From Agriterribacter humi (GTDB lineage Bacteria > Bacteroidota > Bacteroidia > Chitinophagales > Chitinophagaceae), in NCBI RefSeq assembly GCF_009192765.1, contig NZ_VOHQ01000001.1, positions 744,001 through 808,000 of the forward strand: DNA of 64,000 nucleotides, given 5' to 3'. How positions within the stretch are numbered: position 1 is the first letter of the stretch; each line of letters begins with the position of its first letter. The notes below the pieces were generated by a model that was given only the letters and a program-made list of their open reading frames with translations, did no database searches and was not told the origin of the DNA. Positions 1 through 64,000 of this stretch are shown piece by piece. Made by a program: the position numbers and the translations under genes.

Positions 1-1
1 A

Positions 2-133
2 ATTGGTAAGTTAAGTAAACAACAGGACAGCATCCTTAATTCTATCATTGTTACCGCCCACTATAATGACCTGCTTCAAAATATTTTTCCCAAAAAAAGG
101 ATTAATTTCAGGGCTCATACATTAATAATGTAA
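2..133 (+). CDS. C-terminal end of an unidentified gene (partial, cut by window start)
   Basis: Frame 2 is open from the first bases of the window to a TAA at 131-133 and encodes about 43 residues ending in RAHTLIM. The composition (SILNSIIVTAHYNDLLQNIF) looks like ordinary protein and not like a random frame. I do not recognise a family from this fragment. The stop lies 19 bases before the HipA-like gene, so the two could be co-transcribed. It could also be a chance open frame, because only 132 bases are visible. Confidence 0.4.
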   Translation: MGKLSKQQDSILNSIIVTAHYNDLLQNIFPKKRINFRAHTLIM

Positions 134-152
134 TATAGAGCGAAAGATATAA

Positions 153-965
153 ATGCAGATTTTGCAGATGAATGATACATCACCACAATTAAGAACGGTT
201 AATGTTACCCGTTATGTTACACCCTTAAGGGAAGGCGGCTCCTTACCTGCTATTGCCGAAGCGGATGACGGGTTTTTGTATGTGCTGAAGTTTCGTGGAG
301 CTGGACAGGGTATTAAGGCGCTTATAGCCGAACTGCTTGGCGGTGAAATTGCGCGTGCATTGGGATTAAAAGTGCCTGAAATTGTCTTTGCAAATGTTGA
401 TGAAGCTTTTGGCCGCACAGAACCCGATGAAGAGATACAGGACCTGCTGAAATTCAGCGAGGGGCTTAATCTTGCCCTTCATTATCTTTCGGGCGCTATC
501 GCCTTTGATCCGGCTGTTACAAAAATTGATGCAACACTTGCCTCACAAATTGTTTGGTTAGACAGCCTCATAACAAATGTAGACCGCACCTCCCGCAATA
601 CCAATATGCTGATGTGGTATAAAGAATTATGGCTGATTGACCATGGGGCTGCTCTTTATTTCCATCATTCATGGGATAATTGGGAGGAACAGGCTGTTCG
701 GCCATTTACACAGGTCAAAGATCATGTATTACTGCCGTGGGCAAGCGAACTGGAATCTGTAAATGAAATATTCCGCTCCATGCTAACCCCTGAACGGATC
801 CGTTCTATTGTTGAGCTTATTCCGGATGAATGGCTGATAACAGGAGCTTCACCCGGATCCGCGGTCGAAAAAAAACAGGTATACATTCAATTTTTAACAA
901 CACGACTTCATCATTCAGAAATATTTGTAAAAGAAGCGCAGCATGCAAGACAATCACTTATTTGA
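153..965 (+). CDS. HipA-like kinase family protein
   Basis: A 270-residue protein resembling the compact HipA-like kinase-fold family (HipA_2 type), which lacks the N-terminal subdomain of classical HipA toxins. Visible kinase-like elements are a Lys in LYVLKFRGAG (about residue 48, candidate nucleotide-binding Lys), the catalytic-loop-like NVDRTSRNTNMLMW (about 143-156) and the metal-binding-like LIDHGAALYF (about 161-170). The kinase assignment is from family motifs; substrate and toxicity are unknown. The 3' end overlaps the DUF3037 gene by 23 bases, a pairing seen widely in bacteria, so the products probably act together. A second Met lies five codons in and could be the true start. Confidence 0.8.
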   Translation: MQILQMNDTSPQLRTVNVTRYVTPLREGGSLPAIAEADDGFLYVLKFRGAGQGIKALIAELLGGEIARALGLKVPEIVFANVDEAFGRTEPDEEIQDLLKFSEGLNLALHYLSGAIAFDPAVTKIDATLASQIVWLDSLITNVDRTSRNTNMLMWYKELWLIDHGAALYFHHSWDNWEEQAVRPFTQVKDHVLLPWASELESVNEIFRSMLTPERIRSIVELIPDEWLITGASPGSAVEKKQVYIQFLTTRLHHSEIFVKEAQHARQSLI

Positions 966-1326
966 GTACGCCGTTATTCGAATCGTGCCCAGGGTGGAGC
1001 GTGAAGAATTTTTGAACGTGGGCGTTATTCTGTACGCTTCCAAACAAAAATTTTTACAAAGCATGTTCCATCTGAACGAGGAACGCCTGCGTGCTTTATC
1101 CGGCAAAACAGATATCGAAGAGGTGGAAGCACATCTCCGTTCTTTTGAAAGGATTTGTATGGGTGCTGCCGATGGCGGACCTATCGCAGGATTAGATATG
1201 GCTTCCCGCTTTCGCTGGCTTACGGCAACAAGAAGCACTATTGTACAAAGCTCTAAAGTTCATCCCGGTTTTTGCACAAACCCCAAAGAAGCGCTTGAAA
1301 GATTATTTAACCAATTGGTGTTGTAA
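943..1326 (+). CDS. DUF3037 domain protein
   Basis: A 127-residue protein matching the DUF3037 family: the N-terminal segment FEYAVIRIVPRVEREEFLNV followed by GVILYA is characteristic. The start ATG lies inside the end of the HipA-like kinase gene (23-base overlap), which implies translational coupling. DUF3037 has no established function. Its repeated association with HipA-like kinases suggests it is the partner, target or neutraliser, but that is inference. No signal peptide or membrane segment is seen, so it should be cytoplasmic. A repeat-rich non-coding stretch begins right after the stop. Confidence 0.85.
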   Translation: MQDNHLFEYAVIRIVPRVEREEFLNVGVILYASKQKFLQSMFHLNEERLRALSGKTDIEEVEAHLRSFERICMGAADGGPIAGLDMASRFRWLTATRSTIVQSSKVHPGFCTNPKEALERLFNQLVL

Positions 1327-1636
1327 CTCATCTCATATGTCTCCTGAGCAGTCAGCTTTCAGCCGTCAGCTATCGGCTAAAGCATACTAACGATGAGCTA
1401 AATCCTTCTTCCGCGTTTTACCTCTTCTCACTTACCTAAACCACAAATTGTAAACTACAATCTAACATTGAAACGGATTTTCCTGCAACCTGTAACATGC
1501 AACCTATCCACTTACCTCTCACTTTTCACATCTCACAATTCACTACTCACCACTCACTATAAACCACAGATCGTAAAGTATAAACCCAACATTGAAACGG
1601 GTTTTCCCTGCAACCTGTAACATGCAACCTATCCTC
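1327..1636. repeat. Repeat-rich intergenic region with two imperfect 70-bp direct repeats
   Basis: This gap between the convergent DUF3037 and cytochrome genes contains no convincing gene. Copy A (about 1441-1509) and copy B (about 1564-1634) both run from CCACA through ACATTGAAACGG to TGCAACCTGTAACATGCAACC and differ at a few positions. Between and before them lies low-complexity CACTCACTACTCACC-like sequence. At 1349-1395 is another element (GTCAGCTTTCAGCCGTCAGC) whose inverted relative is at about 10490-10540. The ends of both repeat types abut the stop codons of the flanking genes. Confidence 0.8.
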
Positions 1637-3019
1637 TCACCGCTCTACCACTACCCCATCGTCCTGCAGTTTTTTCACAGCTTCTTCCGTAAATTGCGTT
1701 TGCCAGAGATTGATCTTTTGCAAGCCTGTCATTTGCTTAAACACAGCAATACTTTTATCTGTAATGGCGTTTTGCCCGATGTTTAAAGAAACCAGTTGTT
1801 GCAGAGCCTTCAGTGGTGCTGCAGTCTCATCTGTGAGATTGTTTTTTTGTAATTCTAATTTATTAAGATTTGGAAGACCGGAAATCATTTTCATTTCTTC
1901 ATTGCCAAGTGCGCAATTGCTTACATCAAGGCGATACACCTGTTCCTTTACGGATAAAAGTTTTTGTAAGATTTTCTTTTTTTGTTCAGGGCTGCTTTTC
2001 TGAACCATTACAAAAGAAACATCCAGCAGGTTACTTTGTGCAGCCAGAGAACGAACAATTAATTTCATTTCTTTTAACTGCCGCACGATACCGGAATCGG
2101 CAGGAGCTACTTCGGGCAAAACAATTTCCTTATTGCTTTCTTCATCAAAGCCAAGATAAAAAGCAAAAAGAAATTTTGTCTTTTCATCTAATTTGCTTTC
2201 AGCGATATTTTTATTGAAATCGGCGCCCGAAGCTACCCACCATTTCATTAACCCTAACTCAACAGTGGTAAGTGGCGGTTGGTTATTGGCGGGCATAAAT
2301 TTAGAATTGTCCGGATCTAAAGTTACCCGGTGTATCAGCTCGCTCTTGTCAATATCGCCCGGCACAAGGGTATTGCCACTTTTACCTCCCTTCATGATAC
2401 CTTCGGCTGAATTTAAAACAAGATCGCCTTTTTGTTTGTTCGGATTATGACAGCTCACACACTTAGCATGAAGGATCGGTTGAATGATGTTGGTATAGAT
2501 CCGCACCGAGTCAAGTTGCGGGGGAAGTTTTTGCAGTTGCTCACGCGGTGTAGCAGGGAAAAGAGATTTGAGAAACGAAGGCATGTGCGCCGTTAAATAT
2601 CCTTCTCCATGCGTGAGCGTTCCACCCAGGTGACCGCCTGCAATTATTAATAATACACACAAAGACAGCAGCCATGTGCTAAGCTTTGTTTTGAGGAGAA
2701 AAATATCTTTTTTTTGATTTCTTCTAATCCACCATGCACAAAAACTTATGATCGCCAAAGCAATGCCAATCCACTGATGCCAGAACAATGTGTCTGCATC
2801 GTATCCGCCACTGGCAGAAAGCAGATAACCGGATACTGCTGCCAGTGCGGAACCCAGCGACCCAACCAGCAGAGCAAGACCAGCGGAAAATTCCAGCGTC
2901 TTATTTTTTCTATACGCTGCTATACTATTCAGCAATGCCGCAAACAATAAAATACCAATGGGAATATGAACGATCAGTGGATGAAAGCTGCCAAAAAACA
3001 ATGACCAGTCTGTACGCAT
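1637..3019 (-). CDS. DUF2231 membrane / c-type cytochrome / leucine-rich repeat protein
   Basis: A 460-residue three-part protein. Residues about 1-150 form a multi-pass DUF2231-like membrane domain (HPLIVHIPIGILLFAALLNS near the start). A planctomycete-type cytochrome C domain follows with one haem motif CVSCH (about 188-192) and GDLVLNSAEGIMKGGKSG. The last ~130 residues are leucine-rich repeats (LPNLNKLELQKNNLTDETAA). The haem domain should lie outside the cytoplasmic membrane. It is last in a tightly spaced minus-strand run with the NHL, DUF1501 and DUF1553 genes, so it is probably the membrane electron-transfer or anchoring partner of that set. Role is inferred; domain calls are firm. 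Confidence 0.85.
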   Translation of the reverse strand: MRTDWSLFFGSFHPLIVHIPIGILLFAALLNSIAAYRKNKTLEFSAGLALLVGSLGSALAAVSGYLLSASGGYDADTLFWHQWIGIALAIISFCAWWIRRNQKKDIFLLKTKLSTWLLSLCVLLIIAGGHLGGTLTHGEGYLTAHMPSFLKSLFPATPREQLQKLPPQLDSVRIYTNIIQPILHAKCVSCHNPNKQKGDLVLNSAEGIMKGGKSGNTLVPGDIDKSELIHRVTLDPDNSKFMPANNQPPLTTVELGLMKWWVASGADFNKNIAESKLDEKTKFLFAFYLGFDEESNKEIVLPEVAPADSGIVRQLKEMKLIVRSLAAQSNLLDVSFVMVQKSSPEQKKKILQKLLSVKEQVYRLDVSNCALGNEEMKMISGLPNLNKLELQKNNLTDETAAPLKALQQLVSLNIGQNAITDKSIAVFKQMTGLQKINLWQTQFTEEAVKKLQDDGVVVER

Positions 3020-3036
3020 TTCTAAAATAGTATTTG

Positions 3037-4149
3037 CTATATCCGCTCTAATTTAACCGGGTAGGTTTTTTCGGCATTCCATTGACATATGTATACATTT
3101 TTATCTGCATCCACGCAAACATCATGACCGTGATAAAAAATATTTCCATCTGCAAACATGGGCTGCAGTACACCATTTTTATATTCGGGCTGTGTTCCGC
3201 CGGGATTGGAAACCACTTTGTTGTTTTTATCTAATATGGTAACAAATCCCGATTTGCCGCCATCCATTTTTCCGGTGTCCCTGAAATTAGACCAGCATAC
3301 GCCGGCATAAATATTTTCGCCGTCCAGCACCGGGCGGCATACATAGGCTCCGGGCAATTTAACCGTTTCGATATAGTGACCGTCTAATGTAAAAAATTTG
3401 AAAGCATTGTCATTGCGTGAAGTACAAATAAGTTTGGGTGATGCAGGATCACGCAAATCAACAGCCACACCATGAGCGTTGTTCAGGTTATGATCAGCAT
3501 CGCTGTTATGATGTCCGCCGAAATGCCTGATGTATTTTCCGTTGTGATCGTATTGAATGATATAATCCGATCCGTAACCATCCGCTACATAAAAATCACC
3601 ATTGGGCGCAACGGCTGTTTCCGTGGGTTTAAAAGGTTCATCTTTTTTATATATGCCAATGGTAGCCGGATGTCCTAATGCAAATACAAGCTTACCATCT
3701 GCTGTGGTTTTAAATACGCTGCCCGACTGGGACTGCCATTTATTATCCTTTCCCAGAAAATACCCGCAATCGGTAATAAAAAGAAAATCTTCACCTCCTT
3801 CGGCAGATAAGGTAAGTCCGTGCCCCCCGGGGTATCGTGTGCCCCATGTATCAAGCAGCTTGCCCGATCTGTCGTAGATGATAATATTGTTCTTTACTTC
3901 ATCAGTTATCATCACCAGACGGCCTTTTGAATCATTTACCATTTCGTGGCAATCCAGCACCGGTGTTTTTGCGGGATCAAGGTTTCCCCATGCTTTGTTT
4001 ACACGGTACCTGAAATTTCCATGACCAACAATATTATCGCTGGCCGGGCTGGCTTTGCCGATAATATTAAATCCTGCAATAGCTGCGCCGGTAAGCAGTG
4101 AGGTCTTTTTAATAAATTGTCTCCGGGGATAATTGTTATGGTCTGACAT
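3037..4149 (-). CDS. Tat-exported NHL-repeat beta-propeller protein
   Basis: A 370-residue protein beginning MSDHNNYPRRQFIKK, a twin-arginine signal followed by a hydrophobic stretch (LLTGAAIAGFNIIG). The body has repeated six-bladed-propeller motifs of NHL type (GRLVMITDEVKNNIIIYDRSG, then NGDFYVADGYGSDYIIQYD, then DKNVYICQWNAEKTY); similar propellers include peptidylglycine alpha-amidating-like lyases. I chose the ATG at 4149; a TTG nine codons upstream would overlap the DUF1501 gene by 8 bases. It sits in the cytochrome/DUF1501/DUF1553 run and is likely periplasmic. Binding versus lyase activity cannot be settled from sequence alone. Confidence 0.8.
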   Translation of the reverse strand: MSDHNNYPRRQFIKKTSLLTGAAIAGFNIIGKASPASDNIVGHGNFRYRVNKAWGNLDPAKTPVLDCHEMVNDSKGRLVMITDEVKNNIIIYDRSGKLLDTWGTRYPGGHGLTLSAEGGEDFLFITDCGYFLGKDNKWQSQSGSVFKTTADGKLVFALGHPATIGIYKKDEPFKPTETAVAPNGDFYVADGYGSDYIIQYDHNGKYIRHFGGHHNSDADHNLNNAHGVAVDLRDPASPKLICTSRNDNAFKFFTLDGHYIETVKLPGAYVCRPVLDGENIYAGVCWSNFRDTGKMDGGKSGFVTILDKNNKVVSNPGGTQPEYKNGVLQPMFADGNIFYHGHDVCVDADKNVYICQWNAEKTYPVKLERI

Positions 4150-4168
4150 ATAGATATAATTAAAAGAT

Positions 4169-5635
4169 TTATGCAATAATAGCTTTTACAATTTTGCCTT
4201 CCACATCCGTCAGCCTGTATCTTCTACCTTCGGCTTCATATGTAAGTTTCTCATGGTCTACACCCATTAAATACAACAGGGTGGCCTGGAAATCGTGCAC
4301 ATGCACCGGGTTCTTCACAATATTATATCCAAAGTCATCGGTTTCACCAAATGTCAAACCCGGTTGCACACCGCCTCCCGCCATCCACATGGTAAAGCAG
4401 CGGGGATGATGATCACGGCCATAATTATCTTTGGTGAGTTTTCCCTGTGAATAATTTGTTCGTCCAAATTCGCCGCCCCATATCACCAATGTATCATCTA
4501 ATAAACCTCTTTGTTTTAAATCCTTTACCAACGCTGCCGACGCCTGGTCGGTAGCTTTACACTGCTGGGTAAGCGCCGAAGGCAAATTGCCATGATTATC
4601 CCATCCCTGGTGATACAACTGAACAAATTTTACATTCTTTTCCAGCAGTCTTCTTGCCAGCAAACAATTGGCGGCATAGGTGCCGGGCGTACGCGAGTCG
4701 GGACCATACAGATCAAACACCCAATCGGGCTCGTCACTCATATCCGTTATCTCAGGCACGGAAGCCTGCATGCGGAATGCCATCTCGTATTGCGCTACAC
4801 GGTTACCGATTTCGGGATCACCGAAGGTTTCCAACTGCGATTGATTTAACGCTTTCAATGCATCTAACATTTCACGACGGTCAGCAGCCTCATATCCTTT
4901 GGGATTATTGAGATAAAGCACGGGATCGGCGCCGGAACGAAACTGCACGCCCTGGTATTTGGAAGGAAGAAACCCATTGCCCCAAAGCCGGGCATACAAA
5001 GGCTGATCCTTTGGTGCATTGTTTGAAACAAGTACAATAAACGCGGGCAGGTTATCATTATCAGATCCCAGGCCATAATGCACCCATGATCCTATGCTGG
5101 GCCGGCCGGCCAACTGGTTACCGGTTTGCATAAAAGTTAAAGCCGGGTCGTGGTTGATCTGTTCGGTATACATGGATTTAATAAAGCACAGATCATCCGC
5201 TACGGCGCCGGTATACGGCATAAGTTCGCTTACCCACGCACCACTTTGCCCGCGCTGTGCAAATTGAAAAGAGGAACCCACCAGCGGCAGTGCAGATTGT
5301 TGTGCACTCATGCCCGTAAGCCTTTGCCCCTTTCTAACGGAGTCGGGTAAATCCTGTCCGTGCATTTTTTCAAGCAGGGGTTTATAATCGAAAGTCTCAA
5401 ATTGAGAGGGACCGCCACTTTGAAAAAGATATACCACTCTTTTGGTTCTTGCAGGTATATCGGGCATACCTGTTATACCGCTGGCCCCCGCAATAGCTTT
5501 TGCCTTATGCGATAAAACATCCTGCCCTGCTAAAAGCGATCCTAAGGCTACGGAGCCCAATCCCAGTGACGCCTTTAACAGAAAAGACCGCCGGTTGAGA
5601 TGGCTGGCTACAAGCTGTTCAATTTCTTTATTCAT
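4169..5635 (-). CDS. DUF1501 domain protein, Tat-exported
   Basis: A 488-residue member of the DUF1501 family, related to the alkaline phosphatase/sulfatase superfamily. The N-terminus has a Tat motif (NRRSFLLKASLGLG). Family hallmarks are VVYLFQSGGPSQFETFDYKP (about 68-87), DNHG near residue 343, TLVIWGGEFGRTNYSQ (about 380-395) and DHHPRCFTMWMAGGG. These proteins are nearly always encoded beside DUF1549/DUF1553 cytochrome proteins, as here, 23 bases downstream of one. The biochemical activity of DUF1501 is not established; a periplasmic or surface polysaccharide-related role is inferred from context. Confidence 0.9.
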   Translation of the reverse strand: MNKEIEQLVASHLNRRSFLLKASLGLGSVALGSLLAGQDVLSHKAKAIAGASGITGMPDIPARTKRVVYLFQSGGPSQFETFDYKPLLEKMHGQDLPDSVRKGQRLTGMSAQQSALPLVGSSFQFAQRGQSGAWVSELMPYTGAVADDLCFIKSMYTEQINHDPALTFMQTGNQLAGRPSIGSWVHYGLGSDNDNLPAFIVLVSNNAPKDQPLYARLWGNGFLPSKYQGVQFRSGADPVLYLNNPKGYEAADRREMLDALKALNQSQLETFGDPEIGNRVAQYEMAFRMQASVPEITDMSDEPDWVFDLYGPDSRTPGTYAANCLLARRLLEKNVKFVQLYHQGWDNHGNLPSALTQQCKATDQASAALVKDLKQRGLLDDTLVIWGGEFGRTNYSQGKLTKDNYGRDHHPRCFTMWMAGGGVQPGLTFGETDDFGYNIVKNPVHVHDFQATLLYLMGVDHEKLTYEAEGRRYRLTDVEGKIVKAIIA

Positions 5636-5658
5636 ATCATTTCGTTTACAGCAAACCG

Positions 5659-8600
5659 TTATCTTTTGGTTATAAATGCATCGGAGTTCATAATAGTACT
5701 CACTACTACCGTTGTTGCAGCCAATGCCTGCAGATCTTTCTTCACTTTAATTTTATAATCGCCTGCCGTTAGCCACCCGCTCATTTTATCCGGCTGATTT
5801 TTAAATTTTTCGTATTGCGCTGCATATAAATTTTCGAGAATATCCTTTTCTTTTGCTGAAGGCGTTCGCGCAGTTAAAGCACGGTAACAATACAGTATCC
5901 TGCCGCCAACGGTATTGTCATTTGCCAGCGCATTTTCGGCCAGCACTTTTGCGGCCTCAACAAACTGCGGATCGTTCAATAAAACCAATGCCTGCAACGG
6001 GGTGCTTGTTTTTTGTCTTTGCACCGTACAACTACTCCGCATCGGTGCGTCAAACGTGCTCATAGACGGAGGTGGATTGGTGCGTCTCCAGAAGGTATAC
6101 AAACTCCTCCGGTACAAAGCAGATCCCGTATCCTGATGATATACTTCACTGTTTACCGCCCATACCCCCTCGGGCTGGTAAGGCTTTACGCTGGCGCCGC
6201 CAATTGCGGGAGAAAGCAGCCCGCTTGCTGTTAAAGCTGCATCACGTACCATTTCGGCTGTTAGCCTGAATGCCGGCCCACGGGCCAATAATACATTTTC
6301 CGGATCCTTCTTCAATAATTCAGGCGAAGTATTGGAAGACTGCCTGTAAGTAGCAGATAACACGATAAGCTTTTGCATTGCCCTTACATCCCAGCCCGAT
6401 TCCCTGAAACGAACAGCAAGCCAGTCTAATAATGCAGGATGAGAAGGCATGCCACCCTGGTTGCCAAAATTGTCGGCGTTTTTTTGAAGACCCGTACCAA
6501 AATAAGTTTGCCAGTAACGGTTTACAATCACTCTTGCGGTTAAGGGATTTTGAGGATCCATAAGCCATTTTGCCAAACCCAGCCTGTTCTTTGGCAGATC
6601 TTTTCCAAAAGGTAATATAGCTGCCGGCACATCCGGTTGCACCTCCGCTCCATAATTATCATATACACCTCTTTCTAATATATACGATTTTCTTTTTTGC
6701 TTCATTTCCTCCATCACCATTATTTCAGGTATGTTTTCCGTAAGCGCATTTCTTTCCAATCTTGTTTGATGCAGCTCACCAGCTTTTTGTTGCCATGCCC
6801 TTGAAATATTTAAAAAATAATATTGCGACAGGTCTTCATCGGAAACCATATTTTTTGGGGTGCTGTTACCCGTTTGCATCTGAACCAGCACATTTACTTC
6901 AGCGGGAGTAAGGCTACGGTCATAAACCACCAGTTCATCTACCAGCCCATCCTTAAAACCCGTGCCTCTCCAGTCGGCGCCTACCTGCAGCCCCGGCTGC
7001 TCCCCGTTGGTAAACATAATATCCTTATACAGGTTGTCCTTTTCCGTTACCATGGCTACTTCACTCCCGTCCATAAATAATTTTAGCCCTTTCGCTTTGC
7101 CGGAGCCATCATAGGTAACCGTTAGCTGTATCCATTTTTCTTTCGGCAGCGATGCTTCGCTCACCTTTAGAATATTATTGTATGGCCAGGTATGCGCCAT
7201 TAAAATTTCAGCCTTGTCGTTTTTTATATTTAAAAAATAACCGCGGAAATTATAGGTGATATCGCCACTGCCTTTATGAAAGATCACACCTTTACTTAAA
7301 TCCTTTGGAATATTAACCCACACGCCAATAGTAAAAGGCTGAAAGCGATTGAAAATACCCACCTCGCCCAGCTTCAGCACATCATCGCCATTCGATTTAA
7401 ATGCATTGCCTATGCGGCCGGGAACAAGCACCGGTTCAGCCGTTATGCCTTTATCTTTTGCAGATACTTCATTTATAAAAGCGCCGTTCGCAAGCTTATC
7501 AAATGAAAAATGCGCCTGCAATCCTTTTTTAAAATTAAAGGGAATGGTATTCGTTGTGTTTAATTTCCACTGATCAAAATTTGCTTTTTCATTTTCAGCG
7601 ATAGCATTCAGTTCCGCGGTTAAACTGTCTTCTTTTTTGCTGAGATAAGCAATGATGGAATCCTGTTTTGCATCGGTCAACAGCAACGTAGGAACAGGCA
7701 TGGCATTGTCCCATGATATTTGCCCTGCTTCATCTACATTATTAAAGAAACTATACAGGCTATAAAATTCTTTTTGAGATATGGGATCGAATTTATGATC
7801 GTGGCAGCGGGCGCAGCCTATGGTCAATCCCATTAAAGCGGTACCCACGGTGCTGGTACGGTCTACCACGTATTCATTTCTGAATTCTTCATCTACAATA
7901 CCGCCTTCCATGTTTTGAGCGTGGTTCCGGTTAAATGCAGTAGCGATCTTTTGTTCGCGGGTAGCGTTGGGCAGCAAATCGCCTGCCAGTTGCCAGGTAA
8001 CAAAGCGATCGAAAGGCATGTTTTCATTAAACGATTTAATCACCCAGTCGCGCCATGGCCACATCGGCCGGTAGCGGTCAACAGTATACCCATGCGTATC
8101 GGCATACCGGGAAACATCAAGCCAGTCTATTGCCATTTTTTCGCCGTAGTGGGGAGACTGTAATAAACGTTCCACTACTTTTTTATATGCATCGGGCGAC
8201 TGATCTGCAATAAAAGCATTTGTTTCCTCTACAGTGGGTGGTAAACCGGTAAGGTCTAATGTTACCCGCCGCAATAAAGTTTCCTTATCTGCCTCCGGCG
8301 AAGGTTGTAAGTTGTTTTCTTCGAGCTTCTGCAATACAAAAGCATCTATATCATTTTTAACCCATTGCTTATTTTTCACTTCCGGAACAGCAGTTTTTTT
8401 GGGTGCAATAAATGCCCAGTGCGGTTTGTATTCCGCCCCTTGCTCAATCCATTTGATCAATACTGCTTTTTCATAATCTGTCAGTACCCGGTTAGATCCT
8501 TTTTTGGGCATCATCATTTCTTCATCGGGTGTAGTGATCCGGTAATACAATTCGCTTTTAGCCAGCTTGCCGGGAACAATAGCATGTTTTCCGCTTGTTA

Positions 8601-8862
8601 ATACCGCTAAAGCACCTTCCCTGGTGGAAAGGTTTAAGCCCGCCTTTTGCCCCTGGTTTTTATCCGGGCCATGGCATAAAAAACATTTATCGGAAAGAAT
8701 GGGTTTAACATGCAGGTTATAATCAATATGCGCAGGCAGCGATTTATCGAACTTTGTTATGGAAGCTGGTTTGTCAACAGCGCTTGTGTTGATAAAGAAA
8801 AACCCGCCAATAACCAGTAAACCAATGAGCAGGGCAATTTTACCAGGAACTTTTTTTTTCAT
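5659..8862 (-). CDS. DUF1549/DUF1553 (PSD1) cytochrome protein with LamG domain
   Basis: A 1067-residue exported protein. After an N-terminal hydrophobic anchor (IALLIGLLVIGGFFFI) comes a planctomycete cytochrome C domain with haem motif CFLCH (about 60-64), then DUF1549 (VTLDLTGLPPTVEE) containing a second CxxCH (GCARCHDHKFDP). The middle carries a concanavalin/LamG-like insert (LQAHFSFDKLANGAF onward), and the C-terminal third is DUF1553 (NPLTARVIVNRYWQTYFGTG; LSATYRQSS). I use the ATG at 8862 (MKKKVPGK) in place of a TTG five codons upstream. It heads the minus-strand operon with DUF1501, NHL and cytochrome-LRR genes. LamG suggests carbohydrate contact; the reaction is unknown. Confidence 0.9.
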   Translation of the reverse strand: MKKKVPGKIALLIGLLVIGGFFFINTSAVDKPASITKFDKSLPAHIDYNLHVKPILSDKCFLCHGPDKNQGQKAGLNLSTREGALAVLTSGKHAIVPGKLAKSELYYRITTPDEEMMMPKKGSNRVLTDYEKAVLIKWIEQGAEYKPHWAFIAPKKTAVPEVKNKQWVKNDIDAFVLQKLEENNLQPSPEADKETLLRRVTLDLTGLPPTVEETNAFIADQSPDAYKKVVERLLQSPHYGEKMAIDWLDVSRYADTHGYTVDRYRPMWPWRDWVIKSFNENMPFDRFVTWQLAGDLLPNATREQKIATAFNRNHAQNMEGGIVDEEFRNEYVVDRTSTVGTALMGLTIGCARCHDHKFDPISQKEFYSLYSFFNNVDEAGQISWDNAMPVPTLLLTDAKQDSIIAYLSKKEDSLTAELNAIAENEKANFDQWKLNTTNTIPFNFKKGLQAHFSFDKLANGAFINEVSAKDKGITAEPVLVPGRIGNAFKSNGDDVLKLGEVGIFNRFQPFTIGVWVNIPKDLSKGVIFHKGSGDITYNFRGYFLNIKNDKAEILMAHTWPYNNILKVSEASLPKEKWIQLTVTYDGSGKAKGLKLFMDGSEVAMVTEKDNLYKDIMFTNGEQPGLQVGADWRGTGFKDGLVDELVVYDRSLTPAEVNVLVQMQTGNSTPKNMVSDEDLSQYYFLNISRAWQQKAGELHQTRLERNALTENIPEIMVMEEMKQKRKSYILERGVYDNYGAEVQPDVPAAILPFGKDLPKNRLGLAKWLMDPQNPLTARVIVNRYWQTYFGTGLQKNADNFGNQGGMPSHPALLDWLAVRFRESGWDVRAMQKLIVLSATYRQSSNTSPELLKKDPENVLLARGPAFRLTAEMVRDAALTASGLLSPAIGGASVKPYQPEGVWAVNSEVYHQDTGSALYRRSLYTFWRRTNPPPSMSTFDAPMRSSCTVQRQKTSTPLQALVLLNDPQFVEAAKVLAENALANDNTVGGRILYCYRALTARTPSAKEKDILENLYAAQYEKFKNQPDKMSGWLTAGDYKIKVKKDLQALAATTVVVSTIMNSDAFITKR

Positions 8863-9181
8863 ATTTAAAACAAGCAAAAACTTTCTGCAACAAAATATTA
8901 TTTTCAGGTATGAAACCAGGCGGGTATAAAGATAATCATAAAAAAGGGTTTATCGGTTGCGGGACGCATCTTTTGTGAAACCTGTTTGGCAGGCATTCAT
9001 TTTTATTTTACATTCATGCATGATGTGGTTCAAAAAATCGTTTTGAACCACAGCGACAGGGTGGCACAAAGGAACAGGGTTTAAACGCTCTGTGATAATT
9101 GAAAAATCTCTGTATAACGCTGTGCATCACGGTGCCCAGTGTCTCCGTGGTATATCACAAGTAACTCATAATATTGTCAAT
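8863..9181. other. Divergent intergenic region with hairpin and palindromic repeat element
   Basis: This gap separates the DUF1553 operon (minus) from the CE15 esterase (plus) and should hold promoters for both. It contains a perfect 11-bp stem-loop (9025-9035 / 9041-9051, GTGGTTCAAAA) and a larger imperfect inverted repeat whose arms are about 9048-9067 (CCACAGCGACAGGGTGGCAC) and 9132-9150 (GTGCCCAGTGTCTCCGTGG). The internal sequence includes CTCTGTG and CTCTGTATAACGCTGTG, the type of CACAGAG repeat dispersed in many Bacteroidota genomes. No gene is seen: the esterase frame extends upstream to 9092, but the signal peptide begins at 9182. Confidence 0.65.
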
Positions 9182-10450
9182 ATGAAATCAGTATTCATCT
9201 CTGTCGTTCTCGTTGTTTTCAGCTATGGCTTATCCTGCGCACAACCTCCGGACACTAATACTGATGAATCAAGAATTCCTCCCTATACCCTGCCCGACCC
9301 GCTGATTTCCCCGAATGGGAAAGCGATCACAACCGTTAAGGATTGGGAACGCAAACAAAGACCATATATTTTAAAACTATTTACAGAAAATGTGTATGGG
9401 AAAATACCCGCCAAACCTGCAGGCATGCATTTTAAGGTTACAGAAACAGACTCCGCTGCATTAAATGGAAAAGCAATAAGGAAACAGGTCACTATTTATT
9501 TTGCCGCAGGAGATGATGCTCCTTCGATGGACCTGCTATTGTATTTACCCAGAACAAATAAACCGGCAGCAGTATTTGTGGGGTTGAATTTCACCGGCAA
9601 TCATACCATTGCTGCAGATAAAGCGATTAAACCCGCCAGGCATCTCAAAAAGAAAGACCAGCAAATAACCGACAGTGAAGCCATTGAAAGCTCAAGAGGG
9701 TCTTCTGCTTCGCGTTGGCCATTGGAAGAAATAATCAATAAAGGATACGGCGTTGCCACCGCGCATTATTACGACCTGGAGCCTGACGATAAAGATGGAT
9801 GGAAACAGGGCATTCGTACTACCATGAAAGACGCTTTACATATAGCAACGGATGCATGGAGCGCCATTGGTGCATGGTCCTGGGGGCTAAGCAGGATACA
9901 GGATTACCTTGAATCGGATGCGGCAGCGGATGCCAAAAGAACCATACTGATCGGCCATTCGCGGCTGGGTAAAACCGCTTTGTGGGCCGGAGCCAACGAC
10001 CAGCGCTTTTCCATTGTCATCTCCAATAATTCGGGCGAAGGCGGCGCAGCACTTTCCCGCAGGGTATTTGGAGAAACCATCCGCAACCTCAATACCAGCT
10101 TCCCGCATTGGTTTATTGCACGATACAAAAGTTATAACGACCATCCTGAAATGCTCCCCGTTGATCAGCATATGTTGCTATCGCTTATTGCTCCCCGGCC
10201 TTTATATGTTGCCAGTGCCGAAGACGACAAATGGGCCGATCCCAAAGGCGAGTTTCTTTCGGCGAAAAATGCAGCGCCTGTCTATGCGCTTTACAAACTA
10301 CAGGGTGTAACAGTAAATGAAATGCCTGCGGTAAATACTCCTGTGGGAGCAACGATAAGATACCATATCAGAACCGGTAAGCATGATGTTACCCTGTACG
10401 ACTGGCAGCAATACCTGGAGTTTGCGGAGCAAAATAAAAAAAGTGAATAG
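9182..10450 (+). CDS. Glucuronoyl esterase-like alpha/beta hydrolase (CE15 family), exported
   Basis: A 422-residue protein with a Sec signal peptide (MKSVFISVVLVVFSYGLSCA). The nucleophile motif is IGHSRLGKTALWAGA (Ser near residue 259), matching the GxSRxGK pattern of CE15 glucuronoyl esterases, with SNNSGEGG just after it supplying a candidate acidic residue and GKHDVTLYDW near residue 400 supplying the catalytic His. CE15 enzymes cleave esters between glucuronic acid on xylan and lignin alcohols; that substrate is a family inference. I start at the ATG at 9182, because the upstream extension falls inside a palindromic repeat. It faces away from the DUF1553 operon and precedes two exported oxidoreductases. 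Confidence 0.85.
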   Translation: MKSVFISVVLVVFSYGLSCAQPPDTNTDESRIPPYTLPDPLISPNGKAITTVKDWERKQRPYILKLFTENVYGKIPAKPAGMHFKVTETDSAALNGKAIRKQVTIYFAAGDDAPSMDLLLYLPRTNKPAAVFVGLNFTGNHTIAADKAIKPARHLKKKDQQITDSEAIESSRGSSASRWPLEEIINKGYGVATAHYYDLEPDDKDGWKQGIRTTMKDALHIATDAWSAIGAWSWGLSRIQDYLESDAAADAKRTILIGHSRLGKTALWAGANDQRFSIVISNNSGEGGAALSRRVFGETIRNLNTSFPHWFIARYKSYNDHPEMLPVDQHMLLSLIAPRPLYVASAEDDKWADPKGEFLSAKNAAPVYALYKLQGVTVNEMPAVNTPVGATIRYHIRTGKHDVTLYDWQQYLEFAEQNKKSE

Positions 10451-10595
10451 TCAGTGGGTGAATGGTGAAGAAGGAATTATCATCTTGTCATTAGTATGCT
10501 TTAGCTGACTGCTGAAAGCTGATAGCTGACCGCTTAAGATAAAAAGTGAGTAGTAAGTAAATATTGATCTTTCTTAAAAAATACAGTAATCATTC
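10451..10595. repeat. Intergenic element related to 1349-1395 in inverted orientation
   Basis: Directly after the esterase stop, the stretch around 10490-10540 contains TTAGTATGCTTTAGCTGAC and GCTGAAAGCTGATAGCTGAC. This is the near reverse complement of the element after the DUF3037 gene at 1349-1395 (GTCAGCTTTCAGCCGTCAGC and GCTAAAGCATACTAACGATG). It is followed by GTGAGTAGTAAGTAAAT low-complexity sequence leading to the next gene. Confidence 0.65.
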
Positions 10596-11615
10596 ATGAA
10601 AAAAAAATACGGGCGCCGCAATTTCATTAATACGGCTATTGCCGGTGGCATAGGATTAGGCTTATCCAACAGTTTTTCTTCTTTATATGCACAGGGAGGA
10701 GCGTTGCAAAAAAGAATTGGCATCATAGGGCTAGATACTTCCCACAGCATTGCTTTTACAAAGGCGCTTAATGCCGCTGAGTCCGCTCCTGAATTAAAAG
10801 GTTACAAAGTGGTGGCGGCTTATCCAAAAGGGAGTAACGATATTGAATCATCCGTAAAAAGAATTCCGGGATATACAGAAGAAGTAAAAAAGCTGGGTGT
10901 AGAAATAGTAAGCTCAATAAAAGATTTGCTGAAAAAAACAGATTTTATATTGCTTGAAACCAACGATGGGCGCCTGCATTTGCAACAGGCCTTAGAAGTG
11001 ATTAAAGCGGGTAAGCCTGTGTTTATTGATAAACCTGTTGCGGCTTCCTTAAAAGATGCACTGACAATCTTTAAAGCAGCAGAGCGAAACAAAGTACCTG
11101 TTTTCTCCTCTTCTTCGCTGCGGTTCATGCAAAGTGCACAGGAAGTGGCCATGGGTAAGGTGGGTAAAGTGCTGGGCGCCGATTGCTATAGCCCCGCGCA
11201 TTTGGAAAAAACACATCCCGACCTGTTCTGGTATGGCATTCACGGAGTGGAAACGCTGTATACGGTAATGGGTACAGGTTGTAAGCAGGTAGTGCGGGTG
11301 CATACAAACGATACAGATGTAGTAGCAGGTACCTGGGAAGATGGCCGCATTGGCACATTCCGCGGAACCCGTTCAGGTAAAAGCGGCTATGGCGGAACCG
11401 TGTTCGGGGAAAATGCAACTACTGTATTAGGGCCCTTTGACGGCTATGACGCATTGCTGGTACAGATCATTGCATTTTTTGAAACAGGGATACCGCCGGT
11501 AACCAGCAGGGAAACACTGGAAATGTGCGCTTTTATGGAAGCAGCCGATGAAAGTAAAAACAAAGGAGGCGTTCCGGTTAGTCTGGAGGAGATGATGAGA
11601 AGAGCGGGGGGATAA
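10596..11615 (+). CDS. Tat-exported Gfo/Idh/MocA family oxidoreductase
   Basis: A 339-residue protein with N-terminal Tat signal (GRRNFINTAIAGGIGLGL) and cleavable-looking YAQGG region. The mature part has a Rossmann-type nucleotide-binding segment (RIGIIGLDTSHSIAF, about residues 40-54) and the family signature AGKPVFIDKPVAASLKDA (about 128-145), where the Lys of DKP is the usual catalytic or substrate-contact residue. The family performs NAD(P)-dependent sugar oxidation and reduction; exported members usually carry a tightly bound cofactor. It lies between the CE15 esterase and a second exported homologue, which suggests sugar or uronic-acid processing in the periplasm. Substrate unknown. 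Confidence 0.85.
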   Translation: MKKKYGRRNFINTAIAGGIGLGLSNSFSSLYAQGGALQKRIGIIGLDTSHSIAFTKALNAAESAPELKGYKVVAAYPKGSNDIESSVKRIPGYTEEVKKLGVEIVSSIKDLLKKTDFILLETNDGRLHLQQALEVIKAGKPVFIDKPVAASLKDALTIFKAAERNKVPVFSSSSLRFMQSAQEVAMGKVGKVLGADCYSPAHLEKTHPDLFWYGIHGVETLYTVMGTGCKQVVRVHTNDTDVVAGTWEDGRIGTFRGTRSGKSGYGGTVFGENATTVLGPFDGYDALLVQIIAFFETGIPPVTSRETLEMCAFMEAADESKNKGGVPVSLEEMMRRAGG

Positions 11616-11757
11616 TACAGTTTATGGTTTGGCAGTTTGTGGTTTATAGTTGGGAATATCCCTTCGGATTTTAAATTGTTTCTAATCCCTGGGATGGATT
11701 TGCAAAAAAGTCAAGGGCTTGAAATATTACAAAATACGTCCTTCCTAAAATAAGAAT

Positions 11758-13107
11758 ATGATCATGAAAAATTCACGGAGAAATTTTATTAAAAAGACAG
11801 TAGCAGGAACGGCCGCTGTTTCAATAGGCGCAATATTACCCGGTTTCAGCGCTAAAAGTTATGCCGGCATCATAGGCGCCAATGAACGCATACGCGTGGG
11901 CGTTATGGGTGTTAACAGCCGTGGCTTGGCCGTGAGCAGCAATTTTGCCGTGCAGGAAGGCTGCGAAGTGGTATATGTTTCGGATGTGGATACCCGTGCA
12001 GCGGATAAATGCATAGGAGCAATTGAAAAACTACAGCACAAACGTCCTGCGCCTGCTCCGGATTTCAGAAAGGCGCTGGAAGATAAAAACATGGATGCAT
12101 TGATCGTTACAGCGCCCGACCACTGGCATGCACCTGCTGCCCTGCTGGCGTGCAAGGCCGGCAAACATGTGTACCTCGAAAAACCATGCAGTCATAATCC
12201 CAATGAGGGCGAATTACTGGTAGCCGCCCAAAAGAAATACAACAGGGTTTTGCAAATGGGTAATCAGCGCCGCTCCTGGCCTAAGGTAATGGAAGCGATC
12301 GCCGAACTGCACAACGGTATAATCGGCCGCCCCTACTTTGCCAAAACCTGGTATTCCAATAACCGCGCCTCTATCGGAAAGGGAAAAGAAGTGCCTGTAC
12401 CCTCATGGCTCAATTACGAGCTATGGCAGGGTCCCGCACCACGGCAACCGTATAAGGACAACCTCATTCATTACAACTGGCACTGGTTCTGGAACTGGGG
12501 CACCGGCGAGGCGCTCAATAATGGCACGCATATGGTTGACCTTGCAAGGTGGGGACTGAAAGTGGATTATCCGGTGAAAGTAAGCTCTGCTGGTGGCCGT
12601 TACCGTTATACCGACGACTGGCAGACACCCGACACCCAGGTCATTACCCTTGAATTTGATAACAACAGCATGATCTCCTGGGAAGGACGCAGTTGCAATG
12701 GCCAGCCGGTAGAAGGCAGTTCCGTTGGTGTATTGTTTTATGGGGAAACAGGTTCCCTGCTGATTGAAGGAGGCAACGCCTATAAAATATTTGACCTGAA
12801 GGGTAAGATCATAAAAGAAGTAAAGCAGGATGATCTTATTGACCCCCGCAATTTATCGAGCCCGGCACAGGCGCTGGATGCCCTTCATATCCGTAATTTC
12901 TTCGATGCTATCCGCAATGGCGCTCCCCTGCGTTCGGATATTATTGGCGGGCACCAGAGCACTTTACTGGTACAGTTAGGCAATATTGCCCAGCGTACAG
13001 GGCGCACATTACAAACGGATCCAAAGAACGGACGCATCCTGAACGACAAAGATGCTTTGCAATTGTGGAGCAGGGAGTATGAGCCGGGATGGGAGCCTAA
13101 GGTATAG
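11758..13107 (+). CDS. Tat-exported Gfo/Idh/MocA family oxidoreductase (long form)
   Basis: A 449-residue paralogue of the preceding gene with Tat motif SRRNFIKKTVAGTAA. Rossmann segment IRVGVMGVNSRGLAV (about residues 45-59); catalytic-type signature AGKHVYLEKPCSHNPNEG (about 138-155); and the downstream QMGNQRRSWPKVMEAIAELH characteristic of the longer, exported subgroup common in Bacteroidota and Planctomycetes. C-terminal substrate domain has HWFWNWGTGEALNNGTHMVD. Start at 11758 gives MIMKNSRRNF; an ATG two codons later is equally good. Likely acts with the 10596 gene product and CE15 esterase on sugars in the periplasm; the substrate is not deducible. Confidence 0.88.
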   Translation: MIMKNSRRNFIKKTVAGTAAVSIGAILPGFSAKSYAGIIGANERIRVGVMGVNSRGLAVSSNFAVQEGCEVVYVSDVDTRAADKCIGAIEKLQHKRPAPAPDFRKALEDKNMDALIVTAPDHWHAPAALLACKAGKHVYLEKPCSHNPNEGELLVAAQKKYNRVLQMGNQRRSWPKVMEAIAELHNGIIGRPYFAKTWYSNNRASIGKGKEVPVPSWLNYELWQGPAPRQPYKDNLIHYNWHWFWNWGTGEALNNGTHMVDLARWGLKVDYPVKVSSAGGRYRYTDDWQTPDTQVITLEFDNNSMISWEGRSCNGQPVEGSSVGVLFYGETGSLLIEGGNAYKIFDLKGKIIKEVKQDDLIDPRNLSSPAQALDALHIRNFFDAIRNGAPLRSDIIGGHQSTLLVQLGNIAQRTGRTLQTDPKNGRILNDKDALQLWSREYEPGWEPKV

Positions 13108-13401
13108 TGCCATTTACTATGCTTACAGGAACCATTGTACGCTCTTGTCTTGTCATGGTGAGGTACGAACCATCTGACGCTCTTGTATTGTCATAGTAGG
13201 CACGAACCATCTGCATTGTTTCTTCTCTGTTTGTCATTTGAATTTTATTTGTTTCTTATTATTTGTTTTTTGGGTGCTTTGCATTCCTCTGTATTTACGT
13301 AGCCATGCGACCCCCGCGGTAAAGTGTTTTTGTTCAGGGCTACGGCTCACCGATCGTTTAAAACGTTCAGATTCTCTAAAATATTTTCTACTTTGAAATC
13401 T
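13108..13401. repeat. Intergenic region with short tandem imperfect repeats
   Basis: Between 13128 and 13220 a unit of about 40-45 bases is repeated imperfectly: GAACCATTGTACGCTCTTGT, then GAACCATCTGACGCTCTTGT, then GAACCATCTGCATTG, with TTGTCATGGTGAGGTAC between units. The unit begins about 25 bases after the oxidoreductase stop. From 13220 onwards the sequence is T-rich and then carries the upstream part of the metzincin frame. The frame is open from 13324, but that N-terminal stretch has no recognisable homology features. No gene is supported here. Confidence 0.6.
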
Positions 13402-14079
13402 ATGGGAACAGCGGAAATACAAAACGGGCAACTGATCATTCAGTCCAACATTATAACATATGGAACCGCAGCCGATCCTGCTGTTACAGAAAATATACGC
13501 GATGAAATAGAAACCATGTGGAATGAACCGCAGGCTACTGTTATTTTAAAAAGACAAGCACTTCATGTTGTATTCCACATTTCGGCTACCTGTAAGCCAC
13601 AGATCACCCCGGAAGAAATTTTTGAAAATACCAACCCGCAAAACAATTATTTCCGCATTGAGCCATTGGCCATGGGCAATATTTCATTTGTGGACGGACT
13701 GGGGTGCAACAGCGGCTATTTTAAATTGGAGAACTTATACAAAGGATCAACCACCGCCGCGCACGAATATGGTCATACCATTGGATTGGGGCATCCTACC
13801 GGGCTCGACCTGCGCGGTAAAGGCGTGCCGGGCATCATGTATCCAAGGGGCACTTTGGTGGACCCTCAATTTCAATACAACCCTCATGCAGCGGCTGGCA
13901 ACAGCAGCCAGGGCGGAACCATGCATCCTATGCACCGTAAAGTAAAGCTGGAAGATATTGACCTGCTGAAACTGCACAAGCTCTATTTTCAAAATGGTAT
14001 TTCCATTCTGGGGGAATTCAGCAGTGTATGGCATCCCAATCATGCAGACATGTCTTCACCCGGCAGCCATATTGCATAA
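13402..14079 (+). CDS. Metzincin-type zinc protease
   Basis: A 225-residue protein with the metzincin zinc site HEYGHTIGLGHPTG (HExxHxxGxxH, about residues 121-131) and a Met-turn candidate GIMYPRG about 16 residues later, as in M10/M12-like peptidases. The zinc-binding His and catalytic Glu are all present. The ATG at 13402 (MGTAEIQNGQ) is chosen; a longer frame begins at 13324 with basic, compositionally odd residues. Neither form has a convincing signal peptide, unusual for a metzincin. It stands alone between an intergenic repeat and a convergent helicase gene; substrate unknown. Confidence 0.75.
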   Translation: MGTAEIQNGQLIIQSNIITYGTAADPAVTENIRDEIETMWNEPQATVILKRQALHVVFHISATCKPQITPEEIFENTNPQNNYFRIEPLAMGNISFVDGLGCNSGYFKLENLYKGSTTAAHEYGHTIGLGHPTGLDLRGKGVPGIMYPRGTLVDPQFQYNPHAAAGNSSQGGTMHPMHRKVKLEDIDLLKLHKLYFQNGISILGEFSSVWHPNHADMSSPGSHIA

Positions 14080-14138
14080 CTACTCAATCAACCATTCACC
14101 AATCAACTAATCACCCAACGAATAAACTACCCACCCTC

Positions 14139-15467
14139 TTACTTCGCAATATCAATCTTCACTTTTTTATTTTTTATCTTCTGATCCTTGATCAACCGCA
14201 ATGCCTCACCCATTTTCACTTTTCGCACTGCTGCAAAAGAAAAGAAATCTTTTACTTCAATCAATCCTATATCTTCCTTTTTCAGGTTTGCCTTATTACC
14301 TAAAAAACCAACAATATCAATTTTATTCACCTTATCCTTTTTACCGGCAGCTATAAACAAAGTTGACCATTTGGGTTTCTCGGGCAGTATATTGATTTCC
14401 GGCAAAGCAATTTTTTCGGCGTCCCGTGCAATATAGGGAGGGCGTTTTTCTTCGGGCGACAAAATAAGTATAGCGGTGCCGCTGGCATCCATCCTGGCGG
14501 TTCTCCCATTGCGGTGAATAAAAATCTCCTCCGTTTGCGGCAGGTGGAAATGAATGATATACCGGATATTGGGAATATCCAGCCCCCGCGAGGCCAAATC
14601 GGTTGTTACCAATATATTAGACGTGCCATTCCTGAATTTGCATAAAGCGCTATCTCTTTCCTGCTGCTCCATAGCGCCGTGATAAAACACATTGGTAATG
14701 GTTTGCTGCGTTAAGTATTCACTGGTGCGCTCCACCGATTCTCGATGATTACAGAACACAACAGTAGAACGGTTGCCCAAATAACAGATCAGCTTAAAAA
14801 GCGTTTCTAATTTATCTTTTTCATCGCTCTGCACTATTTTTATTGCCAGTCCTTCAGGCACTTCCTCCGTACCTGACAAGAAATTCAATTTTACCGGGTC
14901 TTTTAATCCAATAAAATCAGGAATTTCAACAGCCTCAGTAGCGGAGGTGAGGATTCTTTTTTTCAAAGCAGGCAGGGAATTGATGACAAAAGCCACTTCT
15001 TCATGGAATCCCGATTCCAGCGATTTATCAAATTCATCCAGCACCAGGGTTTCAATCGTATCTGCAGTAATATTTCCCCGCCGGATATGATCCGCTAATC
15101 TTCCGGGCGTGCCAATGAGCAGTGCCGGTGGCTGCTGCAAATTATTTTCCTCCGTTTCGCGCAGGTGACCGCCATAGCAGCAGGTAACCTTATACCAGGT
15201 TCCGAGCGATTTAAATACTTTTTCAATCTGCATGGCCAGTTCGCGTGACGGTACTATAATAAGCGCCTGTGTTTTTTTATTTTCCGGATCAAGCAAATCC
15301 AGTATGGGCAATAAAAAGGCCAGTGTTTTTCCTGACCCCGTTGCCGAAAGCAATACCACATTATTATGCTGTTCATTGGCCGCAATGGCTGCTGTTTGCA
15401 TTTCATTGAGCGCATCAATGTTTAAGCGGGAAAGCATGTCTGGCAGGGAATACGATTTACTTTGCAT
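14139..15467 (-). CDS. DEAD-box family RNA helicase with DbpA-type RNA-binding domain
   Basis: A 442-residue superfamily 2 helicase. Motif I is SATGSGKT (about 41-48), Ia PSRELA, Ib TPGRL, motif II LDEFD (DEFD in place of DEAD), motif III TSAT, motif V DLASRGLDIP and motif VI HRNGRTAR. The last ~70 residues (NKIDIVGFLGNKANLKKEDI onward) match the DbpA RNA-binding domain, which in E. coli DbpA recognises 23S rRNA hairpin 92; a role in 50S subunit assembly is therefore likely. A perfect TAnnTTTG -7 box lies five bases upstream of the ATG. Confidence 0.88.
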   Translation of the reverse strand: MQSKSYSLPDMLSRLNIDALNEMQTAAIAANEQHNNVVLLSATGSGKTLAFLLPILDLLDPENKKTQALIIVPSRELAMQIEKVFKSLGTWYKVTCCYGGHLRETEENNLQQPPALLIGTPGRLADHIRRGNITADTIETLVLDEFDKSLESGFHEEVAFVINSLPALKKRILTSATEAVEIPDFIGLKDPVKLNFLSGTEEVPEGLAIKIVQSDEKDKLETLFKLICYLGNRSTVVFCNHRESVERTSEYLTQQTITNVFYHGAMEQQERDSALCKFRNGTSNILVTTDLASRGLDIPNIRYIIHFHLPQTEEIFIHRNGRTARMDASGTAILILSPEEKRPPYIARDAEKIALPEINILPEKPKWSTLFIAAGKKDKVNKIDIVGFLGNKANLKKEDIGLIEVKDFFSFAAVRKVKMGEALRLIKDQKIKNKKVKIDIAK

Positions 15468-16108
15468 AGCTGCAAAAGTACGAAAGTGCCGGCTGACGTG
15501 CTGTTAAAGATATAGGGTGGGTTATTGGCGTTTTTCGCTCATGTATCCATTCACTTGAGTTTATAGTTTTTCTTCATACCAACCCTCCGCAAAATGTGTT
15601 AGAAACCCAAACTCATCTTCATCTTTCATAATAATATGCAGATGAAAAACAATACAATACCGGATCATCACACAAGTTCCAATGCTCCTCAATGGGTTGA
15701 AATGCATATACTCAGGCTTCTGCATTGCCATTTCACAGCTAGCGGTAGTGAGTGGCTGAATTGTAATATAAAGTCGGAGATAGTTCTAATGTCAGGGAAG
15801 ATTGAAGCGAAAATAGATACTTCCTGCGTCAAGCATGACAAGCAAAAGTACACGGTTGGAATGACGCATGCAGCGCAGTGGAGCCAGACCTTTCCCTGCC
15901 TCCCTTTAGTAGGCAAGCTGCGTCAGGGTGACAGGCAGCAGGTTGTTGGGTTGGTTTTATTGTAGTGCTCAGCACCCTTGCCACTGCCGCTGTTCAGTTG
16001 TGACGCATAACAACCATTTCAACGGGCTTGGATGAACAAGTTTTGAAATTATTGTGTAGTTTAGCCCTTTCACAATGGTAACTATCCAAATCCTTAGCCA
16101 TATTACGC
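15468..16108. other. Long intergenic region (640 bp), no convincing gene; repeat-like segments
   Basis: An open plus-strand frame at 15636-15965 has protein composition unlike its neighbours and runs through repeat-like DNA, so I do not call it. At 15805-15960 are segments such as CCTGCGTCAAGCATGACA, GGAATGACGCATGCAGCG and GCTGCGTCAGGGTGACAGG, typical of dispersed Bacteroidota intergenic repeats. On the minus strand, 15561-15629 is a 22-codon frame (MKDEDEFGFLTHFAEGWYEE, then KL and stop) that looks protein-like and may be a gene remnant or small gene. Confidence 0.5.
15473..15480 (-). promoter_or_regulatory. Bacteroidota -7 promoter box for the DbpA-like helicase
   Basis: TACTTTTG on the minus strand matches TAnnTTTG exactly. 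It ends five bases before the helicase ATG at 15467, so the transcript would have almost no 5' leader. Confidence 0.55.
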
Positions 16109-17251
16109 ATGAAATCAATCATCACTTTCTCCAGGTACATCGCTGGCATTCTTTTTATTTTTTCGGGGCTTGTAAAGGCCAATGATCCCTTAGGACTGGC
16201 CTATAAAATGCAGGAATTCTTTGAAGTATGGGCGCAGTCGGGCTGGGTGCCCGGGCTTATGCATGCCATGAGCGACTATGCACTGACCTTCTCCGTTATT
16301 ATGATCGCGTTTGAAATAGTGGCCGGTGTGGCGGTATTGGTGGGCTGGAAGATGCGTTTGTTTAGCTGGCTTTTATTGTTACTGATCATTTTCTTTACTT
16401 TCTTAACGGGTTACGCCTACCTGTCGGGCAAATTCAGAAGCTGCGGTTGCTTTGGCGATTGCATTCCGATTACGCCAAAAACATCGTTTATAAAAGATAT
16501 TGTACTGCTGCTGCTGATCCTTCTCATTTTTACATGGCGCAATAAAATAAAACCTGCACTGCCGTCATTCGGAAGCATATGCATTATCCTGCTGTCGGTG
16601 GTTTTTAGTATATGGTTACAATGGCACGTGTTAAAGCATTTACCGGTGGCTGATTGTCTGCCGTTTAAAAAAGGGAATAATATTCCTGAAAAGATGAAGA
16701 TACCGCCCGGCGCTGTGCCCGACAGCACGGTAATTAGCTTTGTGTATGAAAAGGATGGCGCAACAGTTGAATTTACTTCCGATAATTTCCCTGATGATTT
16801 TGATGATTCCATTTATCATTTTGTAAAACGATATGATAAGCTGATCCGTAAAGGAAACGCTGAACCCGCTATTAAGGATTTTGTGCTCACCACTTTACAC
16901 GACAATGATACTACCATTCAGGTGTTGAGTGACCCGGGTTACAATGCATTCCTCTTTATTAAAGATGATCCGGGAAATGGTGAATGGGTGCAAAACCTGG
17001 AATCATTGTATCCCATATTGCAGCAACAAAAAATAAACCTGTTTGTTGTTACCAATAACGCAGCGCAAACAAGCACTTATTTTAATGCTGCACCCCGGGT
17101 AACCTTTTTAAAGTGTGATGTGGTACCCATTAAAACAGCAGCCCGCACTAACCCCACATTATACCTGCTGAAGAACGGAACGATCATTAACAAATGGAGT
17201 TATGCCGACTGGGATGATGCGGAGGAAGAAATACAGGCTTTAGTGAATTAA
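16109..17251 (+). CDS. DoxX/MauE-like membrane protein with C-terminal thioredoxin-like domain (BT_3928 family)
   Basis: A 380-residue protein. The N-terminal ~150 residues form four membrane segments typical of DoxX/MauE-like proteins (YIAGILFIFSGLVKANDPLG at the start) and carry a Cys-rich loop FRSCGCFGDCIPITP (about residues 109-123). A further membrane segment (ICIILLSVVFSIWLQW) leads to a soluble region whose end resembles a thioredoxin fold (LFVVTNNAAQTS; TNPTLYLLKNGTIINKWSYA), without an obvious CxxC. This arrangement matches the Bacteroidota BT_3928 family; a redox role is suspected but unproven. Ten bases separate it from the downstream permease. Confidence 0.8.
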   Translation: MKSIITFSRYIAGILFIFSGLVKANDPLGLAYKMQEFFEVWAQSGWVPGLMHAMSDYALTFSVIMIAFEIVAGVAVLVGWKMRLFSWLLLLLIIFFTFLTGYAYLSGKFRSCGCFGDCIPITPKTSFIKDIVLLLLILLIFTWRNKIKPALPSFGSICIILLSVVFSIWLQWHVLKHLPVADCLPFKKGNNIPEKMKIPPGAVPDSTVISFVYEKDGATVEFTSDNFPDDFDDSIYHFVKRYDKLIRKGNAEPAIKDFVLTTLHDNDTTIQVLSDPGYNAFLFIKDDPGNGEWVQNLESLYPILQQQKINLFVVTNNAAQTSTYFNAAPRVTFLKCDVVPIKTAARTNPTLYLLKNGTIINKWSYADWDDAEEEIQALVN

Positions 17252-17261
17252 ATATCATCCA

Positions 17262-18314
17262 TTGATACAATACCTCACCAGGAAAATCTTTTATGCACTG
17301 CTTGTACTGGCAGGTGTGGTATGCATTGTATTTTTCCTGTTCCAGGGCTTTGGCGATCCGGCGCGACTGGTATTGGGACAAACCGGCGACAGCGCTACCA
17401 TTGAAAACATACGCAAAGAACTGTATCTCGACCAGCCCAAATGGAAGCAGTTTGTATATTATGTAAAAGATATTTCGCCCGTAAGCATCCACTCCGCGCA
17501 GGAGATTGAACAAAAGAAGCTGAAAGGATTGTTTATCGGGAACGAAAAGATCAATCTTGCCATAAAGCTTCCCTACCTCCGACACTCCTATCAAACAAAA
17601 AGAGATGTATTGAACATACTGATGGAAGCTTTGCCGGGCACTTTGCTGCTGGCCATGGCAGCCATGCTGTTTGCCACCATTGCAGGTATTGCGCTGGGCG
17701 TATTGGCCGCTGTTAAACAAAATACATGGATGGATACTTCGGCCGTTTTTACGAGTGTGCTGGGTATTTCGGCTCCTTCTTTTTTTACGGGTATACTTAT
17801 CGCTTATTTTTTTGCCATTGTATTGGGGCCATATACAGGACTTAACCTTACCGGCAGTTATTTTGAATATGATGATTATACCGGCGAAAAGTATATTGTA
17901 ATTATAAACCTTATTTTGCCGGCACTTACTTTGGGTATCCGCCCGCTGGCCATTATTACGCAGCTCACCCGCAGCGCCATGCTGGATGTTCTGAATCAGG
18001 ATTATATACGTACCGCCTACGCCAAAGGATTGAGCAGGCGTAAAGTAATATTTAAACACGCCTTGCGCAATGCATTGAACCCGGTGCTTACCGCAGTTAC
18101 AGGCTGGTTTGCAGAATTGCTGGCAGGCGCTTTTTTTGTTGAGTACATTTTTGGGTGGAAAGGAATAGGTAAAATAACGGTGGATGCATTGGATAAGCTT
18201 GATTTCCCGGTAGTAATGGGCAGTGTGCTGGTAACTGCAACACTATTTGTTATTATCAATATCCTTTCGGATGTGCTGTACAGCATTGTTGATCCAAGAG
18301 TGAAGACAGGGTAA
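17262..18314 (+). CDS. Dpp/Opp-type ABC transporter permease (DppB-like)
   Basis: A 350-residue inner-membrane permease. The N-terminus MIQYLTRKIFYALLVLAGVV and the EAA-type loop region (DYIRTAYAKGLSRRKVIFKHALRNALNPV, about 245-273, given in parts) are hallmarks of DppB/OppB permeases of peptide or nickel importers. Residues about 45-115 form an extended periplasmic segment, longer than in E. coli DppB. The start must be TTG at 17262, because no ATG lies between an upstream in-frame stop (17244) and conserved sequence. The second permease, ATPases and binding protein are not adjacent, so the transporter is split across the genome or incomplete. Confidence 0.85.
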   Translation: MIQYLTRKIFYALLVLAGVVCIVFFLFQGFGDPARLVLGQTGDSATIENIRKELYLDQPKWKQFVYYVKDISPVSIHSAQEIEQKKLKGLFIGNEKINLAIKLPYLRHSYQTKRDVLNILMEALPGTLLLAMAAMLFATIAGIALGVLAAVKQNTWMDTSAVFTSVLGISAPSFFTGILIAYFFAIVLGPYTGLNLTGSYFEYDDYTGEKYIVIINLILPALTLGIRPLAIITQLTRSAMLDVLNQDYIRTAYAKGLSRRKVIFKHALRNALNPVLTAVTGWFAELLAGAFFVEYIFGWKGIGKITVDALDKLDFPVVMGSVLVTATLFVIINILSDVLYSIVDPRVKTG

Positions 18315-18369
18315 ATAACCCGAAGTAGTACAAAAGCTACATTTATGTTTTCTACTTATTCGCCTGATC

Positions 18370-20796
18370 CTATAATTTAAATATATCGTTATAAAATAAA
18401 GGCAAGTCTTCATCTTTAGAAAACCCAATGATCACCACTCTTATGCTTTTGGCATCATCATTATTAAAAAACCGAATCTGTACGGGCTTATTGCCTTCAG
18501 GCAATACTGCGGGGTTCCAGTACAGCGCATCACGGCTGTCTTTTTCTATACGCTTATACGTTGCGTCATTATAATCTGGCTTATAAAAAGGCAACACTTT
18601 ATCATAGCCCGCTAAAACGCTATTGTTTAAAGAAGGTGGTTTTTGGGCATTCGCAGCCTGCGTATCTCCCCGCCGGGTATAAATGGCCACCGCACCTCCA
18701 CCGCCACCGCCTATTCCACCCACAAAACCTCCCTTTATCACCTTTACCATGGCTATATTACTCACAGGCAAACTACTTATCGCACCGGGATCAACCCGCA
18801 TTTCATCAAGATACAGATCTACCCTGCTGCCCCTGATCATGGGAATATAATCTCCTCCCTGCATTTGTATCTGTAATCCTGCCACTCGTCCCTGCAACCA
18901 CTGAAGAATGTTGGTATACGACATCGCATCCTGGTTCTCATTCACAAAATCAAACACATTTTCATTCATGCTCCTGAACATACCGGAACTTAACTGCTCA
19001 TTCAACTTTTCTTTATTACTCTTGCTCTGTGCTACTACTTTTACTTCTTCCAGGGTTTTGAATTTTTCATCAGCTACTTTTTGATTCTTAAGATTTGCCA
19101 TACTTCTCGCCACATCTGCCGGGATCTTATCGTTAGCAGGTCTTTTAACAAGTGTATACCCTCCGGGCGGCAGCGGGTCTTTATAAGGAACAACTTTATT
19201 CAGTGGCTCAAATGTTATGGTAACATCCCTGGGAGCGATCTTTTTATTATTGACCTGGTAATAAACCTTCAATGGTTCTTCAAAAATCAGATTTTTCAAT
19301 TCAAACATTCCTTTGGCATCAGTGGTTACCTGGCTAAGCTGGTTAGTAGAGTCAGCGAAATAGAAAATAAGGTTTACCGTTTCATTGGCCACTACTCCGC
19401 CACCGCCATATACTGTGCCCTTATATGAAATAAAGGGTTCGGGTGCATAACGTATCTCAGGAAATTTTCCGTCAATTACAGCGGCCCAGTCAAATCGCTT
19501 CCATTTTTCGGAAATCAGCAGTGCATCCAAAGCCATGGGGTCGGCATCTGCATCAAAGTAGCGGCCCGGTGCGTCAATGCGACTGGTAAAATCGGATGTA
19601 AGCCACAAACTGGTTAAAATATTATTGTTGCTCAAATAATCATTTACACCACCATCCATTACAAGCACTGTATATTTAAGGTAGTTTGAATCGGCCATTA
19701 AATCGAAACCATTAACACCACGGGGAGTATTGCTCAGGTAGAGGGGTGGAAAAGAGGGCCGGCCTACATGAAGCTGCTGCGGCTGAACAAAACACAATCT
19801 TTCTGCCACTACGTTTTCCGATCCGTCAAATACCGTTAAGCGCAATACGCCGTTGATCAGTTTATCTGCCGGAATAGAGCTCGCTATTTCGGGTGTAATT
19901 TTATTAATATTGGCTTTGTACACTAAAATATTGTTCATGGTGCCAATGATCTTATATCCTTTGGCGTCTGCGGGCAGATCTTTAAATTGCAGGGAATAGA
20001 ATATAGCAGTATTGGTGCTGTTCACCTTTATGCTTACACCTGAAGCTTCGGCTGCCGGTAAGCTAATGGTTTGCTTCTTTCCTTTTTTGTCCTGCACAAT
20101 CACCTGGTACTTTTTGTTCTTTTCCGGCACCAGGCTAAAAATGGCCACATTCCTGTCAAGAGCTGCAAAACTGGTAATTTTTCCCGATGGTTTGGCAGCA
20201 TCAATAACATAGCCGCTCCAGTTTTCGGGTAATATACCCGGTGAAGAAAGCCTTACTGCAACCTTATTGTTAAGCCCTTCAATAAAAGTACCCCCTTCCG
20301 GGAAAGCTGCGGCATTCCATACTGCCAGTGAATCGGCAACCAGTTTTTGTGGTGAAGCGGTATTATATAAGGCAAAGGAATGCATATATTGAAAAGCTTC
20401 ATCGAAGTTGAGCATCCACTGCGTGTAGCCCCTAACGTAATACAGCCCTTCGGGCAGGGAATCCGGGAGTGCAAAGCTGCCCTGCCCTTCCCCGTCAAAA
20501 AGCGGGATGCTTTTTCTGGTGATCAATGTCTTTTTGCTATTATACAACTCCAGGGTAAGACTGGTGGAAATAACAGAACGATTGTACCCTTCAAACACGA
20601 ATGCATTAAACCACATATTTTCTCCGGCCACATAATTTTCTTTATTATAGAGGATGTAAACCTTTTCCTGTGGATATTTTTCTGAAAGTGTTTGCAGGGC
20701 CTGTTCGGCTTTATTTTGGGCAAACAGGTAACCGGCTGAGGGCAACAACAAAAGACAAAGCAACAATGTACGGGTAAGATTTTTATAAAACAACAT
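18370..20796 (-). CDS. Exported MG2-like / TonB-plug domain protein without a beta-barrel
   Basis: An 808-residue protein with a signal peptide (LLLCLLLLPSAGYLFAQ). The N-terminal part resembles macroglobulin MG2 domains (EKVYILYNKENYVAGENMWF, a usual start). A carboxypeptidase-regulatory-like segment (YGGGGVVANETVNLIFYFAD) follows near residue 460, then a TonB-receptor plug-like domain near 620-720 (NILQWLQGRVAGLQIQMQGG; VDLYLDEMRVDPGAISSLP; glycine-rich FVGGIGGGGGGAVAIYTRRG). No 22-strand barrel follows, so it is not a receptor itself. Such proteins are common in Bacteroidota and probably sit in the periplasm or outer membrane; function unknown. Confidence 0.8.
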   Translation of the reverse strand: MLFYKNLTRTLLLCLLLLPSAGYLFAQNKAEQALQTLSEKYPQEKVYILYNKENYVAGENMWFNAFVFEGYNRSVISTSLTLELYNSKKTLITRKSIPLFDGEGQGSFALPDSLPEGLYYVRGYTQWMLNFDEAFQYMHSFALYNTASPQKLVADSLAVWNAAAFPEGGTFIEGLNNKVAVRLSSPGILPENWSGYVIDAAKPSGKITSFAALDRNVAIFSLVPEKNKKYQVIVQDKKGKKQTISLPAAEASGVSIKVNSTNTAIFYSLQFKDLPADAKGYKIIGTMNNILVYKANINKITPEIASSIPADKLINGVLRLTVFDGSENVVAERLCFVQPQQLHVGRPSFPPLYLSNTPRGVNGFDLMADSNYLKYTVLVMDGGVNDYLSNNNILTSLWLTSDFTSRIDAPGRYFDADADPMALDALLISEKWKRFDWAAVIDGKFPEIRYAPEPFISYKGTVYGGGGVVANETVNLIFYFADSTNQLSQVTTDAKGMFELKNLIFEEPLKVYYQVNNKKIAPRDVTITFEPLNKVVPYKDPLPPGGYTLVKRPANDKIPADVARSMANLKNQKVADEKFKTLEEVKVVAQSKSNKEKLNEQLSSGMFRSMNENVFDFVNENQDAMSYTNILQWLQGRVAGLQIQMQGGDYIPMIRGSRVDLYLDEMRVDPGAISSLPVSNIAMVKVIKGGFVGGIGGGGGGAVAIYTRRGDTQAANAQKPPSLNNSVLAGYDKVLPFYKPDYNDATYKRIEKDSRDALYWNPAVLPEGNKPVQIRFFNNDDAKSIRVVIIGFSKDEDLPLFYNDIFKL

Positions 20797-21036
20797 GAGT
20801 ATTTTTGTTAGAAGCGCAATAGCACTGTTTTGTACTGCAATTTAATATGGCAAATTGTTAGAGCCAGGTTAAATTAAAGATAGCACAATGATAATAATAA
20901 TGGCCGGAATGTTGAAATTTGAAGCAATGCAATACCCTCAGAAAAAAGTTTATGACCTAAAAGTTTGAAGGAGCATGCACACCCTGCAACCTGACACAAG
21001 ACACCTGTAACCTGCAACCTGTAACCTGTAACCCTT
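20797..21036. repeat. GGTTNCAGG-type tandem repeat after the response regulator
   Basis: At 20982-21034 the plus strand reads CCTGCAACCTGACACAAGAC then ACCTGTAACCTGCAACCTGT and so on: seven-base TGYAACC units in tandem. Read in the sense of the response-regulator gene, GGTTACAGG units begin about five bases after its TAA. The remaining 185 bases toward the plug-domain gene hold no gene and should contain that gene's promoter. Confidence 0.7.
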
Positions 21037-21672
21037 TTATACCAGCCTTTCATTAATGGCCTTGCTGATGGCCTCACCCTGGGAGCGAACATGCAATTTG
21101 TCGTAAATGTGTTTGATATGTGTACGAACGGTGTCGAGACTAATGAATAACTCGGCGGCAATCAGCTTAAAGCTGTTCCCTTTAGAAAGCAACTGTAAAA
21201 TTTCTTTTTCCCTGTTGGTAAGAAGGTATTCCTTGGCGGGCGTTTTTATGCTTTCCTGCATGCTGGATATGATCATTCTCGCAATAGACGGGCTCATAGG
21301 CGCTCCGCCTTCAAGCACCTCCCGTATAGAATGGATAAGCTTATCGGATACATATTTCTTCAGGAGGTAGCCATTGGCCCCTGCATACATGGCATCAAAT
21401 ACATGGGTATTGTCATCAAAAACAGTGAGCATTATAATCTGCACGGAGGCATTGATTGCCCTTATTTTTTTAACAGCTTCAATACCATTGATGCCCGGCA
21501 TATCAATGTCCATTAATATTACATCGGGGTGCATGGCCTTTATATCCTCTGTTACTCTTGAACAATCCGGGTAGCTGGCCAAAACGGTGTATTCGCCGGT
21601 GAGCGCAAGCAGGTTGCTTAAACTTTCACGAAGCGTTGCATTATCTTCATATATAACAATACTTACGGGCAT
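21037..21672 (-). CDS. NarL/LuxR-type response regulator
   Basis: A 211-residue two-component regulator. The receiver domain starts VSIVIYEDNATLRESL (acidic pocket E9/D10), with phospho-acceptor Asp in VILMDIDMPG (about D55) and the conserved Lys in GYLLKKYVS. The C-terminal helix-turn-helix has LTNREKEILQLLSKGNSFKL followed by IAAELFISLDTVRTHIKHIY, typical of the NarL/FixJ group. I start at the ATG encoding MPVSIVIYED; an ATG 14 codons upstream (21714) is possible. It lies downstream of, and is almost certainly paired with, the histidine kinase at 21817-23091. Target genes unknown. Confidence 0.9.
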   Translation of the reverse strand: MPVSIVIYEDNATLRESLSNLLALTGEYTVLASYPDCSRVTEDIKAMHPDVILMDIDMPGINGIEAVKKIRAINASVQIIMLTVFDDNTHVFDAMYAGANGYLLKKYVSDKLIHSIREVLEGGAPMSPSIARMIISSMQESIKTPAKEYLLTNREKEILQLLSKGNSFKLIAAELFISLDTVRTHIKHIYDKLHVRSQGEAISKAINERLV

Positions 21673-21816
21673 ATGTATTTCGTGATACTTTGTTTTGAGT
21701 TTGTTGGTTATCATTCATGCATGCGCAAAAAACAATATCCTTTAAAGCATTATTACAAAAAATGAATTGGCTGGGTTGCAACTTACTCATCTTTATTATA
21801 GTGGCACATACCCTAA

Positions 21817-23091
21817 TCATGTGATGATTACTTCAAGCGTAATGGTAGTTCCCGTGTTTTTTATGGAGTCAATTTTTAACGATGCTTTCATGCTTGCTGC
21901 CCTGCTCTGCATATTTTTTAATCCATTACCCGGGTATTCGGCTGCTGCATTAAAACCTTCGCCATTATCCATAACAATCATTTTGAGACTATCATTTTTC
22001 TTTTGCAAAACAATATTCACTTCAGTTGCTTTGCTGTATTTTACAGTATTATTGATCGCCTCTTTAAAAACCAGGTAAATATCTTTTCGCTGTTCAAGAT
22101 TAAGCTGCGTTTTATCAAGCGATCCCTCTTCGTTAAAATAATAGTTGATACCCGCAGGTTCAAGCATCTCGGCTGTAAACTCTTTCATGCGTAATATCAC
22201 CTTATCAAAACTGTCGTTTACAGGATTAATAGCCCATACGATATCGCTCATCCGCTCCATAATATTACCGGAATTATCCTTTATCTTTTGCAAATAGGCT
22301 CTTATTTTATCGTCTTCAAGCCCTTGCTGCATCGCTACTTTACTGAGTATATTGATACTGGTGAGCGTAGATCCTATTTCATCGTGGAGGTCGCGGGCAA
22401 TTTTGCTTCGCAGCCTGTCTTCTGCCAGGTATTTAACAATGCGCTCCGAACAAATAGCGGAAATTTTCCTGAGCATCCGCAAATGATACCTTGTAAAAAA
22501 GCCCCTTTGGGGATGTTCCGAATCTATCACCCCAAAAACCTTTCCATCCACCCACACCGGAACCGTAATTTCCGATAACCTGCTTTCATCGTCTACTATA
22601 TACCGGGAGTCGGCTGCTGTATTGTGAATGATCTCGGCATTGCCGGTTTGTGCAACCGAGCCCACAATTCCTTTGCCCAATGGTATTTCAATACGGTTAA
22701 TGATTTCGCGGCGCCAGGGATTTTTAGGACCAAACGCTGCTTTTTGCAATAACACATTCCCGGTTTCATCCAATTGATAAATTACACAATCCACAAAGCC
22801 TATTTTTTCAACACAGTTTTTAGCAGTATTCCAAAAAATATCTTCTACCGTTTTTTGACCGTATAAAGAAGTAGCAAAAGCGCTGATAATTTTTTCTTCT
22901 TTTAACCTTTGCTGCAGGGAGTTAATAACCCAATACACCACTATAACAGCAACGAACAGGAGGGTTCCATACAACCACCAGTTGACGGTTTTTTCACCAA
23001 AATCATGTACACCCTTGTCTTTAATTTGTGCTTCTGCATATAAAGACAGGCTCAGCACGGGAAGAATCAGTATGAAGGATTTGTTTCTCAA
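21817..23091 (-). CDS. GAF-domain sensor histidine kinase (HisKA_3 type)
   Basis: A 424-residue kinase: signal-like N-terminus, one membrane segment (WLYGTLLFVAVIVVYWVI, about 39-56), a GAF domain (about 70-215; IPLGKGIVGSVAQTG and VPVWVDGKVFGVIDSEHPQR), a HisKA_3 dimerisation segment with phospho-acceptor His in ARDLHDEIGSTL (H236) and an HATPase domain (FKEAINNTVKYSKAT; MDNGEGFN; GNGLKNMQSRA). The architecture matches cytoplasmic-sensing NarX/LiaS-like kinases. The cognate regulator follows by about 145 bases on the same strand. The signal sensed by the GAF domain is unknown. Confidence 0.9.
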   Translation of the reverse strand: MRNKSFILILPVLSLSLYAEAQIKDKGVHDFGEKTVNWWLYGTLLFVAVIVVYWVINSLQQRLKEEKIISAFATSLYGQKTVEDIFWNTAKNCVEKIGFVDCVIYQLDETGNVLLQKAAFGPKNPWRREIINRIEIPLGKGIVGSVAQTGNAEIIHNTAADSRYIVDDESRLSEITVPVWVDGKVFGVIDSEHPQRGFFTRYHLRMLRKISAICSERIVKYLAEDRLRSKIARDLHDEIGSTLTSINILSKVAMQQGLEDDKIRAYLQKIKDNSGNIMERMSDIVWAINPVNDSFDKVILRMKEFTAEMLEPAGINYYFNEEGSLDKTQLNLEQRKDIYLVFKEAINNTVKYSKATEVNIVLQKKNDSLKMIVMDNGEGFNAAAEYPGNGLKNMQSRAASMKASLKIDSIKNTGTTITLEVIIT

Positions 23092-23235
23092 AAAAGCAGA
23101 AAATTAGAAGGTATATAAATTTACAGCATGAAAAACAAAAAACAGGATATTTAAATGACTGCCTGATAACGGCTTAAAATACGCGTTGTACGTCTATGAA
23201 TTTTAACAATACTACAAACATTGCGGAATGCTTTG

Positions 23236-23580
23236 ATGATTTATTTTCGCGTATTGCTTTATTATTCAAAACATATTATAACGGCTTTTTTGATTACCGT
23301 ATTCCTTTTTAAAGGAATTGGTTCCTTATTGCCGGTATTATCGTTTTCTTTTTTTAAAATTCCGGCTGTTGAATGTATTACAGACGCTGAAACAGAAAAT
23401 ACAGGGAAGGAACGCAATGAAAAAAACGGTGAAAAGGAGTTTATAGCAGATCACCGGACCGCTTTTCAGGTATTATCGGACTTGCCCGGAATAGCTGTAA
23501 AGCAAGCAAAAACAATGCAGGCAGGTTACAGGCAAAACACTTTCTTTCCTGTCGCCACTCCCCCGCCCAACTTTTCATAA
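23236..23580 (+). CDS. Small membrane-associated protein, unknown function
   Basis: A 114-residue frame starting at an ATG (MIYFRVLLYYSKHI); an in-frame TTG five codons upstream is a less likely start. It has one hydrophobic segment (IITAFLITVFLFKGIGSLLP), then a charged Glu/Lys-rich middle (ENTGKERNEKNGEKEF) and a C-terminus ending FFPVATPPPNFS. The layout (short anchor, charged linker, proline-rich end) resembles small Bacteroidota proteins of unknown function. It lies between the divergent kinase and an S74-like protein, and I assign no role. Confidence 0.55.
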   Translation: MIYFRVLLYYSKHIITAFLITVFLFKGIGSLLPVLSFSFFKIPAVECITDAETENTGKERNEKNGEKEFIADHRTAFQVLSDLPGIAVKQAKTMQAGYRQNTFFPVATPPPNFS

Positions 23581-23668
23581 TCCATTCTTACAGTTCTTGC
23601 ATTATTGGGAACACCTTGCCAGGATGTTGTCCGAATTATAGTTATTAACCAATCATAAATATTATAAC

Positions 23669-24118
23669 ATGTATTATATAAGTACGATTAGAAAAGTATG
23701 CCTTGCATTTGCATTTCTTCTAACTTCCATCGTAATCTATGCCCAGGATATTCCAGATCGTTCTATCAAAAAAAATATCACCCTAATTGATAGCTCACTC
23801 CAAAAAATTACACAGCTCCAACCAAAGCAATTTGAATATAATACCGCTACATTTAAGCACCTGAAGCTCAAAGAAGGAAAACAATACGGCTTTATAGCCG
23901 AAGACATCCAGGCAGTTTTTCCGGATCTTGTAAATGAAAAATCATTTTCATACAGGTATGGGAAAAATGTATACCGGAATGCCACCATTAAAACAATTGA
24001 TGAAACCAGCCTGATACCGCTACTGGTGGCTTCCATAAAAGAACAGCAGGCAGAAATAGAAAAGCTAAAGACCGAGATGCTTGAATTAAAAAAACAAGTA
24101 GTTTATAGCGACAATTGA
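23669..24118 (+). CDS. Exported stand-alone tail-fibre/S74 intramolecular-chaperone-like protein
   Basis: A 149-residue protein with a signal peptide (VCLAFAFLLTSIVIYAQ). The mature part matches the C-terminal S74 (tail-spike, endosialidase) chaperone domain: SIKKNITLIDSSLQKITQLQ, then PKQFEYNT, YGFIAEDIQAVFPDLV and SLIPLLVASIKEQQAEIEKL ending in a coiled coil. Usually this domain sits at the end of a much longer fibre and cleaves itself off by a Ser-Lys pair. Here it is nearly the entire protein. It may trimerise another exported protein or be a remnant of a larger one. A rho-independent terminator follows at 24158. Confidence 0.75.
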   Translation: MYYISTIRKVCLAFAFLLTSIVIYAQDIPDRSIKKNITLIDSSLQKITQLQPKQFEYNTATFKHLKLKEGKQYGFIAEDIQAVFPDLVNEKSFSYRYGKNVYRNATIKTIDETSLIPLLVASIKEQQAEIEKLKTEMLELKKQVVYSDN

Positions 24119-24157
24119 ATAATCCCCATTGAAAACTTAGATTGGTGCACGGGACTC

Positions 24158-24188
24158 AAGCCAGGTTTAACGCCTGGCTTTCTCATTT
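24158..24188 (+). terminator. Rho-independent terminator after the S74-like gene
   Basis: A perfect 8-bp stem AAGCCAGG (24158-24165) / CCTGGCTT (24173-24180) with a 7-base loop is followed by TCTCATTT. It ends transcription of the S74-like gene 40 bases after its stop. Confidence 0.7.
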
Positions 24189-24509
24189 GTAACACATTCT
24201 ACGAATCATCATATATTAAATTTAATTAATTATATATTATAATATCATACTATTTATAATATATTACTTTTACTATTTTTTCTCTTAAATTAATGACTTA
24301 ATATGATTTATTATGCTGAAAATAAACATTATAACCCACGCTTTAATATACACATAGGTAAAACATTCACTTAGATAAGATTTAATAAACTATTAATTTA
24401 AATTAGAATTTATAATATGTGAATAATTTATTGGAATAATATTCAATTGTTAAGTATATTTGTTGAATATTAATAAATGATTATTATTTTTAATTCAAAA
24501 TTTGCCCCA
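24189..24509 (+). promoter_or_regulatory. AT-rich upstream region of the ammonium transporter gene
   Basis: About 300 bases of exceptionally AT-rich DNA (long runs such as TATATTATAATATCATAC) with no gene. Near its end, TATATTTG at 24455-24462 matches the TAnnTTTG -7 box exactly. The very high AT content is typical of a strongly regulated promoter that may bind nucleoid or nitrogen-responsive proteins, though no known operator is recognised. Confidence 0.55.
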
Positions 24510-25895
24510 ATGGCTAAAAGAACGCTAAAACAAATTGCCCCCTTCCTGGTACTGGCAGCCATAGCTTTGGCTGCTATTTTCGTTAAACCTGTGTCCGACT
24601 TTGCAGATACTGGTGCTTACAGTCCTGCAGATATTGCCTGGGTTATTGTAGCCGCTACCCTTGTTTTTTTGATGACACCCGGACTTGCTTTTTTTTACGG
24701 AGGAATGGTACACCGTAAAAATGTGATCTCTACTATGATGAAAAGTGTAGTAGCAGCCGGTGTGGTAAGTGTATTGTGGGTATTTGTAGGATATAGCCTT
24801 TGCTTCGGTGAAGACATTGGTGGTTTTATCGGTAACCCTTCAACCCACCTGTTTTTTAAAGACGTAAGTTCCGGTGAACCCTGGGTTGGCGCTCCTACCA
24901 TTCCAAAAACATTATTTTCTGTGTTCCAGCTAATGTTCGCCATTATTACCCCAGGATTGGTGGTAGGCGCTGTTGCTGAAAGGATCCGGTTTACCTCCTA
25001 TATTCTTTTTATTGCCATGTTCAGTATATTGGTATATGCTCCCCTGGCACACTGGAGCTGGCACCCCGAAGGCTTTTTGTTTAAAATGGGAGCCCTGGAT
25101 TTTGCAGGCGGAACTGTGGTACATATTTCTGCAGGCTGTGCGGCATTAGCAGGCGCCCTTGTATTAAAACGCAGAAAAGCACATATAGAGCACAGAGAAA
25201 TCCCCCCCGCTAATATTCCTTATGTTTTGATCGGCACAGGCTTACTGTGGTTCGGCTGGTTTGGTTTTAACGCAGGTTCTGCTTTAGGCGCCAATGCCCT
25301 GGCTGTTTCTGCATTTGCCACCACCAATACTGCCGCCGCTGCCGGTGGACTGGGCTGGATGTTTTTTGATGTGCTCAGGGGTAAAAAACCTTCTGTTGTT
25401 GGGTTTTGTATAGGAGCTGTTGTAGGTTTGGTAGCCATTACGCCTGCTGCGGGTTTTGTGGCTATACCACAAAGTATCTTCATTGGCCTTGTTGCTGCTA
25501 TCATCTCCAATATTGCCATCTACTATAAACAAAAATCATCGCTCGATGACACCCTTGATGTTTTTCCCTGTCATGGTATAGGCGGTATGGTAGGTATGCT
25601 TATGACCGGCATATTTGCTACCAAGGCTGTTAATGCCGCCGGTAATGACGGATGGTTCTATGGTAACAGTGCGTTCTTCTTTACCCAGTTAAAAGCAATG
25701 GCTATTTCTGCGGGGTATAGTTTTGTTGTGTCTTATGCCATTTTTAAATTCATCAATTTCATATTACCGCTTCGTGTAACCGCTGAAGAAGAAGAAATTG
25801 GACTGGATGCCACGCAACACAATGAAAAATACCTGCAGGGAACTTTGCTGGTAACCAATAATGGAGCTATACACGAGGAAGAAGCAATAGATTAA
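24510..25895 (+). CDS. amtB: Ammonium transporter (Amt family)
   Basis: A 461-residue, eleven-segment membrane channel of the Amt/MEP/Rh family. It has an N-terminal hydrophobic segment (IAPFLVLAAIALAAIFV), the first core helix AWVIVAATLVFLMTPGLAFF followed by YGGMVHRKN, the region YAPLAHWSWHPEG with DFAGGTVVHISAG (family signature) and the conserved FPCHGIGGMVG near residue 350 with one of the pore histidines. It imports ammonium or ammonia. I choose the ATG encoding MAKRTLKQ; an upstream ATG at 24477 is the alternative. No glnK gene adjoins it; instead an outer-membrane barrel protein follows. Confidence 0.93.
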   Translation: MAKRTLKQIAPFLVLAAIALAAIFVKPVSDFADTGAYSPADIAWVIVAATLVFLMTPGLAFFYGGMVHRKNVISTMMKSVVAAGVVSVLWVFVGYSLCFGEDIGGFIGNPSTHLFFKDVSSGEPWVGAPTIPKTLFSVFQLMFAIITPGLVVGAVAERIRFTSYILFIAMFSILVYAPLAHWSWHPEGFLFKMGALDFAGGTVVHISAGCAALAGALVLKRRKAHIEHREIPPANIPYVLIGTGLLWFGWFGFNAGSALGANALAVSAFATTNTAAAAGGLGWMFFDVLRGKKPSVVGFCIGAVVGLVAITPAAGFVAIPQSIFIGLVAAIISNIAIYYKQKSSLDDTLDVFPCHGIGGMVGMLMTGIFATKAVNAAGNDGWFYGNSAFFFTQLKAMAISAGYSFVVSYAIFKFINFILPLRVTAEEEEIGLDATQHNEKYLQGTLLVTNNGAIHEEEAID

Positions 25896-25930
25896 TTCAA
25901 ATACAAAGACTGAAAATTTAAAAAAGAAAA

Positions 25931-25974
25931 GGTACGGTTTTAATAAAACCTCTGACCAGGTTTAAAACAGTACC
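25931..25974 (+). terminator. Long hairpin between amtB and the barrel gene (terminator or attenuator)
   Basis: GGTACGGTTTTAA (25931-25943) pairs with TTAAAACAGTACC (25962-25974) with one mismatch, and the interior AAACCT/AGGTTT extends the stem. It is followed by CTTTCATTTTAAC, a weak U-rich tract. It could partially terminate transcription or protect the upstream mRNA, setting unequal levels of the two proteins. Confidence 0.5.
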
Positions 25975-26004
25975 CTTTCATTTTAACACTTAAAATCAAC
26001 TGCA

Positions 26005-27081
26005 ATGTTAAGAAAAATTCTTACACCTGCCATTTTTATGGCCTCATTCTCAACTGCTTTTTCACAGGATTCTACCGACAAAAAAGGAGAGCTCACTCTT
26101 TCGGGATCGGTTGATGGTTATTACAGGTACAATTTTGCCAATGCCAAAGACCAGGGTGCAACTAATAATTATACCAGTTTCACCAATTCGCAAAATTCCT
26201 TTGAACTGGGTATGGCTTCCATTAAAGCGGATTATACGGTTGGAAAAGTATCCGCAACCATTGACCTTGGTTTTGGAACCAGGGCACAGGAATTTTCCTA
26301 TGCCGAAACAGGCGCCATGGCAGCTATCAAACAGGCTTATATTAGTTATTCCCCTTCCGATAAAGTAAAATTCACTGTAGGTAAATGGGGCACACATGTA
26401 GGTTATGAAGTATTGGATCCACAGGTAAACCGCAACTATAGTATGAGCTATATGTTCTCCTATGGGCCATTTTCGCATACCGGCGTTAAAGCCGACTTCG
26501 GGCTGGGCGATCATTTCGGATTAATGGTGGGAATAGCCAATCCAAACGATTATATCAGCGCCGGTTTTTCCAAAAAATTTATTCTGGGACAATTCAGTGC
26601 CAGCTTTGATAAATTCAGCGCTTTTCTGAATTATGTGGGTGGAAAAGATTTTGATAACGCCTCGAATAATCAGCTTGGACTAACTGCTACTGCCACGGTG
26701 TCGGATAAGTTTAGCCTTGGATACGATGGAACGGTAAAGTTTTATAAACCAAAAGGCGGTAGTTCAAGTTCCTGGTGGGGTTCTGCACTATACGTGAACG
26801 TTGATCCGACAGAAAAATTCGGATTGACGCTTCGGGGCGAATATTTCGATGATAAAAAGGGTGTAATAACCTATATGGATGAATATAATGATGTTTACCC
26901 TCTTTTTGGATCGGGCATTTTCCAAACCACCCTTTCTTTTAATATCAAGCCGCATGAAAATTTCATGATCATCCCGGAATTCCGTTTAGACAGCGCCGAG
27001 GATCCCATATTTACAAAAAATAACGGGTCAGGCGTTAAAAGCACTGGGTCATTTGTACTGGCAGCTATTTTCAGCTTTTAG
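26005..27081 (+). CDS. Outer-membrane beta-barrel (porin-like) protein
   Basis: A 358-residue protein with a signal peptide (MLRKILTPAIFMASFSTAFS). The body is made of alternating amphipathic strands rich in aromatic residues (GSVDGYYRYNFANAKD; VSATIDLGFGTRAQEF; FGLTLRGEYFDDKKGVITYM) and ends in FVLAAIFSF, a C-terminal aromatic strand as used for barrel assembly. The type is the Bacteroidota porin group often placed after ammonium transporters. It probably lets small solutes across the outer membrane alongside AmtB. Substrate selectivity cannot be read from sequence. Confidence 0.8.
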   Translation: MLRKILTPAIFMASFSTAFSQDSTDKKGELTLSGSVDGYYRYNFANAKDQGATNNYTSFTNSQNSFELGMASIKADYTVGKVSATIDLGFGTRAQEFSYAETGAMAAIKQAYISYSPSDKVKFTVGKWGTHVGYEVLDPQVNRNYSMSYMFSYGPFSHTGVKADFGLGDHFGLMVGIANPNDYISAGFSKKFILGQFSASFDKFSAFLNYVGGKDFDNASNNQLGLTATATVSDKFSLGYDGTVKFYKPKGGSSSSWWGSALYVNVDPTEKFGLTLRGEYFDDKKGVITYMDEYNDVYPLFGSGIFQTTLSFNIKPHENFMIIPEFRLDSAEDPIFTKNNGSGVKSTGSFVLAAIFSF

Positions 27082-27282
27082 GGCGGGGATGAAGTTATAG
27101 GTCTCAGGTTTCAGGGGCACACCTTGTAACCTGCAACCTGAAACCTGACTACGTCTAAAATTTTTCACAGGGCAAGCAATCGTTAAAGCCGTCCATTTCT
27201 ATGGATGGCTTTTGTTATTGAAAACAGGTGCTTTGTAGTAAGACTTTCAAATTCAAGTCGAGTAAAGGGAGAGGTTACTTAT
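27082..27282. repeat. 3'-end repeat hairpin after the barrel gene
   Basis: TCAGGTTTCAGG (27104-27115) and CCTGAAACCTGA (27137-27148) form a perfect 12-bp inverted repeat with CCTTGTAACCTGCAA in the loop. It belongs to the same GGTTNCAGG-type family seen after three other genes, and lies about 23 bases past the barrel gene's stop. The following rho-independent terminator is listed separately. Confidence 0.65.
27185..27217 (+). terminator. Rho-independent terminator after the ammonium transporter/barrel unit
   Basis: AAAGCCGTCCAT (27185-27196) pairs with ATGGATGGCTTT (27201-27212), 12 bp with one G-U pair and a TTCT loop, followed by TGTTA. It is strong and well placed to end the amtB transcript. 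Confidence 0.8.
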
Positions 27283-27378
27283 ATGATAGACAGAATTAAA
27301 AAAGAAATGGGCGGAACATTAGAAAACTTTTATAACAATTCACCCTATTCTTATTCTGACACGACACAAGAGCAATAA
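27283..27378 (+). CDS. Possible small ORF, 31 residues
   Basis: ATG at 27283 opens a 31-codon frame (MIDRIKKEMGGTLENFYNNS, then 11 residues and TAA). The same frame stays open upstream for at least 15 codons and its composition looks protein-like, so it may be the tail of a decayed gene. It precedes another small gene by 23 bases. Nothing supports expression. Confidence 0.3.
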   Translation: MIDRIKKEMGGTLENFYNNSPYSYSDTTQEQ

Positions 27379-27401
27379 AATCACTAATCAAAACACCAGT
27401 A

Positions 27402-27644
27402 ATGATAATTTCCGAGCCCGACATTCAATGGTGGTTGAGCCAAAGAGGTTATGATTATTCTTACATCAATATTACAGACCAAGCAGCAATGATCAACGAG
27501 TGGCAAAAATTAGGTAACGACAAAGTCATTTTAATAACGACAATTGACAAAGGATACAGAAAACCCAATAACACGAAACATCCGCATTCCTGGAGCATTG
27601 CAGACCCAGAGCAAACAATCACGTGGTTACAATCTAAAAAATGA
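27402..27644 (+). CDS. Small hypothetical protein, 80 residues
   Basis: An 80-residue frame beginning MIISEPDIQWWLSQRGYDYS with balanced hydrophobic and polar content, aromatic clusters (IQWWLSQ; HPHSWSIAD) and an ending TWLQSKK. No signal peptide or membrane segment. I do not recognise the family. Being close behind a 31-codon frame and flanked on both sides by 3'-end repeats, the pair may be a small inserted module. Calling it a real gene is moderate inference, because only composition and start context support it. Confidence 0.5.
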   Translation: MIISEPDIQWWLSQRGYDYSYINITDQAAMINEWQKLGNDKVILITTIDKGYRKPNNTKHPHSWSIADPEQTITWLQSKK

Positions 27645-27699
27645 CGAAAGCCAGCAGGCAACATAGATTTCGCATAGACTTCAGGCAACATGCTATGTA

Positions 27700-27770
27700 T
27701 TTTGCAGCCTCTAACCATTATCCTGAAACTCCCCTCCTCTTGCAACTTGTACCTTGAAACCTGAACCTCT
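27700..27770. repeat. GGTTNCAGG-type repeat after ppc
   Basis: The plus strand here reads TTGCAACTTGTACCTTGAAA then CCTGAACCT. In ppc sense it starts about seven bases after the TAA as GGTTCAGGTTTCAAGG, an imperfect relative of the repeats after the cytochrome, response-regulator and barrel genes. Confidence 0.5.
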
Positions 27771-27773
27771 CCA

Positions 27774-30353
27774 TTACGCCGAATTTCTTCCCGCATTGAT
27801 AATCCCAAAAGAACAACGCATCACTAATTTTTCAAGCGTTTGCTTATGTGGCGATTCAGATGCGTTTTCTTCCATTTCCCTTACTTTGGTAATGGCATAT
27901 TGCTGTATGGTTACCAGCGGCAGTACGATCCTTTCCCTCATTTGAACGGAAAGCTGTTCTACCGGGTAATCAGCCATCAGCTCATTTTTGCCGGTGAGGC
28001 GAAATACATATTGTTTGGTAAGCTCGTATTCATCAAATACCTTATTCCATATTTCTCCGTAAACGGGATGGGTGGAAAGAAAACGGGTCATAGGAAAAAA
28101 GCTTTTCTTCATAGACATTTCACAGTTGGCAATGAGCGTTTTAATGAAGGTAGATTTCTCGTAGAGCTTTTTCACCTCTTCCCATCTGCCTTCTTCGTCC
28201 ATTTTTTTAAACGCGGTGCCAACACCATAATACCCGGTTACATTTTGCTTTAACTGGCTCCATGAGCCAACAAAGGGAATGGCACGCAGGTCTTCCAAAA
28301 CCAGCTTACCCGAACCTCCTCTCTTTGCCGGACGGCTGCCAATATTGGTTGCTGCGTAAAACCTTAGCGGACTTGCATGACCGAGGTATTCTAAGAAATT
28401 AGGATGGTTCTTCAGTTCCAGGTAAGCAGTAAGACTTTTTTCGGCCAATTGCTGTATCAGTTCTTTTTCAGTATCCCGGAGAATGACTTTCTGCGAAGCA
28501 AACAGGTCATTGGAAATGCCTGCATTGATCAATTGCTCAATATTAAATTGTGCCGACTCAATGGTACCGAAATTAGAACTTACGGTTTGCCCCTGTATGG
28601 TCAACTGAATTTCTTCGTTAGCAATATTTTTCCCAAGGGATGCATAAAACTTATGCGTTTTTCCGCCGCCTCTTGCGGGCGGACCACCCCTGCCGTCAAA
28701 AAATATTACATCAATATCATACGCTCTTGATATCCTGGTAAGTTCTTCTTTTGCCTTATATATGCTCCAGTTAGCCATAAGATAACCGCCATCCTTGGTA
28801 CCATCGGAAAAGCCGAGCATGATGGTTTGCTTATTCCTGCGCAGGCGCAAATGTTCCCGGTAAGCCGGCAGTTCATACAGCTCTTTCATTATGGCCGCAG
28901 CGTTATCAAGATCATCAACAGTTTCAAAAAGCGGCACTATATCAACCAGCAGCGAGCTTGCCTCCCAGCCGCTCATCAACAGCAATCCATATACCTCAAT
29001 AACAGTCAGGGCGCTATCGGCATGGCTTATAACATAACGGTCGCACCCTTCCATCCCGTTATTGGACTGGATATCTTTAATCGCCGCCATTACCTCCAGG
29101 GTATCCTTATGAATTTCATCCGTTAATACTTCGCTATCAACCAAAGTTGTAACCTTTACCAGCGCCTGTATTTTTTCCTTATCCGTTAATGATAAATAAC
29201 CAGACGGAAGGGCTTTTGTTCTGTTCGCAATTGCTTCAATTACTTTGGTGTGAACGGAGCTATCCTGCCTCACATCTAATGACGCAAAATGCAATCCAAA
29301 CACCTCCACTTTATTGATCAGCGATTCAATCAGGTCGAGAAACAGTCCGTTGTGCTTGTAAATGAGTGTTTCTTTAATTTGCAGAAGAGTATTCAGGATT
29401 TCTGCTTTATTTATATCGCTTTTATATCCCGGTACAAAAAGATTATTATACAACTTGAGCTCCAATTGCTGCAGCGGAACATCAACTCCTTTAAACGTGA
29501 GTCTCCGTTTGAGGCGGCGAACATCAAGGTAATATGATTTCATAATGCTTTCGCGCAATGCGCCTGCTACCTTTAAGGTGGTATCCGTTCTAACATATGG
29601 ATTGCCATCCCTGTCTCCGCCGGGCCAAAATCCCATGCGGATAATGGGATTATCGGCAGATACCACTTCGGGCAAATTCGTTTTCATAATTGAAATGATC
29701 CTCCCGGCAGCCTGGTAAAAAATATTTTCTAAGTACCACATTAAACTGATCGCTTCATCATAGGGCGTTGGTTTTTGCTGCTTTAAAAAGGGGGTTTTCC
29801 CTAATTGCTGCAGGTACATATTGATCTGGTTGATATTGTTTTCAGCAATAGCCCTTGTAAGATCATGAATGATGCCCAAAACAGCCCCCGGGTAAAATTG
29901 CGTGGGATGCGCCGTAAGCACAAGCCTGATGCTAAAATCTTCCAGCTTTTTCTTCAGTTGACTTTCATTGTCAAACTGCGCCACTTCCGATTGGAGCCCT
30001 TTAAGCGTACCCGGGCCATTCATATCGTTTACAATGGTAAAAGCAGCATCTTCAAGCGCATCGAATAATACTACCTGCCGCTCCACGTATTGCACAAACC
30101 GGAACAACAGGTCTAACTTCTCTTCTTCTTTTGCATACCCCGTATGTTTACTAAAGAAGTCGTCAATGATTTGCAGTGGACTTTGCTGATTGGCATATCC
30201 CTCTTCACAATAGCTCAGTAACAGGGAGAGCAGGATGCCGGTCTTTTCAATACGATGAAAAGGTAAGGATGTAAACAGGCTGTTGTATATCTGGAACTTA
30301 CGGCCTACAAGGTTCTGAAACTGCGTTAACGCTGCGGAAGATGAACTTGGCAT
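27774..30353 (-). CDS. ppc: Phosphoenolpyruvate carboxylase
   Basis: An 859-residue enzyme that carboxylates phosphoenolpyruvate to oxaloacetate, replenishing the TCA cycle. The family's catalytic His motif VLTAHPTQFYPG lies near residue 145. The second motif region GFSDGTKDGGYLMANW and the glycine-rich loop FFDGRGGPPARGGGKTH (about 555-571) follow in order. The C-terminus GIINAGRNSA departs from the classical QNTG-type end. Length is close to that of E. coli PEPC (883). Start ATG gives MPSSSSAALTQF. It is convergent to a small plus-strand ORF; oxaloacetate links it to the aspartate-derived threonine operon that follows on the other strand. Confidence 0.93.
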   Translation of the reverse strand: MPSSSSAALTQFQNLVGRKFQIYNSLFTSLPFHRIEKTGILLSLLLSYCEEGYANQQSPLQIIDDFFSKHTGYAKEEEKLDLLFRFVQYVERQVVLFDALEDAAFTIVNDMNGPGTLKGLQSEVAQFDNESQLKKKLEDFSIRLVLTAHPTQFYPGAVLGIIHDLTRAIAENNINQINMYLQQLGKTPFLKQQKPTPYDEAISLMWYLENIFYQAAGRIISIMKTNLPEVVSADNPIIRMGFWPGGDRDGNPYVRTDTTLKVAGALRESIMKSYYLDVRRLKRRLTFKGVDVPLQQLELKLYNNLFVPGYKSDINKAEILNTLLQIKETLIYKHNGLFLDLIESLINKVEVFGLHFASLDVRQDSSVHTKVIEAIANRTKALPSGYLSLTDKEKIQALVKVTTLVDSEVLTDEIHKDTLEVMAAIKDIQSNNGMEGCDRYVISHADSALTVIEVYGLLLMSGWEASSLLVDIVPLFETVDDLDNAAAIMKELYELPAYREHLRLRRNKQTIMLGFSDGTKDGGYLMANWSIYKAKEELTRISRAYDIDVIFFDGRGGPPARGGGKTHKFYASLGKNIANEEIQLTIQGQTVSSNFGTIESAQFNIEQLINAGISNDLFASQKVILRDTEKELIQQLAEKSLTAYLELKNHPNFLEYLGHASPLRFYAATNIGSRPAKRGGSGKLVLEDLRAIPFVGSWSQLKQNVTGYYGVGTAFKKMDEEGRWEEVKKLYEKSTFIKTLIANCEMSMKKSFFPMTRFLSTHPVYGEIWNKVFDEYELTKQYVFRLTGKNELMADYPVEQLSVQMRERIVLPLVTIQQYAITKVREMEENASESPHKQTLEKLVMRCSFGIINAGRNSA

Positions 30354-30741
30354 GAGTTACTGTGCTTAATGATTTAATTCGTCAGGTAGTTGTAAAAAAT
30401 CCAGGCTCCGCTGTTGTAAGGCAACAAGCGCAACAGGTTTTTAATTGACAGGCAATCGTCCTTTAAAGCCATGAAATTAGTCAAAAAAAGAGGAATTGAT
30501 CATTACATTAAATATTTTTAACTAAAATCGCAGTGTTTTATGCAACTTATAAAGCAAATCCCTCAAATTGTTATTCATAAATACATTTCGTTATTGAAAC
30601 TAAATTGCGGGAGTACCGATGCTTCATATAATAGTGCATTGGAGGGCAATCCATGTTGATTAAAGGGTAGGCAAGGATAATTTTCACCATTTTATTTGCT
30701 ATTGTCCAAATCTGTTTTACCTTCGGCAACTCAAAACAGTA
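30354..30741 (+). promoter_or_regulatory. Intergenic region with thr operon promoter
   Basis: No gene is seen in this stretch upstream of the threonine leader peptide. Near its end, TTTG at 30695-30698 and TACCTTCG at 30718-30725 (one mismatch to TAnnTTTG) are separated by 19 bases, matching the Bacteroidota -33/-7 arrangement. Transcription would start roughly 10 bases before the leader-peptide ATG at 30742. The ppc promoter on the minus strand must also lie here. Confidence 0.5.
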
Positions 30742-30837
30742 ATGGTACAGAACAAATCAAATACATTTCCTTCCGTTGCTGCTGCATATACTTCAGCAGG
30801 TACCATTATTATTACAACAACGACAACCCTCATTTGA
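30742..30837 (+). CDS. Threonine-operon leader peptide (putative attenuator)
   Basis: ATG at 30742 starts a 31-codon frame ending TGA at 30835. The last twelve residues are G-T-I-I-I-T-T-T-T-T-L-I: five consecutive Thr codons after three Ile codons, with more Thr at positions 8, 17 and 21. This is the composition of E. coli ThrL-type leaders. The frame lies about 100 bases before thrA and just after a plausible promoter. TAATGGTAC (30740-30748, spanning the leader start) pairs with GTACCATTA (30800-30808), so ribosome position on the leader would change RNA folding. Function is inference; the codon run is directly seen. Confidence 0.75.
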   Translation: MVQNKSNTFPSVAAAYTSAGTIIITTTTTLI

Positions 30838-30934
30838 GGGTAAATTGCACGCATATAATCCTTTGGGCTTCAGGGCTACGATCATCTGAAAAGATACAGG
30901 GACCGGTATAATAATAATTATCAAATACAAACAT
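30800..30934 (+). promoter_or_regulatory. Candidate alternative RNA pairings upstream of thrA
   Basis: ATTATTATTA over the leader's Ile codons (30805-30814) is complementary to TAATAATAAT at 30909-30918, which ends 16 bases before the thrA ATG. A 6-bp hairpin ACCCTC/GAGGGT (30826-30841) spans the leader stop. No GC-rich hairpin with a U-tract is evident, so control at translation initiation is at least as likely as transcription termination. Confidence 0.5.
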
Positions 30935-33379
30935 ATGCAGGTGTTGAAATTCGGCGGTACTTCGGTAGGAAGCGCCGATAATATTAAAAGAGTAATATCC
31001 ATTGTAAAAGAAAGATTAGAAAAAGATAAAACGATTATAGTAGTGTCTGCATTAGGGGGAACCACTGATGCATTACTTAATTCGGGATTAATGGCAGCCG
31101 CCGGTAATGAGCAATATAAAGAAGAACTGCAGCACATTGAACAAAGACACTTAGACACGGTAAAATTATTAATACCCGTACAGCAGCAGAGCAGTGTATT
31201 GAGCATGGTTAAAAAATTATGCAACGACATTGAAGATATCTGTAATGGTGTTTTTTTATTGGGTGAATTTTCTGCGAGGACCCGCGACCGGATGGTAAGC
31301 TATGGTGAGCTGATTTCCTCACAGGTTATTGCCGCAGCTTTTAATACTGCAGGAATAACTGCTGCATGGAAGGATGCGAGAACATTGATACAGACCAATG
31401 CCAATTTTGGCAATGCCACGGTAAATGTGCCGGTTACCCGCAAACAAATCACGGATTATATTGCCACCTGCAAAGAGTCTTTGGTGGTAGTGCCGGGTTT
31501 TATTGCCGCTGATGCCAATAATGAAACGACCACTTTAGGGCGGGGAGGCTCCGATTATACAGCCGCTATACTGGCGGCGGCCACAGATGCCACCGCACTT
31601 GAAATATGGACGGATGTATCGGGCATGATGACTGCCGATCCCCGCTGGGTAAGCAGCGCCCGGGTTATTCCTTCCATATCTTACCAGGAAGCTATGGAGC
31701 TCTCTCATTTTGGTGCCAGGGTACTTTACCCGCCAACCATTCAACCCGTTTTGCGTAAGGCTATCCCCGTGGTAATAAAAAATACTTTTGCCCCCCGCGA
31801 TGCAGGAACCATCATTCAGCAAAAAGCTTCAACAAACGGCAATGCCATACGCGGTATTTCCAGCATCAGTAATATTGCCCTGTTCAGCCTCGAAGGAAGC
31901 GGAATGGTGGGTGTGCCCGGGTTTTCAAGAAGGTTGTTTGAGGCACTATCGGAGGCGCAGATCAATGTAATACTCATTACTCAGGGCTCTTCTGAACACT
32001 CAATTTGTGTTGGCGTTGAAGCCGCCTCTATTCATAAAGCCAAAGCAGTGGTAGACACAGAATTTGAACATGAAATTGCGGTGGAAAAGGTACAGCCGCT
32101 TTTGGTAGAAACAGAATTGTCTATCGTGGCTTTGGTTGGAGAAAATATGAAAAGTCATCCGGGCATAAGCGGTAAAATGTTTGGCGCATTAGGAAGGAAC
32201 GGGGTTAATGTGCGGGCCATTGCACAGGGCTCTTCTGAACGGAATATATCCGCTGTAGTGGCTACAAAAGATGTGCGCAAGGCCATCAATGTGCTGCATG
32301 AAGAGTTTTTTGAAACGACAAATAAACAAATTCACCTCTTTATTGCCGGCACAGGCAATGTGGGCAGCAAATTGCTGCAGCAATTACAGCAGCAGCAGGA
32401 GTGGCTGGCAAAGCACCTGCGCCTCAACGTTAGGGTTACAGGACTGGCCAACAGCCGGAAGATGATAATAGATGATAATGGTATTGATTTTAACCAGTGG
32501 CAGGAAAAATTACAGGGAGGCGAAGTGGCCGATATAGAAGCCTTTGTAAATATCATTATCGGAAAAAACTTCCGCAACGCCATTTTTGCAGATATGACGG
32601 CAAGCGATGCAGTGGCAAAAGTGTACGACAGGCTGTTACAAAAAAGCGTTTCTATAGTGGCCTGCAACAAAGTGGCGGCCTCATCATCGTATGCTTACTA
32701 CAGGCAATTAAAGGACCTGGCAAGATCATACAATTGCCTTTACCTGTTTGAAACCAATGTTGGCGCTGCATTGCCGGTAATAGGAACCCTGAATGATCTG
32801 ATGCGCAGCGGCGACAAAATCAACCGCATTGAAGCAGTGCTCAGTGGTACGCTGAATTTTGTTTTTAATCACTATAATGGTGAAGTGAGCTTTGCCGAAG
32901 TGGTAAAACAGGCACAGGAAGAGGGTTATACGGAGCCTGATCCACGTTTGGATCTGAGCGGTACGGATGTGATGCGCAAAATACTGATACTGGCGCGCGA
33001 ATCGGGAGAGCAATTAGAAATGGAAGACATAACCTGCAATGGCTTTTTACCGGAAAGCTGTATGCAGGGTGATGTAAAGGCCTTTTATAAAGAAATGGAG
33101 AGGTATGAACCTCATTTCAAAAAATTGTATGATGATGCAGCAGCAGCAAACAGCAAACTTAAATTTGTAGCTAAATTTGAAAAAGGGAAAGCTGTTGTGG
33201 GATTGGAGCATATCCCGCCCCAGCATGACCTGTATCATTTATATGGAAAAGATAATGTGGTATTGTTTTACACAGCGCGCTACCCCAGCCAGCCTTTGGT
33301 GGTAAAAGGAGCCGGGGCAGGCGCAGAGGTAACTGCATCGGGCGTATTTGCTGATATTATAAGAGCAACGGCATCATAG
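30935..33379 (+). CDS. thrA: Bifunctional aspartate kinase / homoserine dehydrogenase
   Basis: An 814-residue fusion enzyme catalysing the first and third steps from aspartate toward threonine and methionine. The aspartate kinase part begins VLKFGGTSVGSADNI (about 3-17); a pair of ACT-like regulatory segments follows at about 305-455 (NIALFSLEGSGMVGVPGFSR; SIVALVGENMKSHPGISGKM), then the dehydrogenase Rossmann motif IAGTGNVGSKLLQQ (near residue 469) and TEPDPRLDLSGTDVMRKILI. Length and order match E. coli ThrA. Ends 31 bases before thrB's likely ATG, so thrA-thrB-thrC form one operon. Expression likely depends on the leader peptide. Confidence 0.96.
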   Translation: MQVLKFGGTSVGSADNIKRVISIVKERLEKDKTIIVVSALGGTTDALLNSGLMAAAGNEQYKEELQHIEQRHLDTVKLLIPVQQQSSVLSMVKKLCNDIEDICNGVFLLGEFSARTRDRMVSYGELISSQVIAAAFNTAGITAAWKDARTLIQTNANFGNATVNVPVTRKQITDYIATCKESLVVVPGFIAADANNETTTLGRGGSDYTAAILAAATDATALEIWTDVSGMMTADPRWVSSARVIPSISYQEAMELSHFGARVLYPPTIQPVLRKAIPVVIKNTFAPRDAGTIIQQKASTNGNAIRGISSISNIALFSLEGSGMVGVPGFSRRLFEALSEAQINVILITQGSSEHSICVGVEAASIHKAKAVVDTEFEHEIAVEKVQPLLVETELSIVALVGENMKSHPGISGKMFGALGRNGVNVRAIAQGSSERNISAVVATKDVRKAINVLHEEFFETTNKQIHLFIAGTGNVGSKLLQQLQQQQEWLAKHLRLNVRVTGLANSRKMIIDDNGIDFNQWQEKLQGGEVADIEAFVNIIIGKNFRNAIFADMTASDAVAKVYDRLLQKSVSIVACNKVAASSSYAYYRQLKDLARSYNCLYLFETNVGAALPVIGTLNDLMRSGDKINRIEAVLSGTLNFVFNHYNGEVSFAEVVKQAQEEGYTEPDPRLDLSGTDVMRKILILARESGEQLEMEDITCNGFLPESCMQGDVKAFYKEMERYEPHFKKLYDDAAAANSKLKFVAKFEKGKAVVGLEHIPPQHDLYHLYGKDNVVLFYTARYPSQPLVVKGAGAGAEVTASGVFADIIRATAS

Positions 33380-33409
33380 ATACGTCAATTTGAATTGAAT
33401 ATTCAGCAT

Positions 33410-34387
33410 ATGAAATCACAAATCTCAAATTCTACCATGCATCTAAAAGCGACAGCGTCAGCAAAGAATAAATCAATAACCGTTTACGCTCCCGGCACGG
33501 TAGCTAATATCGTATGCGGATTTGATGTGCTTGGACTGGCTTTGAACGATCCTTATGATATAATGACAGTAAAACTCATTGAAGAACCTGTGGTGGTCAT
33601 TCATAACGTTGACAATTATGGATTACCCACCGATCCTCAAAAGAACGTAGCAGGTGTTGCGCTTTTGGAAATGATTGACAGGCTGGACAGTAAGATAGGA
33701 TTTGATGTTACGATCGAAAAAAAAATAATGCCTGGCAGCGGCATCGGCTCAAGCGCAGCCAGTTCAGCAGGTGCAGTGGTGGCTGCCAATCATTTGCTGG
33801 ATAATATTTTCAGCAATGCCGACCTGGTGCAGATGGCCATGCTGGGTGAAAAACTGGCATCGGGTGTTAAGCATGCCGATAATATAGCGCCCTGTATCTA
33901 TGGGGGGGTTACGCTTATTCGCAGCATTCATCCCCTGGATGTGATCAGCGTTCCATCTCCTCCCCTGTACGTTACGCTGGTTCATCCGCAAATAGAAGTA
34001 CGCACGGAAGATGCCAGGCAGATACTCAGAAAACAGATATTATTGAAAGATGCCATTAAACAATGGGGCAATATTGCGGGGCTGGTTACGGGATTAATGA
34101 AAAGTGATTATGATCTTATCAGCCGTTCTCTTGAAGATGTGCTGATTGAACCCATAAGAAGCATCCTTATTCCCGCTTTTGCTGAGGTAAAATCCGGGAG
34201 TTTGGAAGCTGGCGCGTTAGGTGGTGGCATATCGGGTTCAGGGCCCTCCATATTTATGCTCAGCCGTGATGAAACAACTGCAAGGGAGGTTGAAAAAACA
34301 ATGCAGGAAACATACACGAACACCGGAATCGCTTTTCATACTTATGTTACAACCGTAAATATGGAAGGAGTTAAACTGATGAATTGA
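33410..34387 (+). CDS. thrB: Homoserine kinase
   Basis: A 325-residue GHMP-family kinase phosphorylating homoserine. The N-terminus has ITVYAPGTVANIVCGFDVLG, typical of homoserine kinases, and the ATP-binding GHMP motif PGSGIGSSAASSAGAVVAAN (near residue 107). Near the C-terminus, GGISGSGPSIFMLSRD is the third GHMP motif. The ATG at 33410 (MKSQISN) is chosen because the frame's first start is a TTG; a later ATG before HLKATASAKN is also possible. Second gene of thrABC, separated from thrC by 63 bases. Confidence 0.95.
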   Translation: MKSQISNSTMHLKATASAKNKSITVYAPGTVANIVCGFDVLGLALNDPYDIMTVKLIEEPVVVIHNVDNYGLPTDPQKNVAGVALLEMIDRLDSKIGFDVTIEKKIMPGSGIGSSAASSAGAVVAANHLLDNIFSNADLVQMAMLGEKLASGVKHADNIAPCIYGGVTLIRSIHPLDVISVPSPPLYVTLVHPQIEVRTEDARQILRKQILLKDAIKQWGNIAGLVTGLMKSDYDLISRSLEDVLIEPIRSILIPAFAEVKSGSLEAGALGGGISGSGPSIFMLSRDETTAREVEKTMQETYTNTGIAFHTYVTTVNMEGVKLMN

Positions 34388-34450
34388 TACATTACTTTAT
34401 TGAACTCCTTTAATAACCATAGCCGTTTATAAAGAACAGCAATAACTACA

Positions 34451-35749
34451 ATGAAATATTATAGTCTGAATCAAAAGTCACCTAAAGTACATTTTAAGGA
34501 AGCTACTATAAAAGGACAGGCGCCGGACAAAGGATTGTATTTTCCGGAAACGCTTCCCCGGCTTGAAAAAAGCTGGGTTGACGATATCGGGAATAAGAAT
34601 AATGAAACCATTGCTTTTGATGTAATACAACCTTATGTTGGCAGCGATATACCCGAAGATCAGTTGCGCCGCATTGTTGGGGAAACCATTAATTTTCCGA
34701 TCCCTTTGGTGAAAATAAACGACAACATTTTCTCTCTTGAACTCTTCCATGGTCCAACCCTCGCTTTTAAAGATATTGGCGCCAGGTTTATGAGCAGGTG
34801 CCTGGGCTATTTTGCAAAAGAAAGAAGCGAAAAAATAACCGTGCTGGTAGCCACTTCCGGCGATACCGGCGGCGCCGTAGCCAATGGATTTTATGAAGTA
34901 GATGGAGTAGATGTAGTTATTCTTTATCCATCAGGAAAAGTGAGCTCAGTGCAGGAAAAGCAATTGACCACCCTGGGCAAAAATATTCATGCGCTTGAAG
35001 TAAAGGGTTCATTTGACGATTGCCAGCGAATGGTAAAGCAGGCTTTTGCAGATGAAACGCTCACTCAAAAAAGATTACTCACTTCAGCCAATTCCATTAA
35101 TGTGGCCCGCTGGTTGCCGCAGCAATTTTATTATTTCTTTGCTTATAAGCAATGGGGTGAAAAAGAAAATCCGCCGGTGTTTTGCGTACCCAGTGGAAAC
35201 TTTGGTAATATTTGCGCGGGTATGCTTGCACATATCACCGGACTTCCGGCAGCGCATTTTATCGCGGCCTGTAATACAAATGATGTTGTGCCACGTTACC
35301 TGCACAGCGGCGAATACCAGGTTAAACCTGCAGTGCCCACCATTTCCAATGCCATGGATGTGGGCGATCCCAGCAATTTTGTGCGTGTACTTCAATTGTT
35401 TGGTCATCATTATGTCAGCCTTCAGGAAAAACTTTCCGGGTATACGATTACCGATACAGAAACGAAAGCCACCATAAAAAGGGTAAAACAGGACACCGGT
35501 TATTTGCCCGATCCGCATGGAGCAGTAGCTTACCTTAGCCTGGAACGTTATCTTGAGCAGCATCCGCATCAAAAAGGGATCTTTCTCGAAACTGCTCATC
35601 CAGTAAAATTCTATGATGTGGTTGAACCTGTAACCGGCGAAAAAATAGCTATACCCCCTTCAATAGAAAGTATACTGCAACGCCCTAAGCACAGCACAGT
35701 TATTGAGGCAGACTATCCATCGCTTAAAAAAAATTTATTACAATATTAA
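34451..35749 (+). CDS. thrC: Threonine synthase
   Basis: A 432-residue PLP enzyme converting O-phosphohomoserine to threonine. LFHGPTLAFKDIGARFM contains the Schiff-base Lys (about residue 107); VLVATSGDTGGAVANGFYE is the phosphate-binding loop typical of threonine synthases. The N-terminus MKYYSLNQKSPKVHFKEA is the family start. Last gene of the operon; a weak hairpin (ACCCGT/ACGGGT, 35749-35791) follows the stop. Confidence 0.96.
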   Translation: MKYYSLNQKSPKVHFKEATIKGQAPDKGLYFPETLPRLEKSWVDDIGNKNNETIAFDVIQPYVGSDIPEDQLRRIVGETINFPIPLVKINDNIFSLELFHGPTLAFKDIGARFMSRCLGYFAKERSEKITVLVATSGDTGGAVANGFYEVDGVDVVILYPSGKVSSVQEKQLTTLGKNIHALEVKGSFDDCQRMVKQAFADETLTQKRLLTSANSINVARWLPQQFYYFFAYKQWGEKENPPVFCVPSGNFGNICAGMLAHITGLPAAHFIAACNTNDVVPRYLHSGEYQVKPAVPTISNAMDVGDPSNFVRVLQLFGHHYVSLQEKLSGYTITDTETKATIKRVKQDTGYLPDPHGAVAYLSLERYLEQHPHQKGIFLETAHPVKFYDVVEPVTGEKIAIPPSIESILQRPKHSTVIEADYPSLKKNLLQY

Positions 35750-35791
35750 CCCGTTGTAAAAACCATGTGAAACCCTGCTTTTGTTACGGGT
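35749..35791 (+). terminator. Possible weak terminator after thrC
   Basis: ACCCGT (35749-35754) and ACGGGT (35786-35791) pair, and the adjoining GTAAAA/TTTTGT positions extend the stem with wobble pairs. Followed by ATTCTTTCG. Too weak to be certain. Confidence 0.3.
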
Positions 35792-35827
35792 ATTCTTTCG
35801 ATATTTGTGGTACAGAGGCGTTGAATT

Positions 35828-36394
35828 ATGCATGATATAGAACCGTTTTATAACTGGCGGCATTTGTATGCTTCGGAAGAAGACCCAAGATCTCCTTTTT
35901 TGGGAAGGGAGTACAGTGAATTTGTATTTTCGCAAGCCGTATACAATTATTATATCCATCCTCAATGGGACGAATTTGGATCGCGTACTTTATATATGAA
36001 GATCCTTTATGCGGACTACGAAAATGGATTCGCCATTATAGAATTAATAGGCGAATGGAATGATGCCATAGAAAACGACATACAAACTTTACGAAGAGAA
36101 GTTACAGATGTGCTCTTTTACGAAAGGATTACAAAATTTATTTTAATAGCAGAAAATGTATTGAATTTTCACAGCAGCGATGACAGTTATTATGAGGATT
36201 GGTTCCAGGAAACCAATGAGGAAGAAGGATGGATCGTTATATTAAATTTGCCCGAACAGTCGCAATATGATTTTAAAAAAGCGAAACTGAACCGGTATGT
36301 TGAATTACTGGACATTTTTGATTGGCGTATAGTTCAGCCCCAGCACCTCTTTCAGCTTATTGCTGATCGTCTTTCAAAACGGATAGATTTATAA
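35828..36394 (+). CDS. Conserved hypothetical protein near sdh
   Basis: A 188-residue acidic soluble protein with many aromatic residues: MHDIEPFYNWRHLYASEEDP at the start and QPQHLFQLIADRLSKRIDL at the end. No signal peptide or membrane segment. The pattern (PFYNWRHLYASEEDPRSPF and GFAIIELIGEWNDAIEND) looks like a conserved Bacteroidota family, which I believe occurs near succinate dehydrogenase genes, but I know no function. It is 76 bases upstream of sdhC on the same strand, with a separate sdhC promoter between. Confidence 0.7.
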   Translation: MHDIEPFYNWRHLYASEEDPRSPFLGREYSEFVFSQAVYNYYIHPQWDEFGSRTLYMKILYADYENGFAIIELIGEWNDAIENDIQTLRREVTDVLFYERITKFILIAENVLNFHSSDDSYYEDWFQETNEEEGWIVILNLPEQSQYDFKKAKLNRYVELLDIFDWRIVQPQHLFQLIADRLSKRIDL

Positions 36395-36432
36395 AAAATA
36401 TCATAACCTGATTTTTATGAGCATTTGTGTGC

Positions 36433-36440
36433 TATTTTTG
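36433..36440 (+). promoter_or_regulatory. Bacteroidota -7 promoter box for sdhCAB
   Basis: TATTTTTG matches TAnnTTTG exactly and lies 30 bases upstream of the sdhC ATG. No clear TTTG -33 element at the expected spacing. Confidence 0.55.
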
Positions 36441-36470
36441 CACTACTTTTTCTAACCACTTCTTCTTATT

Positions 36471-37172
36471 ATGACCTGGAAACAACTCTTCACTTCTTCC
36501 GTTGGAAAAAAATTTGTAATGGCGCTTACGGGTGTTTCCCTCATCGCATTTCTTGTGGTGCATGTTGGGATTAATGCCTGCATTTGGGCAAACGATGACG
36601 GCGCCATGTTCAATAAGGCCGCTCATTTTATGGGAGCAACAGTAGTAATCCGCATTCTGGAAGTGGGATTATTTATCGGCATTATTTTACACATTGTACA
36701 GGGATTGATCCTGGAAGTGCAGAACAGGAGCAGACGAAGCATAGGCTACCAGGTTCCTTTGGGCAACCGCGGAAGCAAATGGTACAGCCGCAGTATGGGA
36801 TTACTGGGTACTTTAATCCTGCTTTTCCTGATCATGCATATTTATCATTTCTGGACGCCCAGCCGGCTCGGCGGAATTGGCAATATTCATGAACTGGGCA
36901 TTACTTCCTACGATGGAAAAGAATATCATAATCTGTATGGCGAAATGCTGATCGTATTTCAATCGCTGGCAGTAGTTACTTTATATGTGCTGGCCTGCAT
37001 TTCCTTAGCTTATCATTTAATGCATGGGTTTAACAGCGCATTCAGAACGCTTGGCCTGCACAATCAACGCTATGTGCGTATTGTTCATGCAGCAGGCACG
37101 GCATTTTCAATAATAGTACCATTAGCTTTTGCCATGATGCCGGTATCTGTATATCTGGGGTGGGTGAAATAG
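36471..37172 (+). CDS. sdhC: Succinate dehydrogenase cytochrome b subunit
   Basis: A 233-residue membrane subunit with five predicted membrane helices, the type B form that binds two haems. It has several membrane histidines, among them LVVHVGINACIW (about 27-38), IILHIVQGLILEV (about 80-92), FLIMHIYHFWTP (about 122-133), AYHLMHGFNSAF (about 183-194) and RIVHAAGTAFSII (about 206-218), suitable as haem ligands. N-terminus WKQLFTSSVGKKFVMALTGV is characteristic of Bacteroidota SdhC. It anchors SdhA and SdhB and passes electrons to menaquinone. No separate sdhD, as expected for the type. Confidence 0.94.
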   Translation: MTWKQLFTSSVGKKFVMALTGVSLIAFLVVHVGINACIWANDDGAMFNKAAHFMGATVVIRILEVGLFIGIILHIVQGLILEVQNRSRRSIGYQVPLGNRGSKWYSRSMGLLGTLILLFLIMHIYHFWTPSRLGGIGNIHELGITSYDGKEYHNLYGEMLIVFQSLAVVTLYVLACISLAYHLMHGFNSAFRTLGLHNQRYVRIVHAAGTAFSIIVPLAFAMMPVSVYLGWVK

Positions 37173-37291
37173 TGGTAAGTGGTAAGTATTGGAGAGAAGT
37201 GGAGGGAAGCGAATAATTCGTTAGGGATGATCTCTTACTTTTATTAATAACCTGAAATCAATCTGGTAAAATCATCAACGTATTTACAATT

Positions 37292-39268
37292 ATGCTGGAT
37301 TCAAAAATACCTGCAGGACCATTAGAGAATAAATGGAGCGACTACAAAGGCCATGTAAAGCTGGTAAACCCTGCCAATAAACGTAAACTGGAGATCATTG
37401 TTGTAGGAACGGGATTGGCCGGAGCTTCTGCAGCCGCTTCACTGGGTGAATTAGGATACCGCGTAAAAGCCTTTTGTTTCCAGGACTCTCCCCGCAGGGC
37501 GCATTCTATTGCAGCACAGGGCGGCATAAACGCTGCTAAAAATTATCAAAATGACGGCGATTCTGTTTTCCGTCTTTTTTACGATACGATAAAAGGAGGA
37601 GACTACCGTTCGCGGGAAGCCAATGTACATCGTTTGTCAGAAGTAAGCGTTAATATTATTGATCAGTGTGTGGCCCAGGGCGTACCCTTTGCAAGAGAAT
37701 ACAGCGGATTGCTGAATAACCGGTCATTTGGGGGTGTACAGGTAAAAAGAACATTTTATGCTGCCGGTCAAACTGGCCAGCAATTACTGATAGGTGCTTA
37801 CCAGGCGCTCGAGCGGCAGGTAGCACTGGGTAATGTAACCATGTACACGCGTCATGAAATGCTGGATGTGGTGGTAATTGATGACAAAGCCAGAGGTATT
37901 GTTTGCCGAAACCTTGTTACGGGCGAACTCGAAAGACATTTCGGTCATTCGGTATTGTTATGTACCGGCGGTTATGGAAATGTATTTTATTTGTCTACCA
38001 ACGCCATGGGCTGTAATGTTACCGCAGCCTGGAAAGCCCATAAAAAAGGCGCTTTTTTTGCCAATCCCTGCTTTACGCAAATTCACCCTACCTGCATACC
38101 CGTTACCGGCGATCACCAGAGCAAATTAACACTGATGTCGGAATCTCTGCGTAACGATGGCCGCATATGGGTTCCCAAAAAACAGAACGATACCCGTAAA
38201 GCCAATGATATACCGGAAGAAGAACGGGATTATTATTTAGAAAGGAAATATCCGGCCTATGGTAACCTGGTGCCCCGCGATGTGGCTTCACGTGCGGCTA
38301 AAGAAAGATGCGATGCCGGTTACGGCGTAGGCACTACCAAGCAGGCGGTTTATCTCGATTTCCGGTATAATCTTATCAATAAATATGGAAGAGCCGAAGC
38401 CAGCAAGCAGGGAATAGAAAATCCCGACATGGATACACTCATAAGATTGGGCAAAGAAGTAGTAAAGGAAGAATACGGTAATCTCTTTGACATGTATGAA
38501 AAGATTACGGGTGAAAATCCATATGAAGTACCCATGCGCATCTACCCCGCAGTACATTATACGATGGGCGGACTATGGGTAGATTATGAACTCATGACTT
38601 CTATTACCGGCTTATACGCATTAGGAGAAGCAAACTTTAGTGATCATGGCGCCAACCGCCTCGGTGCTTCCGCCTTGATGCAGGGATTGGCAGATGGTTA
38701 TTTCGTTATCCCCTACACCATTGGCAATTACCTGGCCAATGAAATTTCTGTAAAGCCCATTCCCACTACGCATGAAGCTTTTGAAGCAGCCGAAAATGCA
38801 GTGAGAGACCGCATCAGCAGCCTGATGAATATCAAAGGCAAACAGTCGGTAGAAAGTTTTCATAAACGCCTGGGAAAGATCATGTGGGATAAATGTGGCA
38901 TGTCGCGCAATGCAAAAAATCTGAATGAAGCAATAGAAGAAATAAGGTCTCTGAAAAAAGAATTCTGGAGCGATGTAAGGATCCCCGGCGATATCAATGA
39001 AATGAATCCTGAATTAGATAAAGCCAACCGCGTGGCAGATTTTATTGAGCTGGGCGAACTGATATGTATAGACGCTCTTGAAAGGGCGGAAAGCTGTGGC
39101 GGCCATTTCCGGGAAGAAAGCCAGACGGAAGAAGGAGAAGCCCTCCGCCATGATGATCAGTTCCTGTATGTGGCAGCCTGGGAATACAATGGAGAGCACA
39201 ACTGGAAACTGAATAAAGAAGAACTTGAATTTGAACTGGCCAAACCAACGCAGCGGAACTATAAATAA
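37292..39268 (+). CDS. sdhA: Succinate dehydrogenase / fumarate reductase flavoprotein subunit
   Basis: A 658-residue FAD-binding catalytic subunit. The dinucleotide fold [20 protein letters not shown] (about 33-52) and [14 protein letters not shown] (about 70-83, with the His that covalently binds FAD) are present. [19 protein letters not shown] and [14 protein letters not shown] are the usual substrate and FAD regions. Length and the C-terminal [20 protein letters not shown] fit the Bacteroidota form, longer than E. coli SdhA. The stop codon merges into a TTTGAAAAT repeat that starts an inserted cassette separating it from sdhB. Confidence 0.95.
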
Positions 39269-39286
39269 TTTGAAAATTTGAAAATG
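39267..39286 (+). repeat. Left arm of 20-bp inverted repeat bounding the four-helix-bundle cassette
   Basis: The 20 bases AATTTGAAAATTTGAAAATG overlap the sdhA stop codon. The exact reverse complement occurs at 39717-39736, and an identical copy of that complement at 50924-50943. Between here and the ATG at 39349 lie more TTTGAAAAT units and a 14-bp palindrome AATTTGATCAAATT (39307-39320). Confidence 0.85.
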
Positions 39287-39348
39287 AGGCAATTTGAAAA
39301 TATGTTAATTTGATCAAATTCAAATTGCTAACTTTTAAATTTTCAACA

Positions 39349-39754
39349 ATGAGAAATGACAAACCCAATGTAATAGTGGAAAAGACAATAAATTTTGCAC
39401 TATCTGTCATTGAATACTGTGAGAGATAAAAAATTTGTGATAGCCAGGCAGTTATTGCGTTCTTCAACATCTATAGGAGCAAATGTTTTTGAAACGCAAA
39501 ATGCGGAGAGTAAAGCTGATTTCATTCACAAGATGAAAATAGCAGCTAAAGAAGCAAGTGAAACTCTATATTGGCTGACACTCTGTGAAAGAAGTAAAAA
39601 TTATAGGTTTAACAATATGCTGATTGATAATTTGGGTGAGATTATAAAGATATTATCTAAAATAATTTCTTCGGCAAAGGGAAAAATTCCAGGGTTTATT
39701 TGGATATTTCTTTATGCATTTTCAAATTTTCAAATTTTCAAATTAGGGGATTAA
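39349..39754 (+). pseudogene. Frameshifted four-helix-bundle (23S rRNA intervening-sequence-type) protein gene
   Basis: ATG at 39349 opens MRNDKPNVIVEKTINFALSV, then IEYCER and a TAA at 39427. One frame over, the reading continues DKKFVIARQLLRSSTSIGAN, then ETQNAESKADFIHKMKIAAK, to [18 protein letters not shown] and a tail that runs through the right repeat to 39754. Together the two parts rebuild a normal member of the S23 intervening-sequence/four-helix-bundle family (about 120 residues). One single-base frameshift separates them near 39421-39430. A sequencing error cannot be excluded. It sits between sdhA and sdhB and is bounded by perfect 20-bp inverted repeats, so it looks like an inserted, decaying cassette. 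Confidence 0.8.
39717..39744 (-). repeat. Right arm of the four-helix-bundle cassette repeat
   Basis: CATTTTCAAATTTTCAAATT at 39717-39736 is the exact reverse complement of the left arm, followed by one more TTTTCAAATT unit to 39744. It ends 12 bases before the sdhB ATG and overlaps the end of the broken gene's frame. Confidence 0.85.
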
Positions 39755-39756
39755 TT

Positions 39757-40521
39757 ATGGACCATTATACAATGAACCTCACCTTAAAGGTGTGGAAACA
39801 AAAAAACAAAAGCGAAAGAGGACATTTTGAAACCTACCAGGTAAAGGATATTTCTTCTGAAATGTCGTTCCTCGAAATGTTCGATGTACTGAATGAAAAA
39901 TTAATTGAGGAAAACAGGGAGCCCATAGCCTTTGACCATGATTGCCGCGAAGGGATTTGCGGCATGTGCTCAATGTATATCAATGGCCGACCGCACGGGC
40001 CATGGCATGGCACTACTACCTGCCAGTTGCATATGAGGGCGTTTAAAGATGGCGATACCATTGTAGTTGAGCCCTGGCGCGCCAATGCTTTTCCCGTAAT
40101 TAAAGATCTTATTGTAGATCGTCACGCTTTCGACAGGATCATACAGGCGGGCGGCTATATTTCGGTAAACACAGGTAATGCGGTAGACGGAAATTCCATT
40201 CCTGTTGAAAAAGAAAAAGCAGACCAGTCTTTTGCCGCTGCCGCCTGTATAGGATGCGGCGCCTGCGTGGCAGCCTGTAAAAATAGTTCGGCTATGCTTT
40301 TTGTATCTGCTAAAGTTGCCCACCTCGCTTTATTGCCACAGGGTGCACCGGAGAAAAAGAGCCGGGTACTCAACATGATAGAGCAAATGGATAAGGAGGG
40401 TTTTGGTTCATGCACCATGACGGAAGCTTGTGAAGCCGTTTGCCCCAAAGAAATTTCTGTAGATAATATTGCAAGGTTAAATAAAGAATACCTTTCCGCT
40501 GCAAGCACTATTGATAAATAG
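39757..40521 (+). CDS. sdhB: Succinate dehydrogenase / fumarate reductase iron-sulfur subunit
   Basis: A 254-residue iron-sulfur protein. The [2Fe-2S] ligand region is [20 protein letters not shown] with CQLH further on; the [4Fe-4S] and [3Fe-4S] clusters use [17 protein letters not shown] and [15 protein letters not shown]. It carries electrons from the SdhA flavin to SdhC. The ATG at 39757 ([12 protein letters not shown]) is chosen over a longer frame from 39700, which lies inside the repeat of the inserted cassette; MNLTLKV, five codons in, is another option. The next gene starts four bases after its stop. Confidence 0.94.
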
Positions 40522-40525
40522 CTAA

Positions 40526-41443
40526 ATGAATGGTAATGAAATCATACATGCAGAGGCTGTTACAACGGATACCATTGAAAATTCCCTCACTGATCAAAAA
40601 AAAGTACGGCTTGATGTGCTCCGGCTCGATAAAATACATCCCGTAGTTTCAGGAAATAAATGGTTCAAACTTCAATATTATACAGGTGACGCTGTAAACA
40701 AAGGATATACTACATTACTCACATTCGGCGGTTCCTATTCCAATCATATTGCAGCTACCGCATATGCAGCAAAAACGCTGGGGCTTAATGCTGTTGGCGT
40801 TATAAGGGGAGAAGCTCCCAAACAATGGTCGCATACCCTGCAGGAAGCACATGCCTGCCAAATGCAGCTTGTTTTTTTACCAAGGAATGAATACGATGCA
40901 ATAAAAAAAAATGTGCATACCACAAAATTTGAAGCGCAATTTGGTAAGGCATACATTATTCCCGAAGGTGGTTATGGCCTGCCGGGCGTGCAGGGCGCAG
41001 CGGATATGTTGCATAGTACAGATACCAGCAATTACACACATATTGTTTCGGCTGTGGGAACAGGAACAACCATAGCTGGCATCATACAAGCCACAGAACC
41101 TCACCAGCAGGTTACAGGCATAAGCGTTATGAAGAACAATCTGGGTTTGAACGATGAAATACAATCTTTATTAAATACATCCCTGCCTGGCAGGTTTCGC
41201 CTTATACATGATTATCATTTTGGAGGATATGCAAAATACACCCCTGCACTAACCGGGTGGATGAACCGGTTTTATCATGCATCAACTATTCCGCTGGATT
41301 TTGTTTATACCGCAAAAATGATGTATGGTATATTTGATCTGATGGAGAAAGATTTTTTCCGGCCGCGATCCCGCATCTTAGCTATCCATAGCGGGGGTTT
41401 ACAGGGCAACCGCTCTCTTGCACCCGGAGTTTTAGTATTTTAA
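40526..41443 (+). CDS. PLP-dependent ACC deaminase / D-cysteine desulfhydrase-like enzyme
   Basis: A 305-residue fold-type II PLP enzyme. SGNKWFKLQYY (about residues 42-52) supplies the Schiff-base Lys and GGSYSNHIAATAYAAK (about 69-84) the phosphate-binding Ser/Asn region; both are typical of 1-aminocyclopropane-1-carboxylate deaminase and D-cysteine desulfhydrase. Distinguishing the two needs active-site comparison; D-cysteine desulfhydrase is the commoner role in this lineage. The gene starts four bases after sdhB and is likely co-transcribed with sdhCAB. Confidence 0.82.
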   Translation: MNGNEIIHAEAVTTDTIENSLTDQKKVRLDVLRLDKIHPVVSGNKWFKLQYYTGDAVNKGYTTLLTFGGSYSNHIAATAYAAKTLGLNAVGVIRGEAPKQWSHTLQEAHACQMQLVFLPRNEYDAIKKNVHTTKFEAQFGKAYIIPEGGYGLPGVQGAADMLHSTDTSNYTHIVSAVGTGTTIAGIIQATEPHQQVTGISVMKNNLGLNDEIQSLLNTSLPGRFRLIHDYHFGGYAKYTPALTGWMNRFYHASTIPLDFVYTAKMMYGIFDLMEKDFFRPRSRILAIHSGGLQGNRSLAPGVLVF

Positions 41444-41459
41444 TATATAAGTGTAGCAT

Positions 41460-41467
41460 TATCTTTG
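41460..41467 (+). promoter_or_regulatory. Bacteroidota -7 promoter box
   Basis: TATCTTTG matches TAnnTTTG exactly, 38 bases upstream of the ATG at 41506 and just after the PLP enzyme stop. Confidence 0.5.
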
Positions 41468-41505
41468 TTGCGTTCAGCGTTAATGCTTTTGATATAATTA
41501 TTACC

Positions 41506-42312
41506 ATGAAAATTGTTTCCCGGGTTATTGCTTTCATTACGCTTATTTCATACAGCTATGCCATCCAGTCGCAGGACACCTTGCCCGATTTTACAGTTGT
41601 AAACAGAAATGGTAAAGTTATATTGAGCTGGGTAAACGATTTCCCCGTAATAAAACAGTTGAGTATTCAGCGTTCCTCAGATAGTTTGAAAGGTTTTAAA
41701 ACCATTTTAACGCTGCCTGATCCATCATCAGTTACCAATGGGTTTCTTGATAATAATGCTCCTGATGTTTCGTCTTTCTACAAATTGTATATTTTGCTCG
41801 ACAATGGAAATTACATGTTTAGCACATCGCAAAAACCACAGAAAGATCTGCCGCCCGTAGCAAAAAAAGAAAAAAGTGCAATCAATAATAGTGCAACTGC
41901 TCAACCAAACGCACAGGATAACAAAGGCGCTGCTAAAACAAGTGCCGCAGCTACAGATAAAACATCAACGTCATATCAGCTACAGTCTGCCGCCCGAACG
42001 TCCGGTAAAAAAAGAAGCGATGGTTTAATAGCGGATACAATGAATTTGGTAAGACCTGAAACATATAAACCTTCAAGTTTTGTTTTTACAAATCCTGATG
42101 GAGATATTACTATTGTATTGCCTCCGGGAAGACTGAATAATTTTAAAATCAGGTTCTACGAAGAAAATGGCAATATCCTGTTCCAGATCAATGATATTAA
42201 AGAACATATTTTTACGCTGGATAAATCAAATTTCATGCATGCAGGCTGGTTCAGGTTTGAATTATTTGAAAATGGCACACTCAAAGAAAAAAACAAAGTA
42301 AGGGTACCATAA
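41506..42312 (+). CDS. Exported protein of unknown function
   Basis: A 268-residue protein with a signal peptide (VIAFITLISYSYAIQS). The first ~95 residues resemble a fibronectin-type fold (VVNRNGKVILSWVNDFPVIK; SFYKLYILLDNGNYMFSTSQ), followed by an Ala/Thr/Lys-rich linker (about 115-165) and a C-terminal module of short beta-strands (VFTNPDGDITIVLPPGRLNN; FRFELFENGTLKEKNKVRVP). A periplasmic or surface structural role is plausible, though no family function is known to me. Convergent to lipB with four bases between their stops. Confidence 0.7.
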   Translation: MKIVSRVIAFITLISYSYAIQSQDTLPDFTVVNRNGKVILSWVNDFPVIKQLSIQRSSDSLKGFKTILTLPDPSSVTNGFLDNNAPDVSSFYKLYILLDNGNYMFSTSQKPQKDLPPVAKKEKSAINNSATAQPNAQDNKGAAKTSAAATDKTSTSYQLQSAARTSGKKRSDGLIADTMNLVRPETYKPSSFVFTNPDGDITIVLPPGRLNNFKIRFYEENGNILFQINDIKEHIFTLDKSNFMHAGWFRFELFENGTLKEKNKVRVP

Positions 42313-42316
42313 TATA

Positions 42317-43066
42317 TTAGCTTTCATCAACAAGCGTACAATCGAATACCCGTTCAAAACAATTTTTCAGGGTTGCTTTTACTGTCTCTGTTCCGGGGTT
42401 AAAATTCAATTCTTTTTCTATTGAAGTTACCTGCTTATTGGCAATACCGCAGGGAATGATGTAATTAAAATAATCCAGGCTGGTGTTTACATTCAATGCA
42501 AACCCGTGCATGGTTACCCACCGGCTGCAGCGTACACCCATGGCGCATATCTTTCTTTCCCTTCCTTTTACGGAGGGCTCTATCCATACGCCTGTTTCGC
42601 CGGGCGAGCGCTCACCTTTTATACCATACTGTTGTAAAGTAAGGATAACCACTTCTTCAAGATTACGCAGATATTTCCCGATATCGGTATAATATTTCTC
42701 AAGATCAAGAATGGGATAGCCTACAATTTGTCCCGGCCCGTGAAAGGTAATATCTCCGCCCCTGTTGGTCTGATAATATTCAATTCCTTTTTGATGAAGG
42801 GCTGCTTCGCTGATCAGCACATTTTCTGCATGCCCGCTTTTGCCTAAAGTATATACGGGGGGGTGTTCACACAACAGCAAATGGTGGCGCGTATCAGCGG
42901 CGGCTGGCTCAAAATCGGTTTCCTGCCGGGCGCCGTTGGATGAATAGGATAAACCGGCTTTGGCTAATGCTTTTGCCTGCACATTCTTCAGCAGCAATTG
43001 TTCCTGGAAATCCCATGCATCTTTATAGGCTACAGCGCCCATGTCTTTAAAAAAAACTTCCTGCAT
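42317..43066 (-). CDS. lipB: Octanoyltransferase (lipoate biosynthesis)
   Basis: A 249-residue enzyme moving octanoyl from acyl carrier protein to lipoyl domains. RGGDITFHGPGQIVGYPILD (about residues 83-102) is the family signature; KICAMGVRCSRWVTMHGFAL contains the conserved Lys, and IIPCGIANK the catalytic Cys. A perfect TAnnTTTG -7 box (43072-43079) lies only six bases upstream of the ATG, so the mRNA would be nearly leaderless. It supplies lipoate for pyruvate and 2-oxoglutarate dehydrogenases. Confidence 0.94.
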   Translation of the reverse strand: MQEVFFKDMGAVAYKDAWDFQEQLLLKNVQAKALAKAGLSYSSNGARQETDFEPAAADTRHHLLLCEHPPVYTLGKSGHAENVLISEAALHQKGIEYYQTNRGGDITFHGPGQIVGYPILDLEKYYTDIGKYLRNLEEVVILTLQQYGIKGERSPGETGVWIEPSVKGRERKICAMGVRCSRWVTMHGFALNVNTSLDYFNYIIPCGIANKQVTSIEKELNFNPGTETVKATLKNCFERVFDCTLVDES

Positions 43067-43071
43067 GCCTG

Positions 43072-43079
43072 CAAAGTTA
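43072..43079 (-). promoter_or_regulatory. Bacteroidota -7 promoter box for lipB
   Basis: TAACTTTG (minus strand) matches TAnnTTTG exactly and ends six bases before the lipB ATG, predicting a 5' leader of only a few bases. Confidence 0.5.
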
Positions 43080-43192
43080 TTTCATTTAAAGCAATGGAAA
43101 ACGTTTCCCTCCCTGGACGCTTAACCGATCTTATTACTTATCTTAGAAGACCTGATCTGGTATATTGCCCACAACGAATATTGCATCGCTAT

Positions 43193-44338
43193 ATGAACCG
43201 TAAAAATTTTATAAAAAATACCGGGCTCATTACGGCCGGATTAAGCTTGTCGGAAATCAGGTCGCTTGCCTCATCCTGGCAGTTACCCGCACCCAATAAA
43301 TTGCCCCGGTGGAAGGGATTTAATTTGCTCGATTTCTTTTCACCCGCTCCCCATCCATCGCGTAACCCAACCACTGAGGAACATTACAAATGGATGCGCG
43401 ACTGGGGATTTAATTTCGTTCGTGTGCCCATAGCGTACCCGCATTACCTGGATATAGACCGTTCGAAAGACATTACACCTGACGATGTATATAAGATCAG
43501 CAATGAGGCGATTGACAGGATAGATGCTTTGGTAACCACGGCACATAAATATGGAATCCATGTAAGCCTTAACCTGCATCGTGCACCGGGCTATTGTATC
43601 AACGCCGGATTTCATGAACCCTATAATTTATGGAAAGATGAAGCGGCTCAGGAGGCTTTTTATTTCCACTGGAATATGTGGGCAAAAAAATATCAAAACC
43701 TGTCACCTCAAAAAATAAGTTTCGACCTGGTAAATGAGCCCAGTATGCGGGAAGATATGAATGACCAGCATTCCAGATCGGGACCGGTACCCGGGGATGT
43801 ATACCGCAAGGTTGCCAAAGGAGCCGCTGAAGCCATTCGCAAAGAGAACCCGGAACATCTGGTAATTGCCGATGGAAATAATGTGGGCAATACACCCATC
43901 CCGGAAATTAAAGACCTGAATATCGGGCAAAGTTGCAGGGGATATTATCCCGGCGCTATCTCTCACTATAAAGCACCCTGGGCCAATAAAGACATTAATA
44001 ACCTGCCTGAACCCAAATGGCCCGGAGAAGTAGGCGGAAAACATTTTAGTAAAGCCATGCTGGAAACCTATTATAAGCCATGGACCGATTTAATACAGCA
44101 GGGCGTTGGGGTACACTGCGGGGAGTGTGGCTGCTGGAACAAAACCCCGCATAATGTATTCATGGCATGGTTTACCGATGTGCTCAGCATTCTTAAAGCC
44201 GGCAATATTGGTTTTGCAGTATGGAATTTTATAGGAGATTTTGGGGTGCTCGACTCCCGGAGAACAGATGTGGATTATGAAGACTGGTATGGGCATAAAT
44301 TAGACAGGAGGTTCCTTGACCTGATGCGCAAACAATAA
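43193..44338 (+). CDS. Glycoside hydrolase family 5-like enzyme
   Basis: A 381-residue protein. An N-terminal signal-like segment (MNRKNFIKNTGLITAGLSLS) has RK in place of the Tat twin arginine. WGFNFVRVPIAYPHYLD (about 75-91) and HGIHVSLNLHRAPGY-like sequence (YGIHVSLNLHRAPGY, about 121-135) match GH5 cellulase-type barrels; LVNEPSM (about 180-186) carries the acid/base Glu, and GVHCGECGCWN (about 304-314) the probable nucleophile Glu. The family cleaves beta-glucans or mannans; specificity is not readable. I use the ATG at 43193; the longer frame upstream overlaps lipB. It stands alone with no SusCD pair nearby. Confidence 0.85.
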   Translation: MNRKNFIKNTGLITAGLSLSEIRSLASSWQLPAPNKLPRWKGFNLLDFFSPAPHPSRNPTTEEHYKWMRDWGFNFVRVPIAYPHYLDIDRSKDITPDDVYKISNEAIDRIDALVTTAHKYGIHVSLNLHRAPGYCINAGFHEPYNLWKDEAAQEAFYFHWNMWAKKYQNLSPQKISFDLVNEPSMREDMNDQHSRSGPVPGDVYRKVAKGAAEAIRKENPEHLVIADGNNVGNTPIPEIKDLNIGQSCRGYYPGAISHYKAPWANKDINNLPEPKWPGEVGGKHFSKAMLETYYKPWTDLIQQGVGVHCGECGCWNKTPHNVFMAWFTDVLSILKAGNIGFAVWNFIGDFGVLDSRRTDVDYEDWYGHKLDRRFLDLMRKQ

Positions 44339-44406
44339 GAAATTTCCAGGCAGGCAGATACCCTGGTTCATATCATGTTAAACCATGCCGGCAGGCTTAT
44401 TCCTGT

Positions 44407-44414
44407 TATCTTTG
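44407..44414 (+). promoter_or_regulatory. Bacteroidota -7 promoter box
   Basis: TATCTTTG matches TAnnTTTG exactly, 17 bases before the ATG at 44432. It lies inside an upstream extension of the pseudouridine synthase frame and so supports the later start. Confidence 0.5.
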
Positions 44415-44431
44415 CAAAAAACAAGCAGGTT

Positions 44432-45499
44432 ATGCTCAGTGAAAAGGAATGGGAGAATGAACCGGAAGATGACGATAGCAGCGAATCACGCTATGAGCGG
44501 ATGGCCTTTACCGTAGATAAAGGACAGGAATCCATTCGTATTGATAAATTCCTCATCAACCGTATGGAAGGCGGCACCAGGAATAAATTGCAGCAGGGCA
44601 TTGAAAAGGGGTTTGTTTTGGTAAACAACCAGGTGGTAAAATCCAATTATAAAATACGCCCCGGAGATCATATCATCATGTATTCAGACACTGCACCTGA
44701 ATTAACAGAAGTAATTCCCGAACAGCTTCCACTCGATATCAGGTATGAGGATGATGATATTATCATACTTTATAAGCCCGCTGGTATGGTAGTGCATCCC
44801 GGCTCGGGCAATTATACCGGAACAGTGGTAAATGGTATATCCTGGTACTTAAAACAACAGCAGCCTCATTTATCGGAGTCCGAACTCCCTCGTTTTGGAT
44901 TGGTGCACCGTATAGATAAAAATACTACAGGGTTGCTTGTGCTGGCTAAAAATGAAATCGCTTCAGTGCGCCTGGCCAGCCAGTTTGCAGAACATACCGT
45001 GCAAAGAAGATATATCGCTCTTGTATGGGGCGACTTTACGGATGACAGTGGTACAATTGTAGCTCATGTAGGGCGCCATCAACGACACCGTAAGATTATG
45101 GATACCTTTCCTGAAGGCGAATATGGAAAAGAGGCCATTACTCATTACAGGGTATTGGAAAGATTGGGTTATGTAAGTTTGATTGAATGTCGCCTGGAAA
45201 CCGGGCGAACCCATCAAATACGGGTACACATGAAATATATCGGTCACCCCCTATTTAACGATGAAACTTACGGTGGTGATAAAATTGTTAAGGGAACGGT
45301 TTTCACCAAATACAAACAGTTTGTTGAAAATTGTTTTGCGCTTTGCCCACGCCATGCGCTTCATGCTAAAACATTAGGATTTATTCATCCAACCTCGGGT
45401 AAACAGATGCTTTTTGAAAGTGAAATCCCTGCCGATATGCAATCGGTTATAGAAAAATGGAGACGATACGTAGGAGCGAAAGGGATGAATGTGGAATAA
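44432..45499 (+). CDS. RluD-family RNA pseudouridine synthase
   Basis: A 355-residue enzyme. An S4 RNA-binding domain (RIDKFLINRMEGGTRNKLQQ, about 35-54, then VLVNNQVVKSNYKIRPGD) precedes the catalytic domain with FGLVHRIDKNTTGLLVLAKN, which holds the catalytic Asp. LIECRLETGRTHQIRVHMKY is the second family motif. It isomerises uridines to pseudouridine in 23S rRNA, probably as RluD. I start at 44432 (MLSEKEWENE), downstream of a TAnnTTTG box, and not at 44375. Confidence 0.9.
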   Translation: MLSEKEWENEPEDDDSSESRYERMAFTVDKGQESIRIDKFLINRMEGGTRNKLQQGIEKGFVLVNNQVVKSNYKIRPGDHIIMYSDTAPELTEVIPEQLPLDIRYEDDDIIILYKPAGMVVHPGSGNYTGTVVNGISWYLKQQQPHLSESELPRFGLVHRIDKNTTGLLVLAKNEIASVRLASQFAEHTVQRRYIALVWGDFTDDSGTIVAHVGRHQRHRKIMDTFPEGEYGKEAITHYRVLERLGYVSLIECRLETGRTHQIRVHMKYIGHPLFNDETYGGDKIVKGTVFTKYKQFVENCFALCPRHALHAKTLGFIHPTSGKQMLFESEIPADMQSVIEKWRRYVGAKGMNVE

Positions 45500-45567
45500 T
45501 CTGCAACAATATTTGGATATTTATTTTTTACATATCAAGCTGGCATATTGCGTCCCGGAAAACGCCA

Positions 45568-45948
45568 TCAGCTTTCTTCTCCCCCAAGCAATTCTCTTTC
45601 CACCTCTTCCATTTGCACAATATCCCATGCTTCACTTTCGGTGGGGGTAACATTAAGCAGATCAAGCAGATCAAGCTTTTTGAGCGTATCTTTTACGGAT
45701 GGCTGGATTTCACATAATACAAATGAACGGTTGGCCGCGTAGGCTTTCTGTTGCTCTTCTACAAGAAATTGCGCAACCGTTTGCTCAAGGCTCTGAACAG
45801 TTTTCAAATTCAGAATGATATGTTTAACATCATTTTGTGTAACTTCAGTAAACAATTCACGTAGTTTATCTGTCATATTAGCAGAGAATTGAGATTCATT
45901 AAGCGATATGACATGAAATTTTTCCTTGGTATCTATTTTGAAGTTCAT
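45568..45948 (-). CDS. STAS-domain protein without the usual phospho-Ser
   Basis: A 126-residue single STAS domain like anti-sigma-factor antagonists: MNFKIDTKEKFHVISLNESQ at the start and HIILNLKTVQSLEQTVAQFL in the core. In phosphoregulated antagonists the loop after the core strand reads DSSG or similar; here it is SLEQ, so the phospho-acceptor appears absent. It may bind partners without phosphorylation control. Divergent from clpC, with a 235-base gap that should hold both promoters. Confidence 0.75.
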   Translation of the reverse strand: MNFKIDTKEKFHVISLNESQFSANMTDKLRELFTEVTQNDVKHIILNLKTVQSLEQTVAQFLVEEQQKAYAANRSFVLCEIQPSVKDTLKKLDLLDLLNVTPTESEAWDIVQMEEVERELLGGEES

Positions 45949-46183
45949 TCTTGAGTTCTTTTGATAGATTGATTTTTACAGGTAAAGTTTACCGCTTTTC
46001 ATTGCTTTATCTGAATAAGTAAAAGTGTGTTTTATCTTTTGCATAATTCCAGTAATGGAAGACAATAAATATGCTGTAACGCTCACTAACACAATAATAC
46101 ACACACCTGCAATGTTCTATTAATCATAAGAAGTCAAAATTATTAGTTATTATTGTATCGATCACTATTTAAATTCTATTTAC

Positions 46184-48715
46184 ATGGATAATAATTTTTC
46201 TACCCAGGTAAAAGAAATTATCTCATTCAGCAGGGAAGAAGCACTGAGGTTGGGAAATGATTTCATTGGAACAGAGCATCTGTTGCTGGGACTGATCAGG
46301 GAAGGGGAAAATATGGCGGTGAAGATACTGAAGAATCTTAACGTTGACCTCTATGAACTGCGTAAAGAAGTGGAGTTGGCAGTAAAAGATAAAACGGGAA
46401 AAAACATTGCCAATATCAACAGTTTACCCCTCACCAAACAAGCCGAGAAAGTAATACGGGTTACCGTACTGGAAGCAAAAGCGCTTAAAAGCCCTACCGT
46501 AGAAACGGAACACCTGATGCTTTCTATTTTGAAAAACAAAGAAAATATTGCTACACAAATTTTAAATCAGTTTGACGTGGACTACGACCTTTTCAGAAAT
46601 GAGCTGGGCATGGTCAAAAGCAATGATGTGCGCAGCGAATATACCGATGATGCTGATGACGATTTTGATGATGAAAAGAAAAGTTATCAGCAAAAGTCGA
46701 AGGCTCAGGCAGCAAATACCAAAAGTAAAACGCCTGTTTTGGATAATTTCGGACGTGATATTACGCGGCTTGCCGAAATGGGCACTTTAGATCCCATTGT
46801 TGGCCGTGAAGAAGAAATTGAGAGAGTATCGCAGATACTATCGCGCCGCAAAAAAAATAATCCTATTCTCATTGGCGAGCCCGGTGTTGGTAAAACAGCT
46901 ATCGTGGAAGGACTGGCTTTGCGCATTGTGCAAAGAAAAGTTTCCAGGGTATTGTTTGATAAACGGGTGGTATCGCTTGATCTTGCTGCGTTGGTAGCAG
47001 GCACCAAATACCGTGGCCAGTTTGAAGAAAGGATGAAAGCCATTATGAATGAACTGGAGAAGAACAGGGATGTTATTCTTTTCATTGATGAAATTCATAC
47101 GATCGTTGGAGCGGGCGGAGCCAGTGGTTCCTTAGATGCTTCCAACATATTTAAACCGGCGCTTGCCCGTGGCGAGCTGCAGTGTATTGGCGCCTCAACG
47201 CTGGATGAATACCGCATGTATATTGAAAAAGACGGTGCTTTGGACCGCCGGTTTCAGAAAGTACTGGTAGATCCGCCAAGCGTAGAAGAAACCATACAGA
47301 TATTGCAGAACATTAAATCTAAATACGAAGATTTTCATAATGTAACTTATGCGGATGACGCCATTGACGCATGTGTAAAACTAAGCGACCGTTATGTTAC
47401 CGACAGGTTACTGCCCGACAAGGCCATTGACGTGATGGATGAAGTAGGTGCAAGGGTACACCTGAAGAATATTAATGTGCCTAACGAAATTGTGGAATTG
47501 GAAAAGAAGATAGAAGACATTAAACAGGAAAAAAACAAAGTAGTAAAAAGCCAGCGTTTTGAAGAGGCGGCATCACTGCGCGACAATGAAAAAAGGCTGC
47601 AGGAAGATCTTGAAAAGGCAAAAGCGCATTGGGAAGAAGAAAGCAAGCATAAACGTTACCCGATAGATGAAGAAGCCATAGCCGAAGTGGTGAGCATGAT
47701 GACAGGTATTCCTGTAAAAAGAATGGTGCAGGCCGAAACAGATAAACTGCGGCGCATGGCAGAAGACCTGGCAGGTGCAGTTGTGGGACAGGAAGAGGCT
47801 ATTCAAAAAATAGTAAAAGCCATACAGCGTAACCGCGTGGGCTTAAAAGACCCCAAGAAACCTATAGGCACTTTTATTTTTCTTGGCCCCACGGGTGTTG
47901 GTAAAACAGAGCTTGCCCGGGCATTGGCGAGATACATGTTCGATTCGGACGATGCGTTGATTCGTATTGATATGAGTGAATACATGGAGAAATTTACAGT
48001 AAGCCGTTTGATAGGAGCGCCTCCCGGATACGTAGGGTATGAAGAAGGCGGACAGCTAACGGAAAAAGTGCGCCGCAAGCCTTATTCAGTAGTATTACTG
48101 GATGAAATTGAAAAAGCGCATCCTGACATTTATAATATTTTATTGCAGGTACTGGACGATGGGCAGTTAACAGACGGCTTAGGCAGAAAAGTAGACTTTA
48201 AAAACTCATTGATCATCATGACTTCCAATATTGGTGTACGCCAGTTGAAGGATTTCGGCGAAGGAGTGGGTTTTGCAACAGCAGCACGGCAACTAACCTC
48301 AGATGAGAATAATAAAGCCGTTATTGAAAAAGCGCTGAAGCGTACTTTCAGTCCTGAGTTTTTGAACAGGATAGACGACGTAATGATCTTTAATTCGCTC
48401 ACCCAGGAACATATCTTCCAGATCATTGACATATTAATGAAGGGCGTTATGAAACGTTTGAGCACGCTTGGATTTTCACTGGAACTTACCTTGGATGCCA
48501 AAAATTTCATCGCGGAAAAAGGATATGATCAGCAATTTGGCGCCCGTCCATTGCATAGGGCCATCCAAAAGTACCTTGAAGATCCTTTGGCGGAAGAAAT
48601 ACTGAACACGCATGTAAAAGCTGGTGATATACTGATCGCTGATCTTGATAAGGAAAAATCGTTACTGAAATTTACCTTAAAGGAAGAAAGCAAAAAGGAA
48701 AAATCAGAAGCTTAA
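46184..48715 (+). CDS. clpC: ATP-dependent Clp protease ATP-binding subunit ClpC
   Basis: An 843-residue Hsp100 unfoldase. N domain with two Clp repeats (about 1-145; [20 protein letters not shown]), first AAA domain with Walker A GEPGVGKT (about 230-237), a UVR-like coiled middle ([20 protein letters not shown]), and a second AAA domain with Walker A GPTGVGKT (about 568-575) and [20 protein letters not shown]. Present UVR-type middle and no MecA-related hook make it ClpC rather than ClpB. It delivers substrates to ClpP, which is not in the window. A strong terminator follows. Confidence 0.94.
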
Positions 48716-48736
48716 TACATCATTGATAATAAGCAC

Positions 48737-48769
48737 AATGCCGGCCTTTTACAGGCTGGCATTTTTTTT
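48737..48769 (+). terminator. Rho-independent terminator after clpC
   Basis: AATGCCGGCCT (48737-48747) pairs with AGGCTGGCATT (48753-48763), 11 bp with one G-U, 5-base loop, then eight T residues to 48769. Textbook terminator. Confidence 0.9.
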
Positions 48770-48839
48770 GCCTCAATGAAAAATTTCTTCTTCTGTTCTT
48801 CTTTTTCGTACAGTATATATAATTTGCACTGCATTGGGC

Positions 48840-49514
48840 ATGAAAAAAATTATTATTACCATAGATGGCTGGTCTTCCTGCGGCAAAAGCACTTTAGCCA
48901 AACAACTGGCAATGGCACTGCAGTATGTATATATAGACAGCGGCGCCATGTATCGGGCCATTACCTTATACTTTCTGCGGAATATGGTAGACTGGACAAA
49001 AGAAAAGCAGGTTCATGAAGCACTGAAAAACATCGAGCTGGATTTCCGGCCAAATGAAAAAAGCATGGAAACTGAAATTTATCTTAACGGCGAAAATGTG
49101 GAATACGTTATTCGTGATTTGATCATAGCAGAAAAAGTGAGTGATGTAGCAACCATAAAAGCGGTAAGAACATTTGCAGTAATACAGCAAAGAAAAATGG
49201 GGGAGAAAAAAGGAATAGTGATGGATGGAAGAGATATCGGTACTGTTGTTTTTCCAAAAGCAGAATTGAAGATCTTTATGACCGCAGACAATGCAGTAAG
49301 AGTAGAGCGAAGGTTCCGGGAACTGTATAGCAAGAATCCCAACATTACTATAGAAGAAGTAAAAAACAACCTGGAGATGCGGGATTATATTGATTCTCAC
49401 CGGGAGGTAAGTCCCTTAAAAAAAGCTGAAGACGCAGTGGTACTCGATAATTCCAATATCACCCCTGAACAACAATTACAGATAGCGCTTGACCTTGTAA
49501 AGCAAAAATTATAA
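48840..49514 (+). CDS. cmk: (d)CMP kinase
   Basis: A 224-residue P-loop kinase that phosphorylates CMP and dCMP. The P-loop ITIDGWSSCGKSTLAKQLA (about 6-24) and the following YVYIDSGAMYRAITLY are diagnostic; KGIVMDGRDIGTVVFPKAEL (about 122-141) is the second signature. The ATG at 48840 is preferred to a TTG two codons upstream. The Gfo/Idh/MocA gene follows after 11 bases, so the two may be co-transcribed. Confidence 0.94.
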   Translation: MKKIIITIDGWSSCGKSTLAKQLAMALQYVYIDSGAMYRAITLYFLRNMVDWTKEKQVHEALKNIELDFRPNEKSMETEIYLNGENVEYVIRDLIIAEKVSDVATIKAVRTFAVIQQRKMGEKKGIVMDGRDIGTVVFPKAELKIFMTADNAVRVERRFRELYSKNPNITIEEVKNNLEMRDYIDSHREVSPLKKAEDAVVLDNSNITPEQQLQIALDLVKQKL

Positions 49515-49525
49515 ACCAATACCTC

Positions 49526-50602
49526 ATGCCCTCAAAAAGAATACGTGCCGGGTTAGTTGGATTCGGCATTTCCGCCAAAGTATTTCACCTTCCCTTTATT
49601 AATGCCCTAACCGACAAATATGAGTTGGTAAGCATACTTCAAAGAAAAGGCAATGAAGCCCGGGAAAAATATCCTTCCGTTAAAATAGCAAGAGATATAG
49701 ACGAGCTGGTGGCTGATCCTGAAATTGATTTGATTGTAGTTACTACACCTAACGATACCCATTTCCCTTATGCTAAAAAAGCTTTGGAAGCAGGTAAGCA
49801 TGTAGTGCTGGAAAAACCATTTACCAATACTACCGAAGAAGCAGGGCAACTGGTAAATATAGCTGCACATTCAGGAAAAGTGCTGAGCGTATATCAAAAC
49901 CGCAGATATGTGAGTGACTTTCGCACCATGAAGGAAATTTTAGATAAAAAACTACTGGGGGAAATACATGAATTTGAAGCGCATTACGATCGCTACCGTA
50001 TGGAAGCGCGTCCAACAGCATGGAGGGAAGCGCCAATGCCCGGCAGTGGTATTTTATATGACCTGGGAGCACATATAATAGACCAGGCTTTATATTTCTT
50101 TGGTATGCCCGCTTCTATTACAGCAGACATAAGAATGCAACGGCCCCATGCAAAAGTGGATGATTATTTTAACTTATGGCTGGATTATGACTTTACAAAA
50201 GTAATCCTTCATGCAGGCATGCTGGTAAGGGAACCCGGGCCGCGATATATGATACAAGGTACGCTCGGATCATTTATTAAATACGGAGAAGATCCGCAGG
50301 AAGCCAGACTCAGAGCAGGTGAATCGCCTGTTGGTGAAGATTGGGGAATGGAACCTGAAGAAATATTTGGCCTCATTCATACCGAAAAAGAGGGCAAAAT
50401 AATTAAAGAAAAATATCCCTCGCACAAAGGTAGCTATGCGGATTATTATCATGAACTATATGAAAGTATAGTGAACGGACGCCCGGTGAAAGAAAAACCG
50501 GAACATGGATATAATATCATCCGCATTATTGAACTGGCCATACAGAGCAATCAGGAAAAAAGGACAATTAACTGTACCGGGCTGATGGATGTAGAATATT
50601 GA
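49526..50602 (+). CDS. Cytoplasmic Gfo/Idh/MocA family oxidoreductase
   Basis: A 358-residue NAD(P)-dependent dehydrogenase without any export signal, unlike the two homologues near 11-13 kb. Rossmann segment IRAGLVGFGISAKVFHLPFI (about 6-25), and the conserved EAGKHVVLEKPFTNTTEEAG (about 89-108) with the catalytic Lys. It resembles the YdgJ/YulF-type subgroup acting on inositol or related sugars. Follows cmk by 11 bases; a repeat-rich region comes after. Confidence 0.85.
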   Translation: MPSKRIRAGLVGFGISAKVFHLPFINALTDKYELVSILQRKGNEAREKYPSVKIARDIDELVADPEIDLIVVTTPNDTHFPYAKKALEAGKHVVLEKPFTNTTEEAGQLVNIAAHSGKVLSVYQNRRYVSDFRTMKEILDKKLLGEIHEFEAHYDRYRMEARPTAWREAPMPGSGILYDLGAHIIDQALYFFGMPASITADIRMQRPHAKVDDYFNLWLDYDFTKVILHAGMLVREPGPRYMIQGTLGSFIKYGEDPQEARLRAGESPVGEDWGMEPEEIFGLIHTEKEGKIIKEKYPSHKGSYADYYHELYESIVNGRPVKEKPEHGYNIIRIIELAIQSNQEKRTINCTGLMDVEY

Positions 50603-50945
50603 AAAAAGAACCAAAATACAAATGCCAAATCACAAATAAAGCACGAATATTCAATTTCGAAATTCGAAGTGAATACGGATAGTTTACCGCATTGTAATCC
50701 TCTTTTTTTAATAAAAACGGAAAATCCAAAAGAGGCTGTGAGCTGTCAGTTTTGAGCTATGGACAAGGAGTATTCATCCTATGATTCGTTGTTGCCATTT
50801 TTTAATAGTCAACACTGACACTTCATCCATTTCCACACCAGCCTACTGCGCGGTCTGACGCTCCTTCGTTGCGTACCGACCGCCACATTTCCACCGGTCT
50901 ATTCAGTCGGGCAGGCATTTCCACATTTTCAAATTTTCAAATTAC
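50603..50945. repeat. Intergenic repeat mosaic with third copy of the 20-bp cassette repeat
   Basis: No gene is seen. Segments include TTCAATTTCGAAATTCGAAG, AGGCTGTGAGCTGTCAGTTT (related to the GTCAGCTTTCAGC family), and a GC-richer block with GGTCTGACGCTCCTTCGTTG. The last element, 50924-50943, is CATTTTCAAATTTTCAAATT, identical to the right arm of the sdh cassette repeat; it begins two bases after the stop of the LuxE-like gene in that gene's direction. Confidence 0.7.
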
Positions 50946-51953
50946 TCATACCGCCATCAAACTGCATCCTCTTATATCACTGTTATCTACTCGGCCCAAT
51001 ATTTCAAAGCTGCCGTCCGGATAAAGCCTGCCTGCATCTTCAGTAGCAATAAAAGAGCATGAATAAATATTGGCAAGGTCAATAATATTTACTACGCCGC
51101 TTTTACTATTATTAAGCGGGCTTATTATTTCTAAAGGATCATCTTCATTCCGAAGCAGTATTTTCATCCATTTGGGGCAATGAAATATGCCGTCTTTTTT
51201 TGAATAGGCCTGCGACAATAGTTCGGTCATTCCATACTCCGAATGGATATACGGCAACTGAAAAGCTTCTTTTAAAAAAGCATGCACTTCCTGCCGGGTC
51301 ATTTCTGTTTTGCGGCCTTTCATACCACCGGTTTCCATTACAATAGTATGCTTCAAAGGAATGGGATATTCTTCCGCAAAATCGAGCAGGGCAAATGTTA
51401 CACCGACCAGCAGGGTCTTTTGCTCATCTCTTTCAAGCTCTTGTAAAATACCTGCTAACTGATCATATTCATTTAAATAAAAGCCACTTTTATTATGTTT
51501 GCTTTGCCTGATCAGTTCATCCACCATCATAACCAGCGATGAATGACGGCGCTCCAGGTAGGAAGGCAATAAACCAATAATACAATAACTTTCCGGATCA
51601 CCATAAAACTGCTCAAACCCTTTTAAAAAACTTTGTGTGTATAAAGAAACATCTTTTACATAATGCTTGCTATTGACGGTTTGGGTAGTTCCGCTGCTTT
51701 CAAAAATCACCTGGGGCTCAAATGAGGTGGATTGAATATGATGGGTTTTAAAGAAATTTACCGGCAAAAAAGGAATTTGTTCCAGTGTTTTTACGTGTTC
51801 TGCGTCCACCCTTAATGCATCAGCAAATTGCCGGTAAATGCTGTTGTTTTCATGCTGGAACCGAAATATTTCAATAGCCAGACTGTTAAAGCCAGAAATG
51901 TTAAAATCAAATATTCGTGTGGCTATGTCGTTATATGTTGAGCGTTTATTCAA
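50946..51953 (-). CDS. LuxE-like acyl-activating/acyltransferase family protein
   Basis: A 335-residue member of the LuxE (acyl-protein synthetase) family, related to adenylate-forming enzymes. QVIFESSGTTQTVNSKHYVK (about 82-101) resembles the phosphate-binding SGTTG loop; YIHSEYGMTELLSQAYSK (about 238-255) is the second adenylation-type motif; ATEDAGRLYPDGSFEILGRV-like ending (TEDAGRLYPDGSFEILGRV) matches the terminal core. LuxE activates fatty acids for aldehyde synthesis in luminous bacteria; here there are no lux genes, so it probably activates another acyl substrate. Divergent from the downstream lipoprotein gene. Confidence 0.78.
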   Translation of the reverse strand: MNKRSTYNDIATRIFDFNISGFNSLAIEIFRFQHENNSIYRQFADALRVDAEHVKTLEQIPFLPVNFFKTHHIQSTSFEPQVIFESSGTTQTVNSKHYVKDVSLYTQSFLKGFEQFYGDPESYCIIGLLPSYLERRHSSLVMMVDELIRQSKHNKSGFYLNEYDQLAGILQELERDEQKTLLVGVTFALLDFAEEYPIPLKHTIVMETGGMKGRKTEMTRQEVHAFLKEAFQLPYIHSEYGMTELLSQAYSKKDGIFHCPKWMKILLRNEDDPLEIISPLNNSKSGVVNIIDLANIYSCSFIATEDAGRLYPDGSFEILGRVDNSDIRGCSLMAV

Positions 51954-51963
51954 AGGGAATATT

Positions 51964-51971
51964 TACATTTG
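51964..51971 (+). promoter_or_regulatory. Bacteroidota -7 promoter box for the lipoprotein gene
   Basis: TACATTTG matches TAnnTTTG exactly, 19 bases upstream of the ATG at 51991. It lies in the 37-base gap between divergent genes. Confidence 0.55.
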
Positions 51972-51990
51972 TTTTAATGAATTCATTAAT

Positions 51991-52461
51991 ATGAAAATAA
52001 GGCTTACAATACTCTTTTTAATATTTATTACTGCTTCGTGCAGCAAAGATAAGTTTAGCGAGAAACCGAGCCTTACGCTAAAGGAAGTGAGTGGTAATTA
52101 TATTCCTTTGGGTGATTATGCAGTTCAGTTTACCATTGAGTATACTGATGCAGAAGGTGATATAGCCGGTGTGCCATTGTTTTTAGAAAAAATATCCTCC
52201 TCCTCTCCCTGTGCTGATGGCAACAGGGTACCCAGCTATTTAGACAGTCTTAGTTTTACCATACCGGCTGATGTACCACCGACAAACAACCAAAAAGGAG
52301 AAATTATAATAACTATACAGGATCAGTATCTTGCACGTATTGCCTGTAGTCCTGCCGATACCACTGAACAGGCTATCTACAAATTTTGGTTTAAAGATAA
52401 AGCCGGCAATGTGAGCGATACCATAACTGCACCTCCCATCACTATTGAAAAATCGTTTTGA
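51991..52461 (+). CDS. Small lipoprotein of unknown function
   Basis: A 156-residue protein with a lipobox signal (MKIRLTILFLIFITASCSKD; Cys about residue 17). The mature part is beta-rich (VQFTIEYTDAEGDIAGVPLF; IYKFWFKDKAGNVSDTITAP), like Bacteroidota proteins with an extracellular cadherin-like fold. An upstream frame from 51838 overlaps the divergent gene and is not used; the -7 box at 51964 supports the chosen start. Its TGA overlaps a TTG that starts the next gene. Confidence 0.75.
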   Translation: MKIRLTILFLIFITASCSKDKFSEKPSLTLKEVSGNYIPLGDYAVQFTIEYTDAEGDIAGVPLFLEKISSSSPCADGNRVPSYLDSLSFTIPADVPPTNNQKGEIIITIQDQYLARIACSPADTTEQAIYKFWFKDKAGNVSDTITAPPITIEKSF

Positions 52462-53315
52462 GTTCAAAAAAAGGAATAGGGGTTTCAGTATTTGATCTTT
52501 TCATCAATACGAACGTATATATATCGCTTTGTGCTGTACTCATGGTCACACAAACGAATCATTTTTTTGAACTTCAATATAATACCCGCACATTTTACCT
52601 GTTTGTATTTTGCGCCACCTTATGCAGTTATAACTTTCACTGGTATCTCACCCCTTTTGTGGCTTCTGCTTCTCCACGCATCGCCTGGAATGATACCCAC
52701 CGCCGTTTGTTATTGAGCATTTATATTGTTATGCTCATCGCTTCTGCAATTCTTGCCCTGCAATTAATTGAACACTGGCTGCCACTAAGCATTGGCGTTT
52801 TGGCCACTTTTTTATATAGCGCCCCTAAAATTCCACATAAATATTTTTCGCTCCTTTCCAAAATAGCAGTTGGCAAAACGCTCTTTCTCACCTTTGTGTG
52901 GATGTATGTTACAACGGCATTACCAATATTAATAGCCGATACGCCCTGGACAACGGCACAGACTCTTTTTTGTATCAGCCGTTTCTCTCTGATATATGCT
53001 ATCTGCATTTTATTCGACTACCGCGACAGAGAGGCAGACCGGGCGCAGGGTGTTAAAAGCATGATCACCTGGATGAGCGAAAAAAATATATTACTGATAT
53101 TCCTGGCGGCACTGGCATTGTTTGTAATCAGCACAATTGCATTATATCAACAATCATTTTCTATTTTTACCATTACCCTATTATTAATACCCGGAGGCAT
53201 TGTGCTGGGCTTATATAATTATGCCCGGAAACATTTTAACGATTACCTGTACTATTTTATACTGGATGGATTAATGATGTTTTCTTCGCTTTTAACCCTG
53301 TTGTTCAGGATTTAA
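52458..53315 (+). CDS. UbiA-like integral membrane prenyltransferase-family protein
   Basis: A 285-residue protein with eight or nine hydrophobic helices. ILFDYRDREADRAQGVKSMI (about residues 182-201) matches the second Asp-rich motif of UbiA-family prenyltransferases. The first motif (normally NDxxDxxxD) is replaced by NFHWYLTP (about 54-61), so catalysis is doubtful or altered. The frame has no ATG at a suitable place; a TTG at 52458 overlaps the lipoprotein stop (TTGA), implying coupled translation. Membrane family call is good, activity unsure. Confidence 0.7.
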   Translation: MSSKKGIGVSVFDLFINTNVYISLCAVLMVTQTNHFFELQYNTRTFYLFVFCATLCSYNFHWYLTPFVASASPRIAWNDTHRRLLLSIYIVMLIASAILALQLIEHWLPLSIGVLATFLYSAPKIPHKYFSLLSKIAVGKTLFLTFVWMYVTTALPILIADTPWTTAQTLFCISRFSLIYAICILFDYRDREADRAQGVKSMITWMSEKNILLIFLAALALFVISTIALYQQSFSIFTITLLLIPGGIVLGLYNYARKHFNDYLYYFILDGLMMFSSLLTLLFRI

Positions 53316-53316
53316 C

Positions 53317-53324
53317 TATTTTTG
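53317..53324 (+). promoter_or_regulatory. Bacteroidota -7 promoter box for the M42 peptidase
   Basis: TATTTTTG matches TAnnTTTG exactly, 17 bases upstream of the ATG at 53342. Confidence 0.5.
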
Positions 53325-53341
53325 CGCCAATTCAATTTAAA

Positions 53342-54451
53342 ATGGCAAAAAATACAAAGGCAAAGCAAAAATCTATAGTAAACAGCAGTTCCCTTCTTTT
53401 TCTTAAAAATTACCTTAATAATGCCTCGCCAACCGGCTTTGAAAGCAGCGGGCAGAAATTATGGCTCAACTACATCAAACCTTATATTGATAATCATTTT
53501 GTTGACCCTTATGGAACGGCAGTGGGTGTAATAAACCCGGATGAGAAATTTAAAGTAGTGATAGAAGCCCATGCAGATGAAATCAGTTGGTTTGTAAATT
53601 ATATTACCGGTGACGGACTGATCTACCTGAAACGCAATGGCGGTGTGGATCACCAGATTGCCCCTGGCAAAAGAGTTATCATTCATGGCAAAAAAGGCCC
53701 TGTAAAAGCGGTGTTTGGCTGGCCGGCTATACATACCCGTATGGGTGGAGGTGAGAAAGAAACACAACCCAAAGTGGATAATCTCTTTTTGGATTGCGGA
53801 GCGAGAAGCAAAAAAGAAGTGGATGCTTTAGGCGTTCACATTGGTTCTGTAGCCACCTATGAAGAGGGTTTTGATGAACTGGCCTATGATTATTATATTG
53901 GCAGGGCTATGGATAACCGCATCGGTGGTTTTATGATTGCCGAAGTGGCCCGCCTGCTGAAAGAAAATAAAAAAAAGGTACCTTTCGGTTTATATATTGT
54001 AAACGCCGTACAGGAAGAAATAGGATTAAGAGGAGCCGAAATGATAGCCCGCAGAATAAAGCCCGATGTGGCCATTATTACGGATGTAACTCACGACACC
54101 ACTACGCCTATGATCAATAAAATGATTGAAGGCGATATAGCTTGCGGAAAAGGCCCATCCCTGGCTTTTGGCCCCGCTGTTCACAACAAATTATTAGATG
54201 TGGTGCAAAAAGTAGCGGAGGATAAAAAAATACCTGTACAGTTACGCACAGTAAGCAGGAGCACAGGCACGGATACTGAATCATTTGCCTATGCCAATGA
54301 TGGCTGCCCCTCGGTACTTATTTCCATACCATTGCGGTATATGCATACTACAGTGGAAATGTTGCACAAAGAAGATATCGAAAACACCATTAGGCTAATG
54401 TATGAAACATTGCTTACGTTAACGCCTAAAACAAAGTTGAGCTACTTTTAA
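53342..54451 (+). CDS. M42-family metallo-aminopeptidase
   Basis: A 369-residue cytoplasmic peptidase of the M42 (glutamyl aminopeptidase/tetrahedral aminopeptidase) family. Metal-binding residues are recognisable in EAHADEISW (His, about 77), RAMDNRIGG (bridging Asp, about 189), VQEEIGLRGA (catalytic Glu pair, about 223-224), TDVTHDT (Asp) and RYMHTTVEM (His, about 333). NASPTGFESSGQKLWLNYIK at the start is family-typical. It would trim peptides from the N-terminus. Own promoter box just upstream; a small membrane-protein gene starts 19 bases after its stop. Confidence 0.9.
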   Translation: MAKNTKAKQKSIVNSSSLLFLKNYLNNASPTGFESSGQKLWLNYIKPYIDNHFVDPYGTAVGVINPDEKFKVVIEAHADEISWFVNYITGDGLIYLKRNGGVDHQIAPGKRVIIHGKKGPVKAVFGWPAIHTRMGGGEKETQPKVDNLFLDCGARSKKEVDALGVHIGSVATYEEGFDELAYDYYIGRAMDNRIGGFMIAEVARLLKENKKKVPFGLYIVNAVQEEIGLRGAEMIARRIKPDVAIITDVTHDTTTPMINKMIEGDIACGKGPSLAFGPAVHNKLLDVVQKVAEDKKIPVQLRTVSRSTGTDTESFAYANDGCPSVLISIPLRYMHTTVEMLHKEDIENTIRLMYETLLTLTPKTKLSYF

Positions 54452-54469
54452 AATGCAAAATCTGGAGCA

Positions 54470-54640
54470 ATGAATATAACAGCATATATTGACCCTGGTA
54501 GCGGAAGTTACTTAGTGCAGATGATCATTGCCGGTATACTGGGCATTGCCTTTTATTTTAAAACGATCTGGGCTACCTTTAAATCCTTCTTCGGGGGTAA
54601 GAAAGAAACACCATCCAAAGACGAAGAAAAGAATGGATAA
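54470..54640 (+). CDS. Small membrane protein, 56 residues
   Basis: ATG at 54470 encodes 56 residues: MNITAYIDPGSGSYLVQMII, then a hydrophobic helix (AGILGIAFYFKTIWATF), then a charged tail (GGKKETPSKDEEKNG). The start YIDPGSGS and single membrane helix form a recognisable conserved pattern found upstream of methyltransferase/sulfatase-type gene pairs in other bacteria, as far as I recall. Its TAA overlaps the next gene's ATG (ATGGATAA), so the two are translated in a coupled way. Function unknown; a membrane anchor or regulator of the cassette is plausible. Confidence 0.7.
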   Translation: MNITAYIDPGSGSYLVQMIIAGILGIAFYFKTIWATFKSFFGGKKETPSKDEEKNG

Positions 54641-56006
54641 GATACAAAAGCACCCGGCCTCCTACAGGGATCCTTCGGGGTTTGTTTTTTTGTATGAAGG
54701 AAAATATTACAGGCAGGTGAACCAGTGCTTTAAGCATGACTATATACTTTTAAAGGAATCAGGCCTGTATGACCGGTTGGTTAAAGAAAAAAAACTTATT
54801 CCCCATATTGAACTGGATGAAGATTTAAACCAGTCTCCTGAATGGCATTGCACGTTACTGCCCGAACAAATACGCTTCCCTTCCTGGCCGTACGAGTGGT
54901 GTTTTGGCCAGTTAAAGGATGCCGCATTACTTACCTTAAACATTTTAAAGGAAGCGATACAACATGGTATGATATTAAAAGACGCCACGCCTTTTAATAT
55001 TCAATTTAAAAATGGCAGACCTGTCTTTATTGACACCCTGTCTTTTGAAAAGTATGATGTTGCCCAGCCCTGGATAGCCTATCGCCAGTTTACCGAATCT
55101 TTTATAGTTCCTTTGTTATTGTGTGTTTATCGTTCGCCGGAAATGCTGAAGTTATTACAGGTTTATCCGGATGGCATTCCCCTGTCGCTTGCATCAAAAT
55201 GGCTTCCTTTGCGCAGCCGGTTTAATTTTAATGTTTTCCTGCATATTTTTTTGCAAAACAGGATAGCTCAAAAATCAAATCGTACTTCAGCAACCCAACC
55301 TGCATTTTCGCGTACAAAATTGTTAAATATTGTCAATAACCTGTCATCCTTTGTTTCAGGCATGCAACTAAAAAAGGTAAAAACAACCTGGAATCATTAT
55401 TATGATGAAACGGTATTGGATGAAAAATATGTAAATGACAAACTATCCATTGTAACGGCCTGGCTAAAAGAAATTCCTGTAAAAACCTTACTGGATACCG
55501 GAACAAACACCGGACTGTTTGCGAAAGCTGCCGCAACACATGCCGAAACAGTTATAGCTATAGATTCGGATACGGATTGCATTGACAGCTTATATAAGCA
55601 TTGCAAACAAACAGGCAATACCAACATATTACCCCTGCTGATCGACATCTGCCAGCCAACGCCATCAACAGGCTGGCGCAATGAAGAAAGAATTTCTTTT
55701 TTAAGCCGGTGCGGGGTAGGTATGGTATTGGCCCTGGCAATAATCCATCACCTTGTGATAGGGAAAAATGTACCATTGCAGCAGGTTGCGGAAACATTAA
55801 GTAGCTTAACTGAATACCTCATTATTGAATTTGTGCCTAAGGAAGATGAGAAAGTAAAGCGAATGATTCTGCACAGGAAAGATATTTTTCCATATTATAC
55901 GGTAAAAGCATTTGAAGATACGTTTAGTTTCTTTTTTGAAGTCCTTCACAAAGTGAGGGTTGGTGATACGGAGAGGCTTCTGTTTTTAATGAAAAAGAAA
56001 AACTAA
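54633..56006 (+). CDS. Kinase-motif / SAM-dependent methyltransferase protein (NoeA-like)
   Basis: A 457-residue protein with two recognisable parts. Residues about 1-200 include GMILKDATPFNIQFKNGRPV followed by FIDTLSFEKYD, a sugar-kinase or lipopolysaccharide-kinase-like D-x-x-x-x-N...D motif. From about 285 comes a class I methyltransferase domain: VKTLLDTGTNTGLFAKAAAT (SAM-binding loop), VIAIDSDTDCIDSL (acidic end of beta 2). The whole resembles NoeA-type host-specificity methyltransferases. I start at the ATG overlapping the previous stop; a long frame from 54528 lies in another gene. The substrate may be a surface glycan. Sulfatase-like gene follows by 25 bases. Confidence 0.72.
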   Translation: MDKIQKHPASYRDPSGFVFLYEGKYYRQVNQCFKHDYILLKESGLYDRLVKEKKLIPHIELDEDLNQSPEWHCTLLPEQIRFPSWPYEWCFGQLKDAALLTLNILKEAIQHGMILKDATPFNIQFKNGRPVFIDTLSFEKYDVAQPWIAYRQFTESFIVPLLLCVYRSPEMLKLLQVYPDGIPLSLASKWLPLRSRFNFNVFLHIFLQNRIAQKSNRTSATQPAFSRTKLLNIVNNLSSFVSGMQLKKVKTTWNHYYDETVLDEKYVNDKLSIVTAWLKEIPVKTLLDTGTNTGLFAKAAATHAETVIAIDSDTDCIDSLYKHCKQTGNTNILPLLIDICQPTPSTGWRNEERISFLSRCGVGMVLALAIIHHLVIGKNVPLQQVAETLSSLTEYLIIEFVPKEDEKVKRMILHRKDIFPYYTVKAFEDTFSFFFEVLHKVRVGDTERLLFLMKKKN

Positions 56007-56030
56007 AATAAATACTTTAAAACATTTTAC

Positions 56031-57575
56031 GTGCGTTTTAAAATTGTTCGGACTATTATCAGCTTGTTAAAAACTATACCTTTTCATAGCTTTCTGCTTC
56101 CTGTATTGTTTATTCTGGGGGTTTACCTTAATTACAGCGGATTAATTGATATGGATACCGCGCTGATCATCTTTCTTATACTAATGCTGATCATTGTTGC
56201 CTTTTTTTTTATCCTGTTTTATTTTTTAAAAAATGCGTTAAAAGCGGCCGCAATTACTACAGTATTATCGGTTACCTATCTTTATTTCAAAAACATCCAG
56301 CAATCCTTTTCCGGTATACCTGTACTCGAAGCACTTACACATTACCGGTTTTATGTTCCTTTTTTGGCAATTGTTCTGTCTTATTTGTTGTATAAATTAT
56401 CAAAAGCCCGGCAACTGTCCAAAGTCACATTATATCTGAATACGCTTTTTTCTCTTTATCTTTTAATAACACTGTGGGGAATAGCAAAGCTGTGGACAGA
56501 AACAGCGCTTGAGAGAAGGAACATTATACAAAAATTTGATATACACAAAAGCGATTCAACTGGTAAGGGAACCCAACATCCATCTCCTGATATCTGGTAC
56601 ATTGTTTTTGACGGCTATCCATCCTCGGCCTATATCAGGGATGTTTTAAAAAGTGATAATGCTGAATTGGATACATTGCTTGAAAAAAAAGGATTTTTTT
56701 TGGCGAAACATTCAAAAAGCAATTACAATGAAACGGCTTTTTCTATGGCTGCCACATTCAGTATGCAATATCTCACATGGTTGAAAGACACTGCCGCGGC
56801 GTTGTCAGCTATTTATTATAAAGCGGCAAGCAGTGTTGAAATCTCCCCTGTTATTCAATATGTGAAAGCCGCAGGATATGATTTTTACAACTTGTCTATA
56901 TTTGATTTTACAGATCATCCTTCAATACAAAAATGTTACTTCAACAATTCCGGGAGCAAAACCGTTATTCTCTATAACACCCTGTGGGAAAGTTATAAAA
57001 GAGATATAAGATGGAACTTTTATACTGCACAAACCAATGACTCAACTGTTGTTTCTCCGGGAAGCCAGAAAAGTTCGCTTAAGAAGCGTGCCTTAAGCTT
57101 TAATGATATAATTATTGATTCATTAAATAAGCTTTCCGCTGTAGCCGGTAAAAAACCCAGGTTTATATACGGGCATGTTTACATTCCACACTTCCCATAT
57201 ATTTACAATTCTGCCGGAGTGCCTTACAAAGACAGTGTATACAGCTCTGAAATATTTCATGATAAAAAAAGATTCAGTGAGTATACGGCATATGGCCGGA
57301 AAGTCATGGTTTCACTCGTTAAGCGATTATTGCAAAACAGCAATCAACCCGTAATTATTTTGCAGAGCGACCACGGAGCGGCATTGGCACTTTATGATGG
57401 GTCTCCGAAAGCCTACCGCTTTAGTAATTATTCGTCCCTTTATTTCCCGGATAAAAACTATGATCATTTATACGACAGCATAAGCAATGTAAATACTTTC
57501 AGGGTGGTGCTGAATAAATATTTTGATCAGCAGTTTCCGTTGCTTCCGGACAGCACGATTGATTTTGTAGAATAA
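56031..57575 (+). CDS. Membrane-bound sulfatase-like hydrolase/transferase
   Basis: A 514-residue protein with five or six N-terminal membrane helices (about 10-160) and a C-terminal alkaline-phosphatase-superfamily domain. DIWYIVFDGYPSSAYIRDVL (about 187-206) holds the metal-binding Asp; SNYNETAFSMAATFSMQYLT (about 229-248) likely holds the nucleophile Thr or Ser; YGHVYIPHFPYIYN and LQSDHGAALALY (about 443-454) carry metal His and Asp-His ligands. The layout is like phosphoethanolamine or phosphoglycerol transferases. A GTG start is the only reasonable option. With the two genes before it, a surface-glycan or lipid-modifying cassette is likely. Confidence 0.78.
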   Translation: MRFKIVRTIISLLKTIPFHSFLLPVLFILGVYLNYSGLIDMDTALIIFLILMLIIVAFFFILFYFLKNALKAAAITTVLSVTYLYFKNIQQSFSGIPVLEALTHYRFYVPFLAIVLSYLLYKLSKARQLSKVTLYLNTLFSLYLLITLWGIAKLWTETALERRNIIQKFDIHKSDSTGKGTQHPSPDIWYIVFDGYPSSAYIRDVLKSDNAELDTLLEKKGFFLAKHSKSNYNETAFSMAATFSMQYLTWLKDTAAALSAIYYKAASSVEISPVIQYVKAAGYDFYNLSIFDFTDHPSIQKCYFNNSGSKTVILYNTLWESYKRDIRWNFYTAQTNDSTVVSPGSQKSSLKKRALSFNDIIIDSLNKLSAVAGKKPRFIYGHVYIPHFPYIYNSAGVPYKDSVYSSEIFHDKKRFSEYTAYGRKVMVSLVKRLLQNSNQPVIILQSDHGAALALYDGSPKAYRFSNYSSLYFPDKNYDHLYDSISNVNTFRVVLNKYFDQQFPLLPDSTIDFVE

Positions 57576-57625
57576 GGATAGAATGTGCGGGACGATTAAT
57601 GGTCGCACAGGACCGGATTATAATC

Positions 57626-58612
57626 TTACCCGTTTCCTTCCTTATTCAAATTTTGTAATCGTTCATGATCCCGGTCGTATGCTTTGATAATGGCCTTAAC
57701 CAAACGATGACGTACCACATCATCTTCATCCAGCTCAATATGCGTAATACCGTCAATATTCTTTAATATGCGGGTGGCTTTTTCCAGTCCGCTCCGTTGA
57801 TGTTTGGGAAGATCAACCTGGGTAATATCGCCGTTTATGATAGCTTTGGCATTGGCCCCTATACGTGTTAAAAACATTTTGATCTGCAGATCAGTGGCAT
57901 TCTGCGCTTCATCCAGTATTATAAAAGCATTATCCAATGTACGTCCGCGCATATAGGCCAGCGGTGCTATTTCAATTACACGGGTGCTCATATAATAACC
58001 CAGTTTATCAGCAGGTATCATATCATCCAGCGCATCATATAAGGGACGGAGATAAGGATCTATTTTTTCCTTCAGATCGCCGGGTAAAAAACCAAGGCTC
58101 TCTCCTGCTTCAACAGCCGGCCGGGTAAGAATGATCTTCTTTACCGATTTATTTTTTAACGCCCGTACCGCCAATGCAACAGCGGTATATGTTTTACCAG
58201 TTCCTGCCGGGCCGATAGCAAACACAATGTCATTTTTTTCGACTGCCGTTACCATGCGTTTTTGATTGGGCGTCCTGGCCCTCACACTTTTACCATTAGG
58301 ACCAAACACCAATATATCATTGCTGTTGCGCTCCACAAAATTATCTACGGTCTCTGCATCATCGCCACCCAATATCTGCTCAAAATAATTTTCACTTACG
58401 TGTCCGTTGCGTTCCAGGTATTGAATAAGCAATACGATCTTTTCCTTTGCTGATTCAATTTGCTCAGGAGCGCCGCTCAGCTTAATTTGAGTACCACGGC
58501 TGAGGATTTTTAAAAGCGGAAATTTCTTTTTAAGAAGATCAAGTTTGCCATTGTTAACACCAAAAAATTCGATAGGGTTAACGGTTTCCAGGTTAATGAT
58601 TGTTTCTGTCAA
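57626..58612 (-). CDS. PhoH family ATPase
   Basis: A 328-residue P-loop protein of the PhoH (YbeZ) family. The nucleotide-binding motif is [20 protein letters not shown] (about 132-151); [20 protein letters not shown] (about 163-182) and [20 protein letters not shown] (about 226-245) are family signatures. An N-terminal KH-like segment ([20 protein letters not shown]) precedes it. YbeZ acts with the endoribonuclease YbeY in rRNA maturation; ybeY is not in this window. TTG at 58612 is used because an in-frame stop lies just upstream and no ATG intervenes. Confidence 0.88.
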
Positions 58613-58731
58613 TTCAATTCGGTTTATTGTTCACAAATAGTCATTCAGACTACCTTATCCATTGAAATCAAATGTAAGGATTCGCCGTCTATTAAATACA
58701 AAATTACTTATACACAAATGTGAATACTTAT

Positions 58732-61239
58732 CTAAAATCTTGCCAGTATCTTAAAATTTAATAAGCGGGGAGTTAACCGGTTGGGAACAGTATATACAGT
58801 ATTAGAAAAATCTTTGATAAGCATGTAAGAAATTGTATTGTCGCGGTCGAGGAGGTTAAATACTTCGAGGCTTGCCCATATATTGTCGAATTTTCGAAAA
58901 GGATTATGGCTTCTGCGATTGCTTTTATCGCTGCTCAGTAACAAAGCGCTAAAACCTATATCAACACGCATATACGGATCAATGATTACACCGTTCCGGT
59001 AACGTATGCTACCGGGAATATTATAGGGCATATTGGTTCCGTAAATCATATTCAAATGCACTTTAAAATTTTTGTTGGTACTTAAATAATCCTGGAAGAA
59101 CATACCAAATGTAAGCAGCCTGTCGGTAGGGCGGCGCATCCACCCTTTATCAAAACGAACGCTGTCGGCAATAACCTGGTCTTCTGTTTGAGCGGTAATA
59201 AATTCACCGTTTGCGTTTTTGTAACGGTAATAATGGAAATCGTTTATCTTTTCCATAGTCCGCATTAATCCTATACTAACCCAGCTTTCGGCATCCTTTA
59301 CCAGTTCGCTAAACAGGCGCATCTCCATACCCATTGCATACGCTTTGGCACTGTTATCGCCAAAATAGCGGATGCGCACATTATCTATATCATAAGGATC
59401 AACATTTCGCAAATGCTTATAATATGCTTCTAAAGTTATCCGGGAAGGCCGCTCCCACAGTTTGAAATTATGATCGGCGCCTGCTACCACCTGCCAGCTT
59501 CGCTGTGCTTTTACCGCTGTATTAACTGAGCCATCGTATCTTCTCAGTTCCCGGTAAAAGGGAGGCTGATCATAAGCACCTGCAGCAAGTTTCAAAACCC
59601 AGTCTTTATCGGCATCAGGCATCCACGACATTTGGGCACGCGGCGACAGTAATAATTCATTATTTAAAGAATTATAGTTAAACCGTATTCCTCCCTGCAC
59701 AGTAATATGAGATGCACTGCCGAATAATATATTGTCCTGCACATAGCCAGACAGTTTATTGATATCAAGATCAGTTGCCGACTTCCTTACTTTATACAAC
59801 TGCAGTTGGCCGGGTTGATATGGAAGATTATAGCCTGCGGAATCCTGTGCTTCCCATTCGCTTAACCGGTCAGAGATTATTGTTTTCTCCGCGCTTATAC
59901 CCCATTGAATGAAATGTTTTTCATTATCCCATCCGCCTTTATGAGATATATTCCAGTTTTCGATATTTAATTTATTCCTGGCATGATTTATAAATATTCC
60001 TGCGCCTAATGGATTAACTATTGATCCAAAATCGGGCTGCGATTTGTCAAAGCTCCTTTCTCCAAATAAATAAGCGCCTGTAATATCATATGCTTCCTGC
60101 TCATTGTTTTCGAACCTGCTCAGCATCCATTTTAATTTCAATTTTTTATTTACCTGCTGCAATGCACTTACACCAATCATATTCGTCAAATACCGGTCCT
60201 GCTCGCTTCCTTCAAAATAAATATCAAGCCCCAGGTTAGCGCTGAATAAAGGCGAAAGAACGGATGACGTAAGTTTTGCTTCTTCGGGGATAAGCGTGAA
60301 TTTTGTTCGGGACAAATTACCCAGCAGCTCTAATTGCCATTTGCTGTTTAAGCGGTAAGTAAACAAAGCCTGGATATCGGACGAGGAAGGAATATAATTG
60401 CCCTTTGTTTCCTGGCTACTCAGGAGATTTCTATTAGATCTGTTGCGTATCCCGATTAAGTAGCTGAACTTTTCATTTTTGGTAGCCCCTTCCACATGAA
60501 AACCCTGTTCTAACAAACCAATATATGCCGAACCTGCAAAGGCTTTGGGTTTTTTATACTGAACATCGAGGACACTGCTCATTTTGTCGCCATACTTTGC
60601 CTGGAAACCCCCATTGTAAAAGCTAATACCGCCTGTAAGCTCGGGATTAATAAAACTCAAACCTTCCTGCTGCCCGCTGCGCACCAGGTAAGGGCGAAAG
60701 ATTTCAAAGTCGTTGATATAAACAAGGTTCTCATCGTAATTGCCACCACGTACTGTATATTGTGATGTGAGCTCATTATTGCTGCCAACAAATATCTTTA
60801 TCAGGCTTTCTACACCGCCGGTAGCGGATGGAATGGTGAGCGCATGTTTGGGATTAATGGGTATAAGCCCGGTTTCTGTTCGCTCCCTTTCATCTTTTAC
60901 GATAACTTCCTCCAATACTTTTGAACTGCTTTCCATACGAATGACCACTTTCTCCTGTTCATTTTCACTGAGATAAAAATTACGCTGAACGGTATGGAAG
61001 CCGGTGAAAGAAAATACAAGCGCTGTGGCTTTTTCGGCTGGTACTTTTATGGCGAATGTACCGGAATCGGAAGTTGCTGTTCCACTTTGTTTGCCCAAAA
61101 TGGTGATGGTTACTTTGGTTAATGGCCTTTCATCTGCATCTACCACCTTGCCGGAAACAACAGCATATCTTTGTTGTGCCGGCAGCATAGAAGATATCAG
61201 CATACAAAGTGCGACTAATAAAGTTCTGGTAGCAGGCAT
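58732..61239 (-). CDS. TonB-dependent outer-membrane receptor
   Basis: An 835-residue receptor. Signal peptide (TLLVALCMLISSMLPAQQ), a carboxypeptidase-regulatory-like domain (VSGKVVDADERPLTKVTITI, about 27-46), a plug domain (GGVESLIKIFVGSNNELTSQ; TVRGGNYDENLVYINDFEIF) and a C-terminal barrel with strands such as LEAYYKHLRNVDPYDIDNVR and an end ...LTPRLLNFKILARF. A SusC-type binding partner (SusD) is not beside it, so it is likely a general or siderophore/cofactor transporter. Start at the ATG of MPATRTLLV; a TTG two codons upstream is less likely. Confidence 0.88.
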   Translation of the reverse strand: MPATRTLLVALCMLISSMLPAQQRYAVVSGKVVDADERPLTKVTITILGKQSGTATSDSGTFAIKVPAEKATALVFSFTGFHTVQRNFYLSENEQEKVVIRMESSSKVLEEVIVKDERERTETGLIPINPKHALTIPSATGGVESLIKIFVGSNNELTSQYTVRGGNYDENLVYINDFEIFRPYLVRSGQQEGLSFINPELTGGISFYNGGFQAKYGDKMSSVLDVQYKKPKAFAGSAYIGLLEQGFHVEGATKNEKFSYLIGIRNRSNRNLLSSQETKGNYIPSSSDIQALFTYRLNSKWQLELLGNLSRTKFTLIPEEAKLTSSVLSPLFSANLGLDIYFEGSEQDRYLTNMIGVSALQQVNKKLKLKWMLSRFENNEQEAYDITGAYLFGERSFDKSQPDFGSIVNPLGAGIFINHARNKLNIENWNISHKGGWDNEKHFIQWGISAEKTIISDRLSEWEAQDSAGYNLPYQPGQLQLYKVRKSATDLDINKLSGYVQDNILFGSASHITVQGGIRFNYNSLNNELLLSPRAQMSWMPDADKDWVLKLAAGAYDQPPFYRELRRYDGSVNTAVKAQRSWQVVAGADHNFKLWERPSRITLEAYYKHLRNVDPYDIDNVRIRYFGDNSAKAYAMGMEMRLFSELVKDAESWVSIGLMRTMEKINDFHYYRYKNANGEFITAQTEDQVIADSVRFDKGWMRRPTDRLLTFGMFFQDYLSTNKNFKVHLNMIYGTNMPYNIPGSIRYRNGVIIDPYMRVDIGFSALLLSSDKSNRRSHNPFRKFDNIWASLEVFNLLDRDNTISYMLIKDFSNTVYTVPNRLTPRLLNFKILARF

Positions 61240-61379
61240 CAGCAAATTAACTGGTTTAACAGGACAATATTACATAAATCATAGTGATTCTGAGATTTGC
61301 ATCAACCAGTTTAAACGACAAAGCAGTCATATCATTTTTAATTCTTCTTTTAACTTTTGCAAATAGCATATCATAATTG

Positions 61380-61387
61380 TATTTTCG
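61380..61387 (+). promoter_or_regulatory. Bacteroidota -33/-7 promoter for the MBL-fold gene
   Basis: TTTG at 61356-61359 and TATTTTCG at 61380-61387 (one mismatch to TAnnTTTG) are 20 bases apart. The -7 box lies 20 bases before the ATG at 61408. Confidence 0.45.
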
Positions 61388-61407
61388 ATATTATACAAAT
61401 TCAACCT

Positions 61408-62724
61408 ATGCCTGTACATAAAATGCTTCGGCTTACCGCACTCCTGGTTATATTAAACAGTACGCAGCTTCCTGTATCTGCACAAATTGCCATCCCTGGC
61501 CAGCCCCTGCCTGCCTGGAAAGAAGGCTATCTCGATCTGCATCATATTAATACGGGTTGGGGTGATGCCGCATTTTATATTTTCCCCGATGGCACAACCC
61601 TGCTATTTGACGCCGGAGAAATGAACCCAACCGGCAGCCGCGCTTTTACGCCCCGCAATGCAGCCATGCGCCCTAATTACAGCAAAAGAGCGTATGAATG
61701 GATTGCGGAATATATCAAAAAAGTATCGCCGTTAAAAGATAAAGTGGTAATTGACTATGCCGCTATCTCTCACTTTCATGATGATCATTTTGGTAGCTGG
61801 TATCCTGGCGCGAAACTGTCGGCAACCGGAAAATACAGCCTGAGCGGCATAACAGGCGTTGGCGAACTTATTCCTATACGTTGTTTGTTAGACAGGGGTT
61901 ATCCTGATTATGATTATCCCTATAACATAAAAAGAAATATGGATAAGTTTAGCGGCGAAATTAATTTTGGTAAAACAATGCAGAATTACTTTGATTTTAT
62001 TGCTGCACAACAACAAAAAGGAATGAAGGCAGCACAGTTTAAGGCCGGTAGCCGCAACCAGGTACATATGAAATATCATGCCCGGCAATATCCAACTTTT
62101 TATGTACAGAATGTAAAAGCAAACGGGCTGATATGGACAGGAAAGGATAGTACTGCAGTTCCATTTTTCCCGGCCATTGATATCACTAACCCACGTAGCT
62201 GGCCCAGTGAGAACGGGCTGAGCCTGGTATTGACATTGCATTACGGACCATTTACCTATTATACCGGTGGCGATTGTGGCGGCATCGTATCTTATGGCGA
62301 TGAATGGTGGAAAGATGTGGAGACACCTGTTGCTAAAGCAGTGGGAGAAGTAGATATTGCCACATTAGACCATCACGGTAACCGCGATGCGGTAAATGAA
62401 TTTCAAATTAAAACTTTTAAACCCAGGGTATGGATCCAGCAATCCTGGTCTTCCGATCATCCCGGCGAGGAAGTGTTGCGTCGCTTAACCACGCCTTATT
62501 TATACGAAGGCCCCAGGGACCTGTTTACTACTAATATGCTCGATGCGAATAAATACGTAATAGGTACACTGATTGATCACTCCTACAAAAGTTTGCAGGG
62601 GCATATAGTAGTGAGGGTTTTACCGGGCGGCAAAGAATATTATGTAATTATACTTGACGACAGCAGGGAAGATATGCCGGTAAAAGATGTATTTGGACCT
62701 TACCAATCAAAAAGCAGACAATAA
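61408..62724 (+). CDS. Exported metallo-beta-lactamase-fold hydrolase
   Basis: A 438-residue protein with signal peptide (LTALLVILNSTQLPVSAQ) and an MBL-fold domain. Metal site motif HFHDDHFGSWYPGAKLSATG (near residue 120) is the HxHxDH motif; further candidate ligands are in TGGDCGGIVSYGD (Asp, about 290) and TLDHHGNRDAVNE (His, about 322). The early segment HHINTGWGDAAFYIFPDGTT followed by LLFDAGE resembles the exported ComEC-like MBL hydrolases of Bacteroidota. Substrate unknown. An upstream in-frame extension from 61357 lacks a signal peptide and is rejected. Confidence 0.82.
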   Translation: MPVHKMLRLTALLVILNSTQLPVSAQIAIPGQPLPAWKEGYLDLHHINTGWGDAAFYIFPDGTTLLFDAGEMNPTGSRAFTPRNAAMRPNYSKRAYEWIAEYIKKVSPLKDKVVIDYAAISHFHDDHFGSWYPGAKLSATGKYSLSGITGVGELIPIRCLLDRGYPDYDYPYNIKRNMDKFSGEINFGKTMQNYFDFIAAQQQKGMKAAQFKAGSRNQVHMKYHARQYPTFYVQNVKANGLIWTGKDSTAVPFFPAIDITNPRSWPSENGLSLVLTLHYGPFTYYTGGDCGGIVSYGDEWWKDVETPVAKAVGEVDIATLDHHGNRDAVNEFQIKTFKPRVWIQQSWSSDHPGEEVLRRLTTPYLYEGPRDLFTTNMLDANKYVIGTLIDHSYKSLQGHIVVRVLPGGKEYYVIILDDSREDMPVKDVFGPYQSKSRQ

Positions 62725-62861
62725 TTATTTATACTCCTTTGAAAATAAAATGCAGGTTTTACATAACCCCTCATAAGGTGCACTGGTAATTTTCAATTAT
62801 CTTTACGTGTTCCCGCTAAGGAACTCCAATTTATTGAAATAACATAAAATACTTATATCAT

Positions 62862-64000
62862 TTGCGTTTTACAGAATTTAATTTTCACCCTGCTCTGCTT
62901 GAAGGAATTGAAGCTTCCAACTATGAAACAGCTACCCCGGTGCAACAACAGGTTATCCCTCCCATACTGGCGGGAAAAGATATTATAGCTTCAGCACAAA
63001 CCGGCACCGGCAAAACAGCCGCATTTTTGTTACCCATTATCCATCGCCTGCTGGAGGAAGATACCAACGGCCAGGTACGTGCACTGGTAATTGTGCCAAC
63101 CCGGGAGCTGGCTATACAAATTTCACAGCACTTAGAAGGACTTGCTTATTTTACCTCTATCAGTTCCCTGGCTGTATACGGCGGCAGCGATGCACAGAAT
63201 TTTGTTGGTGAGAAAAAAGCGCTGCAGATGGGCGCCGACATTATTGTTTGTACCCCGGGACGCTTCATAGCCCACCTTAATATGGGTTATGTATCCATAA
63301 AAGGCTTAGAGTTTTTGGTGCTGGATGAAGCAGACCGGATGCTGGATATGGGTTTCCAGGATGAGATCAACAGGATAATAACACAATTGCCTTCCAAAAG
63401 ACAAACCTTATTGTTTTCGGCAACCATGCCTCCCAAGATCCGGAAGTTAGCCCAGCAAATTCTTATTGATCCGGTAGAAATTAATATTGCAATTTCCCGC
63501 CCTCCCGAAAAAATTGTACAAAGGGCTTTTGTGGTATATGAGGAACAGAAGCTTCCATTGGTAAAATATTTATTAACCAAAACACCTTTTAAAAGTGTTC
63601 TCATCTTCTGTAGCAGGAAGCAAAATGTAAAAGTTTTGACACGAATGCTGAAACAGAATGGTTTTACGGTAGAAGAAATGCATAGCGACCTTGTGCAATC
63701 GCAAAGAGAAAATGTGCTGATCAGTTTTACAAGCGGGCGTATACCGATACTGGTAGCTACTGATATTTTAAGTCGTGGTATTGATATTGATACCATTGAC
63801 CTGGTTATTAATTACGATGTTCCGCGCGATGGCGAAGATTATGTGCATCGTATTGGGCGAACTGCAAGAGCCGAAGCAGATGGCATGGCCTTTACGCTGG
63901 TGGGTGAAAAAGAACAAAACAGCTTTGCCGCAATTGAAGAACTGATTGATAAAGAAGTAGAAAAAGCGGTTTTACCGCAATTCCTTGGCGAGACACCAGC
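62862..64000 (+). CDS. DEAD-box RNA helicase (RhlE-like), 3' end beyond window
   Basis: The frame opens at a TTG (FTEFNFHPALLEGIEASNYE right after the first two residues) and stays open to the window edge, about 379 codons. All core motifs are visible: Q motif ATPVQQQ, motif I SAQTGTGKT, Ia PTRELA, Ib TPGRF, motif II VLDEADRML, III SAT, V TDILSRGID and VI HRIGRTAR. The pattern is of the RhlE/CsdA group. The C-terminal tail, often basic and cold-adaptation-related, is not in view. An in-frame stop 27 bases upstream with no ATG between makes TTG the start. Confidence 0.9.
   Translation, partial: MRFTEFNFHPALLEGIEASNYETATPVQQQVIPPILAGKDIIASAQTGTGKTAAFLLPIIHRLLEEDTNGQVRALVIVPTRELAIQISQHLEGLAYFTSISSLAVYGGSDAQNFVGEKKALQMGADIIVCTPGRFIAHLNMGYVSIKGLEFLVLDEADRMLDMGFQDEINRIITQLPSKRQTLLFSATMPPKIRKLAQQILIDPVEINIAISRPPEKIVQRAFVVYEEQKLPLVKYLLTKTPFKSVLIFCSRKQNVKVLTRMLKQNGFTVEEMHSDLVQSQRENVLISFTSGRIPILVATDILSRGIDIDTIDLVINYDVPRDGEDYVHRIGRTARAEADGMAFTLVGEKEQNSFAAIEELIDKEVEKAVLPQFLGETP

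What the first reader, a model, noticed from the sequence alone, without database searches (positions are those of the whole stretch)
39267..39756. Frameshifted four-helix-bundle cassette with perfect 20-bp inverted repeats inserted inside the sdhCAB operon
Between sdhA and sdhB lies a 490-bp block absent from ordinary sdh operons. It contains a broken S23/four-helix-bundle gene (frame break near 39421-39430) and is bounded by an exact 20-bp inverted repeat (39267-39286 and 39717-39736). The left arm overlaps the sdhA stop codon. This resembles a mobile intervening-sequence-type element that lands after genes without breaking them, leaving transcription to run through to sdhB.
Basis: partly seen in the sequence, partly recalled or inferred. 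Interest (0 to 1): 0.75.

Follow-up and report, generated by a model that had tools for sequence, protein, structure and literature searches.

The report
Repeat-flanked S23 gene cassette within operons
Between two respiratory-enzyme genes sits a dead copy of a small gene cassette whose flanks are mirror-image runs of an 8-letter DNA repeat; relatives of this gene in at least three bacterial phyla carry similar flanks, with repeats 7 or 8 letters long depending on the protein lineage, which points to an unrecognised family of wandering elements.

Summary
Between sdhA and sdhB lies an S23/four-helix-bundle (FHB, PF05635) gene, broken by an 11-nt deletion and bracketed by an exact 20-bp inverted repeat. 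The repeat is one register of two inverted arrays of a degenerate 8-nt unit (AATNNGNN), running from the sdhA stop codon to just before the sdhB start.

It is not a one-off. FHB genes sit in 18 of 105 surveyed sdhA-sdhB gaps in the family (several FHB lineages) and between many other gene pairs. Over 145 FHB loci the flanks match better as inverted than as direct repeats in 124 (controls 47 of 140 and 35 of 141). The repeat period follows the protein lineage: 8 nt in 84 of 88 clade I loci (4 undecided), 7 nt in 22 of 22 clade II loci. Twelve plasmid copies, ten cyanobacterial, all carry 7-nt arrays in both arms; none of 13 other genes tested beside them does. The Coxiella 23S rRNA intervening sequence, as published, has the same parts: S23 ORF, terminal stem, heptamers.

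Best reading: an intervening-sequence-like element living between genes. Association and placement are shown; spread is read from phylogeny; binding, RNA processing and the mobility mechanism are inferred.

The parts
36471..37172 (+). sdhC, cytochrome b subunit (host operon)
   Evidence: TIGR02046, E 1.4e-43
37292..39268 (+). sdhA, flavoprotein subunit (host operon)
   Evidence: NF005749, 1178 bits; stop TAA 39266-39268
39267..39314 (+). left arm: about six degenerate octamers (AATTTGAA AATTTGAA AATGAGGC AATTTGAA AATATGTT AATTTGAT), overlapping the sdhA stop codon
39349..39429 (+). 5' part of the broken FHB gene (first frame, ends at TAA 39427-39429)
   Evidence: alignment with the intact G028 copy
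39395..39754 (+). main part of the FHB gene (second frame): 23S_rRNA_IVP / four helix bundle protein; homologous from about 39424; its 3' end reads into the right arm
   Evidence: PF05635 E 3.8e-17, TIGR02436 E 8.5e-22
39423..39424 (.). junction of an 11-nt deletion relative to the same-genus copy, which breaks the gene
39718..39745 (-). right arm: the same octamer in inverted orientation, ending 11 nt before the sdhB start
39757..40521 (+). sdhB, iron-sulfur subunit (host operon)
   Evidence: NF005746, E 9.5e-132
50917..50943 (-). gene-less (solo) copy of the same octamer array, just after the stop of a minus-strand ORF
   Evidence: (L025, crude ORF calling)

Best explanation
The block is a dead copy of an intervening-sequence-like mobile element: an S23/FHB gene between two inverted arrays of a short tandem unit, sitting between two genes of an operon, one arm at the upstream stop codon and the other just before the next start codon. 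Shown here: the anatomy; its recurrence between many gene pairs in Bacteroidota and on cyanobacterial and one spirochaete plasmid; the arms of one cassette matching each other better than they match other cassettes, also at one and the same site in the three largest site groups; repeat period being a stable trait of the FHB protein lineage (8 or 7 nt); solo arrays scattered in the own genome, mostly close behind stop codons; purifying selection on intact FHB genes. Inferred: (1) the FHB protein, whose closest solved relative (2rld) has five chains in its entry, binds the repeat unit, which would set the period; (2) the two arms pair in RNA and close the cassette as a stem, so that it can be cut out by RNase III as in rRNA intervening sequences, or simply be tolerated; (3) element and arrays spread to new gaps by a route that needs no reverse transcriptase or Y1 transposase, using host replication or repair.
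For: Inverted arms: 124 of 145 loci inverted > direct, p 6e-19; control pieces 47 of 140 and 35 of 141. Own partner matches best: 41 own+family loci mean 40.8 v 23.9, p 2e-4; same-site comparison S1 p 0.0002, S2 p 0.01, S3 p 0.0006; 28 loci from outside the family 37.9 v 22.4, p 2e-4. Periodicity in 169 of 234 arms v 25 of 234 control pieces. Period by clade: 84 of 88 clade I at 8 nt (4 undecided), 22 of 22 clade II at 7 nt; 5 changes on a 141-tip tree v shuffled mean 42, minimum 36. Plasmid set 12 of 12 v 0 of 13. Sense placement between co-directional genes at 60 of 70 sites v 4 antisense and 6 mixed. Octamer arrays in 38 of 50 genomes with a clade-I-like FHB v 15 of 48 without. dN/dS medians 0.10-0.21. 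RNA fold closes the cassette, z -3.55. Published Coxiella IVS: 28-bp terminal stem, heptamers next to the S23 ORF, RNase III excision (passages read).
Against: No movement was observed, and no clean empty/filled pair with nearly identical flanks or a target-site duplication was obtained. Same-site arm tests are not significant for S4-S10 (3-5 loci each, p 0.07-0.67); S11 and S12 were too small. Against shuffles the inverted match reaches p 0.01 in only 2 of 13 own loci, 59 of 76 and 17 of 28 of the other sets; L018 and L020 have no arms, L013 and L019 weak ones. In 16 of 145 loci direct > inverted, in the plasmid set 3 of 12. Period is not a strict clade I mark: 7 of 28 loci of the phylum set have 8 nt outside clade I. 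Five genomes have at least 20 array hits but no clade-I-like FHB, two have a strong FHB but fewer than 3 hits. Y1 transposases and RVT_1 also correlate weakly with arrays (partial 0.29 and 0.22). Antisense: S4, L265, L290, L300. The Coxiella authors suggest that S23p is not made in vivo and that the RNA matters more. The lone-sequence fold was of no use (pLDDT 44).
Confidence: 0.72

Rival explanations
1. The FHB is an ordinary accessory gene of operons, and the repeats are unrelated intergenic decoration.
For: Purifying selection on intact copies; the same site is occupied in related genomes.
Against: Patchy at the sdh gap (18 of 103, 14 changes against a mean of 16.9, minimum 13, for shuffled labels); several FHB lineages at one site; arms matched within the cassette and period tied to the lineage; 9 of 122 copies broken.
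Confidence: 0.08
2. The arrays are REP/MITE-like repeats moved by Y1 (RAYT-type) transposases, and FHB genes merely ride in them.
For: Arrays correlate with Y1_Tnp counts (rho 0.38; partial 0.29 given FHB, p 0.004); the own genome has 10 Y1_Tnp hits. Among genomes without Y1_Tnp the FHB effect is not significant (5 of 9 v 2 of 15, p 0.06).
Against: The FHB correlation is stronger and survives control for Y1 (partial 0.51); G078 has 193 pattern hits, 6 FHB, no Y1_Tnp and no RVT_1 match; a Y1 enzyme does not explain period following the FHB lineage.
Confidence: 0.1
3. The FHB works like the Avd protein of diversity-generating retroelements: spread by reverse transcription in trans.
For: PF05635 resembles Avd (PMC10053308, passages read); weak correlation of arrays with RVT_1 (partial 0.22, p 0.03).
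Against: No RVT_1 match in the own genome; arrays accompany the FHB in genomes without one (23 of 32 with FHB v 9 of 34 without).
Confidence: 0.05
4. Polymerase slippage makes 7-8-nt repeats in intergenic DNA anywhere, and selection keeps pairs that form stabilising hairpins between genes; the FHB is incidental.
For: Heptameric repeats are over-represented in many bacteria and slippage has been proposed (PMC4692102, passages read); gene-less arm pairs exist (L183, L191, L229 by eye).
Against: Period follows the protein lineage; flanks of other genes on the same plasmid stretches lack the arrays (0 of 13).
Confidence: 0.05

Closest known systems
[quoted passage not shown]
   Same: S23 ORF inside complementary termini that form a stem; tandem heptamers next to the ORF; decaying ORFs occur
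   Different: Lies in an rRNA gene and is cut by RNase III; ours lies between protein genes, its unit is 8 nt, and solo arrays are scattered. The published element's sequence was not fetched.
Cyanobacterial STRR and Xanthomonas/Nostoc heptameric repeats (PMC4692102, PMC2670836: passages read)
   Same: 7-nt tandem units, mostly intergenic, close to one neighbouring gene, also inside operons (pecE-pecF; hupS-hupL), hairpins in the STRR case, function unknown
   Different: In the passages seen no protein is linked to them ('four helix' does not occur in PMC4692102); here such arrays flank FHB genes. That our plasmid arrays are STRR is my comparison, not a test.
TAACTGA repeats of Beggiatoaceae, Cyanobacteria and some Bacteroidetes (PMC4679880: passages read)
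   Same: Intergenic 7-nt direct repeats at gene boundaries, patchy across phyla
   Different: Mostly just before start codons; one indirect repeat beside 169 direct sets; 'four helix' and 'S23' do not occur in the text
Avd of diversity-generating retroelements (PMC10053308: passages read)
   Same: Four-helix-bundle protein related to PF05635
   Different: Works with an RT and template/variable repeats; no RVT_1 match in this genome
REP/BIME with RAYT transposase (recalled; PMC3733652 seen in a search listing only)
   Same: Scattered short extragenic repeats
   Different: Palindromes and a catalytic transposase (recalled); here tandem arrays and a protein family with no known catalysis

Membership tests
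S23 / 23S_rRNA_IVP protein family (PF05635, TIGR02436) | Profile score over the curated cut-off | tested here: met
   62.9 bits v 33.8 and 77.4 v 24 for the main fragment; intact G028 copy also; PDB 2rld E 5e-20 to the G028 copy
Intervening sequence (IVS) element | S23 ORF enclosed by complementary termini forming a stem | tested here: met
   (stem by computed fold only)
Intervening sequence (IVS) element | Located inside an rRNA gene | tested here: not met
   Lies between sdhA and sdhB; so it is not filed as an rRNA IVS
Intervening sequence (IVS) element | Excised from the transcript by RNase III | not testable with these tools
   only the RNA fold was computed
Classical DNA transposon / MITE | Target-site duplication | tested here: inconclusive
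   No empty site with near-identical flanks found
Classical DNA transposon / MITE | Transposase encoded between the inverted repeats | tested here: not met
   The only family matched between the arms is FHB
Diversity-generating retroelement | Reverse transcriptase in the genome | tested here: not met
   0 RVT_1 matches in G000 at E 0.001
REP/RAYT | Y1 transposase next to the repeats | tested here: inconclusive
   10 Y1_Tnp in the genome; 7 seen in the capped listing, none in the window; 3 not listed

The most novel reading that the evidence does not exclude
S23/FHB proteins are the repeat-binding core of a large, previously unrecognised class of mobile DNA. Each protein lineage reads a 7- or 8-nt unit, builds or keeps inverted arrays of it around its own gene and seeds gene-less arrays after other genes. 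The rRNA intervening sequences, the cyanobacterial STRR heptamers and other heptameric intergenic repeats would all be products of this one system.
Probability: 0.4. Interest if true: 0.95.

Novelty: new variant of a known kind. Interest (0 to 1): 0.82.

Why it matters
The S23 proteins of intervening sequences, intergenic heptameric repeats and cyanobacterial STRR have each been described with origin or function unclear (PMC4990558, PMC4692102, PMC2670836; passages read). A protein whose lineage predicts the repeat period gives one testable cause for them. In ten searches of open-licence PMC papers and the 11 papers of which I then saw an abstract, sections or passages, I found no report linking FHB proteins to intergenic repeat arrays, apart from the heptamers noted inside the Coxiella IVS; subscription papers and preprints were not searched. 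If true, many genes annotated 'four helix bundle protein' are element genes, and many odd intergenic repeats are their footprints.

Tried and rejected
First arm test used stricter scoring and mixed shared repeat families: 12 of 89 loci exceeded the 95th percentile of mismatched pairs (about 4 expected); it was replaced by the inverted-versus-direct and within-versus-between tests, so scoring was chosen after seeing the first result; the phylum set and the plasmid set were run after that choice. FHB clades I and II were drawn as ancestors of site groups after seeing the periods; the tree test does not depend on that drawing but contains the same loci. Lone-sequence structure prediction failed, so no fold search was made. 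Reverse transcriptase and Y1 transposase as necessary drivers: not supported. The profile match to chromodomain helicases (E 0.004) was taken as chance. Expectation that the sdh-site FHB is one old insertion: rejected.

Dropped rows and limits: 110 of 116 listed sdhB places were fetched; 5 of 110 without an sdhA end, 2 more too short for the tree; undecided-period tips pruned; loci with flanks shorter than 170-180 nt left out of arm tests; of 30 other complete CDS on the plasmid stretches only the 13 with enough flank and clear of the FHB arms were tested; 12 of 25 plasmid records were fetched. Some genomes occur twice (for example L133/L068, L194/L065, L177/L115, L149/L114, distance 0.00), so loci are not all independent; the 28 phylum loci were each counted as a site of their own.

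Full report
WHAT IS THERE. The window belongs to a genome (G000) whose closest FHB relatives come from records labelled Chitinophagaceae. sdhC, sdhA and sdhB are confirmed by profile. Between sdhA (ends 39268) and sdhB (starts 39757) lie 488 nt holding a gene of the S23 / 23S-rRNA-intervening-sequence protein family (PF05635, TIGR02436). The gene is in two frames; compared with the intact 138-residue copy of a same-genus genome (G028, locus L133) it lacks 11 nt at about 39423/39424. The exact 20-bp inverted repeat is real and beyond chance (200 shuffles: longest 14). It is one register of two tandem arrays of a degenerate octamer, AATNNGNN: about six units on the left, about three and a half, inverted, on the right. 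The window has 8 matches to a two-unit core plus the next AAT, expected 0.14; two belong to a gene-less array at 50917-50943.

THE SITE IN RELATIVES. Of 117 family genomes, 113 have sdhB at E 1e-60. I fetched 110 of 116 sdhB places; in 105 both gap ends were found. An FHB gene lies in 18 of the 105 gaps, each in the direction of the operon. Of the other 87 gaps 78 are shorter than 150 nt. On an sdhA tree of 103 genomes the 18 are scattered: 14 changes, shuffled labels 16.9 on average, minimum 13. The FHB genes at this site come from different FHB lineages, and two gaps hold another small ORF instead (L189: GxxExxY family TIGR04256; L240 similar by eye only). Three gaps hold, by eye, two inverted arms and no gene (L183, L191, L229). 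So the gap has been used repeatedly, and the window copy is probably an inherited one that broke. Among the 80 closest FHB relatives from genome contigs (80 kept of 506), 30 are at sdhA-sdhB (cluster S1 minus the own locus), including one from Flectobacillus (L098) and one from a Cytophagia-labelled bin (L107); in L105 the gene lies before sdhA.

OTHER SITES. Clustering 122 FHB loci by both neighbours gave 12 recurrent sites and 40 single ones. By reading the flanks I recognise argC-argD, hlyD-macB, accB-accC, scoA-scoB and hisA-hisF pairs (names recalled from protein sequence, not searched). By site, 60 of 70 have both neighbours in the direction of the FHB, 4 have both opposite, 6 are mixed. 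ORF calling here was crude (longest open frame), and the phylum loci were not clustered.

THE ARMS. For 145 loci the 180 nt before the gene match the reverse complement of the 180 nt after it better than the direct strand in 124, worse in 16, tie in 5 (p 6e-19); the same test on pieces 620-800 and 400-580 nt away gives 47 of 140 and 35 of 141. Taken locus by locus against shuffles, p 0.01 is reached by 2 of 13 own, 59 of 76 genome contigs and 17 of 28 family loci, so the own genome's other cassettes are weak examples. Arms of one cassette match each other better than arms of other cassettes (41 own and family loci: 40.8 v 23.9, p 2e-4; own partner best in 21 of 41), and at the same site in S1, S2 and S3 (p 0.0002, 0.01, 0.0006), while S4-S10, each 3 to 5 loci, are not significant (p 0.07 to 0.67). 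So sequence changes from cassette to cassette while complementarity is kept. At argC-argD, for example, units differ between genomes. In the own genus the hisA-hisF site carries, by eye, one FHB type in six genomes, another in L305 and a remnant in L311.

PERIOD FOLLOWS PROTEIN. Tandem periodicity beats 20 of 20 shuffles in 169 of 234 arms (control 25 of 234); best periods are 8 (112), 7 (25), 14 (21), 15 (8) and 9 (3). In clade I, to which the window belongs, 84 of 88 loci with flanks have period 8 and 4 are undecided; in clade II 22 of 22 have period 7. On a 141-tip FHB tree that adds the phylum set, period changes 5 times against 42 for shuffled labels (minimum 36); 8 nt also occurs outside clade I in a 5-tip group, in the type B group and in two single tips. 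At site S7 three clade I copies have 8 and a clade II copy has 7, so there period goes with the protein and not with the place.

REPLICATION OUTSIDE. In 28 loci from a phylum-wide sample, outside the family (the loci newly returned), inverted > direct in 22 of 28 (p 8e-4), own partner best in 16 of 28, period 7 in 21 and 8 in 7, sense placement in 23 of 26 judged. On plasmids, 25 records have a relative; I fetched 12 of them (10 cyanobacterial, one Bernardetia, one Treponema saccharophilum). All 12 have 7-nt arrays in both arms, often perfect; none of 13 other genes tested on the same stretches does. Inverted > direct in 9 of 12 (p 0.004); the other three, L318, L324 and L326, carry repeats in both orientations.

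SOLO ARRAYS. In 98 family genomes an octamer pattern has 2149 hits against 371 for the reversed control (51 genomes above, 6 below control, data). Hits occur in 38 of 50 genomes with a clade-I-like FHB and 15 of 48 without (Fisher 1.5e-5; Spearman 0.55). Exceptions exist both ways. In the own genome I examined 21 array places (20 of the 25 non-cassette places that had loci, plus L003): 12 have an ORF in array sense ending within 20 nt before (or up to 13 nt into) the array core, 16 within 100 nt; L003, L034, L038, L043 and L048 do not. The exact octamer strings were not seen within 1.5 kb of the other 12 own FHB genes, which have their own units, weak arms, or, for L018 and L020, none.

HOW IT MAY WORK. 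The RNA of the block folds with the arms closing the whole cassette (-115.9 kcal/mol, z -3.55); how much of the z-score is due to the arms was not separated. The Coxiella intervening sequence has a 28-bp terminal stem, heptamers just upstream of the S23 start, an S23 ORF that is decaying in some strains, and is cut by RNase III (PMC4990558, passages). I infer that our cassette is the same kind of thing placed between protein genes: transcribed with the operon, closed by its stem, cut out or tolerated. The FHB lineage setting the period suggests that the protein contacts the unit; the nearest solved relative has five chains in its entry (2rld) and an S23p is described as a pentameric ring (PMC4990558, introduction). 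What moves the element is unknown. Reverse transcriptase and Y1 transposase seem not necessary: G078 has 193 array hits, six FHB and no match to either, though Y1 retains a weak partial correlation.

SELECTION. Among intact copies median dN/dS is 0.10 (S1, 34 usable pairs of 300), 0.14 (S2, 21 of 55), 0.21 (S3, 7 of 28), 0.10 (S6, 2 of 10); synonymous sites are too diverged in most pairs. Nine of 122 copies are broken by a simple frame test, six of them at the sdh site. A working protein is thus kept in most copies, as expected of an element that needs it or of a useful gene.

VERDICT. Observation confirmed; interpretation largely right but incomplete. Filed as a new variant of a known kind (intervening-sequence-like S23 elements), not as an rRNA IVS, since the rRNA location is not met.

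Noticed in passing
L271-L273 (own genome), L189 and L240 (sdh gap of relatives): GxxExxY (TIGR04256) genes, another small family, look bracketed by inverted degenerate repeats of other units (for example ACGCAGATT, GTCTGAATC); two occupy the sdhA-sdhB gap. Read by eye.
   Followed up: partly
L316, L318 (cyanobacterial plasmids): FHB gene in antisense between cas1 and cas2, with heptamer arrays on both sides.
   Followed up: partly
L018, L020 (G000 C12): Two nearly identical, longer (about 190 aa) FHB-like ORFs without arms; seem to be a different, repeat-free lineage.
   Followed up: no
window 50917-50943: Solo octamer array right after a minus-strand ORF, same unit as the cassette arms.
   Followed up: yes
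G009, G049, G051, G071, G096: The reversed control pattern is also frequent here, so these genomes may hold other octamer families.
   Followed up: no
L159, L166, L187, L190, L193, L209, L214: Long sdhA-sdhB gaps without FHB or GxxExxY hits, holding unidentified sequence; the gap seems permissive to insertions.
   Followed up: no
Flavobacterium columnare, table in PMC5524665 (passages): A four helix bundle gene is listed between guanylate kinase and a nicotinate-nucleotide adenylyltransferase gene and counted as a phage element; its place fits the inter-gene pattern seen here.
   Followed up: no
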